A stretch of 64,000 nt of DNA from Sphingomonas alba. Its GTDB lineage: Bacteria > Pseudomonadota > Alphaproteobacteria > Sphingomonadales > Sphingomonadaceae. Positions within the stretch are counted from its first letter, which is position 1. The number at the start of each line of letters is the position of its first letter. The position numbers were made by a program, and so were the translations under genes. Shown in pieces: positions 1 through 64,000 of this stretch. The notes under the pieces are model-generated. The model was given only the letters and a program-made list of their open reading frames with translations, was not told the DNA's origin and searched no databases. The stretch lies in assembly GCF_023516555.1 (NCBI RefSeq), contig NZ_JAMGBD010000001.1, positions 372,001 to 436,000 of the forward strand. Reading direction: 5' to 3'.

Positions 1-992
1 TGACGTCGGTAGACCTGGAGCACTGGGACCCGGCGGGGTTCGTGTTTCCGGAAGGCGAGGCGCCCGCCTGGACTTTGGCGGGGGTTCGGGTCGGGGACTT
101 CTGGGCGCCGGAAATGGCGCGGGTCGGCGAGGAATATTGGCTGACCTACACGGCGCGCGACAAGGATCGGGTGCTGTCGATCGGCCTCGCCAAGGCCAAG
201 CAGCCGACGGGGCCCTGGACCGACATCGGCAAGCCTTTGCTCAGCGGCGCGATGATCGACGCACATTTGTTCGTCGACGAGGTGGGGCCGGTGCTGTTCT
301 GGAAGAAGGACAGCAACAGCCTGTGGCCGCGCCCCCTCGCCCGCCTGCTCCGCGAACGGCCCGAACTCATCGAGCGCCTGGTCGACAGCGAGCAGGACCG
401 GACGACCGCGGCCTGGGCGGCGGCGATCCAGCCCTGGGCCGAGACGCGGCGGCCGATGGAGCGCTTCTTCCTGATGCAGCCGCTGATCCGCACGGCGATC
501 GACAGCTGGGACAAGGTTCGCGCGGTGCTGCGCGCCAGCGGCTGCCCGGCGGACATGCTGGATGCGCTGCAAACGCCGATCTTTGCGCAGAGTCTGCACG
601 CGAATGGCACGGAATTCGCCGGAAAACGCGTGCAGGTGCTCGCCAACGACATGGACTGGGAGGGGCACCTTATCGAGGGACCGTGGGTGACGAAGCAGCA
701 GGGCCGCTACTGGCTCTTTTATGCCGGCAACGACTTCACCTCGCCGGCCTACGGGATCGGCGTCGCGGTCTCGGACGATGTGTTCGGCCCGTATGAGAAG
801 ATGGCGGAGCCGCTGCTGCAATCGACGACGGTATGGCTGGCGCCCGGACATGCCTCGGTTGCGCCGGGTCTGGATGGCGAGCCGCAATTGTTCTTCCACG
901 CCTTCCACCCCGAGACCGGCGGCTACAATGTCTTCCGGGCGCTGCTGACGGCGAAGCTGAAATTCACCCGCGACGACGTCAGTCTGGCTTGA
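1..992 (+). CDS. GH43-type glycoside hydrolase, 5' end outside the window
   Basis: The frame is open from the first bases of the window to TGA at 990-992, so the true start lies upstream; the GTG at 42 is just an internal codon. GH43 five-bladed propeller signatures are visible: DFWAPEM near the start, a MIDAHLF block, FWKKDSN, and IEGPWV, which holds the expected catalytic acid Glu. Family members release arabinose, xylose or galactose from plant polysaccharides. A roughly 90-residue helical insertion (about 328-575) separates FWKKDSN from [11 protein letters not shown], where ordinary GH43 enzymes have a short loop. The 3' end overlaps the convergent mutarotase gene by 14 bp. Substrate cannot be told from sequence. 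Confidence 0.85.
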
Positions 993-1866
993 CGTCGAGG
1001 CGCATGCTGAGCGTCATTTCCTCGCCGGGTTTGAGGACGCGCACGCCAAGTTCCGGCCATTCCTCCTCCGGCTCGTTGAGCGCGGCATTGGCATGGGTGA
1101 CCGGCTCGGCGACGAACAGGCCGCCCTCCCTTGGCGAATAGAGCTGGAAGAAGTGCGCGTCGGGCGAGGACATCACGAGCTCGACCGGCCAATCGGTATC
1201 GCTGATCCGCGCCTCCCCGCCCCAGCCTGCGAAACCATGGTCCAGACCCTGCCCGCAGATGTGGCGGCCATCGAGGTCGAAACGGCCGATCGCCGGCCCC
1301 TTCGCCAGCGGCAGGACATTTTCGTCAATGTCCCAGACGTCGGTGACATGAGTGCCGAGGACCGTGTCCGGCCCGCAGTGGAAATAGGGATGCAGGCCAA
1401 GGCCGCAGGGCATGGGATCGGTCGACGTGTTGAAGCAGGACAGGCGAACCGTCAGTCCGCCCGCGTCGAGTGCGAAATGCTGGCGTGCCTCGTAGGTCCA
1501 GGGCCATTCGCCGGCCTGATGCTCGTAAGCCAACTCGGTCTCCGCCTCGTTGGCGAAGAGGATATTCCAGCGGCCGAGCCAGCCCTGACCGTGCAGCACG
1601 CTGGGGTCGCCTGCCATGTTCGGTTGCATCACGACCTCACGGCCGCGAAAGGTGAAACGGCTGCCGCGGATGCGGTTGACGAAGGGCACGAGCGGGAAGC
1701 AGGCGGCCTCCAACACATTTGTCGAGCCGCTGTGGCATCCGCGCATCAAGGGGAATGGATCGCTGCCTTCACCTGTCCAATCGAAGCGCGCGATACTGCC
1801 GCCAATGGAAGGGCTTAGCGCCAGTTCCAGATCACCGATGTGAAGTTTGACCTGTTCGTCGACCAT
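979..1866 (-). CDS. Aldose 1-epimerase (galactose mutarotase family)
   Basis: Cytosolic enzyme that interconverts alpha and beta anomers of free aldoses, feeding sugar dehydrogenases. Family features: [11 protein letters not shown] (active-site Asn-Arg region), HGQGWLGRW (first catalytic-site His), [10 protein letters not shown] (second His) and a C-terminal [11 protein letters not shown] stretch; the catalytic Glu is probably in [11 protein letters not shown]. An upstream in-frame start at 1899 exists, but ATG at 1866 ([12 protein letters not shown]) fits the family N-terminus better, giving 295 aa. It overlaps the GH43 gene tail to tail. A mutarotase fits the galactose pathway encoded at 14573-20354, though that cluster is 12 kb away. 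Confidence 0.85.
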
Positions 1867-1998
1867 TGCCCGTCCCTGTCCCGAAGCTGTCGACGGCATT
1901 CAGGCCGAAGCAACTTATCCACCGGCATTTTAAGCACTTAGGTTGCGGGACGGTTCCCGCGGACGCTATTTTTAGCTCGGGAGCTTGGGGAGGGTCAG

Positions 1999-2304
1999 GT
2001 GAGTCGAAGGGTCAAGGAGTTCATCGACATCGGCGACTTTTCGTCGCTGGACGACCTCATCGCCAAGCTGGTCACGGTCCGTGACGGATTGCCGAATTTT
2101 GCCGAGGCGGAAATGCGGCTGAAAGGCGACGAGATTTTCGGCCGCAAGCTGACGATCAGCTACATGCGCGAGCAGACCGCGGAAGAGGCCGCCTACGACG
2201 AGCGCTACGCCGACGCTATCCGCGGTGCCCAGCAGCAGATGCTGGGTCGGGTACAGGCGGAGCTTTCCGACATGCCGGCGGAAAGGAAGCGCCGGGCGGC
2301 ATGA
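1999..2304 (+). CDS. Hypothetical protein, 101 aa
   Basis: GTG start preceded by the purine-rich GGGGAGGG. The product is a soluble, charged, mostly helical protein with no signal peptide or membrane segment: IDIGDFSSLDDLIAKLVTVR at the N-terminus, then RLKGDEIFGRKLTISYMR, and an Arg/Lys-rich C-terminus. I do not recognise a family. It stands alone between the mutarotase (divergent) and a palindromic intergenic repeat. Confidence 0.6.
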   Translation: MSRRVKEFIDIGDFSSLDDLIAKLVTVRDGLPNFAEAEMRLKGDEIFGRKLTISYMREQTAEEAAYDERYADAIRGAQQQMLGRVQAELSDMPAERKRRAA

Positions 2305-2354
2305 GTCGGCCCCGCGCCGGAATTTGCTTTCGATCCGGCAGTCTCCCCCAAGAA

Positions 2355-2395
2355 GGCAGCGGGATTCCCGCTTTCGCGGGAATGACGTGGAAGGG
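2355..2395. repeat. ATTCCCGC palindromic intergenic repeat
   Basis: A perfect 8-bp inverted repeat, ATTCCCGC (2364-2371), TTTC loop, GCGGGAAT (2376-2383), sits in a longer conserved-looking context ending AATGACG. This is the widespread proteobacterial intergenic element whose translations read VIPAKAGIP or SFPRKRESR. Reading frames across it are artefacts. Confidence 0.7.
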
Positions 2396-2548
2396 GGAAT
2401 GTCCGCTTTCGACGGACACTGGCGCGAACCTAACCGCGACGGAGCCGGGCGACTTACCTCCCATAGAGGGTGGAAAGCAGCGCGGATCGTCATTTTGACG
2501 TGATGGCGGCAAGCCCAAAAGCTCGCCGCCCTATTCAGCCGTTAGGGA

Positions 2549-2893
2549 TTAATCGTCATCGTCGGTGGCGTTGATGCCCGCCAGATATTCGCAGGTCGCT
2601 TCGGTCGTATCGCCCGCATAGTGGTAGTCGACGCCGGCGCCGGTGTAGCCGGTGTCCCCGTAAGTATAGATGTCGCTGATGCTGTCGGAACGCATTTCGA
2701 GGCGCATCGCAATCGACAATGGCAGATATTGGGCCTTGGCAACGCCGGTATCGGCCTGGCTGGCGGCGGCCGCTTCGGACACGAACGTCACAAGGCAGAC
2801 CTTGGGGTCGTGCCCATAGGCTTTTCCAGCCGCGAAGGCCGGGACCGAGAACGTAGATCCGAATGCCAACGAAACTATTAACAATGTACGCAT
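2549..2893 (-). CDS. Small secreted protein, 114 aa, Asp-rich C-terminus
   Basis: ATG at 2893 follows a clear AGGAG Shine-Dalgarno. Residues 1-22 (MRTLLIVSLAFGSTFSVPAF, then AA) form a Sec signal peptide with an AFA-A cleavage site. The mature protein of about 92 aa has two Cys (KVCLVTF near the N-terminus, ATCEYLAG near the C-terminus) that could form a disulfide, a Gly/Tyr/Thr-rich middle (YTYGDTGYTGAG) and ends in TDDDD. No family recognised. The frame is open further upstream, but the signal peptide and RBS fix the start. Confidence 0.7.
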   Translation of the reverse strand: MRTLLIVSLAFGSTFSVPAFAAGKAYGHDPKVCLVTFVSEAAAASQADTGVAKAQYLPLSIAMRLEMRSDSISDIYTYGDTGYTGAGVDYHYAGDTTEATCEYLAGINATDDDD

Positions 2894-2982
2894 GGGGGAC
2901 TCCTGTCCGCTTCTGACGAACGGGCAGGAAAGCCGTCGCCAAAGCCCCGCAAGAACGAACGGAAAGTTAATAGGGTCCGAGA

Positions 2983-3023
2983 GTCCGCTTTCCACCCAAA
3001 CTTGCCGCGTCCGCTTTCGACCC
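2983..3023 (+). repeat. Two tandem copies of the GTCCGCTTTC interspersed motif
   Basis: Copies of GTCCGCTTTCSACCC at 2983-2997 and 3009-3023, in the gap before the small gene at 3155. Other copies in this window: 6728-6742, 41271-41285 (reverse), 39578-39602 (reverse, related) and a partial one at 2401. All are intergenic. Confidence 0.6.
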
Positions 3024-3092
3024 ATGGCGGAGATTCGGCGCAATTAGGCGACCTGGCCGTGGAAAGCTGTTAAAAGCACCTATCACGGGCGT

Positions 3093-3154
3093 ACTTATTC
3101 CAAGCAGCTTGTGGCTGAGAGACATGCGCTCCCGCTTGCGGCTGGAGATCGAGC
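3093..3154 (+). promoter_or_regulatory. Shared 5' leader element, copy A
   Basis: Contains TTCCAAGCAGCTTG, then CTGAGAG (3115-3121), a 4-nt gap, the 13-mer GCGCTCCCGCTTG (3126-3138), and the Shine-Dalgarno GGAG (3144-3147) ahead of ATG 3155. The 13-mer is identical in the leaders of the genes at 5719 and 40109 (minus). CTCC at 3129-3132 can pair with the GGAG, so the element may control ribosome access. The CAAGCNGCTTG palindrome upstream is also present in copy C. Confidence 0.55.
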
Positions 3155-3382
3155 ATGGCCACCACCAAACACGCCTCAATGGGCTCAACTGATCGCTGGG
3201 AAAATGACGGCGGCCGAATGCTGCCGGAGCGACCTTTGTTAGACGACCTCCAAATCGAGCTAAAGCGGCACGGGGTAGTACCCGTCCAGCTGATCATGTT
3301 CGATTGTGGCGGCTATCGTTATTCCAACGCCAGGGATGCGATCGCAGCGGCGAAGAGGCTTTCAAGGCCGGTCTCGGAATGA
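3155..3382 (+). CDS. Small protein, 75 aa, GGYRYSNARDAIAAA family
   Basis: A soluble small protein of unknown function. Its C-terminal half (DLQIELKRHGVVPV, FDCGGYRYSNARDAIAAA) is nearly the same as that of the 74-aa protein at 39885-40109, and both begin with RWENDGG or RWENEGG, so they are paralogues. Its stop codon overlaps the ATG of the sensor kinase at 3379 (ATGA), implying translational coupling and a possible role with that kinase. The start is supported by a GGAG site. The 5' leader is shared with two other small genes. Confidence 0.75.
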   Translation: MATTKHASMGSTDRWENDGGRMLPERPLLDDLQIELKRHGVVPVQLIMFDCGGYRYSNARDAIAAAKRLSRPVSE

Positions 3383-4452
3383 TGCGACTTAGCGATCGAG
3401 CGGAAGCGCGAAACCTCGCGCTGGCGATCGTCGATACATTGCCGGAACCGTTCATGGTTTTGGACGAGAAGCTGCATCTTCTGGCCGCCTCACGCTGCTT
3501 TTACGAGGTGTACGGAGAGGATGCGGAGCACGCCCGCGGCCGTTCGCTCTTCGAGCTGTCGAACGGCCAATGGGATATTCCAGGCCTGCGCCAGTTGTTG
3601 CAGGCAGTGGTCCCGGACCATGTCAGCCTGGAAGGATTTGAATTCGAAGGGGCCTTCGGGGAGCTCGGCACGCGCACAATCCAGTTGAACGCCCTTCCGC
3701 TCAGGGAAGAGGACGGCAAGAGCAGGATGGTCCTGCTTGCAATCAAGGATATCACTGCAAGACGCGCAGCCGAGAATGAAAAGCAGCGCCTATTGGAGCA
3801 CACCGAGGAGCTTCTCGAGCAGCAGGGCACCTTGCTGCGCGAGATGCGGCACCGGATCGCAAACAGCCTCCAGATCATCGCCAGTATCCTCCTGCTTAAG
3901 GCGGGTACGGTGACGTCCGAAGAAACCAAGAATGAGCTGCGGGCGGCTCACCAGAGAGTGATGTCGGTGGCGGCCGTTCAAAGCCACCTGCATGCATCCG
4001 ACGGAATCGAGCAGATCGAGATCGGTCCGTACCTGACAAAGCTCGCCACCGGCTTGGCGTCTTCCATGGTCGGCCCGAAGCAGAAGATCGAGATTAAGGT
4101 GGTGGCCGACGCGGGAACGCTCCCCTCAAGCCACGCGGTCAGCATCGGCCTGATCGTGACCGAATTGATCATGAATGCCGTCAAATATGCATTTCCGAAG
4201 CCGCGATCCGCAGCGCGGATCCGGGTCACTTTCGAAAAGGCGGATTTGGATTGGAAATTGACGGTTTCGGACAATGGCGCAGGCCGCCGAGTGCCCGATG
4301 AACCCGCGAGTTCAACAGGCCTCGGAACTGCACTCGTCGCCGCGCTGGCGAAACAACTTGGCGCGTCGGTGTCGGAAGACTCTTCAAAGAGCGGCCTGAC
4401 AGTCGACGTAACGCGCGCAACGTTCACTTCGCGCCTTTCCAATGCGGCGTAA
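3379..4452 (+). CDS. Sensor histidine kinase, PAS plus HisKA_2/HATPase
   Basis: A cytoplasmic 357-aa kinase without membrane segments. A PAS domain occupies about residues 12-125 (LPEPFMVLDEKLHLLAAS to LLAIKDITARR), then a short coiled coil, a HisKA_2 dimerisation domain with EMRHRIANSLQIIASIL (phospho-acceptor His158), and an HATPase with N-box ELIMNAVKYAF and G-box VSDNGAG. HisKA_2 kinases are common in alphaproteobacteria, and several feed the PhyR/NepR/EcfG general stress response; that output is inference here, since no regulator is adjacent. ATG 3379 overlaps the stop of the upstream small gene, so I take it rather than the further upstream in-frame start at 3304. Confidence 0.85.
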   Translation: MMRLSDRAEARNLALAIVDTLPEPFMVLDEKLHLLAASRCFYEVYGEDAEHARGRSLFELSNGQWDIPGLRQLLQAVVPDHVSLEGFEFEGAFGELGTRTIQLNALPLREEDGKSRMVLLAIKDITARRAAENEKQRLLEHTEELLEQQGTLLREMRHRIANSLQIIASILLLKAGTVTSEETKNELRAAHQRVMSVAAVQSHLHASDGIEQIEIGPYLTKLATGLASSMVGPKQKIEIKVVADAGTLPSSHAVSIGLIVTELIMNAVKYAFPKPRSAARIRVTFEKADLDWKLTVSDNGAGRRVPDEPASSTGLGTALVAALAKQLGASVSEDSSKSGLTVDVTRATFTSRLSNAA

Positions 4453-4507
4453 TTCAATGCGTAAGGCTTTGGCGCTCATCGCCAGTATCGCAGCGGCGTG
4501 CTGAGCG

Positions 4508-4723
4508 ATGCATAATGCCAGCTATATTATCGCGCTGCTCGGAGCTCTCCTGCTCGCTATCGCTGGGTTGGCGCGGTGGCGGATTGCCAGGAAGCCGGAC
4601 CAGGAGCCGCCGACAACCAAAGACAATAAGCGTTCAAACCTGGCCGCGATGGTCATCTTCGCCGCCGCCATTATCAGCGTGATTGCAGCCATTGTGGCGT
4701 TGCTTGCGCGGATGCTGAGGTGA
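4508..4723 (+). CDS. Small membrane protein, 71 aa
   Basis: Two hydrophobic helices (residues about 5-23, SYIIALLGALLLAIAGLA, and 45-68, LAAMVIFAAAIISVIAAIVA) are joined by a charged loop rich in Lys, Asp and Pro. It resembles small inner-membrane hairpin proteins, but I recognise no family. The Shine-Dalgarno is poor. It lies 55 bp downstream of the sensor kinase on the same strand. Confidence 0.55.
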   Translation: MHNASYIIALLGALLLAIAGLARWRIARKPDQEPPTTKDNKRSNLAAMVIFAAAIISVIAAIVALLARMLR

Positions 4724-4843
4724 CTGAATCAATCGGAACTACCGGCCGAGCTCACCTTCCCAGACGTTCCCGCCTTTGATTTGCCGACCGCCCGCCTTCC
4801 ACCCATTCCGGACTCTAGACTTGGGGCCGGGATGAATTGGGAG

Positions 4844-5134
4844 CTAAGCCAAGTCGTCTTGTTCTCTCCCATCCGCCAACGATGCGGCCGCGTGGAAAAC
4901 GCGATTGATTGCATCCTGATGGGCAACGGCGACAGCGGCCAATCGTCCGGCGTCGTCCCTGTCCATGTTCAAGAGCGAGGTGAGATCGACGCTCGGAGGA
5001 TCCTTCATTGCCGCCTCGACGGCGTCGCGCTGGTCCGGCGACATGCGGTGAACATATTTTGCCAGCAGGAACGCAATCATATGCTCGTGCGCGGTCAAAG
5101 TGGCCGCGATGACGCATTGCTCGTCTTCGGTCAT
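4844..5134 (-). CDS. Hypothetical protein, 96 aa
   Basis: ATG at 5134 follows a strong GAGGAGG site and is preferred to upstream in-frame alternatives. The product is a soluble helical protein (MTEDEQCVIAATLTAHEHMI; later HRMSPDQRDAVEAAMKDP and VAHQDAINRVFHAAASLAD). The pattern of short helices with conserved-looking His and Asp suggests a compact helical bundle. No family recognised. It lies downstream of a possible minus-strand sigma-EcfG promoter at 5564-5589. Confidence 0.6.
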   Translation of the reverse strand: MTEDEQCVIAATLTAHEHMIAFLLAKYVHRMSPDQRDAVEAAMKDPPSVDLTSLLNMDRDDAGRLAAVAVAHQDAINRVFHAAASLADGREQDDLA

Positions 5135-5188
5135 AAATGCCTCCTCGGCAGTCGGCGAGGCAGCAAAATTGCCGTCGCCCAGACTCAA

Positions 5189-5359
5189 TCACTCACCGGC
5201 TGGTTGCGCACGAAGCTGTTGGGCAGCCGCCCGCCGCAGTTGCGCGTCCCGCCTAAGCCCTCGGGCTCTTCGCTTGAGGTACGCGCGTTGCCCGATGCCC
5301 TTCGCAAACTGGACGTCGCCCTCGTAAGCGGCGGCATAAGCATCGGATAACCTAGCCAT
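5189..5359 (-). CDS. Possible small protein, 56 aa
   Basis: The frame encodes MARLSDAYAAAYEGDVQFAK followed by an Arg/Ala/Leu/Gln-rich helix ending RAQPAGE. The composition looks like real protein from this genome, and it would be first in a leftward pair with the 96-aa gene. However, neither this ATG nor the upstream one at 5416 has a good Shine-Dalgarno. Treat as tentative. Confidence 0.3.
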   Translation of the reverse strand: MARLSDAYAAAYEGDVQFAKGIGQRAYLKRRARGLRRDAQLRRAAAQQLRAQPAGE

Positions 5360-5563
5360 CCGATCATGATGGTCAGCCTGCGTCTTCCTCACCCGACAGG
5401 CTCGGCGAGCCGGCATGGATCGACAGGGCCATGGCCGGGCAAATTCGATCGCAAGGAAGTGTAGCCGGTCAAACTGGGTCTCTCAGACGAGGCGCTTCCG
5501 CGCAGGTTCGTTGGAAAGCGACACGGTGATTGTCGGGGTGGGACGAACTCGTTTCCAAAAGCC

Positions 5564-5589
5564 AACGAAGCCTGGATCATGTCGGTTCC
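5564..5589 (-). promoter_or_regulatory. Candidate sigma-EcfG promoter, leftward
   Basis: On the minus strand GGAAC (5589-5585) is followed after exactly 17 nt by CGTT (5567-5564), matching the alphaproteobacterial general-stress consensus GGAAC-N16/17-CGTT. It points toward the small genes at 5359 and 5134. The leader would be about 200 nt, which is long, and a nine-base match can arise by chance. Confidence 0.4.
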
Positions 5590-5671
5590 TTGGCGCAATC
5601 AGTTAGGTCGGGGGACGTGGTTGTGCTAAGGGTAAGAAATCAGGCGACTTCCGGACAGTGAGCCGTCGCCT

Positions 5672-5718
5672 GGCTGAGAGACCATCGCGCTCCCGCTTGC
5701 ATGTGGGAGTCTTCCGAT
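5672..5718 (+). promoter_or_regulatory. Shared 5' leader element, copy B
   Basis: GGCTGAGAG (5672-5680), 6 nt, the 13-mer GCGCTCCCGCTTG (5687-5699), then GGGAG (5705-5709) and ATG 5719. CTCCC at 5690-5694 is perfectly complementary to the GGGAG ribosome site, with a 10-nt loop. The downstream protein is unrelated to those behind copies A and C. Confidence 0.55.
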
Positions 5719-5880
5719 ATGGATCTCAATTACCTTTATCAGCGTCATCAGATTTCGGTATTCATGTCGGAAAATGCCGTGTGCGAGCGGTCGCGGAAGG
5801 CGCACCGTGGCCTGATGGATGCCTATGCATCGCTGATCGCCAGCGCTCGCCGTGGACGTACTGTAGTCGTTACCCAGTGA
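5719..5880 (+). CDS. Small protein, 53 aa (MDLNYLYQRHQ family)
   Basis: The sequence begins MDLNYLYQRHQISVFMSENA and continues with CERSRKAHRGLMDAYASLIA, ending VVVTQ. From memory, near-identical small proteins recur in sphingomonad genomes, always hypothetical. It is helical and soluble with one Cys. The start is fixed by a GGGAG site and the shared leader. The stop TGA overlaps the GTG start of the next gene (GTGA), so the two are co-translated. At 53 aa it would be missed by many gene callers. Confidence 0.75.
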   Translation: MDLNYLYQRHQISVFMSENAVCERSRKAHRGLMDAYASLIASARRGRTVVVTQ

Positions 5881-6053
5881 CAGAGCCCGTTTCGCCCGTC
5901 GACGCTGCCATCAGCCTGCGCGAACAGGCTGCCTCCTACCGTCGCCTGGCCCTTCGGGCGAGGACCGCGGCAGGATCGGTCGCACTGCGAGCGGTCGCCG
6001 CCCAGTTCGATACGGACGCACGGCGGATCGACCCTCTCAGCTTGTTGCGCTGA
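5877..6053 (+). CDS. Small protein, 58 aa (LREQAASYRRLALRA type)
   Basis: GTG at 5877 overlaps the stop of the preceding gene. The product is a single amphipathic helical stretch: SLREQAASYRRLALRARTAA, then a segment ending QFDTDARRIDP. This composition is typical of small sphingomonad proteins of unknown function, and the short proteins at 6430-6603 and 9297-9509 have a similar style (helix, RRLA or ERYRELA, acidic tail). The longer open frame upstream in the same phase is discounted because coupling fixes the start. Confidence 0.65.
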   Translation: MTEPVSPVDAAISLREQAASYRRLALRARTAAGSVALRAVAAQFDTDARRIDPLSLLR

Positions 6054-6098
6054 CCGGGCAAGCGAACGGCCACCGAGCAGCCGAACCAAGGAGCAACT

Positions 6099-6323
6099 AT
6101 GGACCGATCCCTATATCTCGACATGCCAGAGGGCGAAGTCGTTACAAAATGCCTCAGCGCCAAGGTCGGCATATCCGTCATCGAGCGCCTTCCCGAGGGC
6201 GGCGTTCGGCTCGTTTGCGCAAGCATGGCGGGCGCTGACATCATGCGCCGAAAACTAAGATCGCGCCTCTTGAAAGGTGACGTCACGAGGACCGCGCTGC
6301 GTCCGGCGGGCCCGATTTGGTGA
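6099..6323 (+). CDS. Hypothetical protein, 74 aa
   Basis: ATG at 6099 has an ideal AAGGAG site 6 nt upstream. The product has an alternating strand/helix pattern: GEVVTKCLSAKVGISVIERL, then a segment ending GVRLVCASMAGADIMRRKL, and a Lys/Arg-rich C-terminus. No membrane segment. It is probably a small alpha/beta protein; no function known to me. It lies 45 bp after the small-gene pair on the same strand, possibly in one transcript. Confidence 0.7.
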   Translation: MDRSLYLDMPEGEVVTKCLSAKVGISVIERLPEGGVRLVCASMAGADIMRRKLRSRLLKGDVTRTALRPAGPIW

Positions 6324-6429
6324 GCACCCCGGCGGATTGGCCCGGCTTCTCCGGCGCCGATGAAAGCCAAGGTCCGGACTAGACCCAAAGTTGCCGCGCC
6401 TGGGCTAGCTGGCCGGGCGCTTCCCTTAT

Positions 6430-6603
6430 TTAAGCAGGCGGCTCGACGGTCGCGTCACCTGATTGATCAGCAAGCTCTCGATATCGCTCGGCCATGGCCA
6501 GATGGATTTGTCGGACCTTGTCCGAAACAGACTGTTCGGCCTGCTTGCGCTCTGCGCGTTCGCGGTTCCGGAAATAGCCTACAGAATTGGATGCCCCGTG
6601 CAT
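6430..6603 (-). CDS. Small protein, 57 aa (YFRNRERAERKQAE type)
   Basis: The start ATG at 6603 is preceded by GGGAG. The product reads MHGASNSVGYFRNRERAERK, then a helix with QIHLAMAERYRELADQ and an acidic tail. Small YFR-RERAE proteins with a following LAERY motif are, from memory, common in sphingomonads and unassigned. An upstream in-frame ATG at 6666 lacks a ribosome site and adds an atypical Arg-rich extension, so it is rejected. Confidence 0.65.
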   Translation of the reverse strand: MHGASNSVGYFRNRERAERKQAEQSVSDKVRQIHLAMAERYRELADQSGDATVEPPA

Positions 6604-6949
6604 GTCCAATCTCCCGTCGCTTGCGTCGCTCCTTCTTCGATCGACGGCGGGACAGGCCGTCCGCATTCAATCGCTTCGGCTCACGTAAAATACAAAAGGT
6701 CTCGATAGGTTTCACGCGGATTCTTGCGTCCGCTTTCCACCCAAAGCTGCCACTGGGTCGCTGCGTCCGTACTCACCCAATCCGGACACGAGGAACTGGC
6801 CATATGGTGATGGTAGGCAGCGCCAACCTGACGTTTTCTCCTAGGTCCCCATCCACGACTTCCCCGATTGGGGCGCCATTACCGTCACGCTAAAACGCGG
6901 TCCGCAGCCGGGGGCCTGTTCGGGGGAGAAAACCTGAACGAGACAATTG
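6604..6949. other. Intergenic region, about 345 bp
   Basis: No convincing gene. It contains one full copy of the interspersed motif (6728-6742) followed by CCAAAGCTGCC, and a diverged GTCC-CCCA stretch up to about 6780. From about 6846 to 6937 a plus-strand frame reads like coding sequence (VPIHDFPDWGAITVTLKRG) but has no start and ends in a stop, so it may be a gene remnant. The 3' end holds the promoter and leader of the transpeptidase gene. Confidence 0.4.
6728..6753 (+). repeat. Interspersed GTCCGCTTTC motif, single copy
   Basis: GTCCGCTTTCCACCC followed by AAAGCTGCCAC. The reverse copy at 39578-39602 matches it at about 24 of 26 positions, which shows the repeated unit is longer than the 15-base core. 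Confidence 0.6.
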
Positions 6950-7630
6950 GTGAAACGGCTGATCGAATTGGGATTTCTGGCGTGCCTCACCGCCGCTGGC
7001 CATGCTTATGCGGGAACACGCGAGAAGCCTACCGTCATGGAAAGTGCAGACAGGCTTGGCCCCGGCCAATTCGTCTGGAGTCCGGACGCCGTTTCAACCG
7101 GACCTGTGCTCCTGGTGATTGATCTGACCAGGCAGCGGGTCCTGGTGTACCGCGGAGGCGTACCCGTTGCAGCCTCGACAATATCGAGCGGCAGCAAGGG
7201 ACGCGAGACGCCGATTGGCGAGTTCACGATCCTCCAGAAAGAAGTTGTGCACCGGTCGCGCACCTATGACGACGCCCCCATGCCCTACATGCAGCGGCTC
7301 ACCGAGAAGGGCGTCGCAATGCATGGCGGCAATTTGCCGGGCTATCCGGCGTCGCATGGTTGTATCCGGCTGCCCAGAGCCTTTGCCAAGCTGCTCTACG
7401 GTGTCACTGACCTCGGCACGCCGGTCGTGATCACCGACGCCGAGCAGGAGCAAAGGGTCGCCGAGTATCAGGCCGCCGTGGAAGATGTTGCCCAGAAACT
7501 CGCCGGACTCCATGCAGACGCCGAGCGTGCATTGGCCGAATCCCATCGGGCAATGGCCGAACACGAGGAGGCTTTGAAGCAGCACGACGCCAAGTTGGCG
7601 AAGTACAAGTCGGAAGTTGCTTCGAAATAG
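6950..7630 (+). CDS. L,D-transpeptidase (YkuD family), periplasmic
   Basis: A signal peptide (VKRLIELGFLACLTAAGHAYA) is followed by a YkuD domain (about residues 50-160) with the catalytic motif HGGNLPGYPASHGCIRLP, whose Cys is the nucleophile. Such enzymes cross-link peptidoglycan 3-3 or attach proteins to it. The last 65 residues form a Glu/Ala/Lys-rich coiled coil (AVEDVAQKLAGLHADAERAL onwards), which is unusual and may serve for oligomerisation or wall contact. The start is GTG 6950, or the adjacent TTG 6947; GGGGGAG lies rather far upstream. Confidence 0.85.
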   Translation: MKRLIELGFLACLTAAGHAYAGTREKPTVMESADRLGPGQFVWSPDAVSTGPVLLVIDLTRQRVLVYRGGVPVAASTISSGSKGRETPIGEFTILQKEVVHRSRTYDDAPMPYMQRLTEKGVAMHGGNLPGYPASHGCIRLPRAFAKLLYGVTDLGTPVVITDAEQEQRVAEYQAAVEDVAQKLAGLHADAERALAESHRAMAEHEEALKQHDAKLAKYKSEVASK

Positions 7631-7664
7631 GCTTCTGTCCGCTCGTCCCACCCCTGCCGCCGGC

Positions 7665-8693
7665 CTAACGCCCGCCCTGCGCCTCCTCGGTCGGTACCAG
7701 TTCGAGGATCTGATCGCCGGCCTGGATGTCCGGCGGTCCCGGATCCCAGGGCGAAAGGGCTGTCCGCCCGCGATAGAGGCGAACGGCGCGGCCGTTGCTG
7801 ACATCCTTCAAGGCTTGACCGACCTCGTCCGCGGTGGCCGCGCGCTCCTGCAGCCTGACGTCGCCGCGGGCGGTGGCAAGGTCGCGGAGGTATTCGGCAA
7901 GGTGCTCGCCGTGGCTGCTGGCGGCCAGCAGCAGGCCCGCGAAGCCGACCGGATTGATGACGATGTTGGCGCCCGCCTGCTGGGCGAGGTCCTCATTATC
8001 GGAATTGCGCACCGCCACCGCAATCCTGACTCCCGGCGCCATTTGGCGGGCCGTCAAGACCGCGAGGATCGATGTATCGTCGCGCCCGCAACTGACGATG
8101 AAGCTGGCCGCACGCTCGATATGGACGGCCTTCTGGACCTCGTCGCGGGTCGCGTCGCCGCGAATGGTTGCGACCCCCGCCCGCTTCGCGATCTCGATCG
8201 CTTCTTCATCCGCATCGACGACGACGATCTTGCCGACTTTCGTGCCGGCGGAGAGCAGCTCCGCCATCGCATTCTGGCCGGTACGGCCGAAGCCGGCGAG
8301 GACGACGTGCTCTCTCAGGGTGTTCTGGATTCTTTGCATGCGCCAGTTCTCCCAGCTGCGCTTGAGCAGGAACTCGGCGGCTGTGCCGAGGAAGATAAGC
8401 CACAGGAAAACGCGGATCGGCGTGATCAGGAAGGCATCGATCAGGCGGGCCCGCTCGCTGATCGGGACAATGTCGCCGTAGCCGACGGTCGTTACCGTGA
8501 TCATGGTGAAATAGACGACGTCGGCGAAGCTGAGATGGCCGTCGATATTGTCGCGCAGGCCGAAGCGGTCGAACCAGAGGATCGCGAAGGCGAGGACGAG
8601 CAGCGAGATCGCGATGGCGACCCGCACCGCCAGGCCGTGCCAGTCGTGCAATGCCCGCCTCTGCAGCGGCTGGAGATCCGGCCTGCGGAACAT
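7665..8693 (-). CDS. Potassium channel with RCK (TrkA-N/TrkA-C) domains
   Basis: An inner-membrane K+ channel of the two-helix Kch type, 342 aa. The first helix is about residues 24-42; the pore loop holds the selectivity filter TVTTVGYGDIVP; the second helix is about 90-108. The RCK domain has a Rossmann motif VVLAGFGRTGQNAM and VVVDAD for nucleotide binding, and a TrkA-C-like region at the end (ILELVPTEE). A role in K+ homeostasis under envelope or osmotic stress is likely. It converges on the transpeptidase gene with a 34-bp gap. Confidence 0.85.
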   Translation of the reverse strand: MFRRPDLQPLQRRALHDWHGLAVRVAIAISLLVLAFAILWFDRFGLRDNIDGHLSFADVVYFTMITVTTVGYGDIVPISERARLIDAFLITPIRVFLWLIFLGTAAEFLLKRSWENWRMQRIQNTLREHVVLAGFGRTGQNAMAELLSAGTKVGKIVVVDADEEAIEIAKRAGVATIRGDATRDEVQKAVHIERAASFIVSCGRDDTSILAVLTARQMAPGVRIAVAVRNSDNEDLAQQAGANIVINPVGFAGLLLAASSHGEHLAEYLRDLATARGDVRLQERAATADEVGQALKDVSNGRAVRLYRGRTALSPWDPGPPDIQAGDQILELVPTEEAQGGR

Positions 8694-8845
8694 CGGGCGC
8701 TCAGCCCCTCAGCACGGCGGAGAATGGTCTCTTTGCCATAGCGCGGCGCTGTTCCAGTTCCCGCGCGAAGTCAGTCAGTGGAAACACGGAGCCGGGGCGG
8801 CGGCGCGATCGCGGCCTTCGCACCGCCAACCCCCTCGGTCAGTCT

Positions 8846-9100
8846 CTAGGTCCGTCGAGGCCTCATGAGCCGGTACGCGAACAGAAGCACGAATGCGCCG
8901 GCGGTGGCGATCAGGATGTTGACGAAATTGCCGCCCCCGATGCCCAATTTGCTGGCGATGAACCCGCCGAGCAATCCACCGGCTATGCCGATCAGGATCG
9001 TGACGATGATTCCGCCTGGGTCGTCGCCAGGCATGATCCATTTGGCGAGTATGCCGGCAATCAAGCCGACCACGATCCAGCCGATGATCCCATATTCCAT
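8846..9100 (-). CDS. GlsB/YeaQ/YmgE-family stress membrane protein
   Basis: This 84-aa protein has three Gly-rich transmembrane helices (IIGWIVVGLIAGILA; IIVTILIGIAGGLLGGFIA; FVNILIATAGAFVLLFAY) and the family pattern KWIMPGDDPGG between helices 1 and 2. Family members are induced by stress in many bacteria; the biochemical role is unknown. GAGGAGC precedes the ATG. Its place among small genes and a K+ channel fits a stress-response neighbourhood. Confidence 0.85.
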   Translation of the reverse strand: MEYGIIGWIVVGLIAGILAKWIMPGDDPGGIIVTILIGIAGGLLGGFIASKLGIGGGNFVNILIATAGAFVLLFAYRLMRPRRT

Positions 9101-9296
9101 ATCGCGCTCCTCAAGCGGCCCCCGCCCAGGCTGGCGGACTGCCGGTAATGCTGTTGAGGCGGCCCTCGTCGCTATCGGGGCAAACCTGAGCGCAGGGCCA
9201 GCATCCGTCGGGGAAAGCCCCTTGGGTCGATACCCCTAAGGCGACATCATATCTTGTTTGGATAGAGCAGCTTGGCCCGTCGGATATCATTGCGCG

Positions 9297-9509
9297 ATGG
9301 AAACGAGGCTAGCTTTCTACCGGCGCCGTGCTTGCGAGGAATATCTTGCGCACAGCAACGCCATCCACCCGGAGCAGCAGGCTAGCCATCTTGGCATGGC
9401 CAGGCATTTCGACAAGCTGGCCAAGGCGGAGGCGGAAAAGCCGCAACCCGATGCACCGGAGCAGGACAGCCTGGAACTCGCCATCGAGCCGGCGGCTGAA
9501 TGTTCCTGA
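9297..9509 (+). CDS. Small protein, 70 aa
   Basis: The product begins METRLAFYRRRACEEYLAHS and contains HLGMARHFDKLAKAEAEKP, then an acidic Pro/Glu-rich tail. It has the same helical FYRRRA..H..(M/L)A layout as the small proteins at 5877 and 6430. The ATG at 9297 is chosen over the upstream in-frame start at 9258 because the extension looks non-coding; the ribosome site is weak in either case. Confidence 0.55.
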   Translation: METRLAFYRRRACEEYLAHSNAIHPEQQASHLGMARHFDKLAKAEAEKPQPDAPEQDSLELAIEPAAECS

Positions 9510-9534
9510 CGAACACGGCATCTGAACCTGCAAT

Positions 9535-9616
9535 GCGCCCGCCAAGCGAAAGCCGGCGGGCGCACCGAGCGGCACGCTTTCAATCTGGGGACTAAAAAGC
9601 GTGCGTAGCCGCACGC
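9535..9616. repeat. Two strong hairpins in the gap before the barrel-protein gene
   Basis: GCGCCCGCC (9535-9543) pairs with GGCGGGCGC (9555-9563) across an 11-nt loop, and GCGTGCG (9599-9605) pairs with CGCACGC (9610-9616) across TAGC. Neither is followed by a T-run, so they are not classical terminators, though the first may end the transcript of the small gene at 9297. The rest of 9510-9805 shows nothing further. Confidence 0.4.
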
Positions 9617-9805
9617 TAATTCGGAAATCCGCCTGAGATTAGCGTACAGGCGACACGGGTTTGCGAATTTGCGGCATTCCACTGGAGCCTGCAGAGCGTA
9701 GCTGCGCCGCAACAGGCCGCGCGAAAATCGGCCGGCATACCAACTTTCACTCATGGCGGCGCACGGAACCCGCGACCATCGTCGCCGCCTTGTCTCGGGG
9801 GAATT

Positions 9806-10663
9806 ATGGCTGTTCGACACTGGACCAACTTGGGGTTTTCCCGCTGTCTTGGATTGATGGTTGCCGCCGCATGGCCCAGCGCAGCTTTTGCGCAGGACGC
9901 GGCTCCGGCGCCCGCCACCGAGGCTGACGCCGCCCAATCGGCGGACGTCACGGTTGCCGAAGACCCGGCGCTGATCGACGACCACAAATGGCATTTTTCG
10001 ACGATCGGCTATGCCTGGCTTGCAGGCGCCTGGGGCGAGACCGACGTCATCGGACCGGCCCCGCCGGTCGACCTGGACCTGCCCTTCGGCAAGGTGCTGA
10101 AGTCGTTCAAGTTCGCTTTCATGGGCGCCGCCGAAGCGCGCAAGGACAAGTTCGTCATCGTCGGCGACCTGACCTTCATCCACCTGAAAGCGGACCAGGG
10201 CATCGGTATTCGCGACCCGAATTTCCTCGAGGCGACGCTCGATTCAAGAACGGCGGAAATCACCCTCCTCGCAGGCTACCGGGTCGTCCAAAAGGAAGGC
10301 CTCAGGGTTGACCTGCTCGCCGGCGGCCGGATGAACTGGTTCAGGGCGGACCTGGAGCTGGAAGGACCCCGCAACAGCCTTGAGGGCACGAAGAAGGAAA
10401 ACTGGTTCGATCCCATCATTGCCGCTCGCGGCGCCGTTCCGCTCGGCGGCAAATGGAGCGCGTCGGCCTATGGCGACATTGGGGGGATCGGAATCGGTTC
10501 CGACATCACCTGGCAGCTGGTCGGCGGCATCGACTACCGGCTCAACCACAAGATGACGCTGGGTGCCGGCTGGCGCTACTTCAAGGTCAATTACGACCAC
10601 GGCGACTTCCTCTACAACGTCCACCAGAGCGGGCCGACGATCACGTTCCGGACGGAGATGTAG
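9806..10663 (+). CDS. Outer-membrane beta-barrel protein
   Basis: A 285-aa protein with a signal peptide (cut after AAFA, about residue 29), a low-complexity Ala/Pro linker, then alternating amphipathic strands (WHFSTIGYAWLAGAWG, FKFAFMGAAEARKDKFVIVG, YGDIGGIGIGSDITWQLVGG) ending in a terminal aromatic-rich strand. This is the pattern of small OmpW- or porin-like barrels. Ligand unknown. GGGGGAA precedes the ATG. It converges with the SulP gene with an 11-bp gap. Confidence 0.75.
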   Translation: MAVRHWTNLGFSRCLGLMVAAAWPSAAFAQDAAPAPATEADAAQSADVTVAEDPALIDDHKWHFSTIGYAWLAGAWGETDVIGPAPPVDLDLPFGKVLKSFKFAFMGAAEARKDKFVIVGDLTFIHLKADQGIGIRDPNFLEATLDSRTAEITLLAGYRVVQKEGLRVDLLAGGRMNWFRADLELEGPRNSLEGTKKENWFDPIIAARGAVPLGGKWSASAYGDIGGIGIGSDITWQLVGGIDYRLNHKMTLGAGWRYFKVNYDHGDFLYNVHQSGPTITFRTEM

Positions 10664-10674
10664 GGACCGCGCAA

Positions 10675-12393
10675 CTACCCTTGTCGAAAGGCCGCGACTG
10701 CCGAGTCGATCGTCGGGTGGAAGCGGTTCTCCCCCAACTCGGCGAACAGGCCGAAGCGCTTGAGTTTGTCCTTCACCGGATCCTTGAGCTCGGCGAAATG
10801 TAGCTCGACCCCTTGCCGGGCCAGGGTTTGGGTGAGTTCGTGCAGGGCGTCGACGGCAGTGACGTCGACGCTGGTGATCGGAGCGGCGGACACGACGATC
10901 ATCCGCGCCGGGGTCGGCGAGGCGGCGACGGCGTCGAGCACGCGGTCGCTGAACTGTTCGGCATTGGCGAAGAACAAAGGCGCGTCCCAGCGGAACAGCA
11001 CCAGCCCCGGGATTCGGGACGCTTCGGGATAGCGGGCGATGTCGTGATAGCCCTCGACCTGGGGCGGATCGCCAAGGATCGCCCAGTGCGGGCGCCAACC
11101 ATCCCACAGAAATTCAATCACCGCGAAGACGATTGCAATGCCGATCCCGGGGATTGCGCCGAACACGGCGACACCGACCGTGCAGAGGATCGACAGCCAG
11201 AACTCCCAACGCTGGATGCGATAGATGCGTGCAAGGTCGCCGAACTCGAACAGGCCGATGGCGGCGGCGATGACGACCCCGGCAAGCGCTGCATTGGGAA
11301 GGTTCCGGAACAAGCTGGGCGCGGCTATGATGACGAGCGCGACGATTGCGGCGCCGACAATGCCGGTCACCTGCGACTTCGATCCCGACGCCTCCGCAAC
11401 CGGCGTGCGCGAGGAACTGCTGCTGATCGGGAAGCCCTGGAAGAAGCCGGCGGCGAGATTGGCGGCGCCTAGGCCGATCATTTCCTGGTTCGGGTCGACG
11501 CGCATATGGGTGCGCGCCGCATAGGTGCGCGAAAGGACGCTGGTGTCGGCGAAGGCGACAATGGCGACGGCGAAACCGCCGACAAGGATGCTGACGAGAT
11601 CGCTCGCCGAGATGGCGGGAATGGTGAAGACCGGAAGACCCTGCGGCACTGTGCCGAGAACCTTTACGCCGCTGGTTTCGGCGAGGTTTAGCAGGCCCGT
11701 CGCCGCAGTCGCGCAAATCACCGCGAGGAGGATGCCGGGGAAGCGGGTGAAGCGCTTCATTAGCAGGATCGCCGCAAGCACCGCTCCGCCGATCGCGGCG
11801 CCGGTCCAATTGGCCTGGTTGCGTAGCAACGCCTGGACGATCGCCCAAAGGTCGCGGAGCGGTCCTGAGCTTTCGATCTTGAAGCCGAAGAGCTTGGGCA
11901 ACTGGCTGATCAGAACGGCCAGCGCGATGCCGTTCATGTAGCCGTAGCGGATCGGCTTGGAGAGCAATTCGGTGACGAAGCCGAGGCGGAACAGGCCGGC
12001 GACGATACAAACGGCACCGGAGACTATAGCCATGGCGCCGCCGATGGCGACCGCGCGTGCGGGATCCCCAGCCGACAAGGCGACGACGACACTGAGGATG
12101 ATGGGAGCCAGCGAAGAATCCGGGCCAAGGACGAGGATGCGGCTTGGCCCGAACAATGCGTAGGCGATCAGAGGAACGATGGTCGCGTAAAGACCGTAGA
12201 TGGCAGGCAGGCCGGATGCGACGGAATAAGCGATGCCGACGGGCACGAGCATGGTCGAGAGGACGATGCCGGCGGTGATGTCATTCTTCAGCCATTCCGG
12301 CTGATATTCGCGCAGGACCCGAAGGCCGGGAATCCATTTGCGCCAGCCGGAGGACTGAACGGCGGAGCTGCTGCCTGCCGGCGTACTAGCCAT
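10675..12393 (-). CDS. SulP-family inorganic anion transporter with STAS domain
   Basis: This 572-aa inner-membrane protein has about 12 helices (SLC26A/SulP fold), with an N-terminal segment reaching LVPVGIAYSVASGLPAIYGL and the family signature GFFQGFPISSSSSRTP. It ends in a cytosolic STAS domain (about 440-560; the MIVVSAAPITSVDVTAVDAL region). Members carry sulfate, bicarbonate or other anions. Substrate is not determinable, and no sulfate-assimilation or carbonic anhydrase gene is adjacent. It lies 32 bp downstream of ppk2 on the same strand, possibly co-transcribed. Confidence 0.9.
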   Translation of the reverse strand: MASTPAGSSSAVQSSGWRKWIPGLRVLREYQPEWLKNDITAGIVLSTMLVPVGIAYSVASGLPAIYGLYATIVPLIAYALFGPSRILVLGPDSSLAPIILSVVVALSAGDPARAVAIGGAMAIVSGAVCIVAGLFRLGFVTELLSKPIRYGYMNGIALAVLISQLPKLFGFKIESSGPLRDLWAIVQALLRNQANWTGAAIGGAVLAAILLMKRFTRFPGILLAVICATAATGLLNLAETSGVKVLGTVPQGLPVFTIPAISASDLVSILVGGFAVAIVAFADTSVLSRTYAARTHMRVDPNQEMIGLGAANLAAGFFQGFPISSSSSRTPVAEASGSKSQVTGIVGAAIVALVIIAAPSLFRNLPNAALAGVVIAAAIGLFEFGDLARIYRIQRWEFWLSILCTVGVAVFGAIPGIGIAIVFAVIEFLWDGWRPHWAILGDPPQVEGYHDIARYPEASRIPGLVLFRWDAPLFFANAEQFSDRVLDAVAASPTPARMIVVSAAPITSVDVTAVDALHELTQTLARQGVELHFAELKDPVKDKLKRFGLFAELGENRFHPTIDSAVAAFRQG

Positions 12394-12425
12394 GACGGTC
12401 GAACCACGGCGCGGCGGTCAGCAAT

Positions 12426-13307
12426 TCAATAGACCTCCTTCACCAGGCGGACCTTCGTGACATCGAGCTTGTCATTGTAGCGGTGCTTGTTCGACCGCTT
12501 GGAAAGCTCGACCTTGTCGCGCTTGATGCGCTTGTACGGGATCTGCGAGAGGATGTGCTTGATGCCGTTCAGGCGGGCGCGCTTCTTGTCGTCGCTGACG
12601 ATCACCCACCAGGGCGCCGCGTCGTGGCTGGTCGCGTCGAACATCGCATCCCTCGCGCGCGAATATTCATACCAGCGCGAATAGGATTTGAGGTCCATCG
12701 GGCTGAGCTTCCACTGCCTGAGCGGGTCTTCGATCCGCTTGGCGAACCTGCGGTCCTGCTCCTTCTTGCCGACCTCCAGCCAGAGCTTGATGAGGATGAT
12801 TCCCTGCTCGACCAGCCATTGCTCGAAGTGCGGGACGTTCTTGAGGAAGTTCTCGACCTCCTTCTTGGTGGCATAGCCCATGACGCGCTCGACACCGGCG
12901 CGATTGTACCAGCTGCGATCGAAGATCACGACCTCGCCGGCCGACGGGAAGTGCGGGATATAGCGCTGCAGGTAGAGCATCGATTGCTCGCGCTCGGTCG
13001 GCGAGCTTAGTGCGACAATGCGGAAGGTCCGGGGGCTGACGCGCTCGGTCAGGCGCTTGATGAGCCCGCCCTTGCCGGCCGTGTCGCGTCCTTCGCAGAC
13101 GATGACGACCCGGGCGCCGGTTTCGCGGACCCAGTCCTGCAAATAGCAAAGTTCGACCTGGAGCTTCTGGAGCTCCTTCTCATAATCCTTGTTCGAAAGT
13201 TTTTCCTGCCCGGCCGGCGGCTTCGCCCGTGGCGGCTTCGCTTCCCTTTTTGGAGCGCTCTTGCGGCCCGTGATCTTCTCGAACGGCTCATGTTTCTGGA
13301 TATTCAT
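12426..13307 (-). CDS. ppk2: Polyphosphate kinase 2
   Basis: This 293-aa cytosolic kinase transfers phosphate between polyphosphate and nucleoside di- or monophosphates. Visible: Walker A CEGRDTAGKGG, Walker B region VIFDRSWYNRAGVE, the lid stretch RFAKRIEDPLRQWKLSPMD, and the usual C-terminus (PYKRIKRDKVELSKR). The N-terminal 45 residues are a Lys/Pro-rich extension. The start is ATG 13307 (MNIQKHEPFEK) with GGGGAAAG upstream; the longer upstream frame has non-coding composition. The single-domain length fits class I PPK2. Confidence 0.92.
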   Translation of the reverse strand: MNIQKHEPFEKITGRKSAPKREAKPPRAKPPAGQEKLSNKDYEKELQKLQVELCYLQDWVRETGARVVIVCEGRDTAGKGGLIKRLTERVSPRTFRIVALSSPTEREQSMLYLQRYIPHFPSAGEVVIFDRSWYNRAGVERVMGYATKKEVENFLKNVPHFEQWLVEQGIILIKLWLEVGKKEQDRRFAKRIEDPLRQWKLSPMDLKSYSRWYEYSRARDAMFDATSHDAAPWWVIVSDDKKRARLNGIKHILSQIPYKRIKRDKVELSKRSNKHRYNDKLDVTKVRLVKEVY

Positions 13308-13428
13308 TGTCTTTCCCCGACAAGCGTCGGAATGCCAACCAGACGTTGCGGGTTGTTTGCATCGGGGAATTCCCGCGATTTGGGCTGCTTCGTTGCCAGC
13401 TTTTGTTGCGCATGCGATTTGAGCGGGC

Positions 13429-14091
13429 ATGGACATCCCCGCAGACATTTTCGCCGAGCCGGTCATCGATCCCGACACGCTGGCCAACCTCGGCCCGCTC
13501 AGGCGCCTGGCGGGGATTTGGGAAGGCAAGCGCGGGCACGACATCAACCCGAAGGGCGACGGGCCCGAGCACCGCGAGTTCACCGAGCGGATCGAGATGC
13601 AGCCGATCGACGGCCAGCCGAACGGGCCGCAGCTATTCTATGGCCTGCGCTACCACGTCCACATCAACACGCCGGAAGAGCAGATCACCTTCCACGACCA
13701 GGTCGGCTATTGGCTGTGGGAGCCGGCGACGGGGCTGATCCTGCAGACGGTGACGATCCCGCGCGGCCAGGTGGCTATCGCGGCCGGACATGCCGGGCTG
13801 GATGACAACAAACTGGTTCTCGCGGCGACGCGCGGCCAGACGGAGTATGGCATTTGCTCGACGACCTTCCTGGAACTCGCATTCAGGACCGACAGCTACA
13901 AGATCGAGGTCGAATTCCACGATGACGGGTCATGGTCTTATGTGCTCGACACCATGCTGCAGGTACACGGGCAAGCCGAGCCATTCTTGCACCAGGACCG
14001 CAACCGGCTGACCAAAGTTGCCGAGCCGACGCCGAACCCGCTGGCGCTGCTCAACCTTTCAGCCAGTCCCAATTATCGCCAGGCAGAGTGA
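13429..14091 (+). CDS. Nitrobindin-like heme-binding beta-barrel protein
   Basis: A 220-aa protein with the lipocalin-like opening of the nitrobindin/THAP4 heme-binding family: LGPLRRLAGIWEGKRG, close to the GxWxGxG signature, then barrel strands (EQITFHDQVGYWLWEPATGL, QTVTIPRGQVAIAAGHAG) and a late His-bearing segment FLHQDRNRLTKV. Family members bind ferric heme and react with NO or peroxynitrite. Whether this one binds heme is inferred. It is divergent from ppk2 across a 121-bp gap. Confidence 0.7.
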   Translation: MDIPADIFAEPVIDPDTLANLGPLRRLAGIWEGKRGHDINPKGDGPEHREFTERIEMQPIDGQPNGPQLFYGLRYHVHINTPEEQITFHDQVGYWLWEPATGLILQTVTIPRGQVAIAAGHAGLDDNKLVLAATRGQTEYGICSTTFLELAFRTDSYKIEVEFHDDGSWSYVLDTMLQVHGQAEPFLHQDRNRLTKVAEPTPNPLALLNLSASPNYRQAE

Positions 14092-14191
14092 TTTCCGTGT
14101 CCGGGTGGGCACTTGGCCCGATTGTGCCTGGCGAATGGAAGCGGGTATATTGCGTTCGTGGGGGAGAAAAGCTGCTCGTAAGGAGTAGGTT

Positions 14192-14569
14192 ATGAACCCC
14201 TGCGCAAAGACATTCGCCGCAGTCGCAGCCTCGCTTAGTCTTCTCCTCACCCCGACGATGGCGGCCGCCTCATCGCCGACTGCTACGCCCACGCAGTCCA
14301 TCAATCCGCTCGCAGTGGTCAGCCTCTTTGGCTCGCGAGCGTCCGCGGCGGTCACCTATCCGCAAGTAGCGCCGGTCGCATCGGCGGCGCATTTGGCGGT
14401 CATGGCGCAGGCTTCCTCGGCCACCGACCCCGACGCGCGGCACTCGCCAGATTACGGCATCAACTGGCCGCTTCTGGCCCTCGGCACATTCTTCTTCCTC
14501 GCGGGCGTTTACACCCTGTTCGCCGACGACGATGACGATGGGCCGCACGTTCCAATCAGTCCCGATTGA
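14192..14569 (+). CDS. Small exported membrane protein, 125 aa, Asp-rich tail
   Basis: AAGGAG lies 8 nt before the ATG. A signal peptide (cut around AAAS, residue 27) is followed by a low-complexity Ala/Ser/Pro region, then one hydrophobic helix (LLALGTFFFLAGVYTLF) and a C-terminal FADDDDDGPHVPISPD. The topology suggests a periplasmic segment, one membrane anchor and a short acidic cytoplasmic tail. Unknown function. It converges on dgoD with only 3 bp between stops. Confidence 0.65.
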   Translation: MNPCAKTFAAVAASLSLLLTPTMAAASSPTATPTQSINPLAVVSLFGSRASAAVTYPQVAPVASAAHLAVMAQASSATDPDARHSPDYGINWPLLALGTFFFLAGVYTLFADDDDDGPHVPISPD

Positions 14570-14572
14570 TCC

Positions 14573-15724
14573 TTACCACTCCGCGAAACTGCCGTCCTTG
14601 TTCCGCCAAATGGGGTTGCGCCAGCGGTGGCGGTCCTTGTGGAGGTCGCGGACGACGTCTTCGTCGATGTCGACGCCGAGGCCGGGGCCTTCGGGGATGG
14701 GCAGATAGCCGTCCTGCGGCTCCAGCTGCTCCTTGTGCTTGCAATAGGTGAAAAGGTCGGCGCCGACATTGTAGTGGATGCCGAGGCTCATCTCCTGGAT
14801 AGCGACATTGGGCGTGCAGGCGGCGAGTTGCAGGCAGGAGGCGAGCGCCAGCGGTCCGAGAGGGCAATGCGGGGCGACGGCGACGTCATATGCCTCCGCC
14901 ATGGCCGCGATCTTGCGGCATTCGAGGATGCCGCCGGCGTGGCTCAAGTCCGGCTGGATGATGTCGACCGCGCCGGCCTCGAAGAAGGGCTTATAGTCCC
15001 AGCGTGAGTACAGGCGCTCGCCAAGCGCGATGGGGGTCGAGACGAGCTCGGAAATCTGCCGCAGGCCTTCCGGGTTCTCTGACAGCAATGGCTCTTCGAT
15101 GAAAAGCAGGCCGAGGGGTTCGAGGACCTTGGCGAGTTGCTTCGCCATCGGGCGGTGGACACGGCCGTGGAAGTCGAGGCCGACGTCCATGCCGGCCGCC
15201 TGCGCCGCCTTCACCCGGTCGATGACCTCGTCGAAGTGCCTAGGGGTGCCGATCCAGTCGAGCTCGGCCGTCGCGTTCATCTTGACGGCGGAAAAACCCT
15301 GCCCTGCCCGCGCCTCAGCGGCGTCGGCAATCTCATGCGGGCGGTCGCCGCCGATCCATGCGTAAGCGCGGATTTTGTCGCGGAGGCGCCCGCCGAGCAT
15401 CTCCCACGCCGGCAGGCCGAGCGCCCTGCCCTTCAAATCCCACAAGGCCTGCTCGAACCCTGCGAGCGCGCTCATCAGCACGGGCCCACCGCGATAGAAG
15501 CCGCCGCGATAGGCAATCTGCCAAATGTCCTCGATGCGGTTGGCATCGTGGCCGATGAAACGGTCGCGCAACGGTTCGAAGGCACCTTCGACCGCCTCGG
15601 CATAGCCTTCGAGGCTCGGCTCGCCCCAGCCGACAGCGCCGTCCTCCGTCTCGACCCGGACAAACAGCCAGCGCGGCGGGACGTAGAAGGTCTCGATGCG
15701 GCCTATGATGAGCGGCTTGGCCAT
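14573..15724 (-). CDS. dgoD: D-galactonate dehydratase
   Basis: An enolase-superfamily enzyme of 383 aa that converts D-galactonate to 2-dehydro-3-deoxygalactonate, step 3 of the De Ley-Doudoroff pathway. Motifs: WGEPSLEGYAEAVEGAFEPL, YRGGFYRGGP, VKMNATAELDWI, the metal ligands in DFHGRVHRPMA, FIEEPLL and IALGERLYSRWD, and the catalytic His region VAPHCPLGPLALASC. Length and motifs match bacterial DgoD closely. It shares one base with the end of the upstream GH1 gene and is last in the minus-strand operon SMP-30, GH1, dgoD. Confidence 0.93.
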   Translation of the reverse strand: MAKPLIIGRIETFYVPPRWLFVRVETEDGAVGWGEPSLEGYAEAVEGAFEPLRDRFIGHDANRIEDIWQIAYRGGFYRGGPVLMSALAGFEQALWDLKGRALGLPAWEMLGGRLRDKIRAYAWIGGDRPHEIADAAEARAGQGFSAVKMNATAELDWIGTPRHFDEVIDRVKAAQAAGMDVGLDFHGRVHRPMAKQLAKVLEPLGLLFIEEPLLSENPEGLRQISELVSTPIALGERLYSRWDYKPFFEAGAVDIIQPDLSHAGGILECRKIAAMAEAYDVAVAPHCPLGPLALASCLQLAACTPNVAIQEMSLGIHYNVGADLFTYCKHKEQLEPQDGYLPIPEGPGLGVDIDEDVVRDLHKDRHRWRNPIWRNKDGSFAEW

Positions 15725-17007
15725 CAGGCGACCTCGGGATTGCCGGATTCCGCCGGCTTTTCGGTGCGGAGCCGCTCAGCCTGTGCGGCGTCGGGCCATT
15801 GCGAGCGAGAGGTCGGGACCAGCGGCACGGCAAGGCACATGGACGAGGCCGGAAGTACGTCGCGCCAGTCGCGGATCAACTGCTTATAGGCCTTGCCGAC
15901 GTTCCGGATCTTGCGGTCCAGGTCATAGAGGCCGACCGGGTTGACGTTGCCGTTCTGGACGCGAAGCGCGGTGTCCCAGTCGACCTGGTCCGTCAGGCTG
16001 TACCAGGTGAAGCCGACAGTCGGGATACCAACGTTGCGGAGGCGAAGGACGTTCGCCCATTCCTTCCACAACCATTGCACCGCCTCCTGCCCGGTCTCTC
16101 CTTCGCGCAGGTTGGTTTCGGTGTGCATGATCGGGAGGCGGTAGCGGTTGTGATATTGCCGCGTGATCTCGCAATAGCCGAAGACCTCGCCCGCCGCTTC
16201 GGTGCGGCCGTCGGGGTGTACGCGATGCTCGTTGGTGCGGTAGTAATCGTTACCGAGGATGCAGTGCTGCTTCATCCTGGTGTGCAGGAAGAAGCGGTAT
16301 TCGTCCCGAGTCATGCCATTATCCAAGAGGTATTCGTACATCTCGCTGTCGACGCGGCGGCCGTAGTTGAGGTCGAGGCTGAGGAAGCGGCGGGAATTGA
16401 GCGATTCCGCCGGGCCGATGGCGGCGGGGCTGTCGGCATGGAAATATTCGGAAGACTCACTCTGGATGAAGATGGCGTCGGCGCGATGTTTCAGGATTTC
16501 CATCATCGCCAGGACATTGGCGCGGACGAGGTGCTTCAGGGCGGTGACGAAGCCGCGGTCGGTCTGCAATTGCTCGTTCCACCAGCCGTATTTCGCGGAG
16601 AAGACCGCGCAAATGAACATCTCGTTGATCGGCGTGTAGAGCTGCACCCAGGGATAACGCTCGGCGAAGGCGCCGGCATAGGTCGCGAAGAGATGCGGGA
16701 AGTCCGGGTTCTGGAAATTGCCGAGCCAGTCCGGGACGCCGAAATGGCAGAGGTCGACGATCGGCGTGATGTCGCGCCTCAGGAGATCGTTCATCGTCAA
16801 ATCGGCGAATTCCCAGTCATACTGGCCTGGGGCGAGGAACGTCTTGTGCAGCGGCGGGCCGAAGCGGAGGAAGGTGATGCCGAGATCCTCGACGCAGTCG
16901 AAGTCTTCCTTCCAGCGCCGGTAGTGGTCGCTCGCCTCCATCTGGTCGACGCGCGTGGAGCCGTTGTTGATCGTGGGGATGCTGTTTTCGATCCCCGTCG
17001 CAAACAT
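15724..17007 (-). CDS. Glycoside hydrolase family 1-like enzyme
   Basis: A cytosolic 427-aa enzyme of the beta-glucosidase/beta-galactosidase superfamily. The N-terminal WKEDFDCVEDLGITFLRFG and DLCHFGVPDWLGNFQN strands are GH1-like. The acid/base Glu is in YTPINEMF (usual TxNEP), and the likely nucleophile Glu is in PIMHTETNLREGE, replacing the standard TENG. A GFTWYSLTDQVDW block matches the late conserved Trp region. Given its place between galactonolactonase and dgoD, release of galactose from oligosaccharides is a reasonable inference. ATG 17007 is chosen because upstream codons run into the SMP-30 gene. Confidence 0.75.
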   Translation of the reverse strand: MFATGIENSIPTINNGSTRVDQMEASDHYRRWKEDFDCVEDLGITFLRFGPPLHKTFLAPGQYDWEFADLTMNDLLRRDITPIVDLCHFGVPDWLGNFQNPDFPHLFATYAGAFAERYPWVQLYTPINEMFICAVFSAKYGWWNEQLQTDRGFVTALKHLVRANVLAMMEILKHRADAIFIQSESSEYFHADSPAAIGPAESLNSRRFLSLDLNYGRRVDSEMYEYLLDNGMTRDEYRFFLHTRMKQHCILGNDYYRTNEHRVHPDGRTEAAGEVFGYCEITRQYHNRYRLPIMHTETNLREGETGQEAVQWLWKEWANVLRLRNVGIPTVGFTWYSLTDQVDWDTALRVQNGNVNPVGLYDLDRKIRNVGKAYKQLIRDWRDVLPASSMCLAVPLVPTSRSQWPDAAQAERLRTEKPAESGNPEVA

Positions 17008-17035
17008 GAAGTTGGCGATTGTGACTTCTCCCGGT

Positions 17036-17920
17036 TCAGCCCCTGAACGGCAGTTCGGCGATCCCCGAAACGCCGACATGGGCCGCAAACAGCCCACCCG
17101 CTAAAGGCTGGCGATCAAGATCGGTTCCCTGAAGGTCGCGGCTGGCGGAGGTGATGAAGAGGGTTTCGAGGCCCTCGCCGCCAAAGGCGACGCTGGTCGG
17201 GCGCTGGACGGGCGTATCGAGCTTCAGGAGCAGCTCGCCTGCCGGGGAAAAGCGGCGGACGCACCAACCATCCCAGAAGGCGATCCACAGACAGCCTTCG
17301 GCGTCGACGGTCATGCCGTCGGGATAGCCATCGCCCTTGCCGAACTGGATGAAGGTGCGGCGGTTGGAGGCGTTCCCGGCCTCGTCGAGGTCGAAGGCGT
17401 AAGTGAGCTGCAGAGAGCTGTCGCTTTCGTACATGGTGCAGCCGTCGGGACTGAAAGCCGGGCCGTTGGTGACTCGATAGCCTTTGTCGATTGCTGTGAC
17501 AGAATGGTCGACGCCGACGCGATAGAGGCTTCCGGCCGCGCGACGCTCGCTGTCGTCCATCGTCCCCGCCCAGAAGCGGCCTTCACGGTCGGTCTTGCCG
17601 TCGTTGAAGCGGTTGCCGGGCAGTGCCTCTTCCGGGTTGGCGAAGACATTGAAGCGGTTGAAATCATGCGTGAAGGCGAGGCCCTGTTCCGTGCCGGCAA
17701 TGAAACCGCCCTGCTCTCGCGGCCAGATGGAGCCGATCTTCATCGGCGTGTCCCAGGAAACCGTGTCGCCGTCGCGCAGGCGAAAGACCTTCATGCCGTT
17801 GATGTCGACCCAGTAGAGGGCATCGTCGCGCGCTACCCAGACGGGGCCTTCGCCGAGAATCGCCTTCACATCGGCGACGCAGCTTATTTCACCGCTTATT
17901 TCGGCTAATCGTGAACCCAT
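17036..17920 (-). CDS. SMP-30/gluconolactonase-family lactonase
   Basis: A six-bladed propeller of 294 aa that hydrolyses sugar lactones; here probably D-galactono-1,4-lactone, the product of galactose dehydrogenase. Metal-site motifs: LGEGPVW (Glu), PGNRFNDGKTDREGRFWAG (Asn), TNGPAFSPDG (Asn) and YPDGMTVDAEG (Asp). GGGAGG precedes the ATG. Its start faces that of dgoK with only 27 bp between, so promoters for both directions must overlap the coding regions or each other. Confidence 0.85.
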   Translation of the reverse strand: MGSRLAEISGEISCVADVKAILGEGPVWVARDDALYWVDINGMKVFRLRDGDTVSWDTPMKIGSIWPREQGGFIAGTEQGLAFTHDFNRFNVFANPEEALPGNRFNDGKTDREGRFWAGTMDDSERRAAGSLYRVGVDHSVTAIDKGYRVTNGPAFSPDGCTMYESDSSLQLTYAFDLDEAGNASNRRTFIQFGKGDGYPDGMTVDAEGCLWIAFWDGWCVRRFSPAGELLLKLDTPVQRPTSVAFGGEGLETLFITSASRDLQGTDLDRQPLAGGLFAAHVGVSGIAELPFRG

Positions 17921-17947
17921 GGCCGCCTCCCGTGGTTGTGAGGACGC

Positions 17948-18817
17948 ATGCGCTGGGCAGAAGGTTTCATTGCCGTTGACTGGGGCACGACCAACCGCCG
18001 CGCCTGGCGGATTGCGAATGGCCGCCTAATTGAGGAGTTCGAGGACGCCAAGGGCGTGCTGTCGGTCGGGAAAAGCGAATTCCCCGCGGCGGTCGCGGAG
18101 ATCCGGGAACGCTTGGGCGACTGGCCAATGCTGATGGCGGGCATGGTCGGATCGAACCGTGGCTGGGTCGAGGCGCCCTATGTGCCCTGCCCTGCCGGGC
18201 TGGATGAAGTCGCAGCGGCGCTGATTTGGGCGGAAGAAGAACGTACGGCAATCATCCCCGGCCTGTCCTGCGAACCGCCCGACGTCATGCGCGGCGAAGA
18301 AGTGCAGGTGCTGGGCGCGGTCGAGGCCGGGCTGGTGCCGGGAGACGCCTTGGTCTGCCACCCCGGCACGCACAACAAATGGGTGACTCTGAAGGGCGGA
18401 CGGGTTGAGCGCTTCCGGACGGTAATGACCGGCGAGATGTTCAACCTGCTGCGTTCGCACAGCATCCTGTCGGACCTGCTGAAGGATGAAATGGCGGTCG
18501 ACGACGCCTTTTGCGACGGCGTGCGGCGCGGGCTGGAGGGCGATGCTGTCACGGCGGAGTTGTTCTCGGTCCGCGCCGGCGTTTTGCTCGGACGGAGGCG
18601 GAAAGAGGACGCGACCGACTATACTAGCGGCCTGCTGATCGGCGCGGACGTTGGGTCGAGCATCCGGCATGGCGACGGCATGGTTTATGTGATGGGCCGG
18701 CCCGAGTTGACGCGGCTATATGCGGCGGCGCTGGGAGTCGCGGGCCGCGAGGCGAAGGAAATTGATGGCGAGGCGGCTTTCCTTGCCGGCATCCAGGCCA
18801 TAGCAGGACGAATCTGA
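17948..18817 (+). CDS. dgoK: 2-dehydro-3-deoxygalactonokinase
   Basis: A 289-aa kinase that phosphorylates 2-dehydro-3-deoxygalactonate at C6. Features: an ASKHA-type phosphate loop IAVDWGTTNRRAWRI, AGMVGSNRGWVEAPYVPCPA, LVCHPGTHNKWV, TGEMFNLLRSHSIL, and a C-terminal adenosine motif LIGADVGSSI. These match E. coli DgoK. GAGG lies just before the ATG. Its stop overlaps the dgoA start, so kinase and aldolase are coupled. Confidence 0.93.
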   Translation: MRWAEGFIAVDWGTTNRRAWRIANGRLIEEFEDAKGVLSVGKSEFPAAVAEIRERLGDWPMLMAGMVGSNRGWVEAPYVPCPAGLDEVAAALIWAEEERTAIIPGLSCEPPDVMRGEEVQVLGAVEAGLVPGDALVCHPGTHNKWVTLKGGRVERFRTVMTGEMFNLLRSHSILSDLLKDEMAVDDAFCDGVRRGLEGDAVTAELFSVRAGVLLGRRRKEDATDYTSGLLIGADVGSSIRHGDGMVYVMGRPELTRLYAAALGVAGREAKEIDGEAAFLAGIQAIAGRI

Positions 18818-19440
18818 TGCATCCGCTGTTCGACAAATATTTCGGCATGTGCCCGCTCGTCACCGTCATCCGCGGAGTCAGGCCCGGCGAGGCGGAAGCC
18901 GTGGGCGAGGCAATATTTGACAGCGGGATCCGCATCATTGAAGTGCCGATGAACTCGCCCGAGCCGCTGAAGAGCATCGAAAAGCTGGCAAAGCTGATGG
19001 GCGACCGCGCACTGATCGGCGCCGGGACGGTGCTGAACCGGCAGCAGGTTGCCGACGTGAAGGCGGCTGGCGGGCAGATCATCGTTTCGCCCAACACCAA
19101 CACGGACGTCATCGCTGCGTCGGTCGAGGCCGGGCTGGTCTCCTGCCCCGGTTTCTTCACGCCGTCGGAGGGCTTTGCAGCGATCGAAGCAGGTGCGCAT
19201 GCGCTGAAACTGTTCCCGGCGGAGGCCGCGACACCGGCTTACGTAAAGGCGCAGCGGGCGGTCCTGCCGAAGGAAATTTCGCTGCTGGTGGTCGGCAGCG
19301 TCAAGCCGGAGTTGATGGGTGCATGGATCGAGGCCGGCGCCAATGGCTTCGGGCTTGGGTCGGGCGTTTTCAAGCCGGGCAAGAGCGTCGATGAGGTGCG
19401 TGAGAGCGCCCGCGCATATGTGGCCGCTTTGCCGCGATGA
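18817..19440 (+). CDS. dgoA: 2-dehydro-3-deoxy-6-phosphogalactonate aldolase
   Basis: A 207-aa class I aldolase that splits KDPGal into pyruvate and D-glyceraldehyde 3-phosphate. Signatures: PLVTVIRGVRPGEAEAVGEA, IRIIEVPMNSPEPL, LIGAGTVLNRQQV, and the Schiff-base Lys in GAHALKLFPAE. Length is standard for DgoA. The ATG overlaps the dgoK stop by one base, and its own stop overlaps the start of the galactose dehydrogenase gene by 4 bp. Confidence 0.93.
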   Translation: MHPLFDKYFGMCPLVTVIRGVRPGEAEAVGEAIFDSGIRIIEVPMNSPEPLKSIEKLAKLMGDRALIGAGTVLNRQQVADVKAAGGQIIVSPNTNTDVIAASVEAGLVSCPGFFTPSEGFAAIEAGAHALKLFPAEAATPAYVKAQRAVLPKEISLLVVGSVKPELMGAWIEAGANGFGLGSGVFKPGKSVDEVRESARAYVAALPR

Positions 19441-20354
19441 AGCCGATAGGCATTGCGATCATCGGCTACGGCAAGATCGCTGCCGACCAGCATGTCCCGT
19501 CGATTGGGAAGAACGACCGGTTTGAGCTGCTTGCGACGTCGAGCCGGTCCGGACAGGGCGTGGCGCGGACTTTCACCGACTGGCGGCAAATGATCCGCGA
19601 GGTCGAAGGACTGGAAGCGGTGGCGATCACGACGCCGCCGGGACCGAGGCTGGAGATCGCGCAGGAGTGCGCGGCGGCAGGACTCCATATCCTGCTGGAA
19701 AAACCGCCTGCCGCGACGATCAGCGAGGCCGAGCTATTTCGCGTAATTGCTGCGCAACATGAGGTGACTCTCTTCGCGACCTGGCACGCCCGATATAATC
19801 CGGCGGTGTTCGCCGCCGCGGACCTCTTGAGCGGCAAGACGGTCTCGTCGCTTCGGATCATCTGGCACGAAGACGTCCACAAATGGCACCCGGGCCAGGA
19901 CTGGATCTGGGAACCGGGCGGATTCGGGGTGTTCGATCCCGGCATCAATGCCCTGTCGATTGCGACCGCAATCATGCCGCAGCCTTTGTTCGTCAAATCG
20001 GCGGACCTGCAGGTGCCGGAAAACGCGCAGACGCCGATCGCGGCGGAGGTGAGCTTCGGCGGCAATCTCTCCGCCAGCCTCGACTGGCGGCGCAGTGAGG
20101 GCGAGGAATGGACGATCCACGTCGAGACCGACGACGGGTTGGTGGTAAGGCTTGAAAAGGGTGGCGCGGACCTCATCGTCAACGGCGTCGCCCAGCCTTC
20201 CGAAGGCATGGGCGAATATCCGTCCGTCTACACTCGCTTTGTTGACCTGATCGACAACCGCCGTAGCGACGTCGATCTGACGCCGCTCAGGCTGGTGGCA
20301 GATTGCCTGCTGGTCGGGCGCACGCATCGCACCGATCCTGTGGAGCGGACGTGA
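19437..20354 (+). CDS. D-galactose 1-dehydrogenase (Gfo/Idh/MocA family)
   Basis: A 305-aa NAD(P)-dependent oxidoreductase with Rossmann start IAIIGYGKIAADQHVPSIGK, LLEKPPAATISEAEL (the EKP motif) and KWHPGQDWIWEPGGFGVFDP. These closely follow the Pseudomonas Gal galactose dehydrogenase as I remember it. With the lactonase, DgoD, DgoK and DgoA alongside, it completes a non-phosphorylating galactose route. L-arabinose is often a side substrate of this family. The stop TGA overlaps the GTG of the oxoprolinase gene. Confidence 0.85.
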   Translation: MKPIGIAIIGYGKIAADQHVPSIGKNDRFELLATSSRSGQGVARTFTDWRQMIREVEGLEAVAITTPPGPRLEIAQECAAAGLHILLEKPPAATISEAELFRVIAAQHEVTLFATWHARYNPAVFAAADLLSGKTVSSLRIIWHEDVHKWHPGQDWIWEPGGFGVFDPGINALSIATAIMPQPLFVKSADLQVPENAQTPIAAEVSFGGNLSASLDWRRSEGEEWTIHVETDDGLVVRLEKGGADLIVNGVAQPSEGMGEYPSVYTRFVDLIDNRRSDVDLTPLRLVADCLLVGRTHRTDPVERT

Positions 20355-23300
20355 CGCGCAGCTGGACGTTCGCGATCGACCGTGGGGGCACGTTCACCGA
20401 CATCGTCGCCCACGCGTCGGATGGTACTGTGCGCGTCGGTAAATTGCTGTCCGAAAATCCCGGCCAATATGAGGATGCGGCGCTGGAGGGCATCGCCCGC
20501 ATCCTTGCCGAAGAAGGCGGGACATTGCGCGAAGTGCGCATGGGCACGACGGTCGCCACCAACGCCTTGCTGGAGCGCAAGGGCGAAAAGCTGGCGTTGG
20601 CGATCACCAAGGGGTTCGGGGACGCGCTGCGGATTGGCTACCAGGCGCGGCCGGAGATTTTTGCGCGCAACATCATACTGCCCTCGATGCTGTACGAGGC
20701 GGTGATCGAGATCGATGAGCGGATCGGCGCGGACGGGGCGGTTATCCGCAAGCTCGACGATGACGCGGCGCGCAGCCAGCTACAGGCCCTTCGCGACGCC
20801 GGTTACGATGCTCTCGCTATCGTCCTCGTCCATGGCTGGAAGCACCGAAGTCACGAGGAGCGCCTCGCCCGCATGGCCCGCGAGCTCGGGTTCACGCAGG
20901 TTTCGGTCAGCTACGAAGTTGCGCCGCTGATCAAGCTGATTGGTCGCGGCGATACGACGGTGGTGGATGCCTATCTGTCACCGGTCCTGCGTCGTTACGT
21001 CGACCGGGTTGCGGCGGGTTTAGGCCCGGACGCGCGGCTCAATTTCATGCAGTCGAACGGCGGCCTGACCGATGCGTGGAGCTTCCGCGGCAAGGACGCG
21101 ATCCTGTCCGGGCCCGCAGGCGGGGTCGTCGGCATGGTCGCGGCTAGCGCACCCCACGAAGCGGAGCATCTCATCGGCTTCGACATGGGCGGGACGTCAA
21201 CCGACGTCTCGCACTACGGCGGGCATTTCGAGCTCGGCGACGAGAATATGGTCGCGGGCGTCCGAATCCGCGCGCCGATGATGCAGATCCACACGATCGC
21301 AGCCGGCGGCGGGTCGATCTGCCGCTTCGACGGCATGCGCTTCCGGGTCGGCCCGGAGTCCGCGGGCGCACGCCCCGGCCCCGCCTGTTACCGCGCTGGC
21401 GGGCCGCTGACCGTCACCGACTGCAACCTGTACCTGGGCCGCATCAGCCCGGCGCATTTCCCGCACGTCTTCGGACCGAACGGCGACGAGCCGCTGGATG
21501 CGGACGCGTCGCGAGCGCGGTTGCAGGAGGTGGCCGACGCGCTTGGCGATGGCCGCAGCCTGGAGGCAATTGCTGAAGGGTTCCTGGAGATTGCGGTCGA
21601 CAATATGGCCGCGGCAATCCGGAAAATCTCGATCGCGCGCGGGCATGATGTGACGCGCTACACCCTGGCCTGTTTCGGCGGCGCGGGCGGTCAGCATGCC
21701 TGCCGGGTCGCCGACGAGCTCGGCATGGAGCGCATCCTGATCCACCCCTTCGCGGGCGTGTTGTCGGCCTATGGCATCGGGCTGGCCGAACTGAAGAGCA
21801 TCCGCGACGCCAGCTGGCTGAAGCCATTGGGCGAGGATTTCGCGGTCGGGCTTGCCGCTCTGGAGCAGGTCGCAAGGCACGACCTGGTGGACCAGGGTGT
21901 CGAGGATACACGCATCGCCTTCCGTCGCCGCGCCAAGCTGCGTGCGCCGGGCAGCGACACGACCATCGAAGTCGATGTCGGCGAACCGGCCAGGATGCGC
22001 GAGACATTCGAGGCCCTGCACCGCAAGCGCTTCGGCTATGTCGAGGATGACGAACCGATCATCGAGACGCTGTCGGTCGAAGCGGTCGCCGGGACGGACA
22101 CGGAATTCCTTGCTCCTTCCTCGCCCGGTGCGGGGGCGTCGCCGGTCGAGGCGGACGGCTGGATTGCTTACCAGCGGGATGAATTGGCGGCAGACCAGCG
22201 CGTCGACGGCCCAGCCCTGATCCTCGAGGTGGCATCGACGACGGTCGTCGAGCCGGGCTGGCAGGCGAAACGCGGAGCGGACGGGACCTTGATCCTGACG
22301 CGAACAGTACCGCTGCAGCGCGAACGGGCCATCGGCACGAGTGTCGACCCGGTGCGGCTGGAGATTTTCAACAACCTTTTCATGGCGATTGCCGAGGAGA
22401 TGGGCGTCGCGCTGCAGTCCACAGCGACGAGCGTGAACATCAAGGAACGGCTCGATTTCTCCTGCGCAATTTTCGACGCGTCGGGCGCGCTGATCGCCAA
22501 CGCACCGCACATTCCTGTGCACCTGGGTTCGATGGGCGAGAGCATCCGGACGATCATCGACACGCGCGGCGAGGCACGCGACGGACGCGGCATAAGGCGG
22601 GGCGACGCCTATGTGCTGAATGACCCCTATCGCGGCGGAACGCATTTGCCGGACGTCACGGTGATCGTGCCAGTCTTCTACGGCGACGAAGTCGAGCCGT
22701 CGGCGTTCGTCGCGGCGCGCGGACACCATTCCGACATCGGCGGGATCGCGCCGGGGTCGATGCCGCCGGACAGCCGGACGATCGGCGACGAAGGCGTGCT
22801 GATCGACAATGAATTGCTTGTCGACGAGGGCCATTTCCGAGAGAAGGAAATGCGGGCGCTTCTGGCGAGCGGCGAACATCCGGCGCGCAATCCGGACCGC
22901 AACATTTCCGACCTGAAGGCGCAGCTGGCGGCCTGTATCCGCGGCGCGGAAGGGCTGGTCGATACGGCGAAGGACTACGGATCGCAAGTCGTCGCCGCAT
23001 ATATGAGCCATGTCCTCGCCAATGCCGAGGAATCGGTGCGGCGGCTGCTGGGCCGGCTCGACGATGGCGAGTTCGCCTATGAAATGGACAATAAAGCGAT
23101 TGTCCGCGTGCGCATCACCATCGACAAGGCGGCGCGGTCGGCGACCTTCGATTTTACCGGCACCAGCGACCAGCTCGGCGACAATTTCAACGCGCCATTC
23201 TCGATCGTGCGCGCGGCGTCGCTCTACGTCGTACGGACCTTGATCGACGATGTGATCCCGATGAATGACGGCTGCCTTAGACCGATCCAGATCATCGTGC

Positions 23301-23893
23301 CCGAGGGCTCGATGCTGAACCCCGCCTTCCCCGCCGCCGTCGTCGCCGGCAATGTCGAAACCAGCCAGGTCGTCACCGACACCTTGTTCGCGGCGACCGG
23401 ACGGCTGGCGCCGAGCCAGGGAACGATGAACAATTTCACCTTCGGCAACGAGCGCTACCAATATTACGAGACGGTCTGCGGCGGCGCCGGTGCCGGCCCG
23501 GACTTCGACGGTGCGAGCGCGGTCCAAACGCATATGACCAACAGTCGGCTGACCGATCCTGAAATCTTGGAGGCGCGGCTGCCGGTGCGGTTGGAGGAAT
23601 TCTCGATCCGCCGTGGTTCGGGAGGCAAAGGGGAGCACAAGGGCGGCGACGGCACGGTCCGAAGAGTCACATTCCTGGAGCCGATGCGCGCCAACATCCT
23701 AGCCGACCGCCGTCGCGTGCCGCCGAGCGGGTTGAAGGGCGGCGAGGACGCCCTCCCCGGCCGCAACTGGGTTGAGCGCACGGACGGTTCGACGCAGGTT
23801 CTCACGGCAACGGAATCGGCCGATGTCGGTGCCGGCGACCGCTTCGTCATCGAGACGCCCGGCGGCGGCGGGTTTGGGAGAGCGGGAGGATGA
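20351..23893 (+). CDS. 5-oxoprolinase, fused HyuA-HyuB type
   Basis: An 1180-aa ATP-dependent 5-oxoprolinase/hydantoinase homologue. HyuA half (residues 1 to about 660): FAIDRGGTFTDIVAH, MGTTVATNALLERKGEK, IGFDMGGTSTDVSHYGG and GGGSICRFDGMRFRVGPES. HyuB half: EIFNNLFMAIAEEMGVALQS, YVLNDPYRGGTHLPD, and the Gly-rich terminus PGGGGFG. The full-length fusion resembles eukaryotic OPLAH and some bacterial enzymes, which hydrolyse 5-oxoproline to glutamate. GTG 20351 overlaps the upstream stop; an in-frame start at 20303 would overlap further and is disfavoured. Hydantoin substrates remain possible. Confidence 0.88.
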   Translation: MTRSWTFAIDRGGTFTDIVAHASDGTVRVGKLLSENPGQYEDAALEGIARILAEEGGTLREVRMGTTVATNALLERKGEKLALAITKGFGDALRIGYQARPEIFARNIILPSMLYEAVIEIDERIGADGAVIRKLDDDAARSQLQALRDAGYDALAIVLVHGWKHRSHEERLARMARELGFTQVSVSYEVAPLIKLIGRGDTTVVDAYLSPVLRRYVDRVAAGLGPDARLNFMQSNGGLTDAWSFRGKDAILSGPAGGVVGMVAASAPHEAEHLIGFDMGGTSTDVSHYGGHFELGDENMVAGVRIRAPMMQIHTIAAGGGSICRFDGMRFRVGPESAGARPGPACYRAGGPLTVTDCNLYLGRISPAHFPHVFGPNGDEPLDADASRARLQEVADALGDGRSLEAIAEGFLEIAVDNMAAAIRKISIARGHDVTRYTLACFGGAGGQHACRVADELGMERILIHPFAGVLSAYGIGLAELKSIRDASWLKPLGEDFAVGLAALEQVARHDLVDQGVEDTRIAFRRRAKLRAPGSDTTIEVDVGEPARMRETFEALHRKRFGYVEDDEPIIETLSVEAVAGTDTEFLAPSSPGAGASPVEADGWIAYQRDELAADQRVDGPALILEVASTTVVEPGWQAKRGADGTLILTRTVPLQRERAIGTSVDPVRLEIFNNLFMAIAEEMGVALQSTATSVNIKERLDFSCAIFDASGALIANAPHIPVHLGSMGESIRTIIDTRGEARDGRGIRRGDAYVLNDPYRGGTHLPDVTVIVPVFYGDEVEPSAFVAARGHHSDIGGIAPGSMPPDSRTIGDEGVLIDNELLVDEGHFREKEMRALLASGEHPARNPDRNISDLKAQLAACIRGAEGLVDTAKDYGSQVVAAYMSHVLANAEESVRRLLGRLDDGEFAYEMDNKAIVRVRITIDKAARSATFDFTGTSDQLGDNFNAPFSIVRAASLYVVRTLIDDVIPMNDGCLRPIQIIVPEGSMLNPAFPAAVVAGNVETSQVVTDTLFAATGRLAPSQGTMNNFTFGNERYQYYETVCGGAGAGPDFDGASAVQTHMTNSRLTDPEILEARLPVRLEEFSIRRGSGGKGEHKGGDGTVRRVTFLEPMRANILADRRRVPPSGLKGGEDALPGRNWVERTDGSTQVLTATESADVGAGDRFVIETPGGGGFGRAGG

Positions 23894-24564
23894 TCGATTA
23901 CTGGCCGCTGATCGGCATATTGCTGGTAGTCATCGGCTTTGCGCTGAAGTTCAACCCGATGCTGGTTGTAACGGTGTCGGCGATCGTCACCGGCCTGATC
24001 GCGGGCATGGGCCCGGTCGAAGTCGTCTCGACCTTCGGCAAGGCGTTCAACGACAACCGGATCATCGCCATCGTCTGGATCGTTCTGCCGGTCATTGGCC
24101 TGCTTGAACGATACGGCCTGCAGCAGCGCGCCGCCGCCCTGATCCGCAAGATGAAGGGCGCCACCGTCGGGCGATTACTGCTCTTTTACCTGATTTACCG
24201 GCAGGCGACGTCGGCCATCGGCCTGCAATCGACCGCTGGCCATCCGCAGACCGTGCGGCCTTTGGTGGCGCCAATGGCCCTCGCCGCCGCTGAGCAGCAG
24301 CATGGCGAATTGAGCGATGACGAGGCCGAGAGCGTGAAGGCCTATGCCGCCGCCACCGACAATGTCGGCCTGTTCTTCGGCGAAGACATCTTCATCGCCA
24401 TCGGCTCGATCGTCCTGATCCAGCAGATCCTGTCGACTTACGGCTACAATCTGTCGCCACTGCATTTGGCCTTGTGGGCAATCCCGACGGCGATTTGCGC
24501 CTTCCTGATCCATGGCGCGCGGCTGCTGTTGTTCGACCGCCGGTTCGCGAGGCGCGGCCGATGA
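23890..24564 (+). CDS. DUF969 membrane protein (putative 5-oxoproline transporter subunit)
   Basis: A 224-aa inner-membrane protein with about six helices, opening IDYWPLIGILLVVIGFALKF, then NPMLVVTVSAIVTGLIAG, and the conserved loop IYRQATSAIGLQSTAGHPQT. DUF969 and DUF979 always pair and commonly sit beside pyrrolidone peptidase or oxoprolinase genes, which is why they are called 5-oxoproline transporter subunits; transport has not been read from this sequence. Overlaps of 4 bp on both sides place it within one transcript. Confidence 0.85.
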   Translation: MIDYWPLIGILLVVIGFALKFNPMLVVTVSAIVTGLIAGMGPVEVVSTFGKAFNDNRIIAIVWIVLPVIGLLERYGLQQRAAALIRKMKGATVGRLLLFYLIYRQATSAIGLQSTAGHPQTVRPLVAPMALAAAEQQHGELSDDEAESVKAYAAATDNVGLFFGEDIFIAIGSIVLIQQILSTYGYNLSPLHLALWAIPTAICAFLIHGARLLLFDRRFARRGR

Positions 24565-25514
24565 TCACCATGCATTGGCTCTATTTGCTCGCGGGCGCGA
24601 TGTTCGCCGTCTTCGCGCTCCTGTCCGCGCTGGACCGCAGCCATTCGAAGCGTTTCGGCAATGCAGCCTTCTGGGGCTTGATGGCGCTCAGCCTGCTGGC
24701 CGGCGACCTGATCGGCGATTTCGGCAACGGCCTGCTGGTGCTCGGCCTCGCCGGGCTCGCGGGCTTCGGATTCATCGGCCGCAGCTATCCGCCGACGACA
24801 TCGGTCGAAGAACGGCAAGGCTGGTCCGAGAAACTCGGCAACAAGCTGTTCCTGCCCGCTCTTATCATTCCGGTCACGGCGTTGGTCGGTACCCTGATCT
24901 ACAATTACACGCCGCTCGGCGGCGCGGGCTGGATCGAGGCGAAGCGCGAGACCTATGTCTTCCTGGCTCTCGGCGTCCTGCTGGCGCTCGGTACGATCTT
25001 TGTGTGGTTGAAGCCGCCGGCGATCGCCCCGTTCCAGGAGGGCCGCAGGCTGATCGATGCCATCGGCTGGGCGGCCGTACTGCCGCAGATGCTGGCGGCG
25101 CTGGGCGTATTGTTCGCCGCTGCGGGCGTGGGCGACGCCATTGGCGCGCTTAGCCGGATGGTGATCCCCGAGGGCAATGTCTTCCTGACCGTCGTCATCT
25201 TCGGGCTTGGAATGGCGATCTTCACCATGGTGATGGGCAACGCGTTTGCCGCCTTCCCGGTGATGGCGGCGGCGACCGGCGTGCCGTTGCTCATCCAGCA
25301 TTATCACGGCGATCCTGCCGTGATTGGAGCGATCGGCATGCTCGCCGGTTTCTGCGGGACGTTGATGACCCCCATGGCCGCCAACTTCAACCTGGTGCCG
25401 GCGGCGCTGCTGGAATTGAAGGATCAATATGGCGTGATCCGCGCGCAGGTGGCGACGGCGCTGCCGCTGCTCGTCGTCAACATCCTCCTCATCTACCTCT
25501 TGGCGTTCCGATGA
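24561..25514 (+). CDS. DUF979 membrane protein (putative 5-oxoproline transporter subunit)
   Basis: A 317-aa integral membrane protein with about nine helices and the DUF979 pattern: LAGDLIGDFGNGLLVLGLAG, FIGRSYPPTTSVEERQ, KLGNKLFLPALIIPVTAL, then a C-terminal MAIFTMVMGNAFAAFPVMAA and GTLMTPMAANFNLVPAALLE. ATG 24561 overlaps the DUF969 stop (ATGA). The last region resembles the discontinuous helices of substrate sites in carboxylate permeases, which fits a carrier, but that is inference. Confidence 0.85.
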   Translation: MITMHWLYLLAGAMFAVFALLSALDRSHSKRFGNAAFWGLMALSLLAGDLIGDFGNGLLVLGLAGLAGFGFIGRSYPPTTSVEERQGWSEKLGNKLFLPALIIPVTALVGTLIYNYTPLGGAGWIEAKRETYVFLALGVLLALGTIFVWLKPPAIAPFQEGRRLIDAIGWAAVLPQMLAALGVLFAAAGVGDAIGALSRMVIPEGNVFLTVVIFGLGMAIFTMVMGNAFAAFPVMAAATGVPLLIQHYHGDPAVIGAIGMLAGFCGTLMTPMAANFNLVPAALLELKDQYGVIRAQVATALPLLVVNILLIYLLAFR

Positions 25515-26494
25515 AGCTCGACCCGCAAATCGCCGGCGAATGGGCGCGCATCGCGCTCGGCCATGTGACGCGTGAATATCCGCACAAGCTCGACCAGGTG
25601 CTGCTTGGCGATGACGACCTCGCGCCGCCGCGCGTGCTGCACCCGATCTTCTTCGGCAGCTTCGACTGGCACAGTTGCGTTCATGGCTGGTGGAGCCTGC
25701 TGACGCTCAGGCGGCTGTTTCCCAACAGTGTGGAAGCCGCGCGGATCGCTTCGCTGGCCGACGACAGCTTCACGCCCGTAAAGGTCGCGGCTGAACTGGC
25801 CTTTCTCGACCGGCCTTATTCGGCGACCTTCGAACGGCCTTACGGCTGGGGCTGGCTGCTCTATCTTCACCTCGAAGCGACACGCCATGCCGATAGGCAT
25901 TGGGCAGCGCTGATCGAGCCCTTGGCCCGCGCCTTTGCCGATCGGTTCAAGACGTACCTCCCGAAGCTCACCTATCCCATCCGCGTCGGCACCCATTTCA
26001 ACACGGCTTTCGGGTTGGTCCTGGCGCTGGAATGGGCGGACCGGTTCGACGCCGGCCTCGCGGTGCTGATCCGGGACTGGGCAGCCGAGAAATATTCGAA
26101 CGACCGGGATTGCCAGGCCTGGGAACCGGGCGGCGACGAGTTCCTGTCCTCGGCCCTGATCGAGGCCTTGTGCATGGCCCGCGCTTTGCCCGCCGATCGT
26201 TTCGGCGACTGGCTCGCGGCCTTCCTGCCGCGATTGTCCCAAGGTGAACCAATCTCGCTGTTCACCCCGGCCTTCGTCAGCGATCGCAGCGATGGCAAGA
26301 TCGCACACCTAGACGGGGTCAATCTCAGCCGCTCATGGTGTTGGAGGATACTTGCCCAACATCTTGAAGGGGAAGCGAAAACTCGGGTCGAGAGCGCTTG
26401 CGAACAGCACTTGGCTGCGGCCCTGCCCCACCTCGCCGGCGACTATATGGGCGAGCACTGGCTCGTCAGTTTCGCGCTCCTCGCCATTCTCTAG
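25511..26494 (+). CDS. DUF2891 protein
   Basis: A soluble 327-aa, Trp- and His-rich helical protein. Conserved-looking blocks: HPIFFGSFDWHSCVHGWWSL, TYPIRVGTHFNTAFGL, AWEPGGDEFLSSALIEALCM and GEHWLVSFALLAIL. The repeated helical hairpins and acid/His clusters resemble alpha/alpha-toroid hydrolases or epimerases, but no activity is established for DUF2891 as far as I know. It begins within the DUF979 stop, so it is the fourth gene of the oxoprolinase operon and likely acts on a related compound. Confidence 0.85.
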   Translation: MKLDPQIAGEWARIALGHVTREYPHKLDQVLLGDDDLAPPRVLHPIFFGSFDWHSCVHGWWSLLTLRRLFPNSVEAARIASLADDSFTPVKVAAELAFLDRPYSATFERPYGWGWLLYLHLEATRHADRHWAALIEPLARAFADRFKTYLPKLTYPIRVGTHFNTAFGLVLALEWADRFDAGLAVLIRDWAAEKYSNDRDCQAWEPGGDEFLSSALIEALCMARALPADRFGDWLAAFLPRLSQGEPISLFTPAFVSDRSDGKIAHLDGVNLSRSWCWRILAQHLEGEAKTRVESACEQHLAAALPHLAGDYMGEHWLVSFALLAIL

Positions 26495-26600
26495 GGAACA
26501 TTCCTTAAGCACGACTGTTTGAAACAGGCGCGTAACGAGCGGGGGCCGGGAAATAATTGTATCTAGTCAATGGCTTGGCCTTTGCTATGTTGAGCGCTCC

Positions 26601-26618
26601 GGCAGCCGGGGGGCTGCC
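26601..26618 (+). other. Leader hairpin upstream of the multi-HAMP kinase gene
   Basis: GGCAGCC, GGGG, GGCTGCC forms a perfect 7-bp stem about 45 nt before the GTG start. No T-run follows, so it is more likely a 5' leader structure than a terminator. Confidence 0.35.
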
Positions 26619-26663
26619 TTCATCCTGGGTGGGGGGAGAGTAGCTTAGCGAAGGATTCAGCCG

Positions 26664-32051
<5,388 letters not shown>

Positions 32052-32052
32052 C

Positions 32053-33759
32053 ATGTTGGCGCAGCGTTCACGAACCAAGCCGGCAGGGTTGAAGCCGGAC
32101 GAAGCAAGGGAAGATATCCCGCGCGTGCTGGTCGTCGATGACGACGAGAAGAACCTGCTCGCGATCAGCACCGTGCTCGAGGACATTGGCGAGGTCGTCA
32201 CTGCCAAGTCGGGCGAGGAGGCGCTTCGTCAGCTGCTCAAGGGTGAGTTCGCGGTCATCCTGCTCGATGTCTACATGCCTGGCCTGGATGGATACGAGAC
32301 CGCGCAGATCATCCGCGAGCGCGAGCAGAGCAAGCGCATCCCCATCGTCTTCCTGTCCGCGGTGAACAAGGAAACGGCGCACCTCATCCGCGGCTATTCG
32401 ATGGGCGCGGTCGACTATGTCTTCAAGCCGGTCGACCCGGTCGTGCTTCGCTCCAAGGTCGCGGTGTTCGTCGATTTGTTCGCCAAGACCCAGGAGATCG
32501 AGCGCAAGGCCCAGCAGGAGCAGGCGCTGCTCGACGCCAACCTCAGGGCCAATGCCGAGCGACTCAAGGCCGAACAGGATTTGCGCAAGGCGGAGGCGCA
32601 GCTGTTCCACGCGCAGAAGATGGATGCGATCGGCAAGCTGACCGGTGGCGTCGCGCATGACTTCAACAATCTGCTGGCGGCGGTGATCGGCGGCCTGCGG
32701 CTGATCGAGCGTCGCGCCGAGTTGCCGGAGTCGGCCCAGGAAATCATGGTCATGACGCGCCGCGCCGCCGAGCAGGGCACGGACCTGGTACGCCGCCTCC
32801 TCGCCTTCGCCCGGCGACAGCAGCTGCAGCCTACCGATATCAACGTGAAGACCCTGTCCAATGCCGTGACCGGCCTGATGTCGCCGACGCTTGGCGGCCG
32901 CCACCAGCTCGACTGGCAGATCGGCGATGATCTTTGGCACGCATTCGCCGACCCGGCCCAGCTCGAGTTGGCGATCATGAACCTCATCATCAACGCCCGC
33001 GATGCGATGAGCGACGGTGGCACGATCCAGGTGACGGCGGAAAACAAGAGCGTCGCCCGATCCCGGGAGGACGAACTGGCCAAGGGCGATTACGTCGTCC
33101 TGGCCGTCGTCGACAGCGGTTGCGGGATTGCGGCCGAGATGATCGAAAAGGTGCTTGAGCCCTTCGTTACAACGAAAGAAGCCGGCAAAGGCACCGGCCT
33201 TGGCCTCAGCATGGTTTACGGTTTCGCCAGCCAGTCGAACGGCGCCTTCCGACTGACGAGCAAGGTCGGCAAGGGAACGCGCGCGGAAATCTGGTTGCCG
33301 CGCTCCATGGCGACGGTCGTCGAGGCGAGGGAAACCCAGCCGAGGATCCTGAAGGCCAGCCGCCCGCTGCGCGTCCTTCTGGTCGACGACCATGACGAGG
33401 TGCGCGCGACAACATTCGGCATGCTGGAAGAGCTGGGTCACAGCGTCCTCGATGCCGCCAATTATACCGATGCGATGCAATTATTGAGCGGCAAGCTCGC
33501 CGACTGGGACCTGCTCGTTACCGATTATGCGATGCCCCACCAGTCGGGGACCCAGTTGGTCGATGCGGTACGCAAACTTCGCCCGGAACTGCCGGCGCTG
33601 ATCATCACCGGCTATGCCGAGAACGAGGCGATCGGGGAGCGGCCGGACGATGTCGCCATTCTCGCCAAGCCCTTCACTCTGGAGGACCTGGCGCACATGA
33701 TCGCTGTTGTCGCTCCCGGCGATCCGACGCCTGCGGAAATAGGTTTGCCCGTCGTCTAG
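32053..33759 (+). CDS. Hybrid histidine kinase with REC-HisKA-HATPase-REC layout
   Basis: A 568-aa cytoplasmic protein starting one base after the preceding kinase. N-terminal receiver ([12 protein letters not shown], Asp72), a coiled coil (about 140-190), HisKA with [20 protein letters not shown] (His202), an HATPase with IINARDAM and [14 protein letters not shown], and a second receiver ([13 protein letters not shown], Asp491). It has no sensory domain, so input most likely comes by phosphotransfer from the multi-HAMP kinase to its N-terminal receiver. No DNA-binding output domain is encoded in either protein; the final target is elsewhere. Confidence 0.9.
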
Positions 33760-33804
33760 AATCGTTGCGGGGCCAAACCTATATGGGCGCCAGGAGATCT
33801 CTAT

Positions 33805-34443
33805 ATGCGCCGATTGCTCAGCCTTGCGTTCATTGCCATTGCCGCCTGCTCGTCCGCGAGCGCCACGGAACGCGTTGTTCCTGCCGCCCGGCTCGACCCG
33901 CCTGCCGCGGGCCAGCAAACGGCCGTCCTCGCCGGCGGCTGCTTCTGGGGGCTGGAGGCGGTTTTCGAGCGCGTGAAGGGCGTCAGCAATGTCGTTTCGG
34001 GCTATGCCGGGGGCAGCCGTGAAGACGCCAATTATGAGCGCGTCAGCAGCGAAGTCACGAAGCACGCCGAGGCCGTCCGCATCACCTACGATCCCAAGGT
34101 CGTCAGCTACGGCACGCTGCTGCGGGTCTATTTCTCGGTGGCGCACGACCCGACGCAGCTGAACCGCCAGGGGCCGGACGTCGGCACCAGCTATCGTTCA
34201 GCAATCTTCCCGCAGACCAAGGCGCAGGCGGACGTGGCGCGGGCCTATATCTCCCAGCTGACGTCGGCTCACGCCTTCGCCAGGCCGATCGTGACGAAAC
34301 TGGAGAACGGCCCCTTCTTCGCCGCGGAGGCCTATCACCAGGACTTCATGCGCCGGAACCCGAACTATCCGTACATCGTCGCCCATGACGTTCCGAAGGT
34401 GCGTGCCCTGGCGCAGCTGATGCCGCAGCTGGTGAAGGGCTAG
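33805..34443 (+). CDS. msrA: Peptide-methionine (S)-S-oxide reductase, exported
   Basis: A 212-aa MsrA that reduces methionine-S-sulfoxide in proteins. The catalytic Cys is in [35 protein letters not shown] and [20 protein letters not shown] are family blocks. Residues 1-19 are a signal peptide with a plausible lipobox (IAAC), so the enzyme is probably a periplasmic lipoprotein; many MsrA proteins are cytosolic. The RBS AGGAG precedes the ATG. The stop overlaps the convergent epimerase gene by 4 bp. Confidence 0.92.
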
Positions 34444-35456
34444 CGGAAGCGCTCGATATACCAGGGCAAGGCTTCTTCGATGCCCTGGCCGATGCTGTAC
34501 GTCGGCTCATAGCCCAGCAGCCGCTCCGCCTTGCCGATATCGGCGAGCGAATGGCGCATGTCGCCGGGACGGAAGTCGGCGTGCGCCGGTTCGCGCGAAT
34601 AATGGACCTGGTGCCGGCCCAGCCCCTCGCGGAGCAAGCCGAATAGCTGGTTGAGGCTGGTGCGTTCGCCGAATGCGACATTGTAGACCTCGCCTTGCGC
34701 CTCATCCGTCGCAAAGGCGGCACGGATATTGGCCTGCACCGCATTGGCGACGAAGCAGAAGTCGCGGCTGGTTTCGCCATCGCCGTTGATGACGACCTCC
34801 TCGTCGCGCAGCATCGCACTGACCCATTTGGGGATAACGGCGGCATAGGCGCTGTCCGGGTCCTGGCGCGGCCCGAAGACGTTGAAGTAGCGAAGGCCCG
34901 TCGCCTTGATGCCGAACGCCTTCGTGTAGGCGGCCGCGTAAACCTCGTTGATGCGCTTGGTCGCGGCATAAGGCGAGAGTGGATTGCCGATCCGATCCTC
35001 GACTTTCGGCAGGTCGGGCTCATCGCCATAGGTCGAGCTGGAAGCGGCATAGACGAACCGCCGCACCCCCGCCTGCCGCGCGGCGTCGAGCAGGTTGATG
35101 AAGCCGGTGACATTGACGTCGTGACTAGTCAGAGGGTCGGCCATTGAACGCGGCACCGAGCCCAGCGCTGCTTGGTGAAGAACGATATCGACGTCTTCGA
35201 CCGCCGCCCGGCAGGCATCGCGGTCGCGGATGTCGGCGGTGATCATCCTCAGCTGCCCGTATCCGGCGCCGTCCGCGGCCTCATCGAGGTTTCGCTGGTG
35301 GCCGGTGGAGAAATTGTCGAAGCCGACGACGTCCTGGTTGGCGCTCAACAGGCATTGGACAATGTTGGAGCCGATAAAACCGGCGGCGCCGGTGACCAGC
35401 CAGCGCCGGGGCTCCGATCTTAGCTGATCGAACAGGTCGGCGCGCAGGAACTCCAT
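34440..35456 (-). CDS. UDP-N-acetylglucosamine 4-epimerase-like SDR (WbpP/TviC type)
   Basis: An extended SDR of 338 aa: Rossmann motif [37 protein letters not shown], catalytic SSSTYGD and [12 protein letters not shown] (YxxxK), and [20 protein letters not shown]. These blocks follow WbpP/VipB, which interconvert UDP-GlcNAc(A) and UDP-GalNAc(A) for surface polysaccharides. The product would supply the glycan locus at 44-61 kb, though it is 9 kb away. ATG 35456 gives the normal family length; the upstream open frame looks non-coding. Confidence 0.85.
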
Positions 35457-35565
35457 GGCTGTTGCAGTGGTCAGCGCCCTCGCCTCTGTCAATCGCCCGC
35501 TTGCGTTCGATGAACCAGCAAGGCTAGCCCGGCGAAACGATCCATCGCCTGCGGGAGGGTTCCAA

Positions 35566-36531
35566 GTGCTCCAACCGAAGCCGCTGCCTGAAGTCCTCTC
35601 GCGCTTGCGCCTGCCTGTGGTCGGCGCACCCTTGTTCATCGTCTCCAACCCGAAACTGGTCATCGCCCAGTGCAAGGCGGGCATTGTCGGCAGCTTCCCA
35701 GCCCTGAACCCCCGGCCACAGAGCCAGCTCGACGAGTGGATTCACGAGATTACCGAAGCGCTTGCCGGGCATGACCGCGACCATCCCGACCGGCCATCGG
35801 CGCCGTTCGCGGTCAACCAGATCGTGCATCGCTCCAACGACCGCTTCGAAGCCGACATGCAGACTTGCGCCAAATGGAAAGTGCCGATCGTCATCACGTC
35901 CCTGGGAGCGCGCGAGGATTTGAACCATGCGGTTCATGACTGGGGCGGCATCACGCTCCACGACATTATCGACGACCGCTACGCCCGCAAGGCGATCGAA
36001 AAGGGCGCGGACGGAATCATCGCTGTCGCCGCCGGCGCGGGCGGTCACGCCGGGCGCTGGTCGCCTTTTGCCCTCGTCCAGGAAATCCGCCGCTGGTTCG
36101 ACGGTCCTCTTTTGCTGTCCGGCGCGATCGCCAACGGGCGCGCCGTGCTGGCCGCCCAGGCCATGGGCGCGGACCTCGCCTATATCGGCTCGCCCTTCAT
36201 CGCGACGCCCGAGGCGCGGGCCAGCGAGGAATATAAGCAAGGCATCGTCGATGCCTCGGCGGCCGATATCGTCAATTCGGCGCTCTTCACCGGCATCCAC
36301 GGCAATTACCTGCGCGCATCGATTGTCGCTGCGGGTATGGATCCTGACAATCTGCCGCCGCCCGGCCCCAATGCGATGAACTTCGAATCTGCTAGCGGCG
36401 CCAAGGCGTGGCGCGACATCTGGGGATCGGGTCAGGGCATCGGCGCCGTTGATGCAGTGGTGCCGGCCGCGAGCCTCGTCGACCGCCTGGCGCGCGAATA
36501 TGACGAGGCCAAGGCCGCGCTCTGCGGCTAG
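35566..36531 (+). CDS. Nitronate monooxygenase family protein
   Basis: A 321-aa FMN-dependent TIM-barrel enzyme that oxidises nitroalkane anions. Features: [53 protein letters not shown] (catalytic His in GGHAG) and [23 protein letters not shown] 35566 is chosen because GGGAGGG lies 7 nt upstream; the in-frame ATG at 35455 would overlap the divergent epimerase start and adds non-family sequence. The 3' end overlaps the thioesterase gene by 4 bp. Confidence 0.87.
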
Positions 36532-36959
36532 AGCAGGATTTCCAGCTTCGCCCGCCACTCCTGGGGCAACGGCTTGGGACGGCGGCTGGCCCGGTCGACG
36601 TAAACGTGGGTGAACTCACCTTCCGCCGCGGCAGCATCCGACCCTTCGGCGAATATGCCGAGGCGATAGGTAATGCTGCTCGACCCCAGGCGCTCGACGG
36701 CAATCCCGACATCGGCGCTTTCCGGGAAGCTTAAAGGCGCGAAGTAGCGGCAGCCGGTCTCGACGACGAGGCCGATCGGGTCGCCGTGCGCGATGTCGAG
36801 CAGCCCTGCCTCGACCAGCCACGCATTCACGGCCGTGTCGAACCAGGCGTAGTGGACGACATTGTTGACGTGCCCGTAGGCGTCATTGTCCGCCCAGCGT
36901 GTCGGGATTGTCCGCCACGCGCGATAGGCCGAGCGCGGGCGCGGCTCAGGCCTGCTCAC
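36528..36959 (-). CDS. Hotdog-fold acyl-CoA thioesterase (4HBT/YbgC-like)
   Basis: A 143-aa cytosolic protein with the 4HBT active-site pattern RWADNDAYGHVNNVVHYAWF, in which the first Asp is catalytic, and the later strand EGEFTHVYVDRASRRPKPLP. It probably hydrolyses an acyl- or aryl-CoA; the substrate is unknown. Its ATG overlaps the stop of the alcohol dehydrogenase gene by 4 bp, so the two are expressed together. Confidence 0.85.
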   Translation of the reverse strand: MSRPEPRPRSAYRAWRTIPTRWADNDAYGHVNNVVHYAWFDTAVNAWLVEAGLLDIAHGDPIGLVVETGCRYFAPLSFPESADVGIAVERLGSSSITYRLGIFAEGSDAAAAEGEFTHVYVDRASRRPKPLPQEWRAKLEILL

Positions 36960-38101
36960 CAGGCGGCCTCGTACAAACGCTGGGCGTCCGCTTCCTCGAT
37001 CGCGCAGGGATTGTTCACCAGCAGGCGGGTCTGCTTCATCGCCTCCCGCGCCAGGGTCGGGATTTCGGCCTCCGGAATGCCATGGTCGCGGAGGCGCAGG
37101 CTGACGCCGGTGTCCGCCGCAAGTGTGCAGACATTGTCGATGAAACCCTTGGCCTGGGCCTGGCTGCCAACCTGTTCCAGCGCGGGATCGAGGATGGGGG
37201 CCAGCTCGGCGTAGAGTTCCCGCGCGGCTTCGGCATTATGCTCGAGCACCGGGCGGAGCATCAGCGCATTGCTGAGGCCATGCGGCAAATGGAACAGGCC
37301 GCCGAGCGGATAGGCCAAAGCATGCACGCCGCCGACCGGTGCGTTGGAAAAGGCGATACCGGCAAGGTGCGCCCCAAGCAGCATGGCCGATCGCGCATCG
37401 CGATTGGCGGGCTCGCGGCATGCTGTCAGCAGGTTTTCGGACAATAACCTCAGCGCCTCGCGCGCCAGGGCATCGGACAGCGGGTTCTTGAGGCGTGCCG
37501 AGGTGTAGGCCTCCACCGCATGGACGATGGCGTCGATGCCGGTCGCTGCCGTGACATGCGCCGGAAGTCCGACCGTCAAATCCGGATCGAGCAGCGCCCA
37601 GTCCGCCGTCAGAGGCCGCGCATTAACCGCGAGCTTTACGCCATTCTCGCAGGTGATGACCGATATGGGCGTCGCTTCGGATCCCGTGCCCGCGGTCGTC
37701 GGCACCAGCAGCAAAGGCAGCTTCCGGCCCTTGGCGATATCGACGCCCCAGATACTGTCGAGATCGTCGCCGGACCCGAGCAGGTAGGCGGCCAGCTTGG
37801 CGACATCCATCGGGCTACCGCCGCCAAAGCCAACCACCGAGGCCGCGCCGGCGGATCGGCCCGCATCGACGGCCGCAAGCAAGGTTTCCTTGGACGGGTC
37901 GGCCTCGACGCGGTCGAAGACCGAGGTCGGCCTTCCGCTCGCATTCAGCCCATCGATGAAACCATCAGCGAGCCCAAGCCCGCGCACACCGGCATCGGTC
38001 ACGAGTAGGCACGGACCTTCCGGCAACAACTCGTGCAGCCGCTCGTGCAGGGAGTGACCGGCGATCAGGCGTGGGCCCGGGTGGAAGGTGAATGGCCGCA
38101 T
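36956..38101 (-). CDS. Iron-containing alcohol dehydrogenase
   Basis: A 381-aa group III dehydrogenase. NAD-binding GGGSPMDVAKLAAYLL, the PTTAGTGSEATPISVI signature, TGIDAIVHAVEAYTS, and the metal-binding stretch HALAYPLGGLFHLPHGLSNA. Members reduce aldehydes or oxidise primary alcohols and diols. Substrate unknown; the coupled thioesterase hints at an acyl or aldehyde intermediate. ATG 38101. Confidence 0.88.
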   Translation of the reverse strand: MRPFTFHPGPRLIAGHSLHERLHELLPEGPCLLVTDAGVRGLGLADGFIDGLNASGRPTSVFDRVEADPSKETLLAAVDAGRSAGAASVVGFGGGSPMDVAKLAAYLLGSGDDLDSIWGVDIAKGRKLPLLLVPTTAGTGSEATPISVITCENGVKLAVNARPLTADWALLDPDLTVGLPAHVTAATGIDAIVHAVEAYTSARLKNPLSDALAREALRLLSENLLTACREPANRDARSAMLLGAHLAGIAFSNAPVGGVHALAYPLGGLFHLPHGLSNALMLRPVLEHNAEAARELYAELAPILDPALEQVGSQAQAKGFIDNVCTLAADTGVSLRLRDHGIPEAEIPTLAREAMKQTRLLVNNPCAIEEADAQRLYEAAW

Positions 38102-38122
38102 GATGCGACCATTAGGCGGTGA

Positions 38123-38611
38123 TCAGGTGCGATTCCAGATGAGGTCGCGTTCCAGGCGTCCCATGAGCGCACGCGCGGGACTTGCGACCGGCTCATCCGC
38201 GAGCTGGCCTTCGTCGAGTCGCCGGATGCGCGCGTAAAGGTCGGCACTGGAATTGATCAGCCGCTGAGCGGACGGCGGCAATTGTTCGACGACTGCCGGG
38301 TCGCTTTCCGTCGCCTTGCCGAGCCGGCGCTCGGGGCGCCCGCCGTCGGCGCCGGTGATCTCGCCCGCCTCGACTGCGCGCTGGGTCAGCAGCCAGGCGA
38401 CGATGTGCATGATCCGGGTCGTGACCTTCAGCGACTCGCAGGCGAAGCCGACCCGAACGAAAGGTTCGAGCGTCAGCCGTTCCTCGCGGCCCTCGTCGTC
38501 GAAATAGGCGCGCGCCTCATCGGCGAGGATCATCGCCTCGGTATAGAGCGACTCGATCAGCCGCGGCGTGATGCGGCTCTGCAGGTCGGGCGTGTCGTTC
38601 GAATCGGTCAT
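38123..38611 (-). CDS. rcdA: RcdA, regulator of CtrA degradation (DUF1465)
   Basis: A 162-aa helical adaptor of the DUF1465 family: RLIESLYTEAMILADEARAY, VRVGFACESLKVTTRIMHIV, and VEQLPPSAQRLINSSADLYA. In Caulobacter RcdA links ClpXP to substrates, including the cell-cycle regulator CtrA. ATG 38611 is preferred to 38620. The family is restricted to alphaproteobacteria, which supports the taxonomic call. Confidence 0.85.
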   Translation of the reverse strand: MTDSNDTPDLQSRITPRLIESLYTEAMILADEARAYFDDEGREERLTLEPFVRVGFACESLKVTTRIMHIVAWLLTQRAVEAGEITGADGGRPERRLGKATESDPAVVEQLPPSAQRLINSSADLYARIRRLDEGQLADEPVASPARALMGRLERDLIWNRT

Positions 38612-38715
38612 AAAAGCCAAACTGCCAAATTCCCGGCGGTGTTGAAACGCACCAAAGTGGAAATCGCAAAGGCGGATCGACCGGCGTCCTCAATCGGGAC
38701 GAACGCCAACGCTCC

Positions 38716-38919
38716 CTAGGCGATGATGTCTGGAATGATCCGGTCGCTCAGGACCTGGATTTCGTCCTTCAGCAGCAGCTTGCGCTTCTTCAGGCGCGCC
38801 AGCTCCAACTGGTCGGCGGCGCCAAGCTCGATCAGCCCGTTGATTTCATCGTCGAGACGGCGATGCTCGGCCTTCAAAAGCTCGACGACTTGCCGCGGAT
38901 CATCGTCGTTCATCGCCAT
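38716..38919 (-). CDS. DUF465 (YdcH-like) protein, 67 aa
   Basis: A short two-helix coiled coil: VVELLKAEHRRLDDEINGLI, then LARLKKRKLLLKDEIQVL. This is the DUF465 pattern (HRxLDxxI, LKKxKLxLKDxI). Function unknown. A second, shorter DUF465 gene faces away on the plus strand 150 bp further on. Confidence 0.85.
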   Translation of the reverse strand: MAMNDDDPRQVVELLKAEHRRLDDEINGLIELGAADQLELARLKKRKLLLKDEIQVLSDRIIPDIIA

Positions 38920-39072
38920 GACTTGTACCCGATTCCTCGCACCCCGTCACCGTGCCCGGCTCGACGGCACGCGCCATTCCAAAGGCAGGTCGAAACAAAT
39001 GGACGCGACAAAGTTACGGATTCGTGATTTATTCACGGGCTGTCAGTCCAACCGATGAAAGGAATGACTCCG

Positions 39073-39228
39073 ATGGATCAGAGCCAGGTCGCAGCCCTCG
39101 AGTCCAAGCATGCACAACTCGAGGCGCTGATCGACGAAGAGGAACATCGCCCACACCCAGACGATATCCGGCTTCACGAGCTCAAGAAGGAAAAGCTCAA
39201 GGTCAAGGATGAGATGGTCGGCCACTAA
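39073..39228 (+). CDS. DUF465 (YdcH-like) protein, 51 aa
   Basis: The product begins MDQSQVAALESKHAQLEALI and contains DDIRLHELKKEKLKVKDEMV, the same helix-turn-helix coiled coil as its neighbour. AAAGGA lies 9 nt before ATG 39073; in-frame ATGs at 39055 and 39064 are less well placed. A clean intrinsic terminator overlaps the end of the gene. Confidence 0.8.
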   Translation: MDQSQVAALESKHAQLEALIDEEEHRPHPDDIRLHELKKEKLKVKDEMVGH

Positions 39229-39243
39229 GGGCCGGCCTTTTTT
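39216..39243 (+). terminator. Rho-independent terminator of the 51-aa DUF465 gene
   Basis: GGTCGGCC (39216-39223) pairs with GGCCGGCC (39230-39237) with one G-U pair and a 6-nt loop, followed by six T at 39238-39243. The stem includes the last codons and stop of the gene. Confidence 0.85.
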
Positions 39244-39603
39244 ATTGAGCCGCCGAGCGCACAGGTGAGCGATTGCGAAGCAATCGGGAGCCAGCGCGAA
39301 GAGACGGCGAAATTCGGACGGCCTGCGCGAATGGAATGAGCGACAGGACCGACGGCGCGGATTTACTCCGCGCCGGCCTGCCGAATCTTCCCAATGTTCA
39401 CAGTGACGGAGCTGCATCGAAGCGGCTTTCCCCGGCTCAAAGTTCACTAAGGTCACCCTCACAGCGCGGGCGAGCACGGGCGCACGCATGCGTGCACGCA
39501 AAGGGACGATCATAACAATGCGAATGAGCCATTGGCCCGGTGGCACGGGCTGTGGGCTGTAGGACAGCAGATTCTCATGGCAGCTTTGGGAGGAAAGCGG
39601 ACG
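39244..39603. other. Intergenic region, about 360 bp
   Basis: No convincing gene. It holds a 9-bp-stem hairpin (39353-39375, loop TTTAC), a perfect 14-bp palindrome GCACGCATGCGTGC (39482-39495), and at its right end a reverse copy of the interspersed motif (39578-39602). Open frames on both strands have unusual Ser/Arg composition and no ribosome sites. Confidence 0.45.
39578..39602 (-). repeat. Interspersed GTCCGCTTTC motif, reverse copy
   Basis: On the minus strand GTCCGCTTTCC is followed by TCCCAAAGCTGCC, nearly the same as the copy at 6728. It starts 2 bp beyond the stop codon of the 83-aa gene, so it could act in that transcript's 3' end. Confidence 0.55.
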
Positions 39604-39855
39604 CTAGCGCGCGCTTAAGACCCCGTCAGCCGCCAATGCATTTGTCAGCTCGTCGAAATTTACAACAACCATTCGCAAGGAGCGGCCATTGCGGACGAAG
39701 AGATGAGCCGCGACACGGACACGCACCGTTCGCTCCGACGTCTCTATCTCATCCTCGTCGATTTCCAGCGCGGAGCTGCCGGCGGGGAGCTCCCCATTGT
39801 CCTTATTGAGGGTAAACGAACGTTGAAACATTATTGTGGACAGAGTCGTGCGCAC
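39604..39855 (-). CDS. Hypothetical protein, 83 aa
   Basis: GTG 39855 or ATG 39831 (MFQRSFTLNKDNGELPAGSS) as start; ribosome sites are weak for both. The product has an acidic segment (ALEIDEDEIETSERTV), a beta-like stretch VRVRVAAHLFVRNGRSLRMV and a helical end. No family recognised. It lies 29 bp downstream of the paralogous small gene at 39885-40109 and may share its transcript. Confidence 0.5.
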   Translation of the reverse strand: MRTTLSTIMFQRSFTLNKDNGELPAGSSALEIDEDEIETSERTVRVRVAAHLFVRNGRSLRMVVVNFDELTNALAADGVLSAR

Positions 39856-39884
39856 GAGTCACTCTTTCGATACCTGCAGCCACC

Positions 39885-40109
39885 TCAAGCTGATCGGGTA
39901 AGCCGCCTGGCTGCCGCAATGGCGTCACGAGCGTTGGAGTAGCGATAGCCGCCCCAATCGAATGCCATCAACGGGACAGGAGTGATGCCGTATCTGTGGA
40001 GTTCGACTTGTAGGTCGTCGCCACCGGGCAATTGCGGACCGCAGACATGGCCGCCTTCATTCTCCCAGCGGGCTATCGCGATTGGTGATCTTTTCGGTTC
40101 TGAGCTCAT
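39885..40109 (-). CDS. Small protein, 74 aa, GGYRYSNARDAIAAA family
   Basis: Paralogue of the 75-aa protein at 3155-3382: RWENEGG, DDLQVELHRYGITPVPL, then FDWGGYRYSNARDAIAAA. The N-terminal 14 residues differ. A GGAG site precedes the ATG. Its leader is shared with the genes at 3155 and 5719. Unlike the first copy it is not attached to a sensor kinase; a cold-shock-like gene diverges from it. Function unknown. Confidence 0.75.
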   Translation of the reverse strand: MSSEPKRSPIAIARWENEGGHVCGPQLPGGDDLQVELHRYGITPVPLMAFDWGGYRYSNARDAIAAARRLTRSA

Positions 40110-40172
40110 GTTGCACTCTCCTGGCCAAGCGGGAGCGCTTCAGCTCTCAGTCGCAAGCGGCTTGGAAACAAG
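40110..40172 (-). promoter_or_regulatory. Shared 5' leader element, copy C
   Basis: Read on the minus strand: TTTCCAAGCCGCTTG, CTGAGAG (40150-40144), 5 nt, GCGCTCCCGCTTG (40138-40126), GGAG (40121-40118), ATG 40109. Similarity to copy A extends through the TTCCAAGCNGCTTG palindrome. CTCC within the 13-mer can pair with the Shine-Dalgarno. Confidence 0.55.
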
Positions 40173-40373
40173 AAGAGAGCTTGTGATGAGAAAATCATAC
40201 CACGTTTAATTCCAAATAACCTCTAGTACTTTTTCGGTGCTACACTATATGTAAATTGCTACCAGTCGTAATCGACGGTTCTAGGCGCTAAGCCGCTCCT
40301 TTCTCCATCTTTGACGCCTCTTAGCCGCGAGACGGTCAATTTTGACTCCTCGGGTAAAGAAGGACCTTTCACC

Positions 40374-40583
40374 ATGAAACTATTTGGAATCGTCAAGTCT
40401 TTCGACAAGACTCAGGGCTTCGGCTCGATCCAGCCTGAAGCCGGCGGCGATGCTCTGCGCTTCGAGAACAGCGCCATCAAGTGGGATCGCACCGATTCCC
40501 CGAAGGCCGAGCAGCGCCTGTCCTATGAGCTTGGCAGCAACAGCGAAGGCAAGCCCTGCGCCGTAAACCTTCATCAGATCTAA
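40374..40583 (+). CDS. Degenerate cold-shock-domain protein, 69 aa
   Basis: Length and layout match CspA-type OB-fold proteins: MKLFGIVKSFDKTQGFGSIQ, then GGDALRFENSAIKWD and a closing VNLHQI strand. The RNA-binding motifs are altered: RNP1 (normally KGYGFI) reads QGFGSI, and RNP2 (normally VFVHFSAI) reads ALRFENSAI, losing the paired aromatic residues. It may bind nucleic acid weakly or do something else. GAAGGA lies before ATG 40374; about 260 bp of leader and promoter region precedes it. Confidence 0.75.
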   Translation: MKLFGIVKSFDKTQGFGSIQPEAGGDALRFENSAIKWDRTDSPKAEQRLSYELGSNSEGKPCAVNLHQI

Positions 40584-40595
40584 TACGCGAGGGGT

Positions 40596-40621
40596 GAGCG
40601 GGGGCGGCAACGTCCCCGCTC
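40596..40621 (+). terminator. Stem-loop after the cold-shock-like gene
   Basis: GAGCGGGG (40596-40603) pairs perfectly with CCCCGCTC (40614-40621). No T-run follows, so this is either an inefficient terminator or a 3' protective stem. Confidence 0.4.
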
Positions 40622-40658
40622 GATCGCCCGCGCGCATTCAAAGGAAAATCTCATCTCA

Positions 40659-40760
40659 ATGGCCGGTTCAATGGCAGACAAAGCCGGGGGCCAGCGTATC
40701 CTGGCCCTGTTCCTCACCATCACCACCATCGGAGGGGCGCTCTTTTTCGCTTTTTCGTGA
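40659..40760 (+). CDS. Possible membrane micropeptide, 33 aa
   Basis: The frame reads MAGSMADKAGGQRILALFLT, then a hydrophobic continuation ending GALFFAFS. It would be a single-span inner-membrane peptide. AAAGGAA lies about 12 nt before the first ATG; the ATG at 40671 is an alternative. It sits between the cold-shock-like gene and a small membrane-protein gene on the same strand. Short length makes it uncertain. Confidence 0.4.
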   Translation: MAGSMADKAGGQRILALFLTITTIGGALFFAFS

Positions 40761-40789
40761 CCTCTCATGAGCAACCAAGGGGTTTAGCG

Positions 40790-41227
40790 ATGAGCGACAC
40801 TCAAAAAACCGCAGAGTTGCCGGCCCCGAAGCAACTTGGCCGCCGCGATCCCAATTCGTCCGCTTTCTGCACTGCAAAAGCGCTAGCTCTCCTCCAGACT
40901 GCGGTTCGCATGCCGAGCGGTATCGAGCGCACAGCGTTTGAGCGAGGCGCTGCTGGATGGAGTATGCGGGCGGAACAACTTCATCGGAACGAGACCAGGT
41001 TCGCACAGGACCAACTCGCGCCGCCCGGTGAGTCTCGGACGCAACTGAAGTCGAGGGTGATTGCCGTGGACCGATATAAATTGGCACTCTTTTTAATTTC
41101 GATCGGCGCGATCCCGCTTTTCTATATCAGCACCTGGCTTGGCTTGGCGGCGCTGATTGCAATTTATTCTCTCGCCGCGAGATTCGCAAACAAAGACCTT
41201 GACCGCCAATCTCTGGAAAAGCGCTAA
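40790..41227 (+). CDS. Hypothetical membrane protein, 145 aa
   Basis: AAGGGG precedes ATG 40790, which is preferred to an upstream in-frame GTG. The N-terminal 95 residues are soluble and helical (SAFCTAKALALLQTAVRMPS; AGWSMRAEQLHRNETRF), followed by two close membrane helices (LALFLISIGAIPLFYISTWL; LAALIAIYSLAARF). No family recognised. It is followed by a strong palindromic repeat. Confidence 0.6.
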   Translation: MSDTQKTAELPAPKQLGRRDPNSSAFCTAKALALLQTAVRMPSGIERTAFERGAAGWSMRAEQLHRNETRFAQDQLAPPGESRTQLKSRVIAVDRYKLALFLISIGAIPLFYISTWLGLAALIAIYSLAARFANKDLDRQSLEKR

Positions 41228-41255
41228 CTCGGAAACACCGCGGTCGATAATCTAT

Positions 41256-41291
41256 GCTAGTGTCCGCATTGGGTCGAAAGCGGACATTAGC
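41256..41291. repeat. Palindromic copy of the interspersed GTCCGC motif
   Basis: GCTAGTGTCCGC (41256-41267) and GCGGACATTAGC (41280-41291) form a 12-bp stem with one G-U pair and a 12-nt loop. The right arm plus loop, read in reverse, is GTCCGCTTTCGACCC, the core of the repeat seen at 2983, 3009 and 6728. This copy appears to be the most complete. It lies between convergent genes and could act as a bidirectional terminator. Confidence 0.65.
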
Positions 41292-41333
41292 TGGCGCAGG
41301 TAAGTAAGGCGGGCCCCGGGGTGACGCACAACG

Positions 41334-41798
41334 TTAGTCGTCCCTTGAAACCCGCTCGATCCGCTCGTGCTTTTCCTGGGCTTCGAGCGTCATGGTCGCG
41401 ATTGGCCGTGCTTCCAGCCGGGCCAGCGAAATCGGGTCGCCGGTGACTTCGCAATAGCCATATTCGCCTTCGTAAAGACGACGGATCGCGGAATCGATCT
41501 TGGCGATCAGCTTGCGCTGCCGGTCGCGGGTGCGAAGCTCGATCGACCAGTCGGTCTCGCTCGACGCGCGGTCGGCAATGTCGGGCTCGCGCAGCGAGTC
41601 GACCTGCAACTGGGCCATGGTTGCCCGCGATTCCTCGACAATCGCGTCCTTCCAGGCCTTCAGCTTGTTCAAGAAATAAGCGCGCTGGAGCGGGCTCATG
41701 AATTCTTCAGCGTCGGTCGGCAGGTAGCCGTCCGGCAAAATGATCTGGTCGAACGCGTTCGACCCGGTACCGTAGATGTCCTTAAGAGCGGTCGCCAT
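41334..41798 (-). CDS. dksA: RNA polymerase-binding transcription factor DksA
   Basis: A 154-aa coiled-coil protein that enters the RNA polymerase secondary channel and acts with ppGpp. EEFMSPLQRAYFLNKLKAWK starts the coiled coil, whose tip (DIADRASSETDWSIELRTRD) has the two Asp typical of DksA. The C-terminal finger GYCEVTGDPISLARLEARPI keeps one of the four zinc Cys, as is common in alphaproteobacteria, so it probably folds without structural zinc. It is divergent from surE. Confidence 0.9.
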   Translation of the reverse strand: MATALKDIYGTGSNAFDQIILPDGYLPTDAEEFMSPLQRAYFLNKLKAWKDAIVEESRATMAQLQVDSLREPDIADRASSETDWSIELRTRDRQRKLIAKIDSAIRRLYEGEYGYCEVTGDPISLARLEARPIATMTLEAQEKHERIERVSRDD

Positions 41799-41927
41799 TC
41801 ATCCCTCCCCGCAACGCATCGCCAATCGCTTCCGCGACCGATGCCACCGATCGCGGCCGGATGGCGATTCCACTAGGCTTTACCGTGACTTGGCAGGCAA
41901 AGCCGGTGATCCCCAAGCGGGCCTATA

Positions 41928-41948
41928 GTTAAGCCTCCGGGGCTTAAC
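41928..41948. other. Inverted repeat upstream of surE
   Basis: GTTAAGCC, TCCGG, GGCTTAAC is a perfect 8-bp inverted repeat in the 258-bp dksA-surE divergent gap. It could be an operator or an RNA stem. No other features are seen in that gap. Confidence 0.35.
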
Positions 41949-42056
41949 AAGGACTGACCAGGGGCCGGTGAAATATTCTCGTGGATAGTTGCCGAATAAG
42001 CGCATCTGGGGCGTTACGATTGCTCCGGGCCGCCCTTTTCCCCATAGCCATCGGCC

Positions 42057-42801
42057 ATGCGCATCCTGCTCACCAATGACGATGGAATCGACGCTCGCGG
42101 GCTGGCGCTGCTGGAAAAGGTGGCACGCACCCTGTCCGACGACATCTGGGTCGTCGCGCCGAGCGAAGAGCAGTCGGGCACCGGCCATTCGCTGACGCTG
42201 ACCCAGCCGATCCGGCTTCGCCGGCATGGCGAGCAGCGCTTCTCGGTCAGCGGCACGCCGACCGATGCGGTCATGATCGCGCTTGCGCACATCATGAAGG
42301 ATTCGCCGCCCGACCTCATCCTTTCGGGCATCAATCGCGGCGCCAATCTCGCCGAGGATGTTACCTATTCCGGCACGGTCTCGGCAGCGATGGAAGGCGC
42401 GCTGGCCGGGGTGCCGTCGATTGCCTTGAGCCAAGCCTACGCCCGCCAGGGACTCGGCGCCGGCGTTCCGTTCGCGGCAGCCGAAGCCTGGGCGGAGCGA
42501 GTCCTGAAGCCGCTGACCGAGCAAAGGATGGCGCCCAACACTTTGGTCAACGTCAATTTCCCGGCGATCGAGCCCGATGCGATCAAGGGCGTGCGCGTTT
42601 GCCGCCAGGGCCTCCGCGATTACGGACGCCTGAGGATCATCGAGCGCACCGATCCGCGCGGCTTCCCCTATTTCTGGTTCGGCCTGGCGCCCACGATCGA
42701 GACTCCGGGGCACAAGACCGACCTTGAAGCCATTGCCGACGGCTATGTGACCGTGACGCCGCTGCACCTCGACCTGACGTTCGAGCCGGCGATGAGCGAC
42801 C

Positions 42802-42821
<20 letters not shown>
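42057..42821 (+). CDS. surE: 5'/3'-nucleotidase SurE
   Basis: A 254-aa metal-dependent survival phosphatase acting on nucleoside monophosphates. MRILLTNDDGIDARGLALLE supplies the DD metal pair, APSEEQSGTGHSLTL the Ser ligand, and LILSGINRGANLAEDVTYSG the Asn and phosphate site. Normal length. The downstream ABC transporter gene begins inside its end, so the two are coupled. Confidence 0.94.
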
Positions 42822-44495
<1,674 letters not shown>

Positions 44496-44499
<4 letters not shown>

Positions 44500-45419
44500 G
44501 CAGCCCGCTGGAGCCCAGCTTCCCGGCGGCAGTAATCGCGCTGGGTCAGCACCTCGATCCGGCCGGCATCGCGCAGCCGAGCGACCTCTGCCAGCGCCTG
44601 CTCGAGCACCTCGGCGGTGCCTGGCCCGGTGATCAAATTGTGCGGATGCAACCAGAGATGGACGACGCCACCCTCGCGGGCGCAGGTCTGCAGATGGTTG
44701 CGCCAACGGGCGACGGTTCGGGCTGGCGGCACCAGACGCCGCGCGCCGAAGCGCCAGTTGAAGAAATGCCCCGACGGAATGGCGACCAGGCCCGTCGTGC
44801 CGCCAATCGGCTGTTGCGGTTCGGTGCTGGTGGAAAACTCGCCGAGCAGCGCGGCGACACGGCCGCCTTTTCGGTTCAGCCTTTCGCGATAACCGAGATA
44901 GCCCGCGGCGCTGACCGCCTGCAGATTGCCGACCTCATTGCGGGGAAACACCAGGCTTTCGAGGACGACGCCCTTCAGCTTCGCCACCTTCGCCGCCTCG
45001 GCGAGCTCGGCGGCGACCGCGGTATCCGGAATGCCCGCGAGCGGCCGATGACAAAACCCGTGCGAGGCGATTTCGTGGCCGCCAGTCTTACGCACCAACT
45101 CGATCGTTTCCGGCACATGCCAGCCATCGTCCCGGCCAGCGTCAAGATCGCGCCAATAGTGGGCGAGCCATTCGTCGTCCGGGTCGCGAAGCTCCAGCAC
45201 CGGAAAGCCCTTCCGCTCCTCCTCGCCCAGCGTGAAGGCCATGACGAAGGCGAACGTGGCGCTCAGGTCATGCCGCGCCAGCATTCCCAGCAGCTGCCGA
45301 TAAGCGCCCGTAATCTTCGCTGTGGTCAATGTGTCGTGATGATAGGGCTTGAGCCTGTCCGCCATTCCCCATTTGCCCTCGCAATCGAGCGACATGATGA
45401 AGGTCGGCGGGCTGCCCAT
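44496..45419 (-). CDS. Polysaccharide deacetylase family protein
   Basis: A 307-aa NodB-fold protein. The metal-site motifs are modified: FIMSLDCEGKWG in place of the usual TFDDG, and GGHEIASHGFCHRPL, whose HxxxH matches the zinc His pair. LWLHPHNLITGPG near the end gives the last conserved His. It may remove acetyl groups from a lipid-linked or surface glycan. It overlaps the convergent ABC exporter by 4 bp and lies 5 bp after the methyltransferase gene. ATG 45419 gives a sensible N-terminus. Confidence 0.8.
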
Positions 45420-45424
45420 GGCGG

Positions 45425-46222
45425 TCAGCGTTTCGCCACCTTGCCGACGGCGATCAAATGGCCGGCGAAGGGCTGCGCCAGGCTGGCGCGATTGATGGCA
45501 TCGTCGGCGCGTTCGACCTTGCTCGCCAGCCAACCGCCGAAGCGCTCGTTCAGCTTGTAGGCGATGCGCAGCGGCGCCAGCAGCTTGCCCTCGGTCCGTG
45601 CCTCATCGAACCCGGCCTGCTTGAGGTCCCGCTTGGCCGAGGCGGGCGTGTGGAACAGGCAGTAGGGATTGACGGCATCGAACTGCTTGCCCCGCACAAG
45701 CGATCGCGCCCGCTGCAGCACATAGAAACCGTCGAGCGCCCAACGGTTGACCAAGGTCACGAGTAACTGCCCACCCGGCTTCAGCACCCGCCGTGCTTCC
45801 TTCAGCGCCTTGTCCGTGTCGGCGCGGTCGAGGTAGCGCAGCACTTCGACCATGATCACGGCATCGAACTGGCCGTCCTTGAACGGCAGTTCCGTCGCCA
45901 CGCCCTGCTTGATCTCTGCGTCCGGCACATTGCGGCGAGCAACCTCCAGCATCGCGGGGGCTGGTTCGACGCCGTAGGCCTTGAGGCCGGCCTTCAGCGC
46001 GCGCTGCAGATGCTCGCCGGTGCCGCAGCCGACATCGAGCACCTTACCGTCTTTGGGAAGCGAGCCGAACAACTCGCCGACCAAAGCGTCGATCTTGGAT
46101 CGTCCGTAGGTGAAGGCATTGGAAAAGCGGCTGCGGTCGAGCGCGTGATACCATTCCTCAAACTTGCCGGCGTCGCGGTCATGGGAGTCGATGGCGGCCT
46201 GGCGGATTTCCTCGGTACGCAC
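45425..46222 (-). CDS. SAM-dependent methyltransferase (class I)
   Basis: A 265-aa protein with motif I KVLDVGCGTGEHLQRALKAG, the acidic GVEPAPAMLEVARRN, motif IV-like FDAVIMVEVLRYLDR, and VLKPGGQLLVTLVNRWALDG. The C-terminal half resembles small-molecule or sugar O-methyltransferases. It is middle gene of a minus-strand operon (asnB-like, methyltransferase, deacetylase), so a modification of the locus glycan is likely. Confidence 0.8.
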   Translation of the reverse strand: MRTEEIRQAAIDSHDRDAGKFEEWYHALDRSRFSNAFTYGRSKIDALVGELFGSLPKDGKVLDVGCGTGEHLQRALKAGLKAYGVEPAPAMLEVARRNVPDAEIKQGVATELPFKDGQFDAVIMVEVLRYLDRADTDKALKEARRVLKPGGQLLVTLVNRWALDGFYVLQRARSLVRGKQFDAVNPYCLFHTPASAKRDLKQAGFDEARTEGKLLAPLRIAYKLNERFGGWLASKVERADDAINRASLAQPFAGHLIAVGKVAKR

Positions 46223-46244
46223 TGGGCTATGATCCTCGCTTGGC

Positions 46245-48206
46245 TCAGGCGGCCAGTTGGACGGGTTTCGATTGGCTGTCGAGCCACGCCTGGAACATCA
46301 GCACCGCCCAGATGGCATTGGTGGAGTTGCGGCGGCCGGTGAGATGATCGTCCCAGCGGCGACGGACGGCTTCGGCATTGAAGAAGCCCTCACCAGCAAG
46401 GCGCTGCGGACTCAGCAATTCCTCGGCCCATGGCCGCAGGGGCCCCTTGATCCAGTCGCCGACCGGGACCGCAAAACCCGCCTTGGGGCGCTCGAAATGG
46501 TGCCTGGGCACATGGCGGTAAAGCAATTGGCGAAGGATATGTTTCCCCTCGCCTCCGCGGATCTTCAGGCCGAGCGGGATTCGGGCGGCGATTTCAGCCA
46601 CCCGATGATCGAGGAAAGGCACGCGCGTTTCCAGGCTGACGGCCATGGACGCGCGGTCGACCTTGCAGAGGATATCGTCGGGCAAATAGCTGACCGCATC
46701 GCAATACATGATGCGCAGCGGATCGGGCGCACCGCCCCCGAGGTCGAGGTCGAGCGCGCCCTGCCCGCCTTCCCAGCCCGAGACCGGCGAGGCTTCCCCG
46801 CTCCATTCATCGAGGAACGCTGCATAGACGTCGTCGAAACTGGCCGCGCTTCCCGCCAGCCGTAGCGCCTTGTTCGCCTTGCCGCCGAGATGGCGGTGGC
46901 GCGCGGGAAGCAGCCCGGCTGCGCCTTGCCAGAGGCTTTGGGGAAGCAGGCCGAGCGATGCGCCAGCGGCGGCACGCAGCGGTTTCGGCACCATCTTCAA
47001 CCGCTGCCACAGGCGAGGCGCCTGGAAATGGCGGTTGTAGCCAGCGAAAAGCTCGTCGCCGCCATCGCCGGTCAGGGCGACGGTCACCTCCTCGCGAGCG
47101 AAGCGACTCACAAGGTAGGTCGGGATTTGCGAGCTGTCGGCGAAGGGCTCGTCGTAAATGGCGGGCAGCAAGGGGATGACATCGCGCGCTTCGCGTACGG
47201 TGACCAGATGCTCGCTATGCTCGGTGCCGAGATGCCGGGCAACTTCGCTGGCGTAGTCGGCCTCATTGAACGCGGCATCCTCGAACGCGATCGTGAAGGT
47301 GCGGATCTTGCGCTTCGAATGCCGCTGGTAAAGCGCGCAGACGGTCGAACTGTCGATGCCGCCGGAAAGAAAGGCGCCGACCGGCACGTCGGCCATCGAC
47401 TGGCCGGCGATCGCCTGGTCAAGCGCCGCGTCGAGCACCTCCAGCGCTTCGTCTTCATCGGAGATCGGATTCGCCATGCCTCCGCGAACAACGTCGCGAT
47501 AGGACCAATAAGGCTCGGACTTGAGCGGCTCCGTCGAGGGCTGAAGCGCGGCTTCCAGCGGCACCGACAGGATCGACGCCGGCTCCAGCTTGAAGATCCG
47601 GCGGTAGATCGACTTCGGCGCCGGCACGTAGGTTCGTGCCGCATAGGTGCCGAGGGCTTCGCGGTCGATCTCACCGTTGAAATCGGGGTGCAGGCGCAGC
47701 GCCTTCAGTTCCGACCCGAAAAGGAAATCGTTGCCGGCCCAGCCGTAATAGAGCGGCTTTTCGCCGAACCGGTCGCGGACCAGGCTCAGCACTCGTTCCT
47801 TCCGGTCCCACAATGCGAAGGCGAACATGCCGACCGACTGTTCGACCGCCGCCTTCAATCCCCAGCAAGCAATGGCCTGGAGCAGTGTCTCGGTGTCGCT
47901 GTGGCCCCGCCAGCCGCCTTCGGGCGCCTGGCCCTTCGCCTCCAGCGTCTTCCGCAGAGCGGCGTGGTTGTAGATTTCACCATTGTAATCGAGGACGAAG
48001 CGGCCGTCGGCGGACAGCATCGGCTGGTGGCCTTGCGGTGACAAATCGACGATCGATAGCCGGCGGTGGGCAAGGCCGACATTGGCCTCCGCGTCGACCC
48101 ATAGGCCTTCATCGTCAGGACCGCGATGGGCGATGGCGCCGGCCATGCGCTGCAAAAGCCCGGAATCGATCCGGCGGCGACTGACAATGCCCGCGATGCC
48201 GCACAT
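46245..48206 (-). CDS. asnB: Asparagine synthase-type amidotransferase
   Basis: A 653-aa two-domain protein. The glutaminase domain starts with the nucleophile Cys2 (MCGIAGIVSRRRIDSG) and has AHRGPDDEG and YNGEIYNH. The synthetase domain has the ATP loop FLSGGIDSSTVCALYQR and GDGGDELFAGYNRHFQ. Location inside a glycan operon suggests amidation of a uronic acid or other sugar carboxylate rather than general asparagine synthesis; that is inference. Confidence 0.87.
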   Translation of the reverse strand: MCGIAGIVSRRRIDSGLLQRMAGAIAHRGPDDEGLWVDAEANVGLAHRRLSIVDLSPQGHQPMLSADGRFVLDYNGEIYNHAALRKTLEAKGQAPEGGWRGHSDTETLLQAIACWGLKAAVEQSVGMFAFALWDRKERVLSLVRDRFGEKPLYYGWAGNDFLFGSELKALRLHPDFNGEIDREALGTYAARTYVPAPKSIYRRIFKLEPASILSVPLEAALQPSTEPLKSEPYWSYRDVVRGGMANPISDEDEALEVLDAALDQAIAGQSMADVPVGAFLSGGIDSSTVCALYQRHSKRKIRTFTIAFEDAAFNEADYASEVARHLGTEHSEHLVTVREARDVIPLLPAIYDEPFADSSQIPTYLVSRFAREEVTVALTGDGGDELFAGYNRHFQAPRLWQRLKMVPKPLRAAAGASLGLLPQSLWQGAAGLLPARHRHLGGKANKALRLAGSAASFDDVYAAFLDEWSGEASPVSGWEGGQGALDLDLGGGAPDPLRIMYCDAVSYLPDDILCKVDRASMAVSLETRVPFLDHRVAEIAARIPLGLKIRGGEGKHILRQLLYRHVPRHHFERPKAGFAVPVGDWIKGPLRPWAEELLSPQRLAGEGFFNAEAVRRRWDDHLTGRRNSTNAIWAVLMFQAWLDSQSKPVQLAA

Positions 48207-48281
48207 GGTCCCGCCCTAGCAGCCAGTTATTGCCGCCGCCACCTTGCGGCGGGCATTTCGGGCTGGTCTAAGCGGGCGGCG

Positions 48282-49394
48282 ATGAGCAACGGCCCCATCT
48301 ATGTCACGCGTCCCTCGCTGCCGCCGCTGGCCGAGTTGCTGCCGTTGCTCGAAGAGATGTGGGACAGCCGTGTCCTCACCAATAACGGCCCGTTCCACCA
48401 GAAGTTCGAAGCGGCGCTGACGGCCTTCCTCGAGGCCGAACACGTGTCGCTGGTGTCGAACGGCATGCTGGCGCTGGAAGCCGCAATCGACGCCGCGCAG
48501 CTGACGGGCGAGGTCGTCACGACGCCTTATTCGTTCGTCGCCACCACCCATGCGGTGCGGCGCGCCAACCTGCAGCCGGTGTTCGTCGATATCCGTCCGC
48601 ATGACCTCAATATCGATCCCGACGCTGTCGAGGCGGCCATCACGGAAAAGACGAGCGCAATTGTCGCGGTCCACTGTTACGGCAATCCCTGCAACGTCGA
48701 CGCGCTTCGGGCCATTGCGGAGCGCCACGGGCTCAAGCTGATCTATGACGCAGCACACGCCTTCGGAGTCCGACGCAACGGACAAAGCCTGCTCGCCCAC
48801 GGCGATTTCTCGATCCTGAGCTTCCACGCCACCAAGGTGTTCAACACCTTCGAAGGCGGCGTTGTCATTGCCGCCAGCCAAGCCGGCAAGGCCGCGGTCG
48901 ACAGCCTGCGTAACTTCGGCATCGCCAGCGAGACCAGCATCCCGAATACCGGCGGCAACGCCAAGATGAGCGAGTTCAATGCCGCGCTCGGCCTGCTCCA
49001 GCTCGATCGGTTCGCAGAGGCGCGCGAGGCTCGCCGGCAGGTCGACACGCGGTACCGAGAAGCGCTTACGAGCATCGAAGGTATCGAACCGCTGGCTCTT
49101 CCCGACGGCGTCGAGCCCAACTTCTCCTATTTCCCAGTGCTGGTCGGCGAGGATTATCCGATCTCGCGCGACGCGCTTTACGAGGCGCTGAAGGCGGAGA
49201 ACATTTTCGCCCGGCGCTATTTCTATCCGCTGCTGTCCAGCCTTCCGATGTACCGAGACCTCGCCTCGGCCGATCCGGCGAACCTGCCGGTGGCGACCGA
49301 GGCCGCCAAGCAAATCCTCTGCCTGCCAATCTACGAAGGCCTCTCGGAAGCCGATCAGGATCGCGTCATCCGGGCCGTCCAGCGGCCATCATGA
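48282..49394 (+). CDS. DegT/DnrJ/EryC1/StrS-family sugar aminotransferase
   Basis: A 370-aa PLP enzyme making amino sugars for surface glycans. LVSNGMLALEAAIDAAQLTG holds the cofactor phosphate site, YDAAHAFGVRRNG the Asp contacting PLP, and FHATKVFNTFEGG the Schiff-base Lys185. ATG 48282 gives the usual start (IYVTRPSLPPLAE); an upstream frame to 48126 overlaps the asnB-like gene and is rejected. It heads a plus-strand operon with overlapping flippase and glycosyltransferase genes. Confidence 0.88.
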   Translation: MSNGPIYVTRPSLPPLAELLPLLEEMWDSRVLTNNGPFHQKFEAALTAFLEAEHVSLVSNGMLALEAAIDAAQLTGEVVTTPYSFVATTHAVRRANLQPVFVDIRPHDLNIDPDAVEAAITEKTSAIVAVHCYGNPCNVDALRAIAERHGLKLIYDAAHAFGVRRNGQSLLAHGDFSILSFHATKVFNTFEGGVVIAASQAGKAAVDSLRNFGIASETSIPNTGGNAKMSEFNAALGLLQLDRFAEAREARRQVDTRYREALTSIEGIEPLALPDGVEPNFSYFPVLVGEDYPISRDALYEALKAENIFARRYFYPLLSSLPMYRDLASADPANLPVATEAAKQILCLPIYEGLSEADQDRVIRAVQRPS

Positions 49395-50851
49395 CCCGGC
49401 GCGGCGTGCTCGGCGCTTCCGCGTGGAGCGGCATCGACGTCGTCGGACGGCAAGCAACCGCCTTCGTCTTCTCCATCGCCCTCGCTCGAATCCTCGGGCC
49501 CGCCGACTTCGGCACAGCCGCCCTGGCGATCATGTGTTCCGCGATCATTGTCGCGCTCGTGCAAACCGGGCTCGTCACCTGGCTCGTCAGCCGCGCCGAG
49601 ACCGGCCATGACGAGGAGAATGCGGCCTTCTGGCTCTGCCTGCTCGTCAGCAGCGCCCTCGCCGCCTCACTGGCCGCGCTGGCCCCGGCCCTCGCCGCCT
49701 TTTTCGCAGTGCCGATCCTCGAGCCGCTGATCTGGGCGGCCGCGGCGCAAATCGTCTTCGCAGCTTTGGGCGCGGTCCAGACCGGCCTTCTCACCCGCGC
49801 GCTTGCCATGCGGAAGCTGACGGTCGCCGGCATCGTCTCCGGCCTGGTTTCCGGCGGCCTCAGCGTCGCCATGGCGCTCAGCGGACGCGGCGCGATCAGC
49901 ATCGTCACCGGTCTCGCCGTCAACGCACTGGTCAACACGGTCATACTTTGGCTGCTCTGCCACTGGAGGCCCGGATTGCCGCGCGCGCTCGGCGCCATCC
50001 GCCCCCACTGGCATTTCCTGCGCAATCTAGGTGCATCGAACCTTCTTGAAGGTATTTACGGCAATATTTCCAATGCCTTGCTCGGCAAATTTCAGGGAGC
50101 GCACGAGCTCGGTCTCTACAACCGCGCCTTTGGGACGCAGCAGCTGCCGGGCAATATCATCGCCATGGCGGCGACGCGGGTCATGCTTCCCGTATTCGTC
50201 GACAGCCGCGAGCATCCCGAACGCCTGCGCAAAGACGTCGCCGCCGCCGTGCAGGTGTTGATGATGATCTCTTTGCCGGCGATGGCGGTACTGGCGGCTA
50301 CCTCCGACCTCGTCATCGAGACGTTGTTCGGCGCCAAATGGCTTCCCGCGGCGCCTCTCCTGTCGATCCTCGCCATCGGCGGCGCGCTCCTGCCGCTGCA
50401 CATCGTGAACTTGCAGTTCATGCTCGCCCAGGACCGGTCGGACGAATATCTCCGTGTCGAGACGATCAAGAAGGTGCTGGGCATCGGCTTGCTTTCGGTC
50501 GGCAGCCTTGGCGGCATTTATGGCGTCGCCATGGCCCAGGCGGCCTATTCGGTCCTCGCATTGCCGATCAACACCGGGCTGGCGAAGAAGACGATGGGCT
50601 ATGGCGCGCTGAAGCAGCTCATCGACCTCGCCCCTGCCGCCGCGGCCGCCGCGCTCATGGGCCTCTCCGCGCTTTTCTTGAAACGCGAGCTCCAGCTCCA
50701 GGCCCCCGCCGAGCTCACCGTCATCCTCGCCGCCTGCGCGGCCCTCTTCCTCACCCTGGTCGCCGCCAGCGGCCCATGGCTGGAGGGTCGCGGCCACATC
50801 AACCTGCTCAGCATCGTCAGGGAGGCCCGCAGCCGTGCGCCCCACGCATGA
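49391..50851 (+). CDS. Wzx-type oligosaccharide flippase
   Basis: A 486-aa inner-membrane protein with 12-14 helices of the polysaccharide transport (MOP/MVF) family. FSIALARILGPADFGTAALA is the typical N-terminal block; LLEGIYGNISNALLGKFQGA and LYNRAFGTQQLPGNIIAMAA match the second half of Wzx/WzxC-type proteins. It would flip undecaprenyl-linked repeat units. Its start overlaps the aminotransferase stop by 4 bp. Confidence 0.88.
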   Translation: MTRRGVLGASAWSGIDVVGRQATAFVFSIALARILGPADFGTAALAIMCSAIIVALVQTGLVTWLVSRAETGHDEENAAFWLCLLVSSALAASLAALAPALAAFFAVPILEPLIWAAAAQIVFAALGAVQTGLLTRALAMRKLTVAGIVSGLVSGGLSVAMALSGRGAISIVTGLAVNALVNTVILWLLCHWRPGLPRALGAIRPHWHFLRNLGASNLLEGIYGNISNALLGKFQGAHELGLYNRAFGTQQLPGNIIAMAATRVMLPVFVDSREHPERLRKDVAAAVQVLMMISLPAMAVLAATSDLVIETLFGAKWLPAAPLLSILAIGGALLPLHIVNLQFMLAQDRSDEYLRVETIKKVLGIGLLSVGSLGGIYGVAMAQAAYSVLALPINTGLAKKTMGYGALKQLIDLAPAAAAAALMGLSALFLKRELQLQAPAELTVILAACAALFLTLVAASGPWLEGRGHINLLSIVREARSRAPHA

Positions 50852-51791
50852 CCACGAGCAGTCGGATGCAGCGCTTCTCCCGGAGCAACCGCGCGTCAGC
50901 GTCCTCGTCATCACCTACAACCAGCAGGACTATGTCACCGAGGCGCTGAGCAGCGCTGCTTCCCAGCTTGCCGCATTCCCGTTCGAAATGGTGATCGGCG
51001 AGGATTGCTCGGCCGATGCAACGCGCTCGGTCTGCGCCGCATTCCAGCGGGCCCACCCCGACAAGGCCCGTCTCCTCTGGTCCGATCGCAATTTCGGCTT
51101 CCAGCACAATTTCGTCCGCACTCTCAGCGCCTGCCGCGGCGAATATGTCGCCCTACTCGAAGGCGACGACGCCTGGACCGACCCCGCCAAGCTCGAGCGG
51201 CAGGTCGCCGCGCTGGACGCCCATCCATCAATCAACGTCTGCATTACCCAGTCCCGCAAGCTGCTTCCCGACGGCACTCAGGCTTCGGCGCCGGAATGGG
51301 ATCGCGGTGCTTCGCCCCGCCTCATCCCAACCGCCGAGCTCACCGCCAAAGACGGCATGATGGCGCCGACCGCCTCGATCCTCGCCCGCCGCGAGGCCCT
51401 GCTCGGATTGCCGGAATGGGTGGCAGAGGCACCGGTATTCGACAGCTTCCTCCTCCTCGGCCTCGCCGGGCGAAAGGGCGCCTGGTACCTGCCGGAGGAA
51501 ACCAGTCTCTATCGCGTCTCCTCCGCCGGCTCCTGGTCGGAAAGTTTCGAGAACAAGCCGCGGGCGGACCGCGTCGCTTATTCACGCCGCATGCTCGCCG
51601 CCTACGACTCCGCCGTCCGCGATTTCGGCATCCCGGCTGCGTCGCTCCGCCGCCGCCTTAGCACCTTTCACTTGCTTCTCGCCCGCGACGCCTTCCGTCA
51701 CGGCGCTTTGGGCCAAGCTCTTCGCCATTGCCTCAGACTCGATCCCCGTTACGTTGGCGAACGCGTGCGGCACCGGCTGGGCCGCGTTTAG
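50835..51791 (+). CDS. Glycosyltransferase family 2
   Basis: A 318-aa cytosolic GT-A enzyme. RVSVLVITYNQQDYVTEALS is the nucleotide-sugar binding start, MVIGEDCSADATRSVC gives the first Asp, and VALLEGDDAWTDPAKLERQV the metal-binding DDxW. GTG 50835 follows GGGAGG and lies within the flippase gene, so translation is coupled. It adds a sugar to the lipid-linked unit; the specificity is unknown. Confidence 0.87.
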   Translation: MRPTHDHEQSDAALLPEQPRVSVLVITYNQQDYVTEALSSAASQLAAFPFEMVIGEDCSADATRSVCAAFQRAHPDKARLLWSDRNFGFQHNFVRTLSACRGEYVALLEGDDAWTDPAKLERQVAALDAHPSINVCITQSRKLLPDGTQASAPEWDRGASPRLIPTAELTAKDGMMAPTASILARREALLGLPEWVAEAPVFDSFLLLGLAGRKGAWYLPEETSLYRVSSAGSWSESFENKPRADRVAYSRRMLAAYDSAVRDFGIPAASLRRRLSTFHLLLARDAFRHGALGQALRHCLRLDPRYVGERVRHRLGRV

Positions 51792-51803
51792 GGGAGCGCG
51801 GCG

Positions 51804-53747
51804 TTGCAACAGCCATCGTACCGGCCCGATATCGACGGCCTGCGTGCCTTCGCCGTCCTTGCCGTCATCTTCTACCATTTCGGGCTAAGCGGATTTTCCG
51901 GCGGTTATGTCGGCGTCGACGTCTTCTTCGTCATCTCCGGCTTCCTGATCACCCAGATCCTGGTCCGCGAGCATGAGCTCGGCCGCTATTCGATCGTCAA
52001 ATTCTACGAGCGCCGCGTCCGCCGGATCATCCCGGCACTGCTGGTCCTGCTCGCCCTAACTCTGGCCGCCGGCTGGATCTTCCTCGCGCCGGCCGAATAT
52101 TCCGACCTCGGCAAGTCGACGCTCTCCGCCCTCGGCTTCGTCTCCAACATCAAGTTCTGGCGCGGCTCGGGCTATTTCGATCAGGCCGCAGTCCGGCCGA
52201 TCCTCCATACCTGGTCGCTCGCCGTCGAAGAGCAATTTTACATCTTCTACCCGCTCCTCCTTGCCCTGCTCTACCGGCTCGGCAAACGCTGGATCGGGCC
52301 GGTGATCCTGACAGGTCTGGCGGTGTCGCTCCTGCTCTCGGCGGCCGGAGTCTTCCTCAGCCCGTCAGCGACCTTCTTCCTCATCCCGACCCGGGCGTGG
52401 GAGCTGATGGTCGGCGCCGTGCTGGCACTTGGGCTGGTGCCGGGCATCGCCCGCCGCGGCGCTGCCGAAATCCTCGCCATCGTCGGCACAATCATGCTCG
52501 CGGCCTCGGTGCTGCTCTACGACCAGCGGACCTTCTTCCCCGGCCTCGCGGCACTGCTGCCTTGCCTGGGCACAGCATTGCTCATCCATTCCGGCAGCGG
52601 CCAGGAAACGCGGGTCAAGGCGCTGCTTTCCTGGCGGCCAATCGTCGTCGTCGGCCTCATGTCCTATTCGCTCTACCTCTATCACTTCCCGATCCACATT
52701 TACGCAGTGCGGCTGCTGTCGAGGGAGCTGACGCCGACCGATGCGGCGATCGGGATCGCCCTGACCTTTGTCCTGGCCTTCCTGTCATGGCGCTATGTCG
52801 AGCGCCCATTCCGCCAGCGCGACCGCTTCACCCGACGCCAGATCTTCGCCTTCGGAGCACTGGGCTCGCTTGCCGTGGCGATACCGGCGGCGGCAGTGGT
52901 TGCCACGACTGGGGCGATACAGCGCTTTTCAGAGGCGGACCGCCAAATGGTCTCCGCCGCTTCCGATTTCTCACCGGACGGGCTGAGCTGCATCAATATG
53001 GATGTTCGGACCGCCATGCGCGCTTCGCAATGCCACGTTGGGGACGGCACGAATGCTGAGCGCGGCACGGGTGACGACCTGCTGGTTGTCGGCGACTCCC
53101 ACGCGGCGGCAATTCTTCCAGCCGCTCGAAGCGCGGCCCAGAGCCTCCGCCTTTCGGGAACCATCCTCGCTTACAACAGCTGTGCGCCGTTGCTGGGTGC
53201 CGCCGCTCCGGCCTTATCGTGGAAGGACGCCAAGGGCTGTGCGGACCGCAACCGTGAATGGGTCCGGATCGTGCAGCATTCGAATATCGGAACGGTCGTC
53301 CTGGCGGGCTATTGGTCGTCGCACCTCCAATCCTGGGACAAATATGAAGGGGACGGCGGGCGACATATGGCCCGAGCTCTGAACCGCACGATGGACGCTC
53401 TGGCCGGCAAGCGGATCGTCATCCTTCTCGACGTCCCGCACGCGCGCCAGCCGATCTGGATTGACGCCATCTTTGCGCGCCGCTTCGGCCGGCCGAACCA
53501 GAAGCTGATATCCGGAGGCGACGACGAGGCCGCGCAAATCATTCGGAGAGTGGCCGCTGGAAGGGCCGAAGTGATCGACCTATCGGCTCCGTTCTGCACT
53601 GCAGGTCAGTGCGCCCTGTTCGATCGTCAAGGTCGCCCGATCCTGACCGACAGCAATCATGTGACTGCCAGCGTGTCGCGAGAAGTGCTGGCGCCTTTGC
53701 TTTACGCGGGGCTCGCTGCTCAGCCGCCGGTCACGAGCTCGAAATAG
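51804..53747 (+). CDS. Acyltransferase-3 with C-terminal SGNH domain (OafA-like)
   Basis: A 647-aa membrane protein. Ten or more helices of the acyltransferase-3 fold start with IDGLRAFAVLAVIFYHFGLS (Arg and His of the family motif). From about residue 400 a periplasmic SGNH hydrolase-like domain follows, with LLVVGDSHAAAILPAARSAA (Ser in GDSH) and the late Asp/His pair in TDSNH. Such fusions O-acetylate surface polysaccharides. The start codon is TTG 51804 with GGGGAG upstream. The 3' end overlaps the convergent GT4 gene by 28 bp. Confidence 0.88.
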   Translation: MQQPSYRPDIDGLRAFAVLAVIFYHFGLSGFSGGYVGVDVFFVISGFLITQILVREHELGRYSIVKFYERRVRRIIPALLVLLALTLAAGWIFLAPAEYSDLGKSTLSALGFVSNIKFWRGSGYFDQAAVRPILHTWSLAVEEQFYIFYPLLLALLYRLGKRWIGPVILTGLAVSLLLSAAGVFLSPSATFFLIPTRAWELMVGAVLALGLVPGIARRGAAEILAIVGTIMLAASVLLYDQRTFFPGLAALLPCLGTALLIHSGSGQETRVKALLSWRPIVVVGLMSYSLYLYHFPIHIYAVRLLSRELTPTDAAIGIALTFVLAFLSWRYVERPFRQRDRFTRRQIFAFGALGSLAVAIPAAAVVATTGAIQRFSEADRQMVSAASDFSPDGLSCINMDVRTAMRASQCHVGDGTNAERGTGDDLLVVGDSHAAAILPAARSAAQSLRLSGTILAYNSCAPLLGAAAPALSWKDAKGCADRNREWVRIVQHSNIGTVVLAGYWSSHLQSWDKYEGDGGRHMARALNRTMDALAGKRIVILLDVPHARQPIWIDAIFARRFGRPNQKLISGGDDEAAQIIRRVAAGRAEVIDLSAPFCTAGQCALFDRQGRPILTDSNHVTASVSREVLAPLLYAGLAAQPPVTSSK

Positions 53748-54805
53748 CGAGCTACGGAAGCGGAACCGGTCATCTCCAACGCGCGATTTCGCATCGTCTG
53801 AGGATCTGGAGTCCTGGCGAGCGCCCGGCGCATCGCTTCAGCTAAGGCCGCCTCATCATTGCAGGGTGCCAATTCGCCCAAACGACCACCATCCAACAAT
53901 TCTGCGGGTCCACTAACACAGTCCGTGCTGGCGACATTGAGCCCCGCGTACATCGCTTCCGCGAGCGCTACGGGCGATCCCTCGTAATTGGAGGACAGGA
54001 CAAACAGGTCGGCGGCCGCAAGGTAGGGCCAGGGGTCCACGACGAATCCTGGCATCACCACACGGTCGGCAATGCCAAGGTCCAGCGCCAGGGCCTCCAA
54101 CCGTCCCCGCTCCGCTCCATCGCCCAGAATGACCAGCACCGCTTCGGGGTCGTCGAGCCGTGCGAAGGCCCGCAGCAGCAGCGCCTGGTTCTTCACCGGG
54201 TTCATGGACCCAATGTTGAGGATTTTCTTGGCTGCGCCGCGCCAAAGGGCTTCGGCTTCCTTTGTCTTGGCCAGCGTGCTTGGCGGGGAAATCGGGCTGT
54301 ACACGACGTCGATATGGTCGCGCGGAATATGGGCCAGTCCGGCTAGGTCGTCCGCCGCCGCCGCCGAACAGGCAATGCGCACGTCGGCGAGCGGGTAAAA
54401 CAGCCGGGTCGTCCAGCGAAAGTTACGCAGCTCCTTCCCGTGGCCGCTCTGCGCGAAATGCTGTGAATAATGGGTATGGTCGCTGACCGTCAGGCGCGCG
54501 CGCGATCGCGCGAGCCGATGAGCCAAGACAGCAATGATCGTGTTCGGCCACATGATGGCGTGAAGTGCGTCTGGCCGACGCTTCCGCAGGTATCGGATCA
54601 GCCGCGGCAACGAGGCAATGCGGCGCGGCGCCCGCAGCTCAATGACGCGGACCTTCGGTGATAACAAAGGCAAAAGTTCGCCGCCGCCGGTAATAAGAAC
54701 AAGGTCGACGTCGTGACCCCGCGCAATCAAGTCGTTGGCGGATGTCAAAGCAACGCGTTCGGCGCCTCCCCCACCGAGATTCCAGACAAAAATCGCGACC
54801 AACAT
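53720..54805 (-). CDS. Glycosyltransferase family 4
   Basis: A 361-aa GT-B enzyme. The N-terminal FVWNLGGGGAERVALTSAND is the GT4 acceptor-domain opening; NIGSMNPVKNQALLLRAFAR and SSNYEGSPVALAEAMYAGLN (ExxxxxxxE) form the donor site. Similar to galactosyl- and N-acetylgalactosaminyl-transferases of capsule loci. It is the last gene of a minus-strand set with the GNAT and deacetylase genes. Confidence 0.87.
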   Translation of the reverse strand: MLVAIFVWNLGGGGAERVALTSANDLIARGHDVDLVLITGGGELLPLLSPKVRVIELRAPRRIASLPRLIRYLRKRRPDALHAIMWPNTIIAVLAHRLARSRARLTVSDHTHYSQHFAQSGHGKELRNFRWTTRLFYPLADVRIACSAAAADDLAGLAHIPRDHIDVVYSPISPPSTLAKTKEAEALWRGAAKKILNIGSMNPVKNQALLLRAFARLDDPEAVLVILGDGAERGRLEALALDLGIADRVVMPGFVVDPWPYLAAADLFVLSSNYEGSPVALAEAMYAGLNVASTDCVSGPAELLDGGRLGELAPCNDEAALAEAMRRALARTPDPQTMRNRALEMTGSASVARYFELVTGG

Positions 54806-54845
54806 GCCTTGCGGTTTAGTGGCGCGCTCGACGGGCGCAACCGAG

Positions 54846-55814
54846 CTAGTAGCTATCGTGGTCGAACGGCGTGATTGACCATGAGGAAGGGCCGGTTGCG
54901 TCCGAATTGAACGTGATGAACGGAATCCGGTCGGAAGCTGGTCCCCGGCGGAACGGGTTGCGAACGAAGCCGTAACTTTTCAGGCGCCTCTCGAACGGCG
55001 TGTCCCGCTGGCAGATCGTCAGAATACCCTTGGACCGCGGCGACAGGCTCCTTCGACGCAAGGCGGACATAACGCTACGCCCCGCACCATCTCCTGCCTC
55101 CCAGAAATCAAACAGGAAGACGAAATCCCCTGACCGGTAGAAGATCGCGTAGGCATCCTCACCGTCCCGCAGGTAATTGTATTGCCTTCGGGGATTTGCC
55201 AGCCGCCATGCAACAAACGCGTGGCTGCGCTCTATGGAATTGGCCGCATTAAGGCCGCTGCGCTCGATCATGGCGAATAGCGGATCATCGGGCCTATCCA
55301 GCACGGCCAGCTCTGCTTTCCGCAATCCCAGGGAAGGAAAGGCAGTCAACGGATAGGGTTGGAACAGGTAGGGAATTTCAAACTCCACCTTCCATCCCAT
55401 TTTCAAGAATCCAGGGGTCGAAGTCGGGCCGCCGAAGCCCAAAGCAAGAAAGCGGGAGTCAGCCTCCATGGCACGGTCGTAGGTCAGCCGTGCGAGCGAC
55501 TGGAACAGGCCCCGTCGCCGATGGTGGGAATGAGTCATCGTATCGCAGGACTGATATATCCGGCGGACCATCCCATCGAAGCGATAGGATTCCGGGATCA
55601 TTCCATAGAATGCCGCAATGGACCCGTCCTGCTCGCTTCTGGCGATGCAGCCGATCGCTTCACCGGCCGGGTTATCCAGATACTTCCACTGAAAGTAGCT
55701 CGGCGACACGGAATCCCCGAACGCGTCGAGCATCAAGGGTTGGAGTTCCGCAAAAATGTCGCGATTCAGCGGCTCGACCCGGTATCCTTCCTGCAAGGGA
55801 ACCGGGTCCGCCAC
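54846..55814 (-). CDS. GNAT-fold acyltransferase of a polysaccharide locus
   Basis: A 322-aa protein with two GNAT-like halves. YFQWKYLDNPAGEAIGCIAR is the typical N-terminal block, HHRRRGLFQSLARL is the acyl-CoA pyrophosphate loop, and a second helix-strand set lies near HAFVAWRLANPRRQYNYLRD. Proteins of this kind accompany exopolysaccharide genes and are thought to N-acylate amino sugars; the role is inferred from context. It starts one base after the deacetylase stop. Confidence 0.75.
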   Translation of the reverse strand: MADPVPLQEGYRVEPLNRDIFAELQPLMLDAFGDSVSPSYFQWKYLDNPAGEAIGCIARSEQDGSIAAFYGMIPESYRFDGMVRRIYQSCDTMTHSHHRRRGLFQSLARLTYDRAMEADSRFLALGFGGPTSTPGFLKMGWKVEFEIPYLFQPYPLTAFPSLGLRKAELAVLDRPDDPLFAMIERSGLNAANSIERSHAFVAWRLANPRRQYNYLRDGEDAYAIFYRSGDFVFLFDFWEAGDGAGRSVMSALRRRSLSPRSKGILTICQRDTPFERRLKSYGFVRNPFRRGPASDRIPFITFNSDATGPSSWSITPFDHDSY

Positions 55815-55815
55815 T

Positions 55816-56784
55816 CTAGTTCCTCACGAAACCCGTAGCGCGGTAACGCAGCTCTGCCGGGGTCTCGCCGTATATTCCGAAGCGCGGATGGGACTTAGCC
55901 GTCGGTTCGGAATAGTCCTCCCCGGTCAGAAGAATATGGTGATAACCGGCGTCGAACAAAATCTTGTCGATGCGAGAATCGCTACAGCCATTGGGAACGG
56001 CGTAAACATCGGTGCTGCAACCGAGTTTGTCGGAGAAATACTGCATGCACGACTCCGCATCGTGCCGGACGTACTCGTCATCCTCGCAAGTGAGTGTCGC
56101 ATGTTCGAACGAATGCGCGCCGACTTCATGCTCGGCAACGATCGTGCGCGCTGTTCCAAGATCCATCATCGCCGTGGGCGTAAACCCGCTGGCCGTGAGA
56201 ATCTGTGGTAGCAGGGCTTCCGCCAGTGCTTTCTGCTCACTCATCGGTCTGAAACGCACGAAATCAGAAAGCGCGCTCCCAAATCGCTGGCGGTCTGACC
56301 GGTCAGATGGGGCAAGTCCGGGAACGTCTAGGCGCCGCCACTCTCGGTCTGCGACGCGGCCAACGAAATCCTGGACCAGGACGCTCAATGGCGGATGACC
56401 CGACTCAATCGTCGCCGGGATAAGATTGATGTTACAGCGGACGCCATGCTTGCGCATGATCGGCACAGCGAATTCGGCGAAGTCTTGATAACCATCGTCG
56501 AACGAAATGATCAGCGGCGGCTTGGGGCCTTTCGAATGATATCGACGAAGATCGTCGAAGGTCAGGACATCAAAATGAGCCGAGCAGAACCGCATCGCCT
56601 CTTCGAACAAAGCTGGCGCGAGCGGCGGATAGGTGCTTCCATCCTCGGGAGCTACCCGATGAAAATTCAGGATCGTCAGGCGACCCTGTGATCGTAGCTT
56701 GTCTAACTTGCGGCGCACGGCAGGTGCACTGCTACCGGCCCGAAAAATAACGCGCTTCGCTATCGACTTTACGCTGCTCAGCAT
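55816..56784 (-). CDS. Polysaccharide deacetylase (NodB domain)
   Basis: A 322-aa protein with a complete NodB pattern: PLIISFDDGYQDFAEFAVPI (catalytic and metal Asp), VRCNINLIPATIESG, and EHEVGAHSFEHATLTCEDD with the HxxxH zinc motif. No convincing signal peptide. It may de-N-acetylate a lipid-linked sugar, and the neighbouring GNAT could then add a different acyl group. ATG 56784; the divergent methyltransferase lies beyond a gap of about 200 bp. Confidence 0.85.
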   Translation of the reverse strand: MLSSVKSIAKRVIFRAGSSAPAVRRKLDKLRSQGRLTILNFHRVAPEDGSTYPPLAPALFEEAMRFCSAHFDVLTFDDLRRYHSKGPKPPLIISFDDGYQDFAEFAVPIMRKHGVRCNINLIPATIESGHPPLSVLVQDFVGRVADREWRRLDVPGLAPSDRSDRQRFGSALSDFVRFRPMSEQKALAEALLPQILTASGFTPTAMMDLGTARTIVAEHEVGAHSFEHATLTCEDDEYVRHDAESCMQYFSDKLGCSTDVYAVPNGCSDSRIDKILFDAGYHHILLTGEDYSEPTAKSHPRFGIYGETPAELRYRATGFVRN

Positions 56785-56989
56785 GAGGAAGTGGCTCTAG
56801 GACTCGTTCATCATGGAGTCGAGTTGCGTCGATTGAGATGGAAATATTGCGCTGTCCTACAAGCCGGGATTTGTGCCAGCGTCCGCGGATGAAGTTCCGC
56901 GTCGCCTCAAACCCAAAGGTAACAGGGGTAACGACCCCCCGTTTTCGTTGGATTTGGCGTTACCCTCCGCCATCCCCGGCGCATTGTGC

Positions 56990-57973
56990 ATGACCGTTTC
57001 GGCTGCTTTCACCGACCCGAGGACTGGCGAGCCGCTGGGTGACGATGGCGACAGCCTCGTCGGCGGCGGGGCACGCTATCCGGTCGTCGCCGGCATCCCC
57101 CGCTTCTGCGAGATTGAGAATTACACCGCCAGCTTCGGCATGCAGTGGAACCTGTTCGAACGGACGCAGATCGACGGCGAAGGCGTCAGCCTGCCGATCA
57201 GCTCTTCGCGTCTCTTCGACGAGACCGCCTGGGAACCGGCGCAGCTTGCGGGCCTCGACATCCTCGAAGTCGGGTCCGGCGCCGGCCGCTTCAGCCGCGT
57301 CATCCTCAAAGAGACACAGGCCAACCTTTTCAGCATCGATTATTCATCGGCGGTCGAGGCCAATATGCGGAACAACGGCCGCTTCGGCGCCGGCCGTTTC
57401 CATCTTGCCCAGGCCAGCATTTACGAAATGCCCTTTCCCGATGGCCGCTTCGACAAGGTGCTTTGCCTTGGCGTGTTGCAGCACACGCCCGACTTCGAAG
57501 CCTCCGTCCATGCGCTCATCCGCAAGGCCAAGCCGGGTGCCGAGATCGTCGTCGATTTTTACCCGGTGCGCGGCTGGTGGACAAAGCTGCACGCCAAATA
57601 TCTTTTGCGCCCCTTCACCCGCCGGATGCCGCGGGAGCGGCTGCTCCGCCTGATCGAGAGGAACATCGACCAGCTAATGTCGGCGTCACGGGCGCTTCGG
57701 CGTGCGGGCCTCGGTTCGTTAACGCGGTTCCTGCCCATCGTGGACATCCGCACTCTTCCGCTCGACATGACGCCGGCGGCGCGGCGCGAGACCGCAGTCT
57801 TGGACACCTTCGACATGTTCTCACCCGAGCACGATCACCCCCAGCGGATCGCGGATGTCGCGGCCATGTTCGAACGCGGCGGCGCCACGGTCACTTTCGC
57901 GGGGTTCGTCGAAATCGCGACCGGCCAGGCTGCGGTCGTCCGTGCCGTCCGCAAACCGGGTCAGAATGGATAA
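56990..57973 (+). CDS. SAM-dependent methyltransferase with Trm112-like N-terminus
   Basis: A 327-aa protein whose first 45 residues (FTDPRTGEPL, GARYPVVAGIPRF) have the Trm112-like fold seen in many glycan-locus methyltransferases but without the zinc Cys. The class I domain has ILEVGSGAGRFSRVILKE, LFSIDYSSAVEANM, FDKVLCLGVLQHTPDFEASV and KPGAEIVVDFYPV. The open frame reaches back to GTG 56873, but that extension is unlike the family, so ATG 56990 is preferred; its ribosome site is weak. Confidence 0.8.
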   Translation: MTVSAAFTDPRTGEPLGDDGDSLVGGGARYPVVAGIPRFCEIENYTASFGMQWNLFERTQIDGEGVSLPISSSRLFDETAWEPAQLAGLDILEVGSGAGRFSRVILKETQANLFSIDYSSAVEANMRNNGRFGAGRFHLAQASIYEMPFPDGRFDKVLCLGVLQHTPDFEASVHALIRKAKPGAEIVVDFYPVRGWWTKLHAKYLLRPFTRRMPRERLLRLIERNIDQLMSASRALRRAGLGSLTRFLPIVDIRTLPLDMTPAARRETAVLDTFDMFSPEHDHPQRIADVAAMFERGGATVTFAGFVEIATGQAAVVRAVRKPGQNG

Positions 57974-59001
57974 AAATGGTACGGCACCCAGAATCGGGCG
58001 TGGGTGGCGAAGTTCAGCCAGATGAACTGGACGGCGAAACTATAGGCGGCGACGAGCAGGACGCCGGTGCTGCGCTGGGTATAAACGAAGGGTATGCGGC
58101 TCAGGATCACAAGCTGCAGCGGCATCAGGTAGATTGAGAGGCGATCGACCGCGGTCGAAGAGGGCGTCAGGATCAAGGCGGCGAGCGCGCCGAACGAGGC
58201 GATCGAGAAATAGAACCAGAGCTTGTCTTCATGATCGGGGAATTCGAAGCGCTTGCGACGGAAGAGGAGCAGGCTGGCGGCCAGCACCTCCATGGCGATG
58301 CGGATGGCGGCGCCCTGCGAGCTGTACTTCGTCTTGATGTAATTATCGACGAAGGCGTCCATCGTGTCCTTGAGGAAGACGTCGTACAAAGCGACGCCCA
58401 GAGCCACGCCGCCAAGGATGTTGAGGAACCGGTTCCTCGGCCGCGAGAAGATGGCGAGCGGGAGGATGGCGACGGCCGTGCGGTGGAAGGTGGCGGCGAG
58501 GACGGCATAGACCGCGAACCGCGCCAGGGACCCGCCGCGGATCAGCGCCGACAGGCCGGCCATGATCAGCCCGAGCGCCGCCGCCTGGCGCGTATAATTG
58601 GAGACAACGATCACCATGTAGGGAACGGCGACCAGCACCGCGAGCCACGGATAGGGCTGCAACCTGGACAGGCGGAACAGGCCCCAGGTGAAGATGGCGG
58701 CGCAAATGAGGTTCACCAGCCAGATCTCGCCGCCGAGCTGGCCGACGGCCCAGTTCACCGCCTGGTAGCCGGGATCCCCGATGTCGAGTGCGCGGCTGAA
58801 GCTGACCTGGCTCGCGTACCGAAAGATGAACTCGTAGGTCTTCCAGTCGGCGCCGATCTTGTAGCGCAGGCCAACCATGATGAGGATCGCCAGCCCGCCT
58901 GCGATCCAGAAAGGCCGGCGGCGTTGGAAGTCGGGTTCGCGCCGGCTGTCGACGAAGGCGCCGAATGCGAAAAATCCGAACAGGGCCCAATAAACCAACA
59001 T
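57961..59001 (-). CDS. EpsG-type polysaccharide polymerase (Wzy-like)
   Basis: A 346-aa membrane protein with about ten helices. YWALFGFFAFGAFVDSRR and GLRYKIGADWKTYEFIF are the EpsG family pattern, and VVSNYTRQAAALGLIMAGLS with FHRTAVAILPL form the central periplasmic loop region. It probably joins repeat units flipped by the Wzx protein. It overlaps the convergent methyltransferase by 13 bp. Confidence 0.85.
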   Translation of the reverse strand: MLVYWALFGFFAFGAFVDSRREPDFQRRRPFWIAGGLAILIMVGLRYKIGADWKTYEFIFRYASQVSFSRALDIGDPGYQAVNWAVGQLGGEIWLVNLICAAIFTWGLFRLSRLQPYPWLAVLVAVPYMVIVVSNYTRQAAALGLIMAGLSALIRGGSLARFAVYAVLAATFHRTAVAILPLAIFSRPRNRFLNILGGVALGVALYDVFLKDTMDAFVDNYIKTKYSSQGAAIRIAMEVLAASLLLFRRKRFEFPDHEDKLWFYFSIASFGALAALILTPSSTAVDRLSIYLMPLQLVILSRIPFVYTQRSTGVLLVAAYSFAVQFIWLNFATHARFWVPYHFYPF

Positions 59002-59037
59002 TCGCCCGGCTTGCCTCCCGTTACGCCCCCACCGTGC

Positions 59038-60096
59038 TCAGGCGAGCGACCGAAACAATTGGATAAGCCTTGGTTCCTGCGACGCCAGCGAAAAGCTCTT
59101 CACCGCCAGGCTGCGACCCGCCTCACCGAAGTGCTGGCGCATGTCCGCGTCGGCGATGAGCGCCGACAAAGCCCGGTGCCATTCCTCGTTCGTGGCAGTG
59201 AGGAAGCCATTGCGCCCTTCACTGACGATGTCGCTGTTGACCCCGATTGGCGAGGCGACAACGGGCAGGCCGCAGGCCATGTACTGGATGAGCTTGTAGC
59301 CGCTCTTGCCGCGCTCGAATGGCCGGTCGAGCAGCGGCATGATGCCGATGTCCATAGCCTGCACGTCGGCGATTTCGGTCGCCTCGTTCCAATCCTCCAG
59401 CTCCATGCCGGGGAAGACGTCGCCTTCCGCAGCATGGCCCGCACCGATGACCAGAAAGCGCGCCCGGTGCTCGGCCACTACCCGCTCCAGCACAGGCAGG
59501 ATCGGGCGTACGCCGACCCACGTACTTGGAGATCCGATCCAGCCAATAGTGAGCGGCACGGAATCTCGCTTGGGAACCGGAAGATATCGCGCCGTGTCCA
59601 CGACACTGGGGACGACGATGCTGTTGGGACAATGCTCGACGGCGAAATCGCGGAGATAGGCATTGCCGCAGATGCAGGCGGCGGCATGCTTCAGGAGCGC
59701 GGCGTGCTTGCCGCCGAGAACAGCACGAACCGCAGCATTCCCGCTTTGGTCGTAGGAGTGGAAGAAGGCGTCGTCGAATTCATAGACGATGCGCTTGCCC
59801 GCGGTGGCCAAGCGTTCGACGAAGGCAGGCAGATAGGGCAGCAACTCGACGTACACCCAAAAGAGATCGGCATTCCTGCACGCCGCCAGTTGCTCGAACC
59901 GGCGAGCGTAGGCCGCCACCGCCTTCGACTTCGGATAGGCCGTCCCGTCGACCAGCGCGGAGACATAATCGTCGTCGAACAGCGGATGATGCTCGACCTC
60001 GATCCCGGCCTCTCTCAGCGCCGGAAAATATTGGACGAACCGTTGGCGCGTGCTCGCCGCGCGTGCCCCGTAGCGAGTGAAGGCTGCGATGCGCAT
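59038..60096 (-). CDS. Glycosyltransferase family 4
   Basis: A 352-aa GT-B protein. MRIAAFTRYGARAASTRQRF opens the acceptor domain; LTIGWIGSPSTWVGVRPILP and SGYKLIQYMACGLPVVASPI (donor-site Lys/Glu region) follow. Its ATG overlaps the end of the upstream glycosyltransferase gene (ATGA-like), so the two act in sequence. Sugar specificity unknown. Confidence 0.85.
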   Translation of the reverse strand: MRIAAFTRYGARAASTRQRFVQYFPALREAGIEVEHHPLFDDDYVSALVDGTAYPKSKAVAAYARRFEQLAACRNADLFWVYVELLPYLPAFVERLATAGKRIVYEFDDAFFHSYDQSGNAAVRAVLGGKHAALLKHAAACICGNAYLRDFAVEHCPNSIVVPSVVDTARYLPVPKRDSVPLTIGWIGSPSTWVGVRPILPVLERVVAEHRARFLVIGAGHAAEGDVFPGMELEDWNEATEIADVQAMDIGIMPLLDRPFERGKSGYKLIQYMACGLPVVASPIGVNSDIVSEGRNGFLTATNEEWHRALSALIADADMRQHFGEAGRSLAVKSFSLASQEPRLIQLFRSLA

Positions 60097-61316
60097 CAGG
60101 CTTCTGCCCCTGACAGGCTGGCGTATATCCGCGCATATGCTTCCACGCCGCGTTCGAGCGAGAACAGGTCGAGTGCGACCTCCCGGCAGCGGTCCCGTGT
60201 CGCGGGATTGCGGGCAAGGTCGAGGAGGCGGTCCATGGCTTCTGCCAACTCGGCATCGGTAAATCCGTTCACCGAGACCCCGACCTGCCTACCCTCCAGG
60301 ACCTCGGCCATATCGCCGACGCCGGAATTGCCGAGGCATGGAACACCGCAGCCCAGATATTCGGCGAGCTTGGTCGGCGCGCTGGCGATTTTCGAATAGG
60401 CTGGCTTGATGAGCGCCATGGCGGCATACATCCGCCCAATCTGCCGGGGCATGTCGCCATGCTCGGCGGCGGTCAGTTCAACGGCGTCCAATATGCCGAA
60501 AGCCGCGCACCGCTGGCGGATCATGTCCTGCTCGGAGCGGTTGACGACGAGCAGCCTGGCCTGAGGGTCCCGCCGACGCAGCAGCGCGAAGCAGCGGAGC
60601 ATTTCATCGAGCAGGTACCAGGTGCCGACGGACCCGACATATCCGAGCGTAAATGGTTGCGACGGGGGGGGCGGCGGCTGCAGCGAGAACAGGTCGAGAT
60701 CGGCACAGGTCGGGATGACGGTGATCGGCGGCACGCGGCCCGCCAGATAGTCGAACCCGCCGATCTCCTTCGCCGAGGCGTGGGTGAGCGTCACGACATG
60801 GTCGGCGGCGAGCAGAAAGCGGTGCTCCAGCGACTTGGCGGTCCGATAGAGGCGGCCGCGTGGCCACAAGCCGCCGTCGACACGCTCATCCGCCCAGAAG
60901 CCGCGCATGTCGAAAAGGAAAGCGGCGCTGGTTAGCCTTTTGGCCGCCAGGGCCATCGCTGCGGCGACATAACTGCGGGCATGAATGATGCCGAGCTTGT
61001 GCTGGCGGATCAGCCGGATCGCTTGCGCCGACCCGACGGCGATGTCGTAGGCGGTTGCGGGCGCCGACGGGCTCTTGTGGTAGCGCTTTGGATGCCAATA
61101 AATCCCAGCCCGGTCGAGCCGATGGCGGATGGCAGCACGTGCAGCCACGTCAGCCCAATCGGCATCCTTTTCGAAGCTGATCAGGTGGATGCGGCGGCCG
61201 GGCGCCAGCTTTTCGAGATAGGCGACGACCTGGCTCTGCCCGAGCGGTTCGAGCATGCCGTCATAGCTGATGTAGAGGATGCCCGGAGCCGAACGCCCGG
61301 CCCCGGCGCTGGTCAT
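60096..61316 (-). CDS. Glycosyltransferase family 4
   Basis: A 406-aa GT-B enzyme. LYISYDGMLEPLGQSQVVAY is the N-terminal block, followed by AFLFDMRGFWADERVDGG, TLGYVGSVGTWYLLDEML and APTKLAEYLGCGVPCLGNSG. A poly-Pro/Gln linker (PPPPPSQP) precedes the donor domain. The 4-bp overlap with asd at the start and the coupling with the next GT4 place it at the head of the polysaccharide operon, directly behind asd. Confidence 0.86.
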   Translation of the reverse strand: MTSAGAGRSAPGILYISYDGMLEPLGQSQVVAYLEKLAPGRRIHLISFEKDADWADVAARAAIRHRLDRAGIYWHPKRYHKSPSAPATAYDIAVGSAQAIRLIRQHKLGIIHARSYVAAAMALAAKRLTSAAFLFDMRGFWADERVDGGLWPRGRLYRTAKSLEHRFLLAADHVVTLTHASAKEIGGFDYLAGRVPPITVIPTCADLDLFSLQPPPPPSQPFTLGYVGSVGTWYLLDEMLRCFALLRRRDPQARLLVVNRSEQDMIRQRCAAFGILDAVELTAAEHGDMPRQIGRMYAAMALIKPAYSKIASAPTKLAEYLGCGVPCLGNSGVGDMAEVLEGRQVGVSVNGFTDAELAEAMDRLLDLARNPATRDRCREVALDLFSLERGVEAYARIYASLSGAEA

Positions 61317-62341
61317 GCAGCCTTCTGGAGATGGCGGCGGCCGAGGAGCTCGGCGATCTGGACCGCGTTCAGCGCCGCGCCTTTGCGCAGGTTGTCGCTG
61401 ACCACCCAGATGCTGAGCCCGTTATCAACCGTCGGGTCCTCGCGGACGCGGCTGACAAAGGTCGCATATTCGCCGACGCATTCGACCGGCGTGATGTACC
61501 CGCCGTCCTCACGCTTATCGATGAGCATGATGCCGGGCGCCTCACGGAGGATCGTCTGGGCTTCTTCCGCCGAAATCTCGTTCTCGAACTCGATGTTCAC
61601 GGCTTCCGAGTGACCGACGAAGACAGGCACGCGGACGCAGGTCGCTGTCACCTTGATCGATGGATCGAGGATCTTCTTGGTCTCGACCACCATCTTCCAT
61701 TCTTCCTTGGTCGAGCCGTCGTCGAGGAAGCTGTCGATGTGCGGGATGACGTTGAAGGCGATCTGCTTGGTGAACTTCGCAGGCTCGTTGGCATCGCCGA
61801 CAAAGATGTTGCGGCTCTGCTCGAACAGTTCGTCCATGCCCGACTTTCCGGCGCCGGAAACCGATTGGTAGGTGGCGACGACGACGCGCTTGATCTTGGC
61901 CGCGTCGTGAAGCGGTTTCAGCGCGACGACGAGTTGTGCCGTGGAGCAATTGGGATTGGCGATGATGTTCTTCGCCCGATAGCCCTTGATGGCGTCAGCA
62001 TTCACTTCCGGCACGATCAACGGGACGTCCGGGTCCATGCGGTAGAGCGATGAATTGTCGATCACCGTGCAACCGGCCGCGGCAGCGCGCGGCACATGAA
62101 CCTTGCTGATTTCCGAACCGGCTGCGAACAGCGCGATATCCCAGCCCGAGAAATCGAAATGCTCCAGGTTTTTGACCTTGAGCTCCTCGCCGCTGTCACC
62201 GAAATCGATGATGTCGCCGGTCGAGCGCGGCGACGCCACCGCCGCCAGCTCGTCCAGCGGGAACTGCCGCTCGTGCAGGATATTGAGGATCTCGCGCCCG
62301 ACATTGCCGGTCGCACCCACCACCGCCACGCGATAGCCCAC
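61313..62341 (-). CDS. asd: Aspartate-semialdehyde dehydrogenase
   Basis: A 342-aa NADP enzyme reducing aspartyl phosphate for Lys, Met, Thr and diaminopimelate synthesis. RVAVVGATGNVGREIL is the dinucleotide site; NIIANPNCSTAQLVVALKPL holds the catalytic Cys; VRVPVFVGHSEAVNIEFE holds the catalytic His. GTG 62341 with GGAG 8 nt upstream is preferred to ATG 62374, which adds a non-family extension. It is an essential housekeeping gene marking the edge of the glycan locus. Confidence 0.94.
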   Translation of the reverse strand: MGYRVAVVGATGNVGREILNILHERQFPLDELAAVASPRSTGDIIDFGDSGEELKVKNLEHFDFSGWDIALFAAGSEISKVHVPRAAAAGCTVIDNSSLYRMDPDVPLIVPEVNADAIKGYRAKNIIANPNCSTAQLVVALKPLHDAAKIKRVVVATYQSVSGAGKSGMDELFEQSRNIFVGDANEPAKFTKQIAFNVIPHIDSFLDDGSTKEEWKMVVETKKILDPSIKVTATCVRVPVFVGHSEAVNIEFENEISAEEAQTILREAPGIMLIDKREDGGYITPVECVGEYATFVSRVREDPTVDNGLSIWVVSDNLRKGAALNAVQIAELLGRRHLQKAA

Positions 62342-62427
62342 GGTGAAAACTCCCTTGAAACTGATGGCTTGCACCTAGGAAGAACGCTGCCAAAGTCAAC
62401 GCTTCGGGGGCAAAGGGGGCGAGAGGC

Positions 62428-64000
62428 ATGGCAACAGTGGCGCGTGGATGGCGGTTGGCAGCCGCCTGCTTCTTGCTGCTGGCGGTGTTGGCCCTCAAAG
62501 GCGTCCTGATCCAACCGCCGGCCGTGCCTGAGCATGTCAGCGCTTCCGAGTTCGATACCGGAAGAGCGTTTGCGCGGCTTAAGCGCATCCTTGGCGACCA
62601 GCGTCCACACTCCGTCGACACCGCTGCCGACGATGCAGTGCGAGACCGGCTGATGGCGGAAATTTCCGCGATCGGCCTTAAGCCGGAAGTGCACGAGGCG
62701 ATGGACTGCAGCGGCTTCCCCAAATCCCGCACCGTCAGTTGCAGCCGCGTGCGGAACGTCATTGCCGTCATTCCGGGCGGCAATTCGCCTGCCCTGCTGC
62801 TCAATGCCCATTACGACAGCACGCCGACTGGGCCGGCGGCGGCAGACGACGGCATCGGTGTCGCGACCCTGCTCGAAATTGCAGCTCACCTGCGCAGCGA
62901 GAAGCTGGCGAGACCAGTGATCCTGCTGTTCAACGAGGGTGAAGAATATGGTCTCAACGGCGCTGCCGCATTCGCCGAAAGCGACCCGCTGGCAAAGAGC
63001 GTCGGCAAGTTGATCAACATTGAGGCACGCGGGGTGGGCGGCCCCGCCTTCATGTTCGAGACCAGCGAGCCGAATGCCGTCCCAATTTCCCAGTTCAAGG
63101 CTGCGACCGCGCGGCCGTTCGCCAATTCGATCAGCACGGACTTCGCCAAGCTTATCCCCAACTCGACCGATGTCGTGAAGTTCAAGCCGCAGGGCTGGGA
63201 ATTCCTGAGCTACGCCATCATAGGCAACGAGACCCGCTATCACAGCCCAGGCGACAATCTGGGCGCGCTGAGCCAGGCGAGCCTTTACCACATGGGAAGC
63301 GCCGTCCTTGCCGCGAGCCGGGAGTTGGCCGGCGCGGATGCGCCTCCGAGCGATGGGCGCAGCCTCTTCATGGACGTTGGCGGGTGGTCGCTGGTGACAC
63401 TGTCGATCCTGGCGGGCGCGATCCTGCTGGCCCTGCTCGCTTTCTGCGCGGCGGTATTGGTCATCAGGCGCAGGGCATGGCGCCCCACACTCGGAATGGC
63501 CATCGCCGTCGTCTCGGGGACGGTCGCCGCCGGCGCCGTCTCGATTGTCTTGGGTTTCATCCGTGCGGGCGACTACTGGCGAGCCTATCCCTGGGTCACG
63601 ACGCTTGCGGTCGCGGCAACCGTTCTCGCGGTTCAGGCATGGCTGGTCGCGCGCTGGGCCGATCATCATGACCGGTCGCAGATGCGGCTGGCGGCGTGGG
63701 CGGTGGTCATCCTGTTCGGCGTCGTCGCGAGCATTGCATTGCCCGGCGCGATCATTTTCTTCGTGATCGGGCCAACGCTCGCCCTCATCGGTGTCGCCGT
63801 CCGGCCGAGATCGCAAGGCTGGTGCCGAGGGCTTTCCTGGCTGGGTGCTGGAATTCAGCTCGTCATCTTGACGGAGCTGATCGCACAGATCGAACTGACG
63901 CTGATCGACGGACCGGTGGCTGCGGTCGCGCCGCTAGTCGCGCTGGCAGCGCTGCCAATCCTGGCCGAAGTCGGGCGGGGGCAGTCGCGAAGGGGCGTCG
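62428..64000 (+). CDS. M28-family membrane metallopeptidase, 3' end outside the window
   Basis: ATG 62428 opens a frame that continues to the last base without a stop. An N-terminal membrane anchor (residues about 9-28, RLAAACFLLLAVLALKGVLI) is followed by a periplasmic M28 aminopeptidase domain: LLLNAHYDSTP (His/Asp zinc ligands), AADDGIGVATLLE (bridging Asp), LLFNEGEEYGLNGA (catalytic Glu pair), NIEARGVGG (Glu or Asp ligand) and TRYHSPGDNL (His). At least five C-terminal membrane helices start near residue 315. The layout recalls Ermp1/Pff1-type M28 proteins. It is divergent from asd. Confidence 0.87.
   Translation, partial: MATVARGWRLAAACFLLLAVLALKGVLIQPPAVPEHVSASEFDTGRAFARLKRILGDQRPHSVDTAADDAVRDRLMAEISAIGLKPEVHEAMDCSGFPKSRTVSCSRVRNVIAVIPGGNSPALLLNAHYDSTPTGPAAADDGIGVATLLEIAAHLRSEKLARPVILLFNEGEEYGLNGAAAFAESDPLAKSVGKLINIEARGVGGPAFMFETSEPNAVPISQFKAATARPFANSISTDFAKLIPNSTDVVKFKPQGWEFLSYAIIGNETRYHSPGDNLGALSQASLYHMGSAVLAASRELAGADAPPSDGRSLFMDVGGWSLVTLSILAGAILLALLAFCAAVLVIRRRAWRPTLGMAIAVVSGTVAAGAVSIVLGFIRAGDYWRAYPWVTTLAVAATVLAVQAWLVARWADHHDRSQMRLAAWAVVILFGVVASIALPGAIIFFVIGPTLALIGVAVRPRSQGWCRGLSWLGAGIQLVILTELIAQIELTLIDGPVAAVAPLVALAALPILAEVGRGQSRRGV

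Follow-up and report, generated by a model that had tools for sequence, protein, structure and literature searches.

The 64,000-nucleotide stretch of the Sphingomonas alba genome analysed here (the window) contains three small genes, at 3155 (+), 5719 (+) and 40109 (-), each preceded by a copy of the same leader (Table 1). The products of the genes at 3155 and 40109 are paralogues and that of 5719 looks unrelated to them, as the first-pass annotation of this DNA had it; none of the three has a Pfam match at E<=0.1. The 3155 gene is likely translationally coupled to the histidine kinase gene behind it, given that the ATG of the kinase overlaps the stop codon of the leader gene, and leader copy 1 may therefore also set the level of the kinase. 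Divergent to leader copy 3 lies a gene for a small cold-shock-domain protein (PF00313; 40374-40580, +). Two genes adjoining copy 2 (6099-6323, +, and 6433-6666, -) resemble by eye the leader-associated families MSRAI..RTPL and RERQ hairpin, and neither has a leader-model match of its own.

Table 1. Leader copies, their parts and the genes behind them in the window. R1 and R2 are profile models of the leader; SD, Shine-Dalgarno sequence.
Feature	Position	Strand	Evidence or remark
Leader copy 1, whole element to gene start at 3155	3079..3160	+	R1 49.5 bits, R2 55.7 bits
P1 hairpin, copy 1	3083-3090 with 3107-3114 (3083..3114)	+	8/8 pairs; two adjacent G-U, one terminal U-G
Pseudoknot, copy 1	CAAGC 3101-3105 with GCTTG 3134-3138	+	5 bp; covariation
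Signature CTGAGAG, unpaired, copy 1	3115..3121	+	sequence
Anti-SD CTCC 3129-3132 opposite SD GGAG 3144-3147, copy 1	3129..3147	+	four bases
75-aa protein, WENDGG / YSNARDAIAAA family, no Pfam match	3155..3382	+	stop overlaps next gene's start
PAS + HisKA_2 + HATPase histidine kinase	3382..4452	+	ATG overlaps stop of leader gene
Leader copy 2	5636..5724	+	R1 55.8 bits, R2 60.4 bits
P1 hairpin, copy 2	5640-5648 with 5665-5673 (5640..5673)	+	9/9 pairs
Pseudoknot, copy 2	5658-5663 with 5695-5700 (5658..5700)	+	6 bp, two wobbles
Anti-SD CTCCC 5690-5694 with GGGAG 5705-5709, copy 2	5690..5709	+	five bases
53-aa MDLN-type small protein	5719..5880	+	MDLN is the largest cluster behind the leader
Second small ORF after the 53-aa gene	start 5877	+	GTGA overlap
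Leader copy 3	40104..40190	-	R1 41.5 bits, R2 45.9 bits
P1 hairpin, copy 3	40186-40179 with 40158-40151 (40151..40186)	-	7/8 pairs, one A-C mismatch
Pseudoknot, copy 3	CCAAGC 40165-40160 with GCTTGG 40130-40125 (40125..40165)	-	6/6 Watson-Crick pairs
Anti-SD CTCC 40135-40132 with SD GGAG 40121-40118, copy 3	40118..40135	-	four bases
74-aa paralogue of 3155 product	39885..40109	-	sequence

The leaders are marked by exact copies of the 13-mer GCGCTCCCGCTTG at 3126-3138 (+), 5687-5699 (+) and 40126-40138 (-). The gap between CTGAGAG and the 13-mer is 4, 6 and 5 nt in copies 1, 2 and 3, and that from the 13-mer to the ATG is 16, 19 and 16 nt; the positions and spacings given by the first-pass annotation are thus correct. 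The exact 13-mer occurs only three times in the 2.5-Mb host genome, always inside the window, and a reversed control pattern once. Allowing up to two mismatches gives no enrichment in the window (10 matches against 7.8 expected, with 22 of 100 shuffles as high), so the signal is carried by the exact match and its context. Of 298 genomes of the host's family, 109 contain the composite pattern CTGAGAG-N1-12-GCTCCCGC; its reversed control occurs in 13 genomes, once each, by our own count of the listing. Copies in related genomes, for which the first-pass annotation had proposed a search, are therefore present. A chance 13-mer was rejected on the same grounds, namely only three exact copies in the host and the composite pattern in many genomes against few reversed-control matches.

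The three 13-mers form the 3' half of a structured 5' leader of about 80 nt. Aligned sites share a layout in which a -10-like box is followed by AUCG opening a hairpin, P1, whose loop ends in GTARGC or GCAAGC. The 3' strand of P1 is followed by CTGAGAG, a short linker, GnGCTCCCGC, TTAC or TTGC, the Shine-Dalgarno sequence (SD) and the start codon. The 13-mer is identical in the three copies because an anti-SD (GCTCCC) and one strand of a pseudoknot (GCTTG) both lie inside it. The first-pass annotation had taken the leader for a unit of its own, and its occurrence before unrelated genes bears this out, but the 13-mer alone is not that unit: P1 and the pseudoknot had been missed, and the element is more than an SD hairpin. 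In the copies at L181 and L191, an insertion separates CTGAGAG from GCTCCCGC.

P1 and the pseudoknot are backed by covariation. In a set of 144 pattern-picked sites, thinned by similarity, 93 form all six pseudoknot pairs, against 5.4 expected from shuffling the loop side, and 54 form all eight P1 pairs, against 1.3 expected in shuffles. The letters of the pseudoknot vary in these sites while pairing is kept (GTARGC with GCTTAC, GCAAGC with GCTTGC), and other lineages have other letters that by eye still pair (CAGGCG with CGCCTG, GAGCG with CGCTC, GTGCG with CGCAC). Alignment A1 kept 125 of the 144 sites, 19 having been excluded by eye. Alignment A2 has 72 rows: 69 of the 76 sites with at least 6/8 P1 pairs and at least 5/6 pseudoknot pairs, at one fixed offset, and the three window copies added by hand. 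In A2, 93.5% of cells are paired and 91 double changes are seen against 26 in shuffles, figures biased by selection since the rows were picked for P1 and pseudoknot pairing. Alignment A4 (111 rows, 105 of them distinct, from 92 sources) was found with models that hold the P1 pairs and lack the pseudoknot pairs; some of its rows, those of the window, the host and L167-L192, had also gone into R2. Standard pairs fill 86.9% of the pair cells over the 105 distinct rows; shuffles give 72.8%, none of 500 being as high, and slid controls 25-58%. Double changes number 205 compared with 73 in shuffles, and none of 500 shuffles reached 205. The paired share in A4 is 91.2% for P1, 93.5% for the inner two pseudoknot pairs and 72.9% for the outer four, the two outermost being unpaired in 51 of 89 and 29 of 85 cells. 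Counting the A4 pairs in which at least one double change occurs is not decisive, since the count of 12, against 10.6 in shuffles, is reached by 40 of 500 shuffles. Single-copy minimum-energy folds of the three window copies are no more stable than those of shuffles (z -0.05, -1.48 and -0.06), and P1 is missing from the folds of copies 1 and 3 predicted with no pseudoknot allowed. A further helix of AC with GT beside CTGAGAG was sought by eye and dropped, no consistent compensation being found.

A third pairing, between the anti-SD and the SD, has weaker support. The first-pass annotation had pointed to CTCC opposite GGAG in all three copies, and the pairing is there, over five bases in copy 2 and four in each of the others. 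For partner swaps we pooled 319 leaders with an ORF, of which 277 were left after repeats and rows without the core pattern were dropped. Matches without an ORF had been excluded beforehand (38 of 213 in the first set, 5 of 79 and 5 of 75 in the later sets), ORF starts were picked by a simple SD score, and the first locus set holds some genomes twice. The regular expression for the core requires part of CTGAGAG/CTCC, so core conservation values near 100% are partly so by construction. In the 277 unique leaders, own partners score higher than swapped ones both for the pseudoknot (13.61 against 11.15) and for the anti-SD:SD pairing (14.91 against 14.59), and none of 200 swaps comes up to the own value in either comparison. 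For anti-SD:SD, an earlier set of 222 leaders scored 14.04 with own and 13.64 with swapped partners (0 of 300 swaps as high). Duplex energies agree, at -7.27 against -5.13 kcal/mol for the pseudoknot and -11.91 against -11.47 kcal/mol for anti-SD:SD. The anti-SD:SD signal is small, about 2-3%, with SDs G-rich anyway, and the swapped and shuffled controls leave some relatedness among sequences. The base 3' of GGAG is C in 63 of 122 leaders compared with 94 of 266 other ORF starts (Fisher p = 0.003). GGCGG stands near the start in 15 of the 277 leaders, and ten of these precede ORFs of 32-38 aa, mostly of one family (f167) and one from Bradyrhizobium; here GGCGG opposite CCGCC replaces GGAG opposite CTCC.

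Upstream of P1, the 122 rows of alignment A3 (123 in all) with enough upstream DNA, aligned on P1, have a weak TTG..A around position -35 and, at about -12 to -8, a TATA-like box. This -35/-10-like pattern lies at a fixed distance from P1, and transcription is therefore predicted to begin at the first base of P1. Given that start, the leader would make up the entire 5' UTR of about 75-85 nt, a conclusion that is supported, more weakly than the helices. The general stress promoter recognised by EcfG is GGAAC-N16-CGTT (PMC7083833). Control by a promoter of this type was rejected, as GGAA[CT]-N15-18-CGT[TC] matches none of the 122 leaders in the 60 nt upstream of P1.

The leader is conserved across lineages of the Alphaproteobacteria. 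The host genome has six CTGAGAG-N1-12-GCTCCCGC sites and eight leader copies (R2, E<=1e-3), all eight on the sense strand right before a suitable start codon and seven with downstream products shorter than 80 aa. On host contig C2 (396170-401638) three further copies lie within 5.5 kb, so that copies cluster. A pattern scan of genome contigs gave at least 120 stretches; among the 80 listed, 76 are from sphingomonads and one each from Microvirga, Bradyrhizobium and Methylobacterium. Within the host's family R2 found the leader in 19 of 39 genomes and gave no match in 20, and its distribution there is thus patchy. In a sample of the class searched with R1 at E<=1e-4 under stricter filters, 19 of 337 genomes were positive, including the host and three members of its family. 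A sample of the phylum gave 41 positives among 398 genomes, 39 in the host's class and two outside it, both weak. One of these two (G712, 29.4 bits), with three of its P1 pairs broken and an incomplete pseudoknot strand, was read as chance; the other (G726, 24.8 bits) has two broken P1 pairs, an imperfect signature and a CAGGC that could pair with GCCTG, and is doubtful. At E<=1e-3, 27 leader matches were found in Microvirga tunisiensis Lmie10, some of which may be assembly duplicates given its fragmented assembly, four in a Methylobacterium genome and five in a Bradyrhizobium genome. Six of the 40 genomes drawn as the Microvirga family, Microvirga included, were positive at E<=1e-4. Weak model matches that look false by eye (L180, L183, L184 and L207) are still within the counts given here. 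At some loci (L028, L169/L186, L198/L212 and L203/L215) leaders stand back to back on opposite strands before divergent genes.

Copies also occur outside chromosomes. Searching plasmids with the leader returned five records, four from Microvirga and one from Bradyrhizobium. Two were inspected: one has no annotation at the site, and the other has hypothetical proteins, a response regulator and a SAVMC3_10250 family protein. A plasmid search with the 53-aa protein returned one record, at 72% coverage. Among IMG/VR viral contigs, 25 model matches (E<=1e-3) fall in 22 of the 80 listed loci out of at least 120 pattern stretches; these loci, L398, L400, L372 and 19 others, may represent phage genes or flanking host DNA.

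In several locus sets the leaders end at the start codons of unrelated genes. In the first locus set, 175 of 213 profile matches have an ORF; the largest product cluster is the MDLN small-protein family (73), followed by small families and Crp/Fnr-like regulators (clusters of 8 and 4). The products of the 277 leaders have a median length of 74 aa; 200 are shorter than 100 aa, and most of the 36 with at least 200 aa look Crp/Fnr-like by eye. Sampled products match cNMP_binding, DUF6894, Response_reg and an Xre/MbcA/ParS C-terminal domain, and most of the small products tested match nothing in Pfam or NCBIfam. Tiny proteins dominate. As a description of the putative regulon, the small stress proteins proposed by the first-pass annotation are too narrow, since Crp/Fnr-like regulators, response regulators and DUF6894 proteins also belong to it. 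The Xre/MbcA/ParS toxin-binding C-terminal domain (PF09722) was found in the product of L042, the one member tested of a cluster with L058, L067 and L070. At L206 an MDLN/RERQ-type segment is seemingly fused to a receiver domain (a Response_reg match in a truncated protein at E=0.002, which does not reach the curated cut-off), and at L218 to a longer protein that by eye resembles an acetyltransferase; these fusions hint at a signalling role for the small MDLN/RERQ-type proteins.

The best reading of this element is a new cis-regulatory pseudoknot leader, riboswitch-like in build. It is a conserved structured element with covarying helices, and lies in a 5' UTR if the predicted start is right, features by which riboswitches are recognised. 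We think it probable that the leader, as the whole 5' UTR, controls translation by gating the SD. One suggestion of the first-pass annotation was that an RNA acting in cis masks the ribosome site and is common to a regulon; the occurrence of the leader before unrelated genes in many genomes and the covariation of P1 and the pseudoknot favour that suggestion, with modest support from the CTCC:GGAG pairing. Beyond this, switching itself, the kissing-type stack, which way control runs and what kind of signal acts on it are what we infer. Transcription would start on the first base of P1 (AUCG), and P1 would fold first. Its loop would then pair with the bases just 3' of GCUCCC, giving an H-type pseudoknot, and GCUCCC could pair with the SD (GGAG, GGAGC or GGGAGC). 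With the SD helix and the pseudoknot formed together, the three helices might stack as a kissing-type complex in which the ribosome site is closed. CUGAGAG and the short linker would span the pseudoknot and are the likely sensing site. When the signal binds or is lost, the SD would become free or blocked, and the rate at which the first gene and those coupled to it are translated would follow.

As to the signal, a small molecule sensed directly is our first guess, and a tentative one; a protein or a small RNA comes second. On this tentative view the leader would be a new riboswitch class across the Alphaproteobacteria, sensing an intracellular signal molecule and setting translation of a large regulon, with 27 leaders in one genome. 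That regulon could comprise Crp/Fnr-like regulators, response regulators, a histidine kinase and many tiny proteins. If true, one RNA signature joins many small genes of sphingomonads, Methylobacterium/Microvirga and Bradyrhizobium, and the conserved pocket-like linker together with a reporter-ready SD switch offers a direct handle on the signal of the leader.

A reading less probable than SD gating has a trans-acting small RNA or an RNA-binding protein docking on CUGAGAG and GCUCCC, with the pseudoknot only presenting them. Conserved unpaired stretches common to many unrelated mRNAs would suit such a site, as would 27 matches in one genome and a downstream set in which no biosynthetic genes pointing to a metabolite were noticed. 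However, a small RNA target needs less than a compact pseudoknot kept across lineages. Moreover, all six CTGAGAG-N1-12-GCTCCCGC sites in the host, on both strands, are model matches before ORFs, so that in the host no further locus was seen that would complement both pieces with this spacing; a small RNA matching one piece alone is still compatible with this.

It is improbable that the leader is a fixed 5' element which stabilises the mRNA or gives a constant translation rate and does not switch. 5'-terminal hairpins and pseudoknots can block RNA decay, and the leader begins at the predicted +1. Stability, however, does not need a strongly conserved unpaired CUGAGAG and GnGCUCCCGC, and anti-SD and SD fit their own partners slightly better than swapped ones. 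An RNA thermometer, with the SD opening on warming, would agree with the SD pairing, with downstream genes that look related to stress or signalling and with the cold-shock-domain gene divergent to copy 3. Thermometers rarely conserve unpaired sequence, whereas the leader does, and its SD helix varies by eye from 4 to 8 bp among copies, which makes this reading quite unlikely. A mobile repeat, transcription-factor site or other DNA-level element, to which the multiple and at times clustered or back-to-back copies might point, was already disfavoured and is extremely improbable, as the leader is on the sense strand right before the start codon in 8 of 8 host copies, its base pairs covary and the downstream genes are unrelated. 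A general uORF or attenuator was also rejected: 111 of 277 leaders contain an ATG at any place, and 128 of 277 lack the core GTG.

SD-gating by a pseudoknot leader can be compared with known systems. In Rfam 15 no family matches the window at the gathering score. Scans of 15 loci, three of them the window copies, at E<=10 for L001-L004 and E<=5 for 11 other loci gave one tRNA and eight sub-threshold matches, none overlapping the leader. A known Rfam element was accordingly rejected, the leader being unmatched in the window and the 15 loci. No description of the leader was found among the papers listed by searches of open-licence PubMed Central.

The nearest architecture is that of the SAM-II riboswitch (RF00521). 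SAM-II (the metA element) is alphaproteobacterial and compact, with one stem P1, a pseudoknot and a near-consensus promoter just upstream of P1 (Corbino 2005, PMC1273637). The leader has in common with it the Alphaproteobacteria, compactness, P1 and a pseudoknot at the 5' end of the transcript (here predicted) and a promoter-like pattern next to P1. It differs in its core, CUGAGAG...GCUCCCGC, and in its 27 matches in one genome. SAM-II itself gives no match in the window at the gathering score and none at E<=10 (L001-L004) or E<=5 (11 loci), and no methionine or SAM genes were noticed by eye among the listed downstream ORFs, most of which lack annotation.

The serC element (RF00517) has a promoter directly upstream and a final hairpin predicted to hide the ribosome site, with two stems and one operon type (PMC1273637). 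The leader resembles it in the predicted promoter right before the element and in the predicted hiding of the ribosome site; serC differs in being two-stemmed and before one operon type, and the leader has no serC match in the Rfam scans. The odc1 motif is an alphaproteobacterial 5' element with a hairpin and a pseudoknot, a Sphingomonas example of which was tested by its authors; in its pseudoknot the 5' end pairs with the loop, a uORF is included, and it is named for ornithine decarboxylase (PMC8632094). In the leader, unlike odc1, the loop pairs with a 3' segment. Only 111 of 277 leaders have an ATG within them, and the core reads GTG in 149 of 277 and GCG in the window copies.

Riboswitches for c-di-GMP can be present in many copies per genome before unrelated signalling genes. 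In this the leader is like them, while differing in that it has no match to them in the Rfam scans. Many copies before regulators, rather than before biosynthetic genes, are unusual for a leader RNA and resemble second-messenger control.
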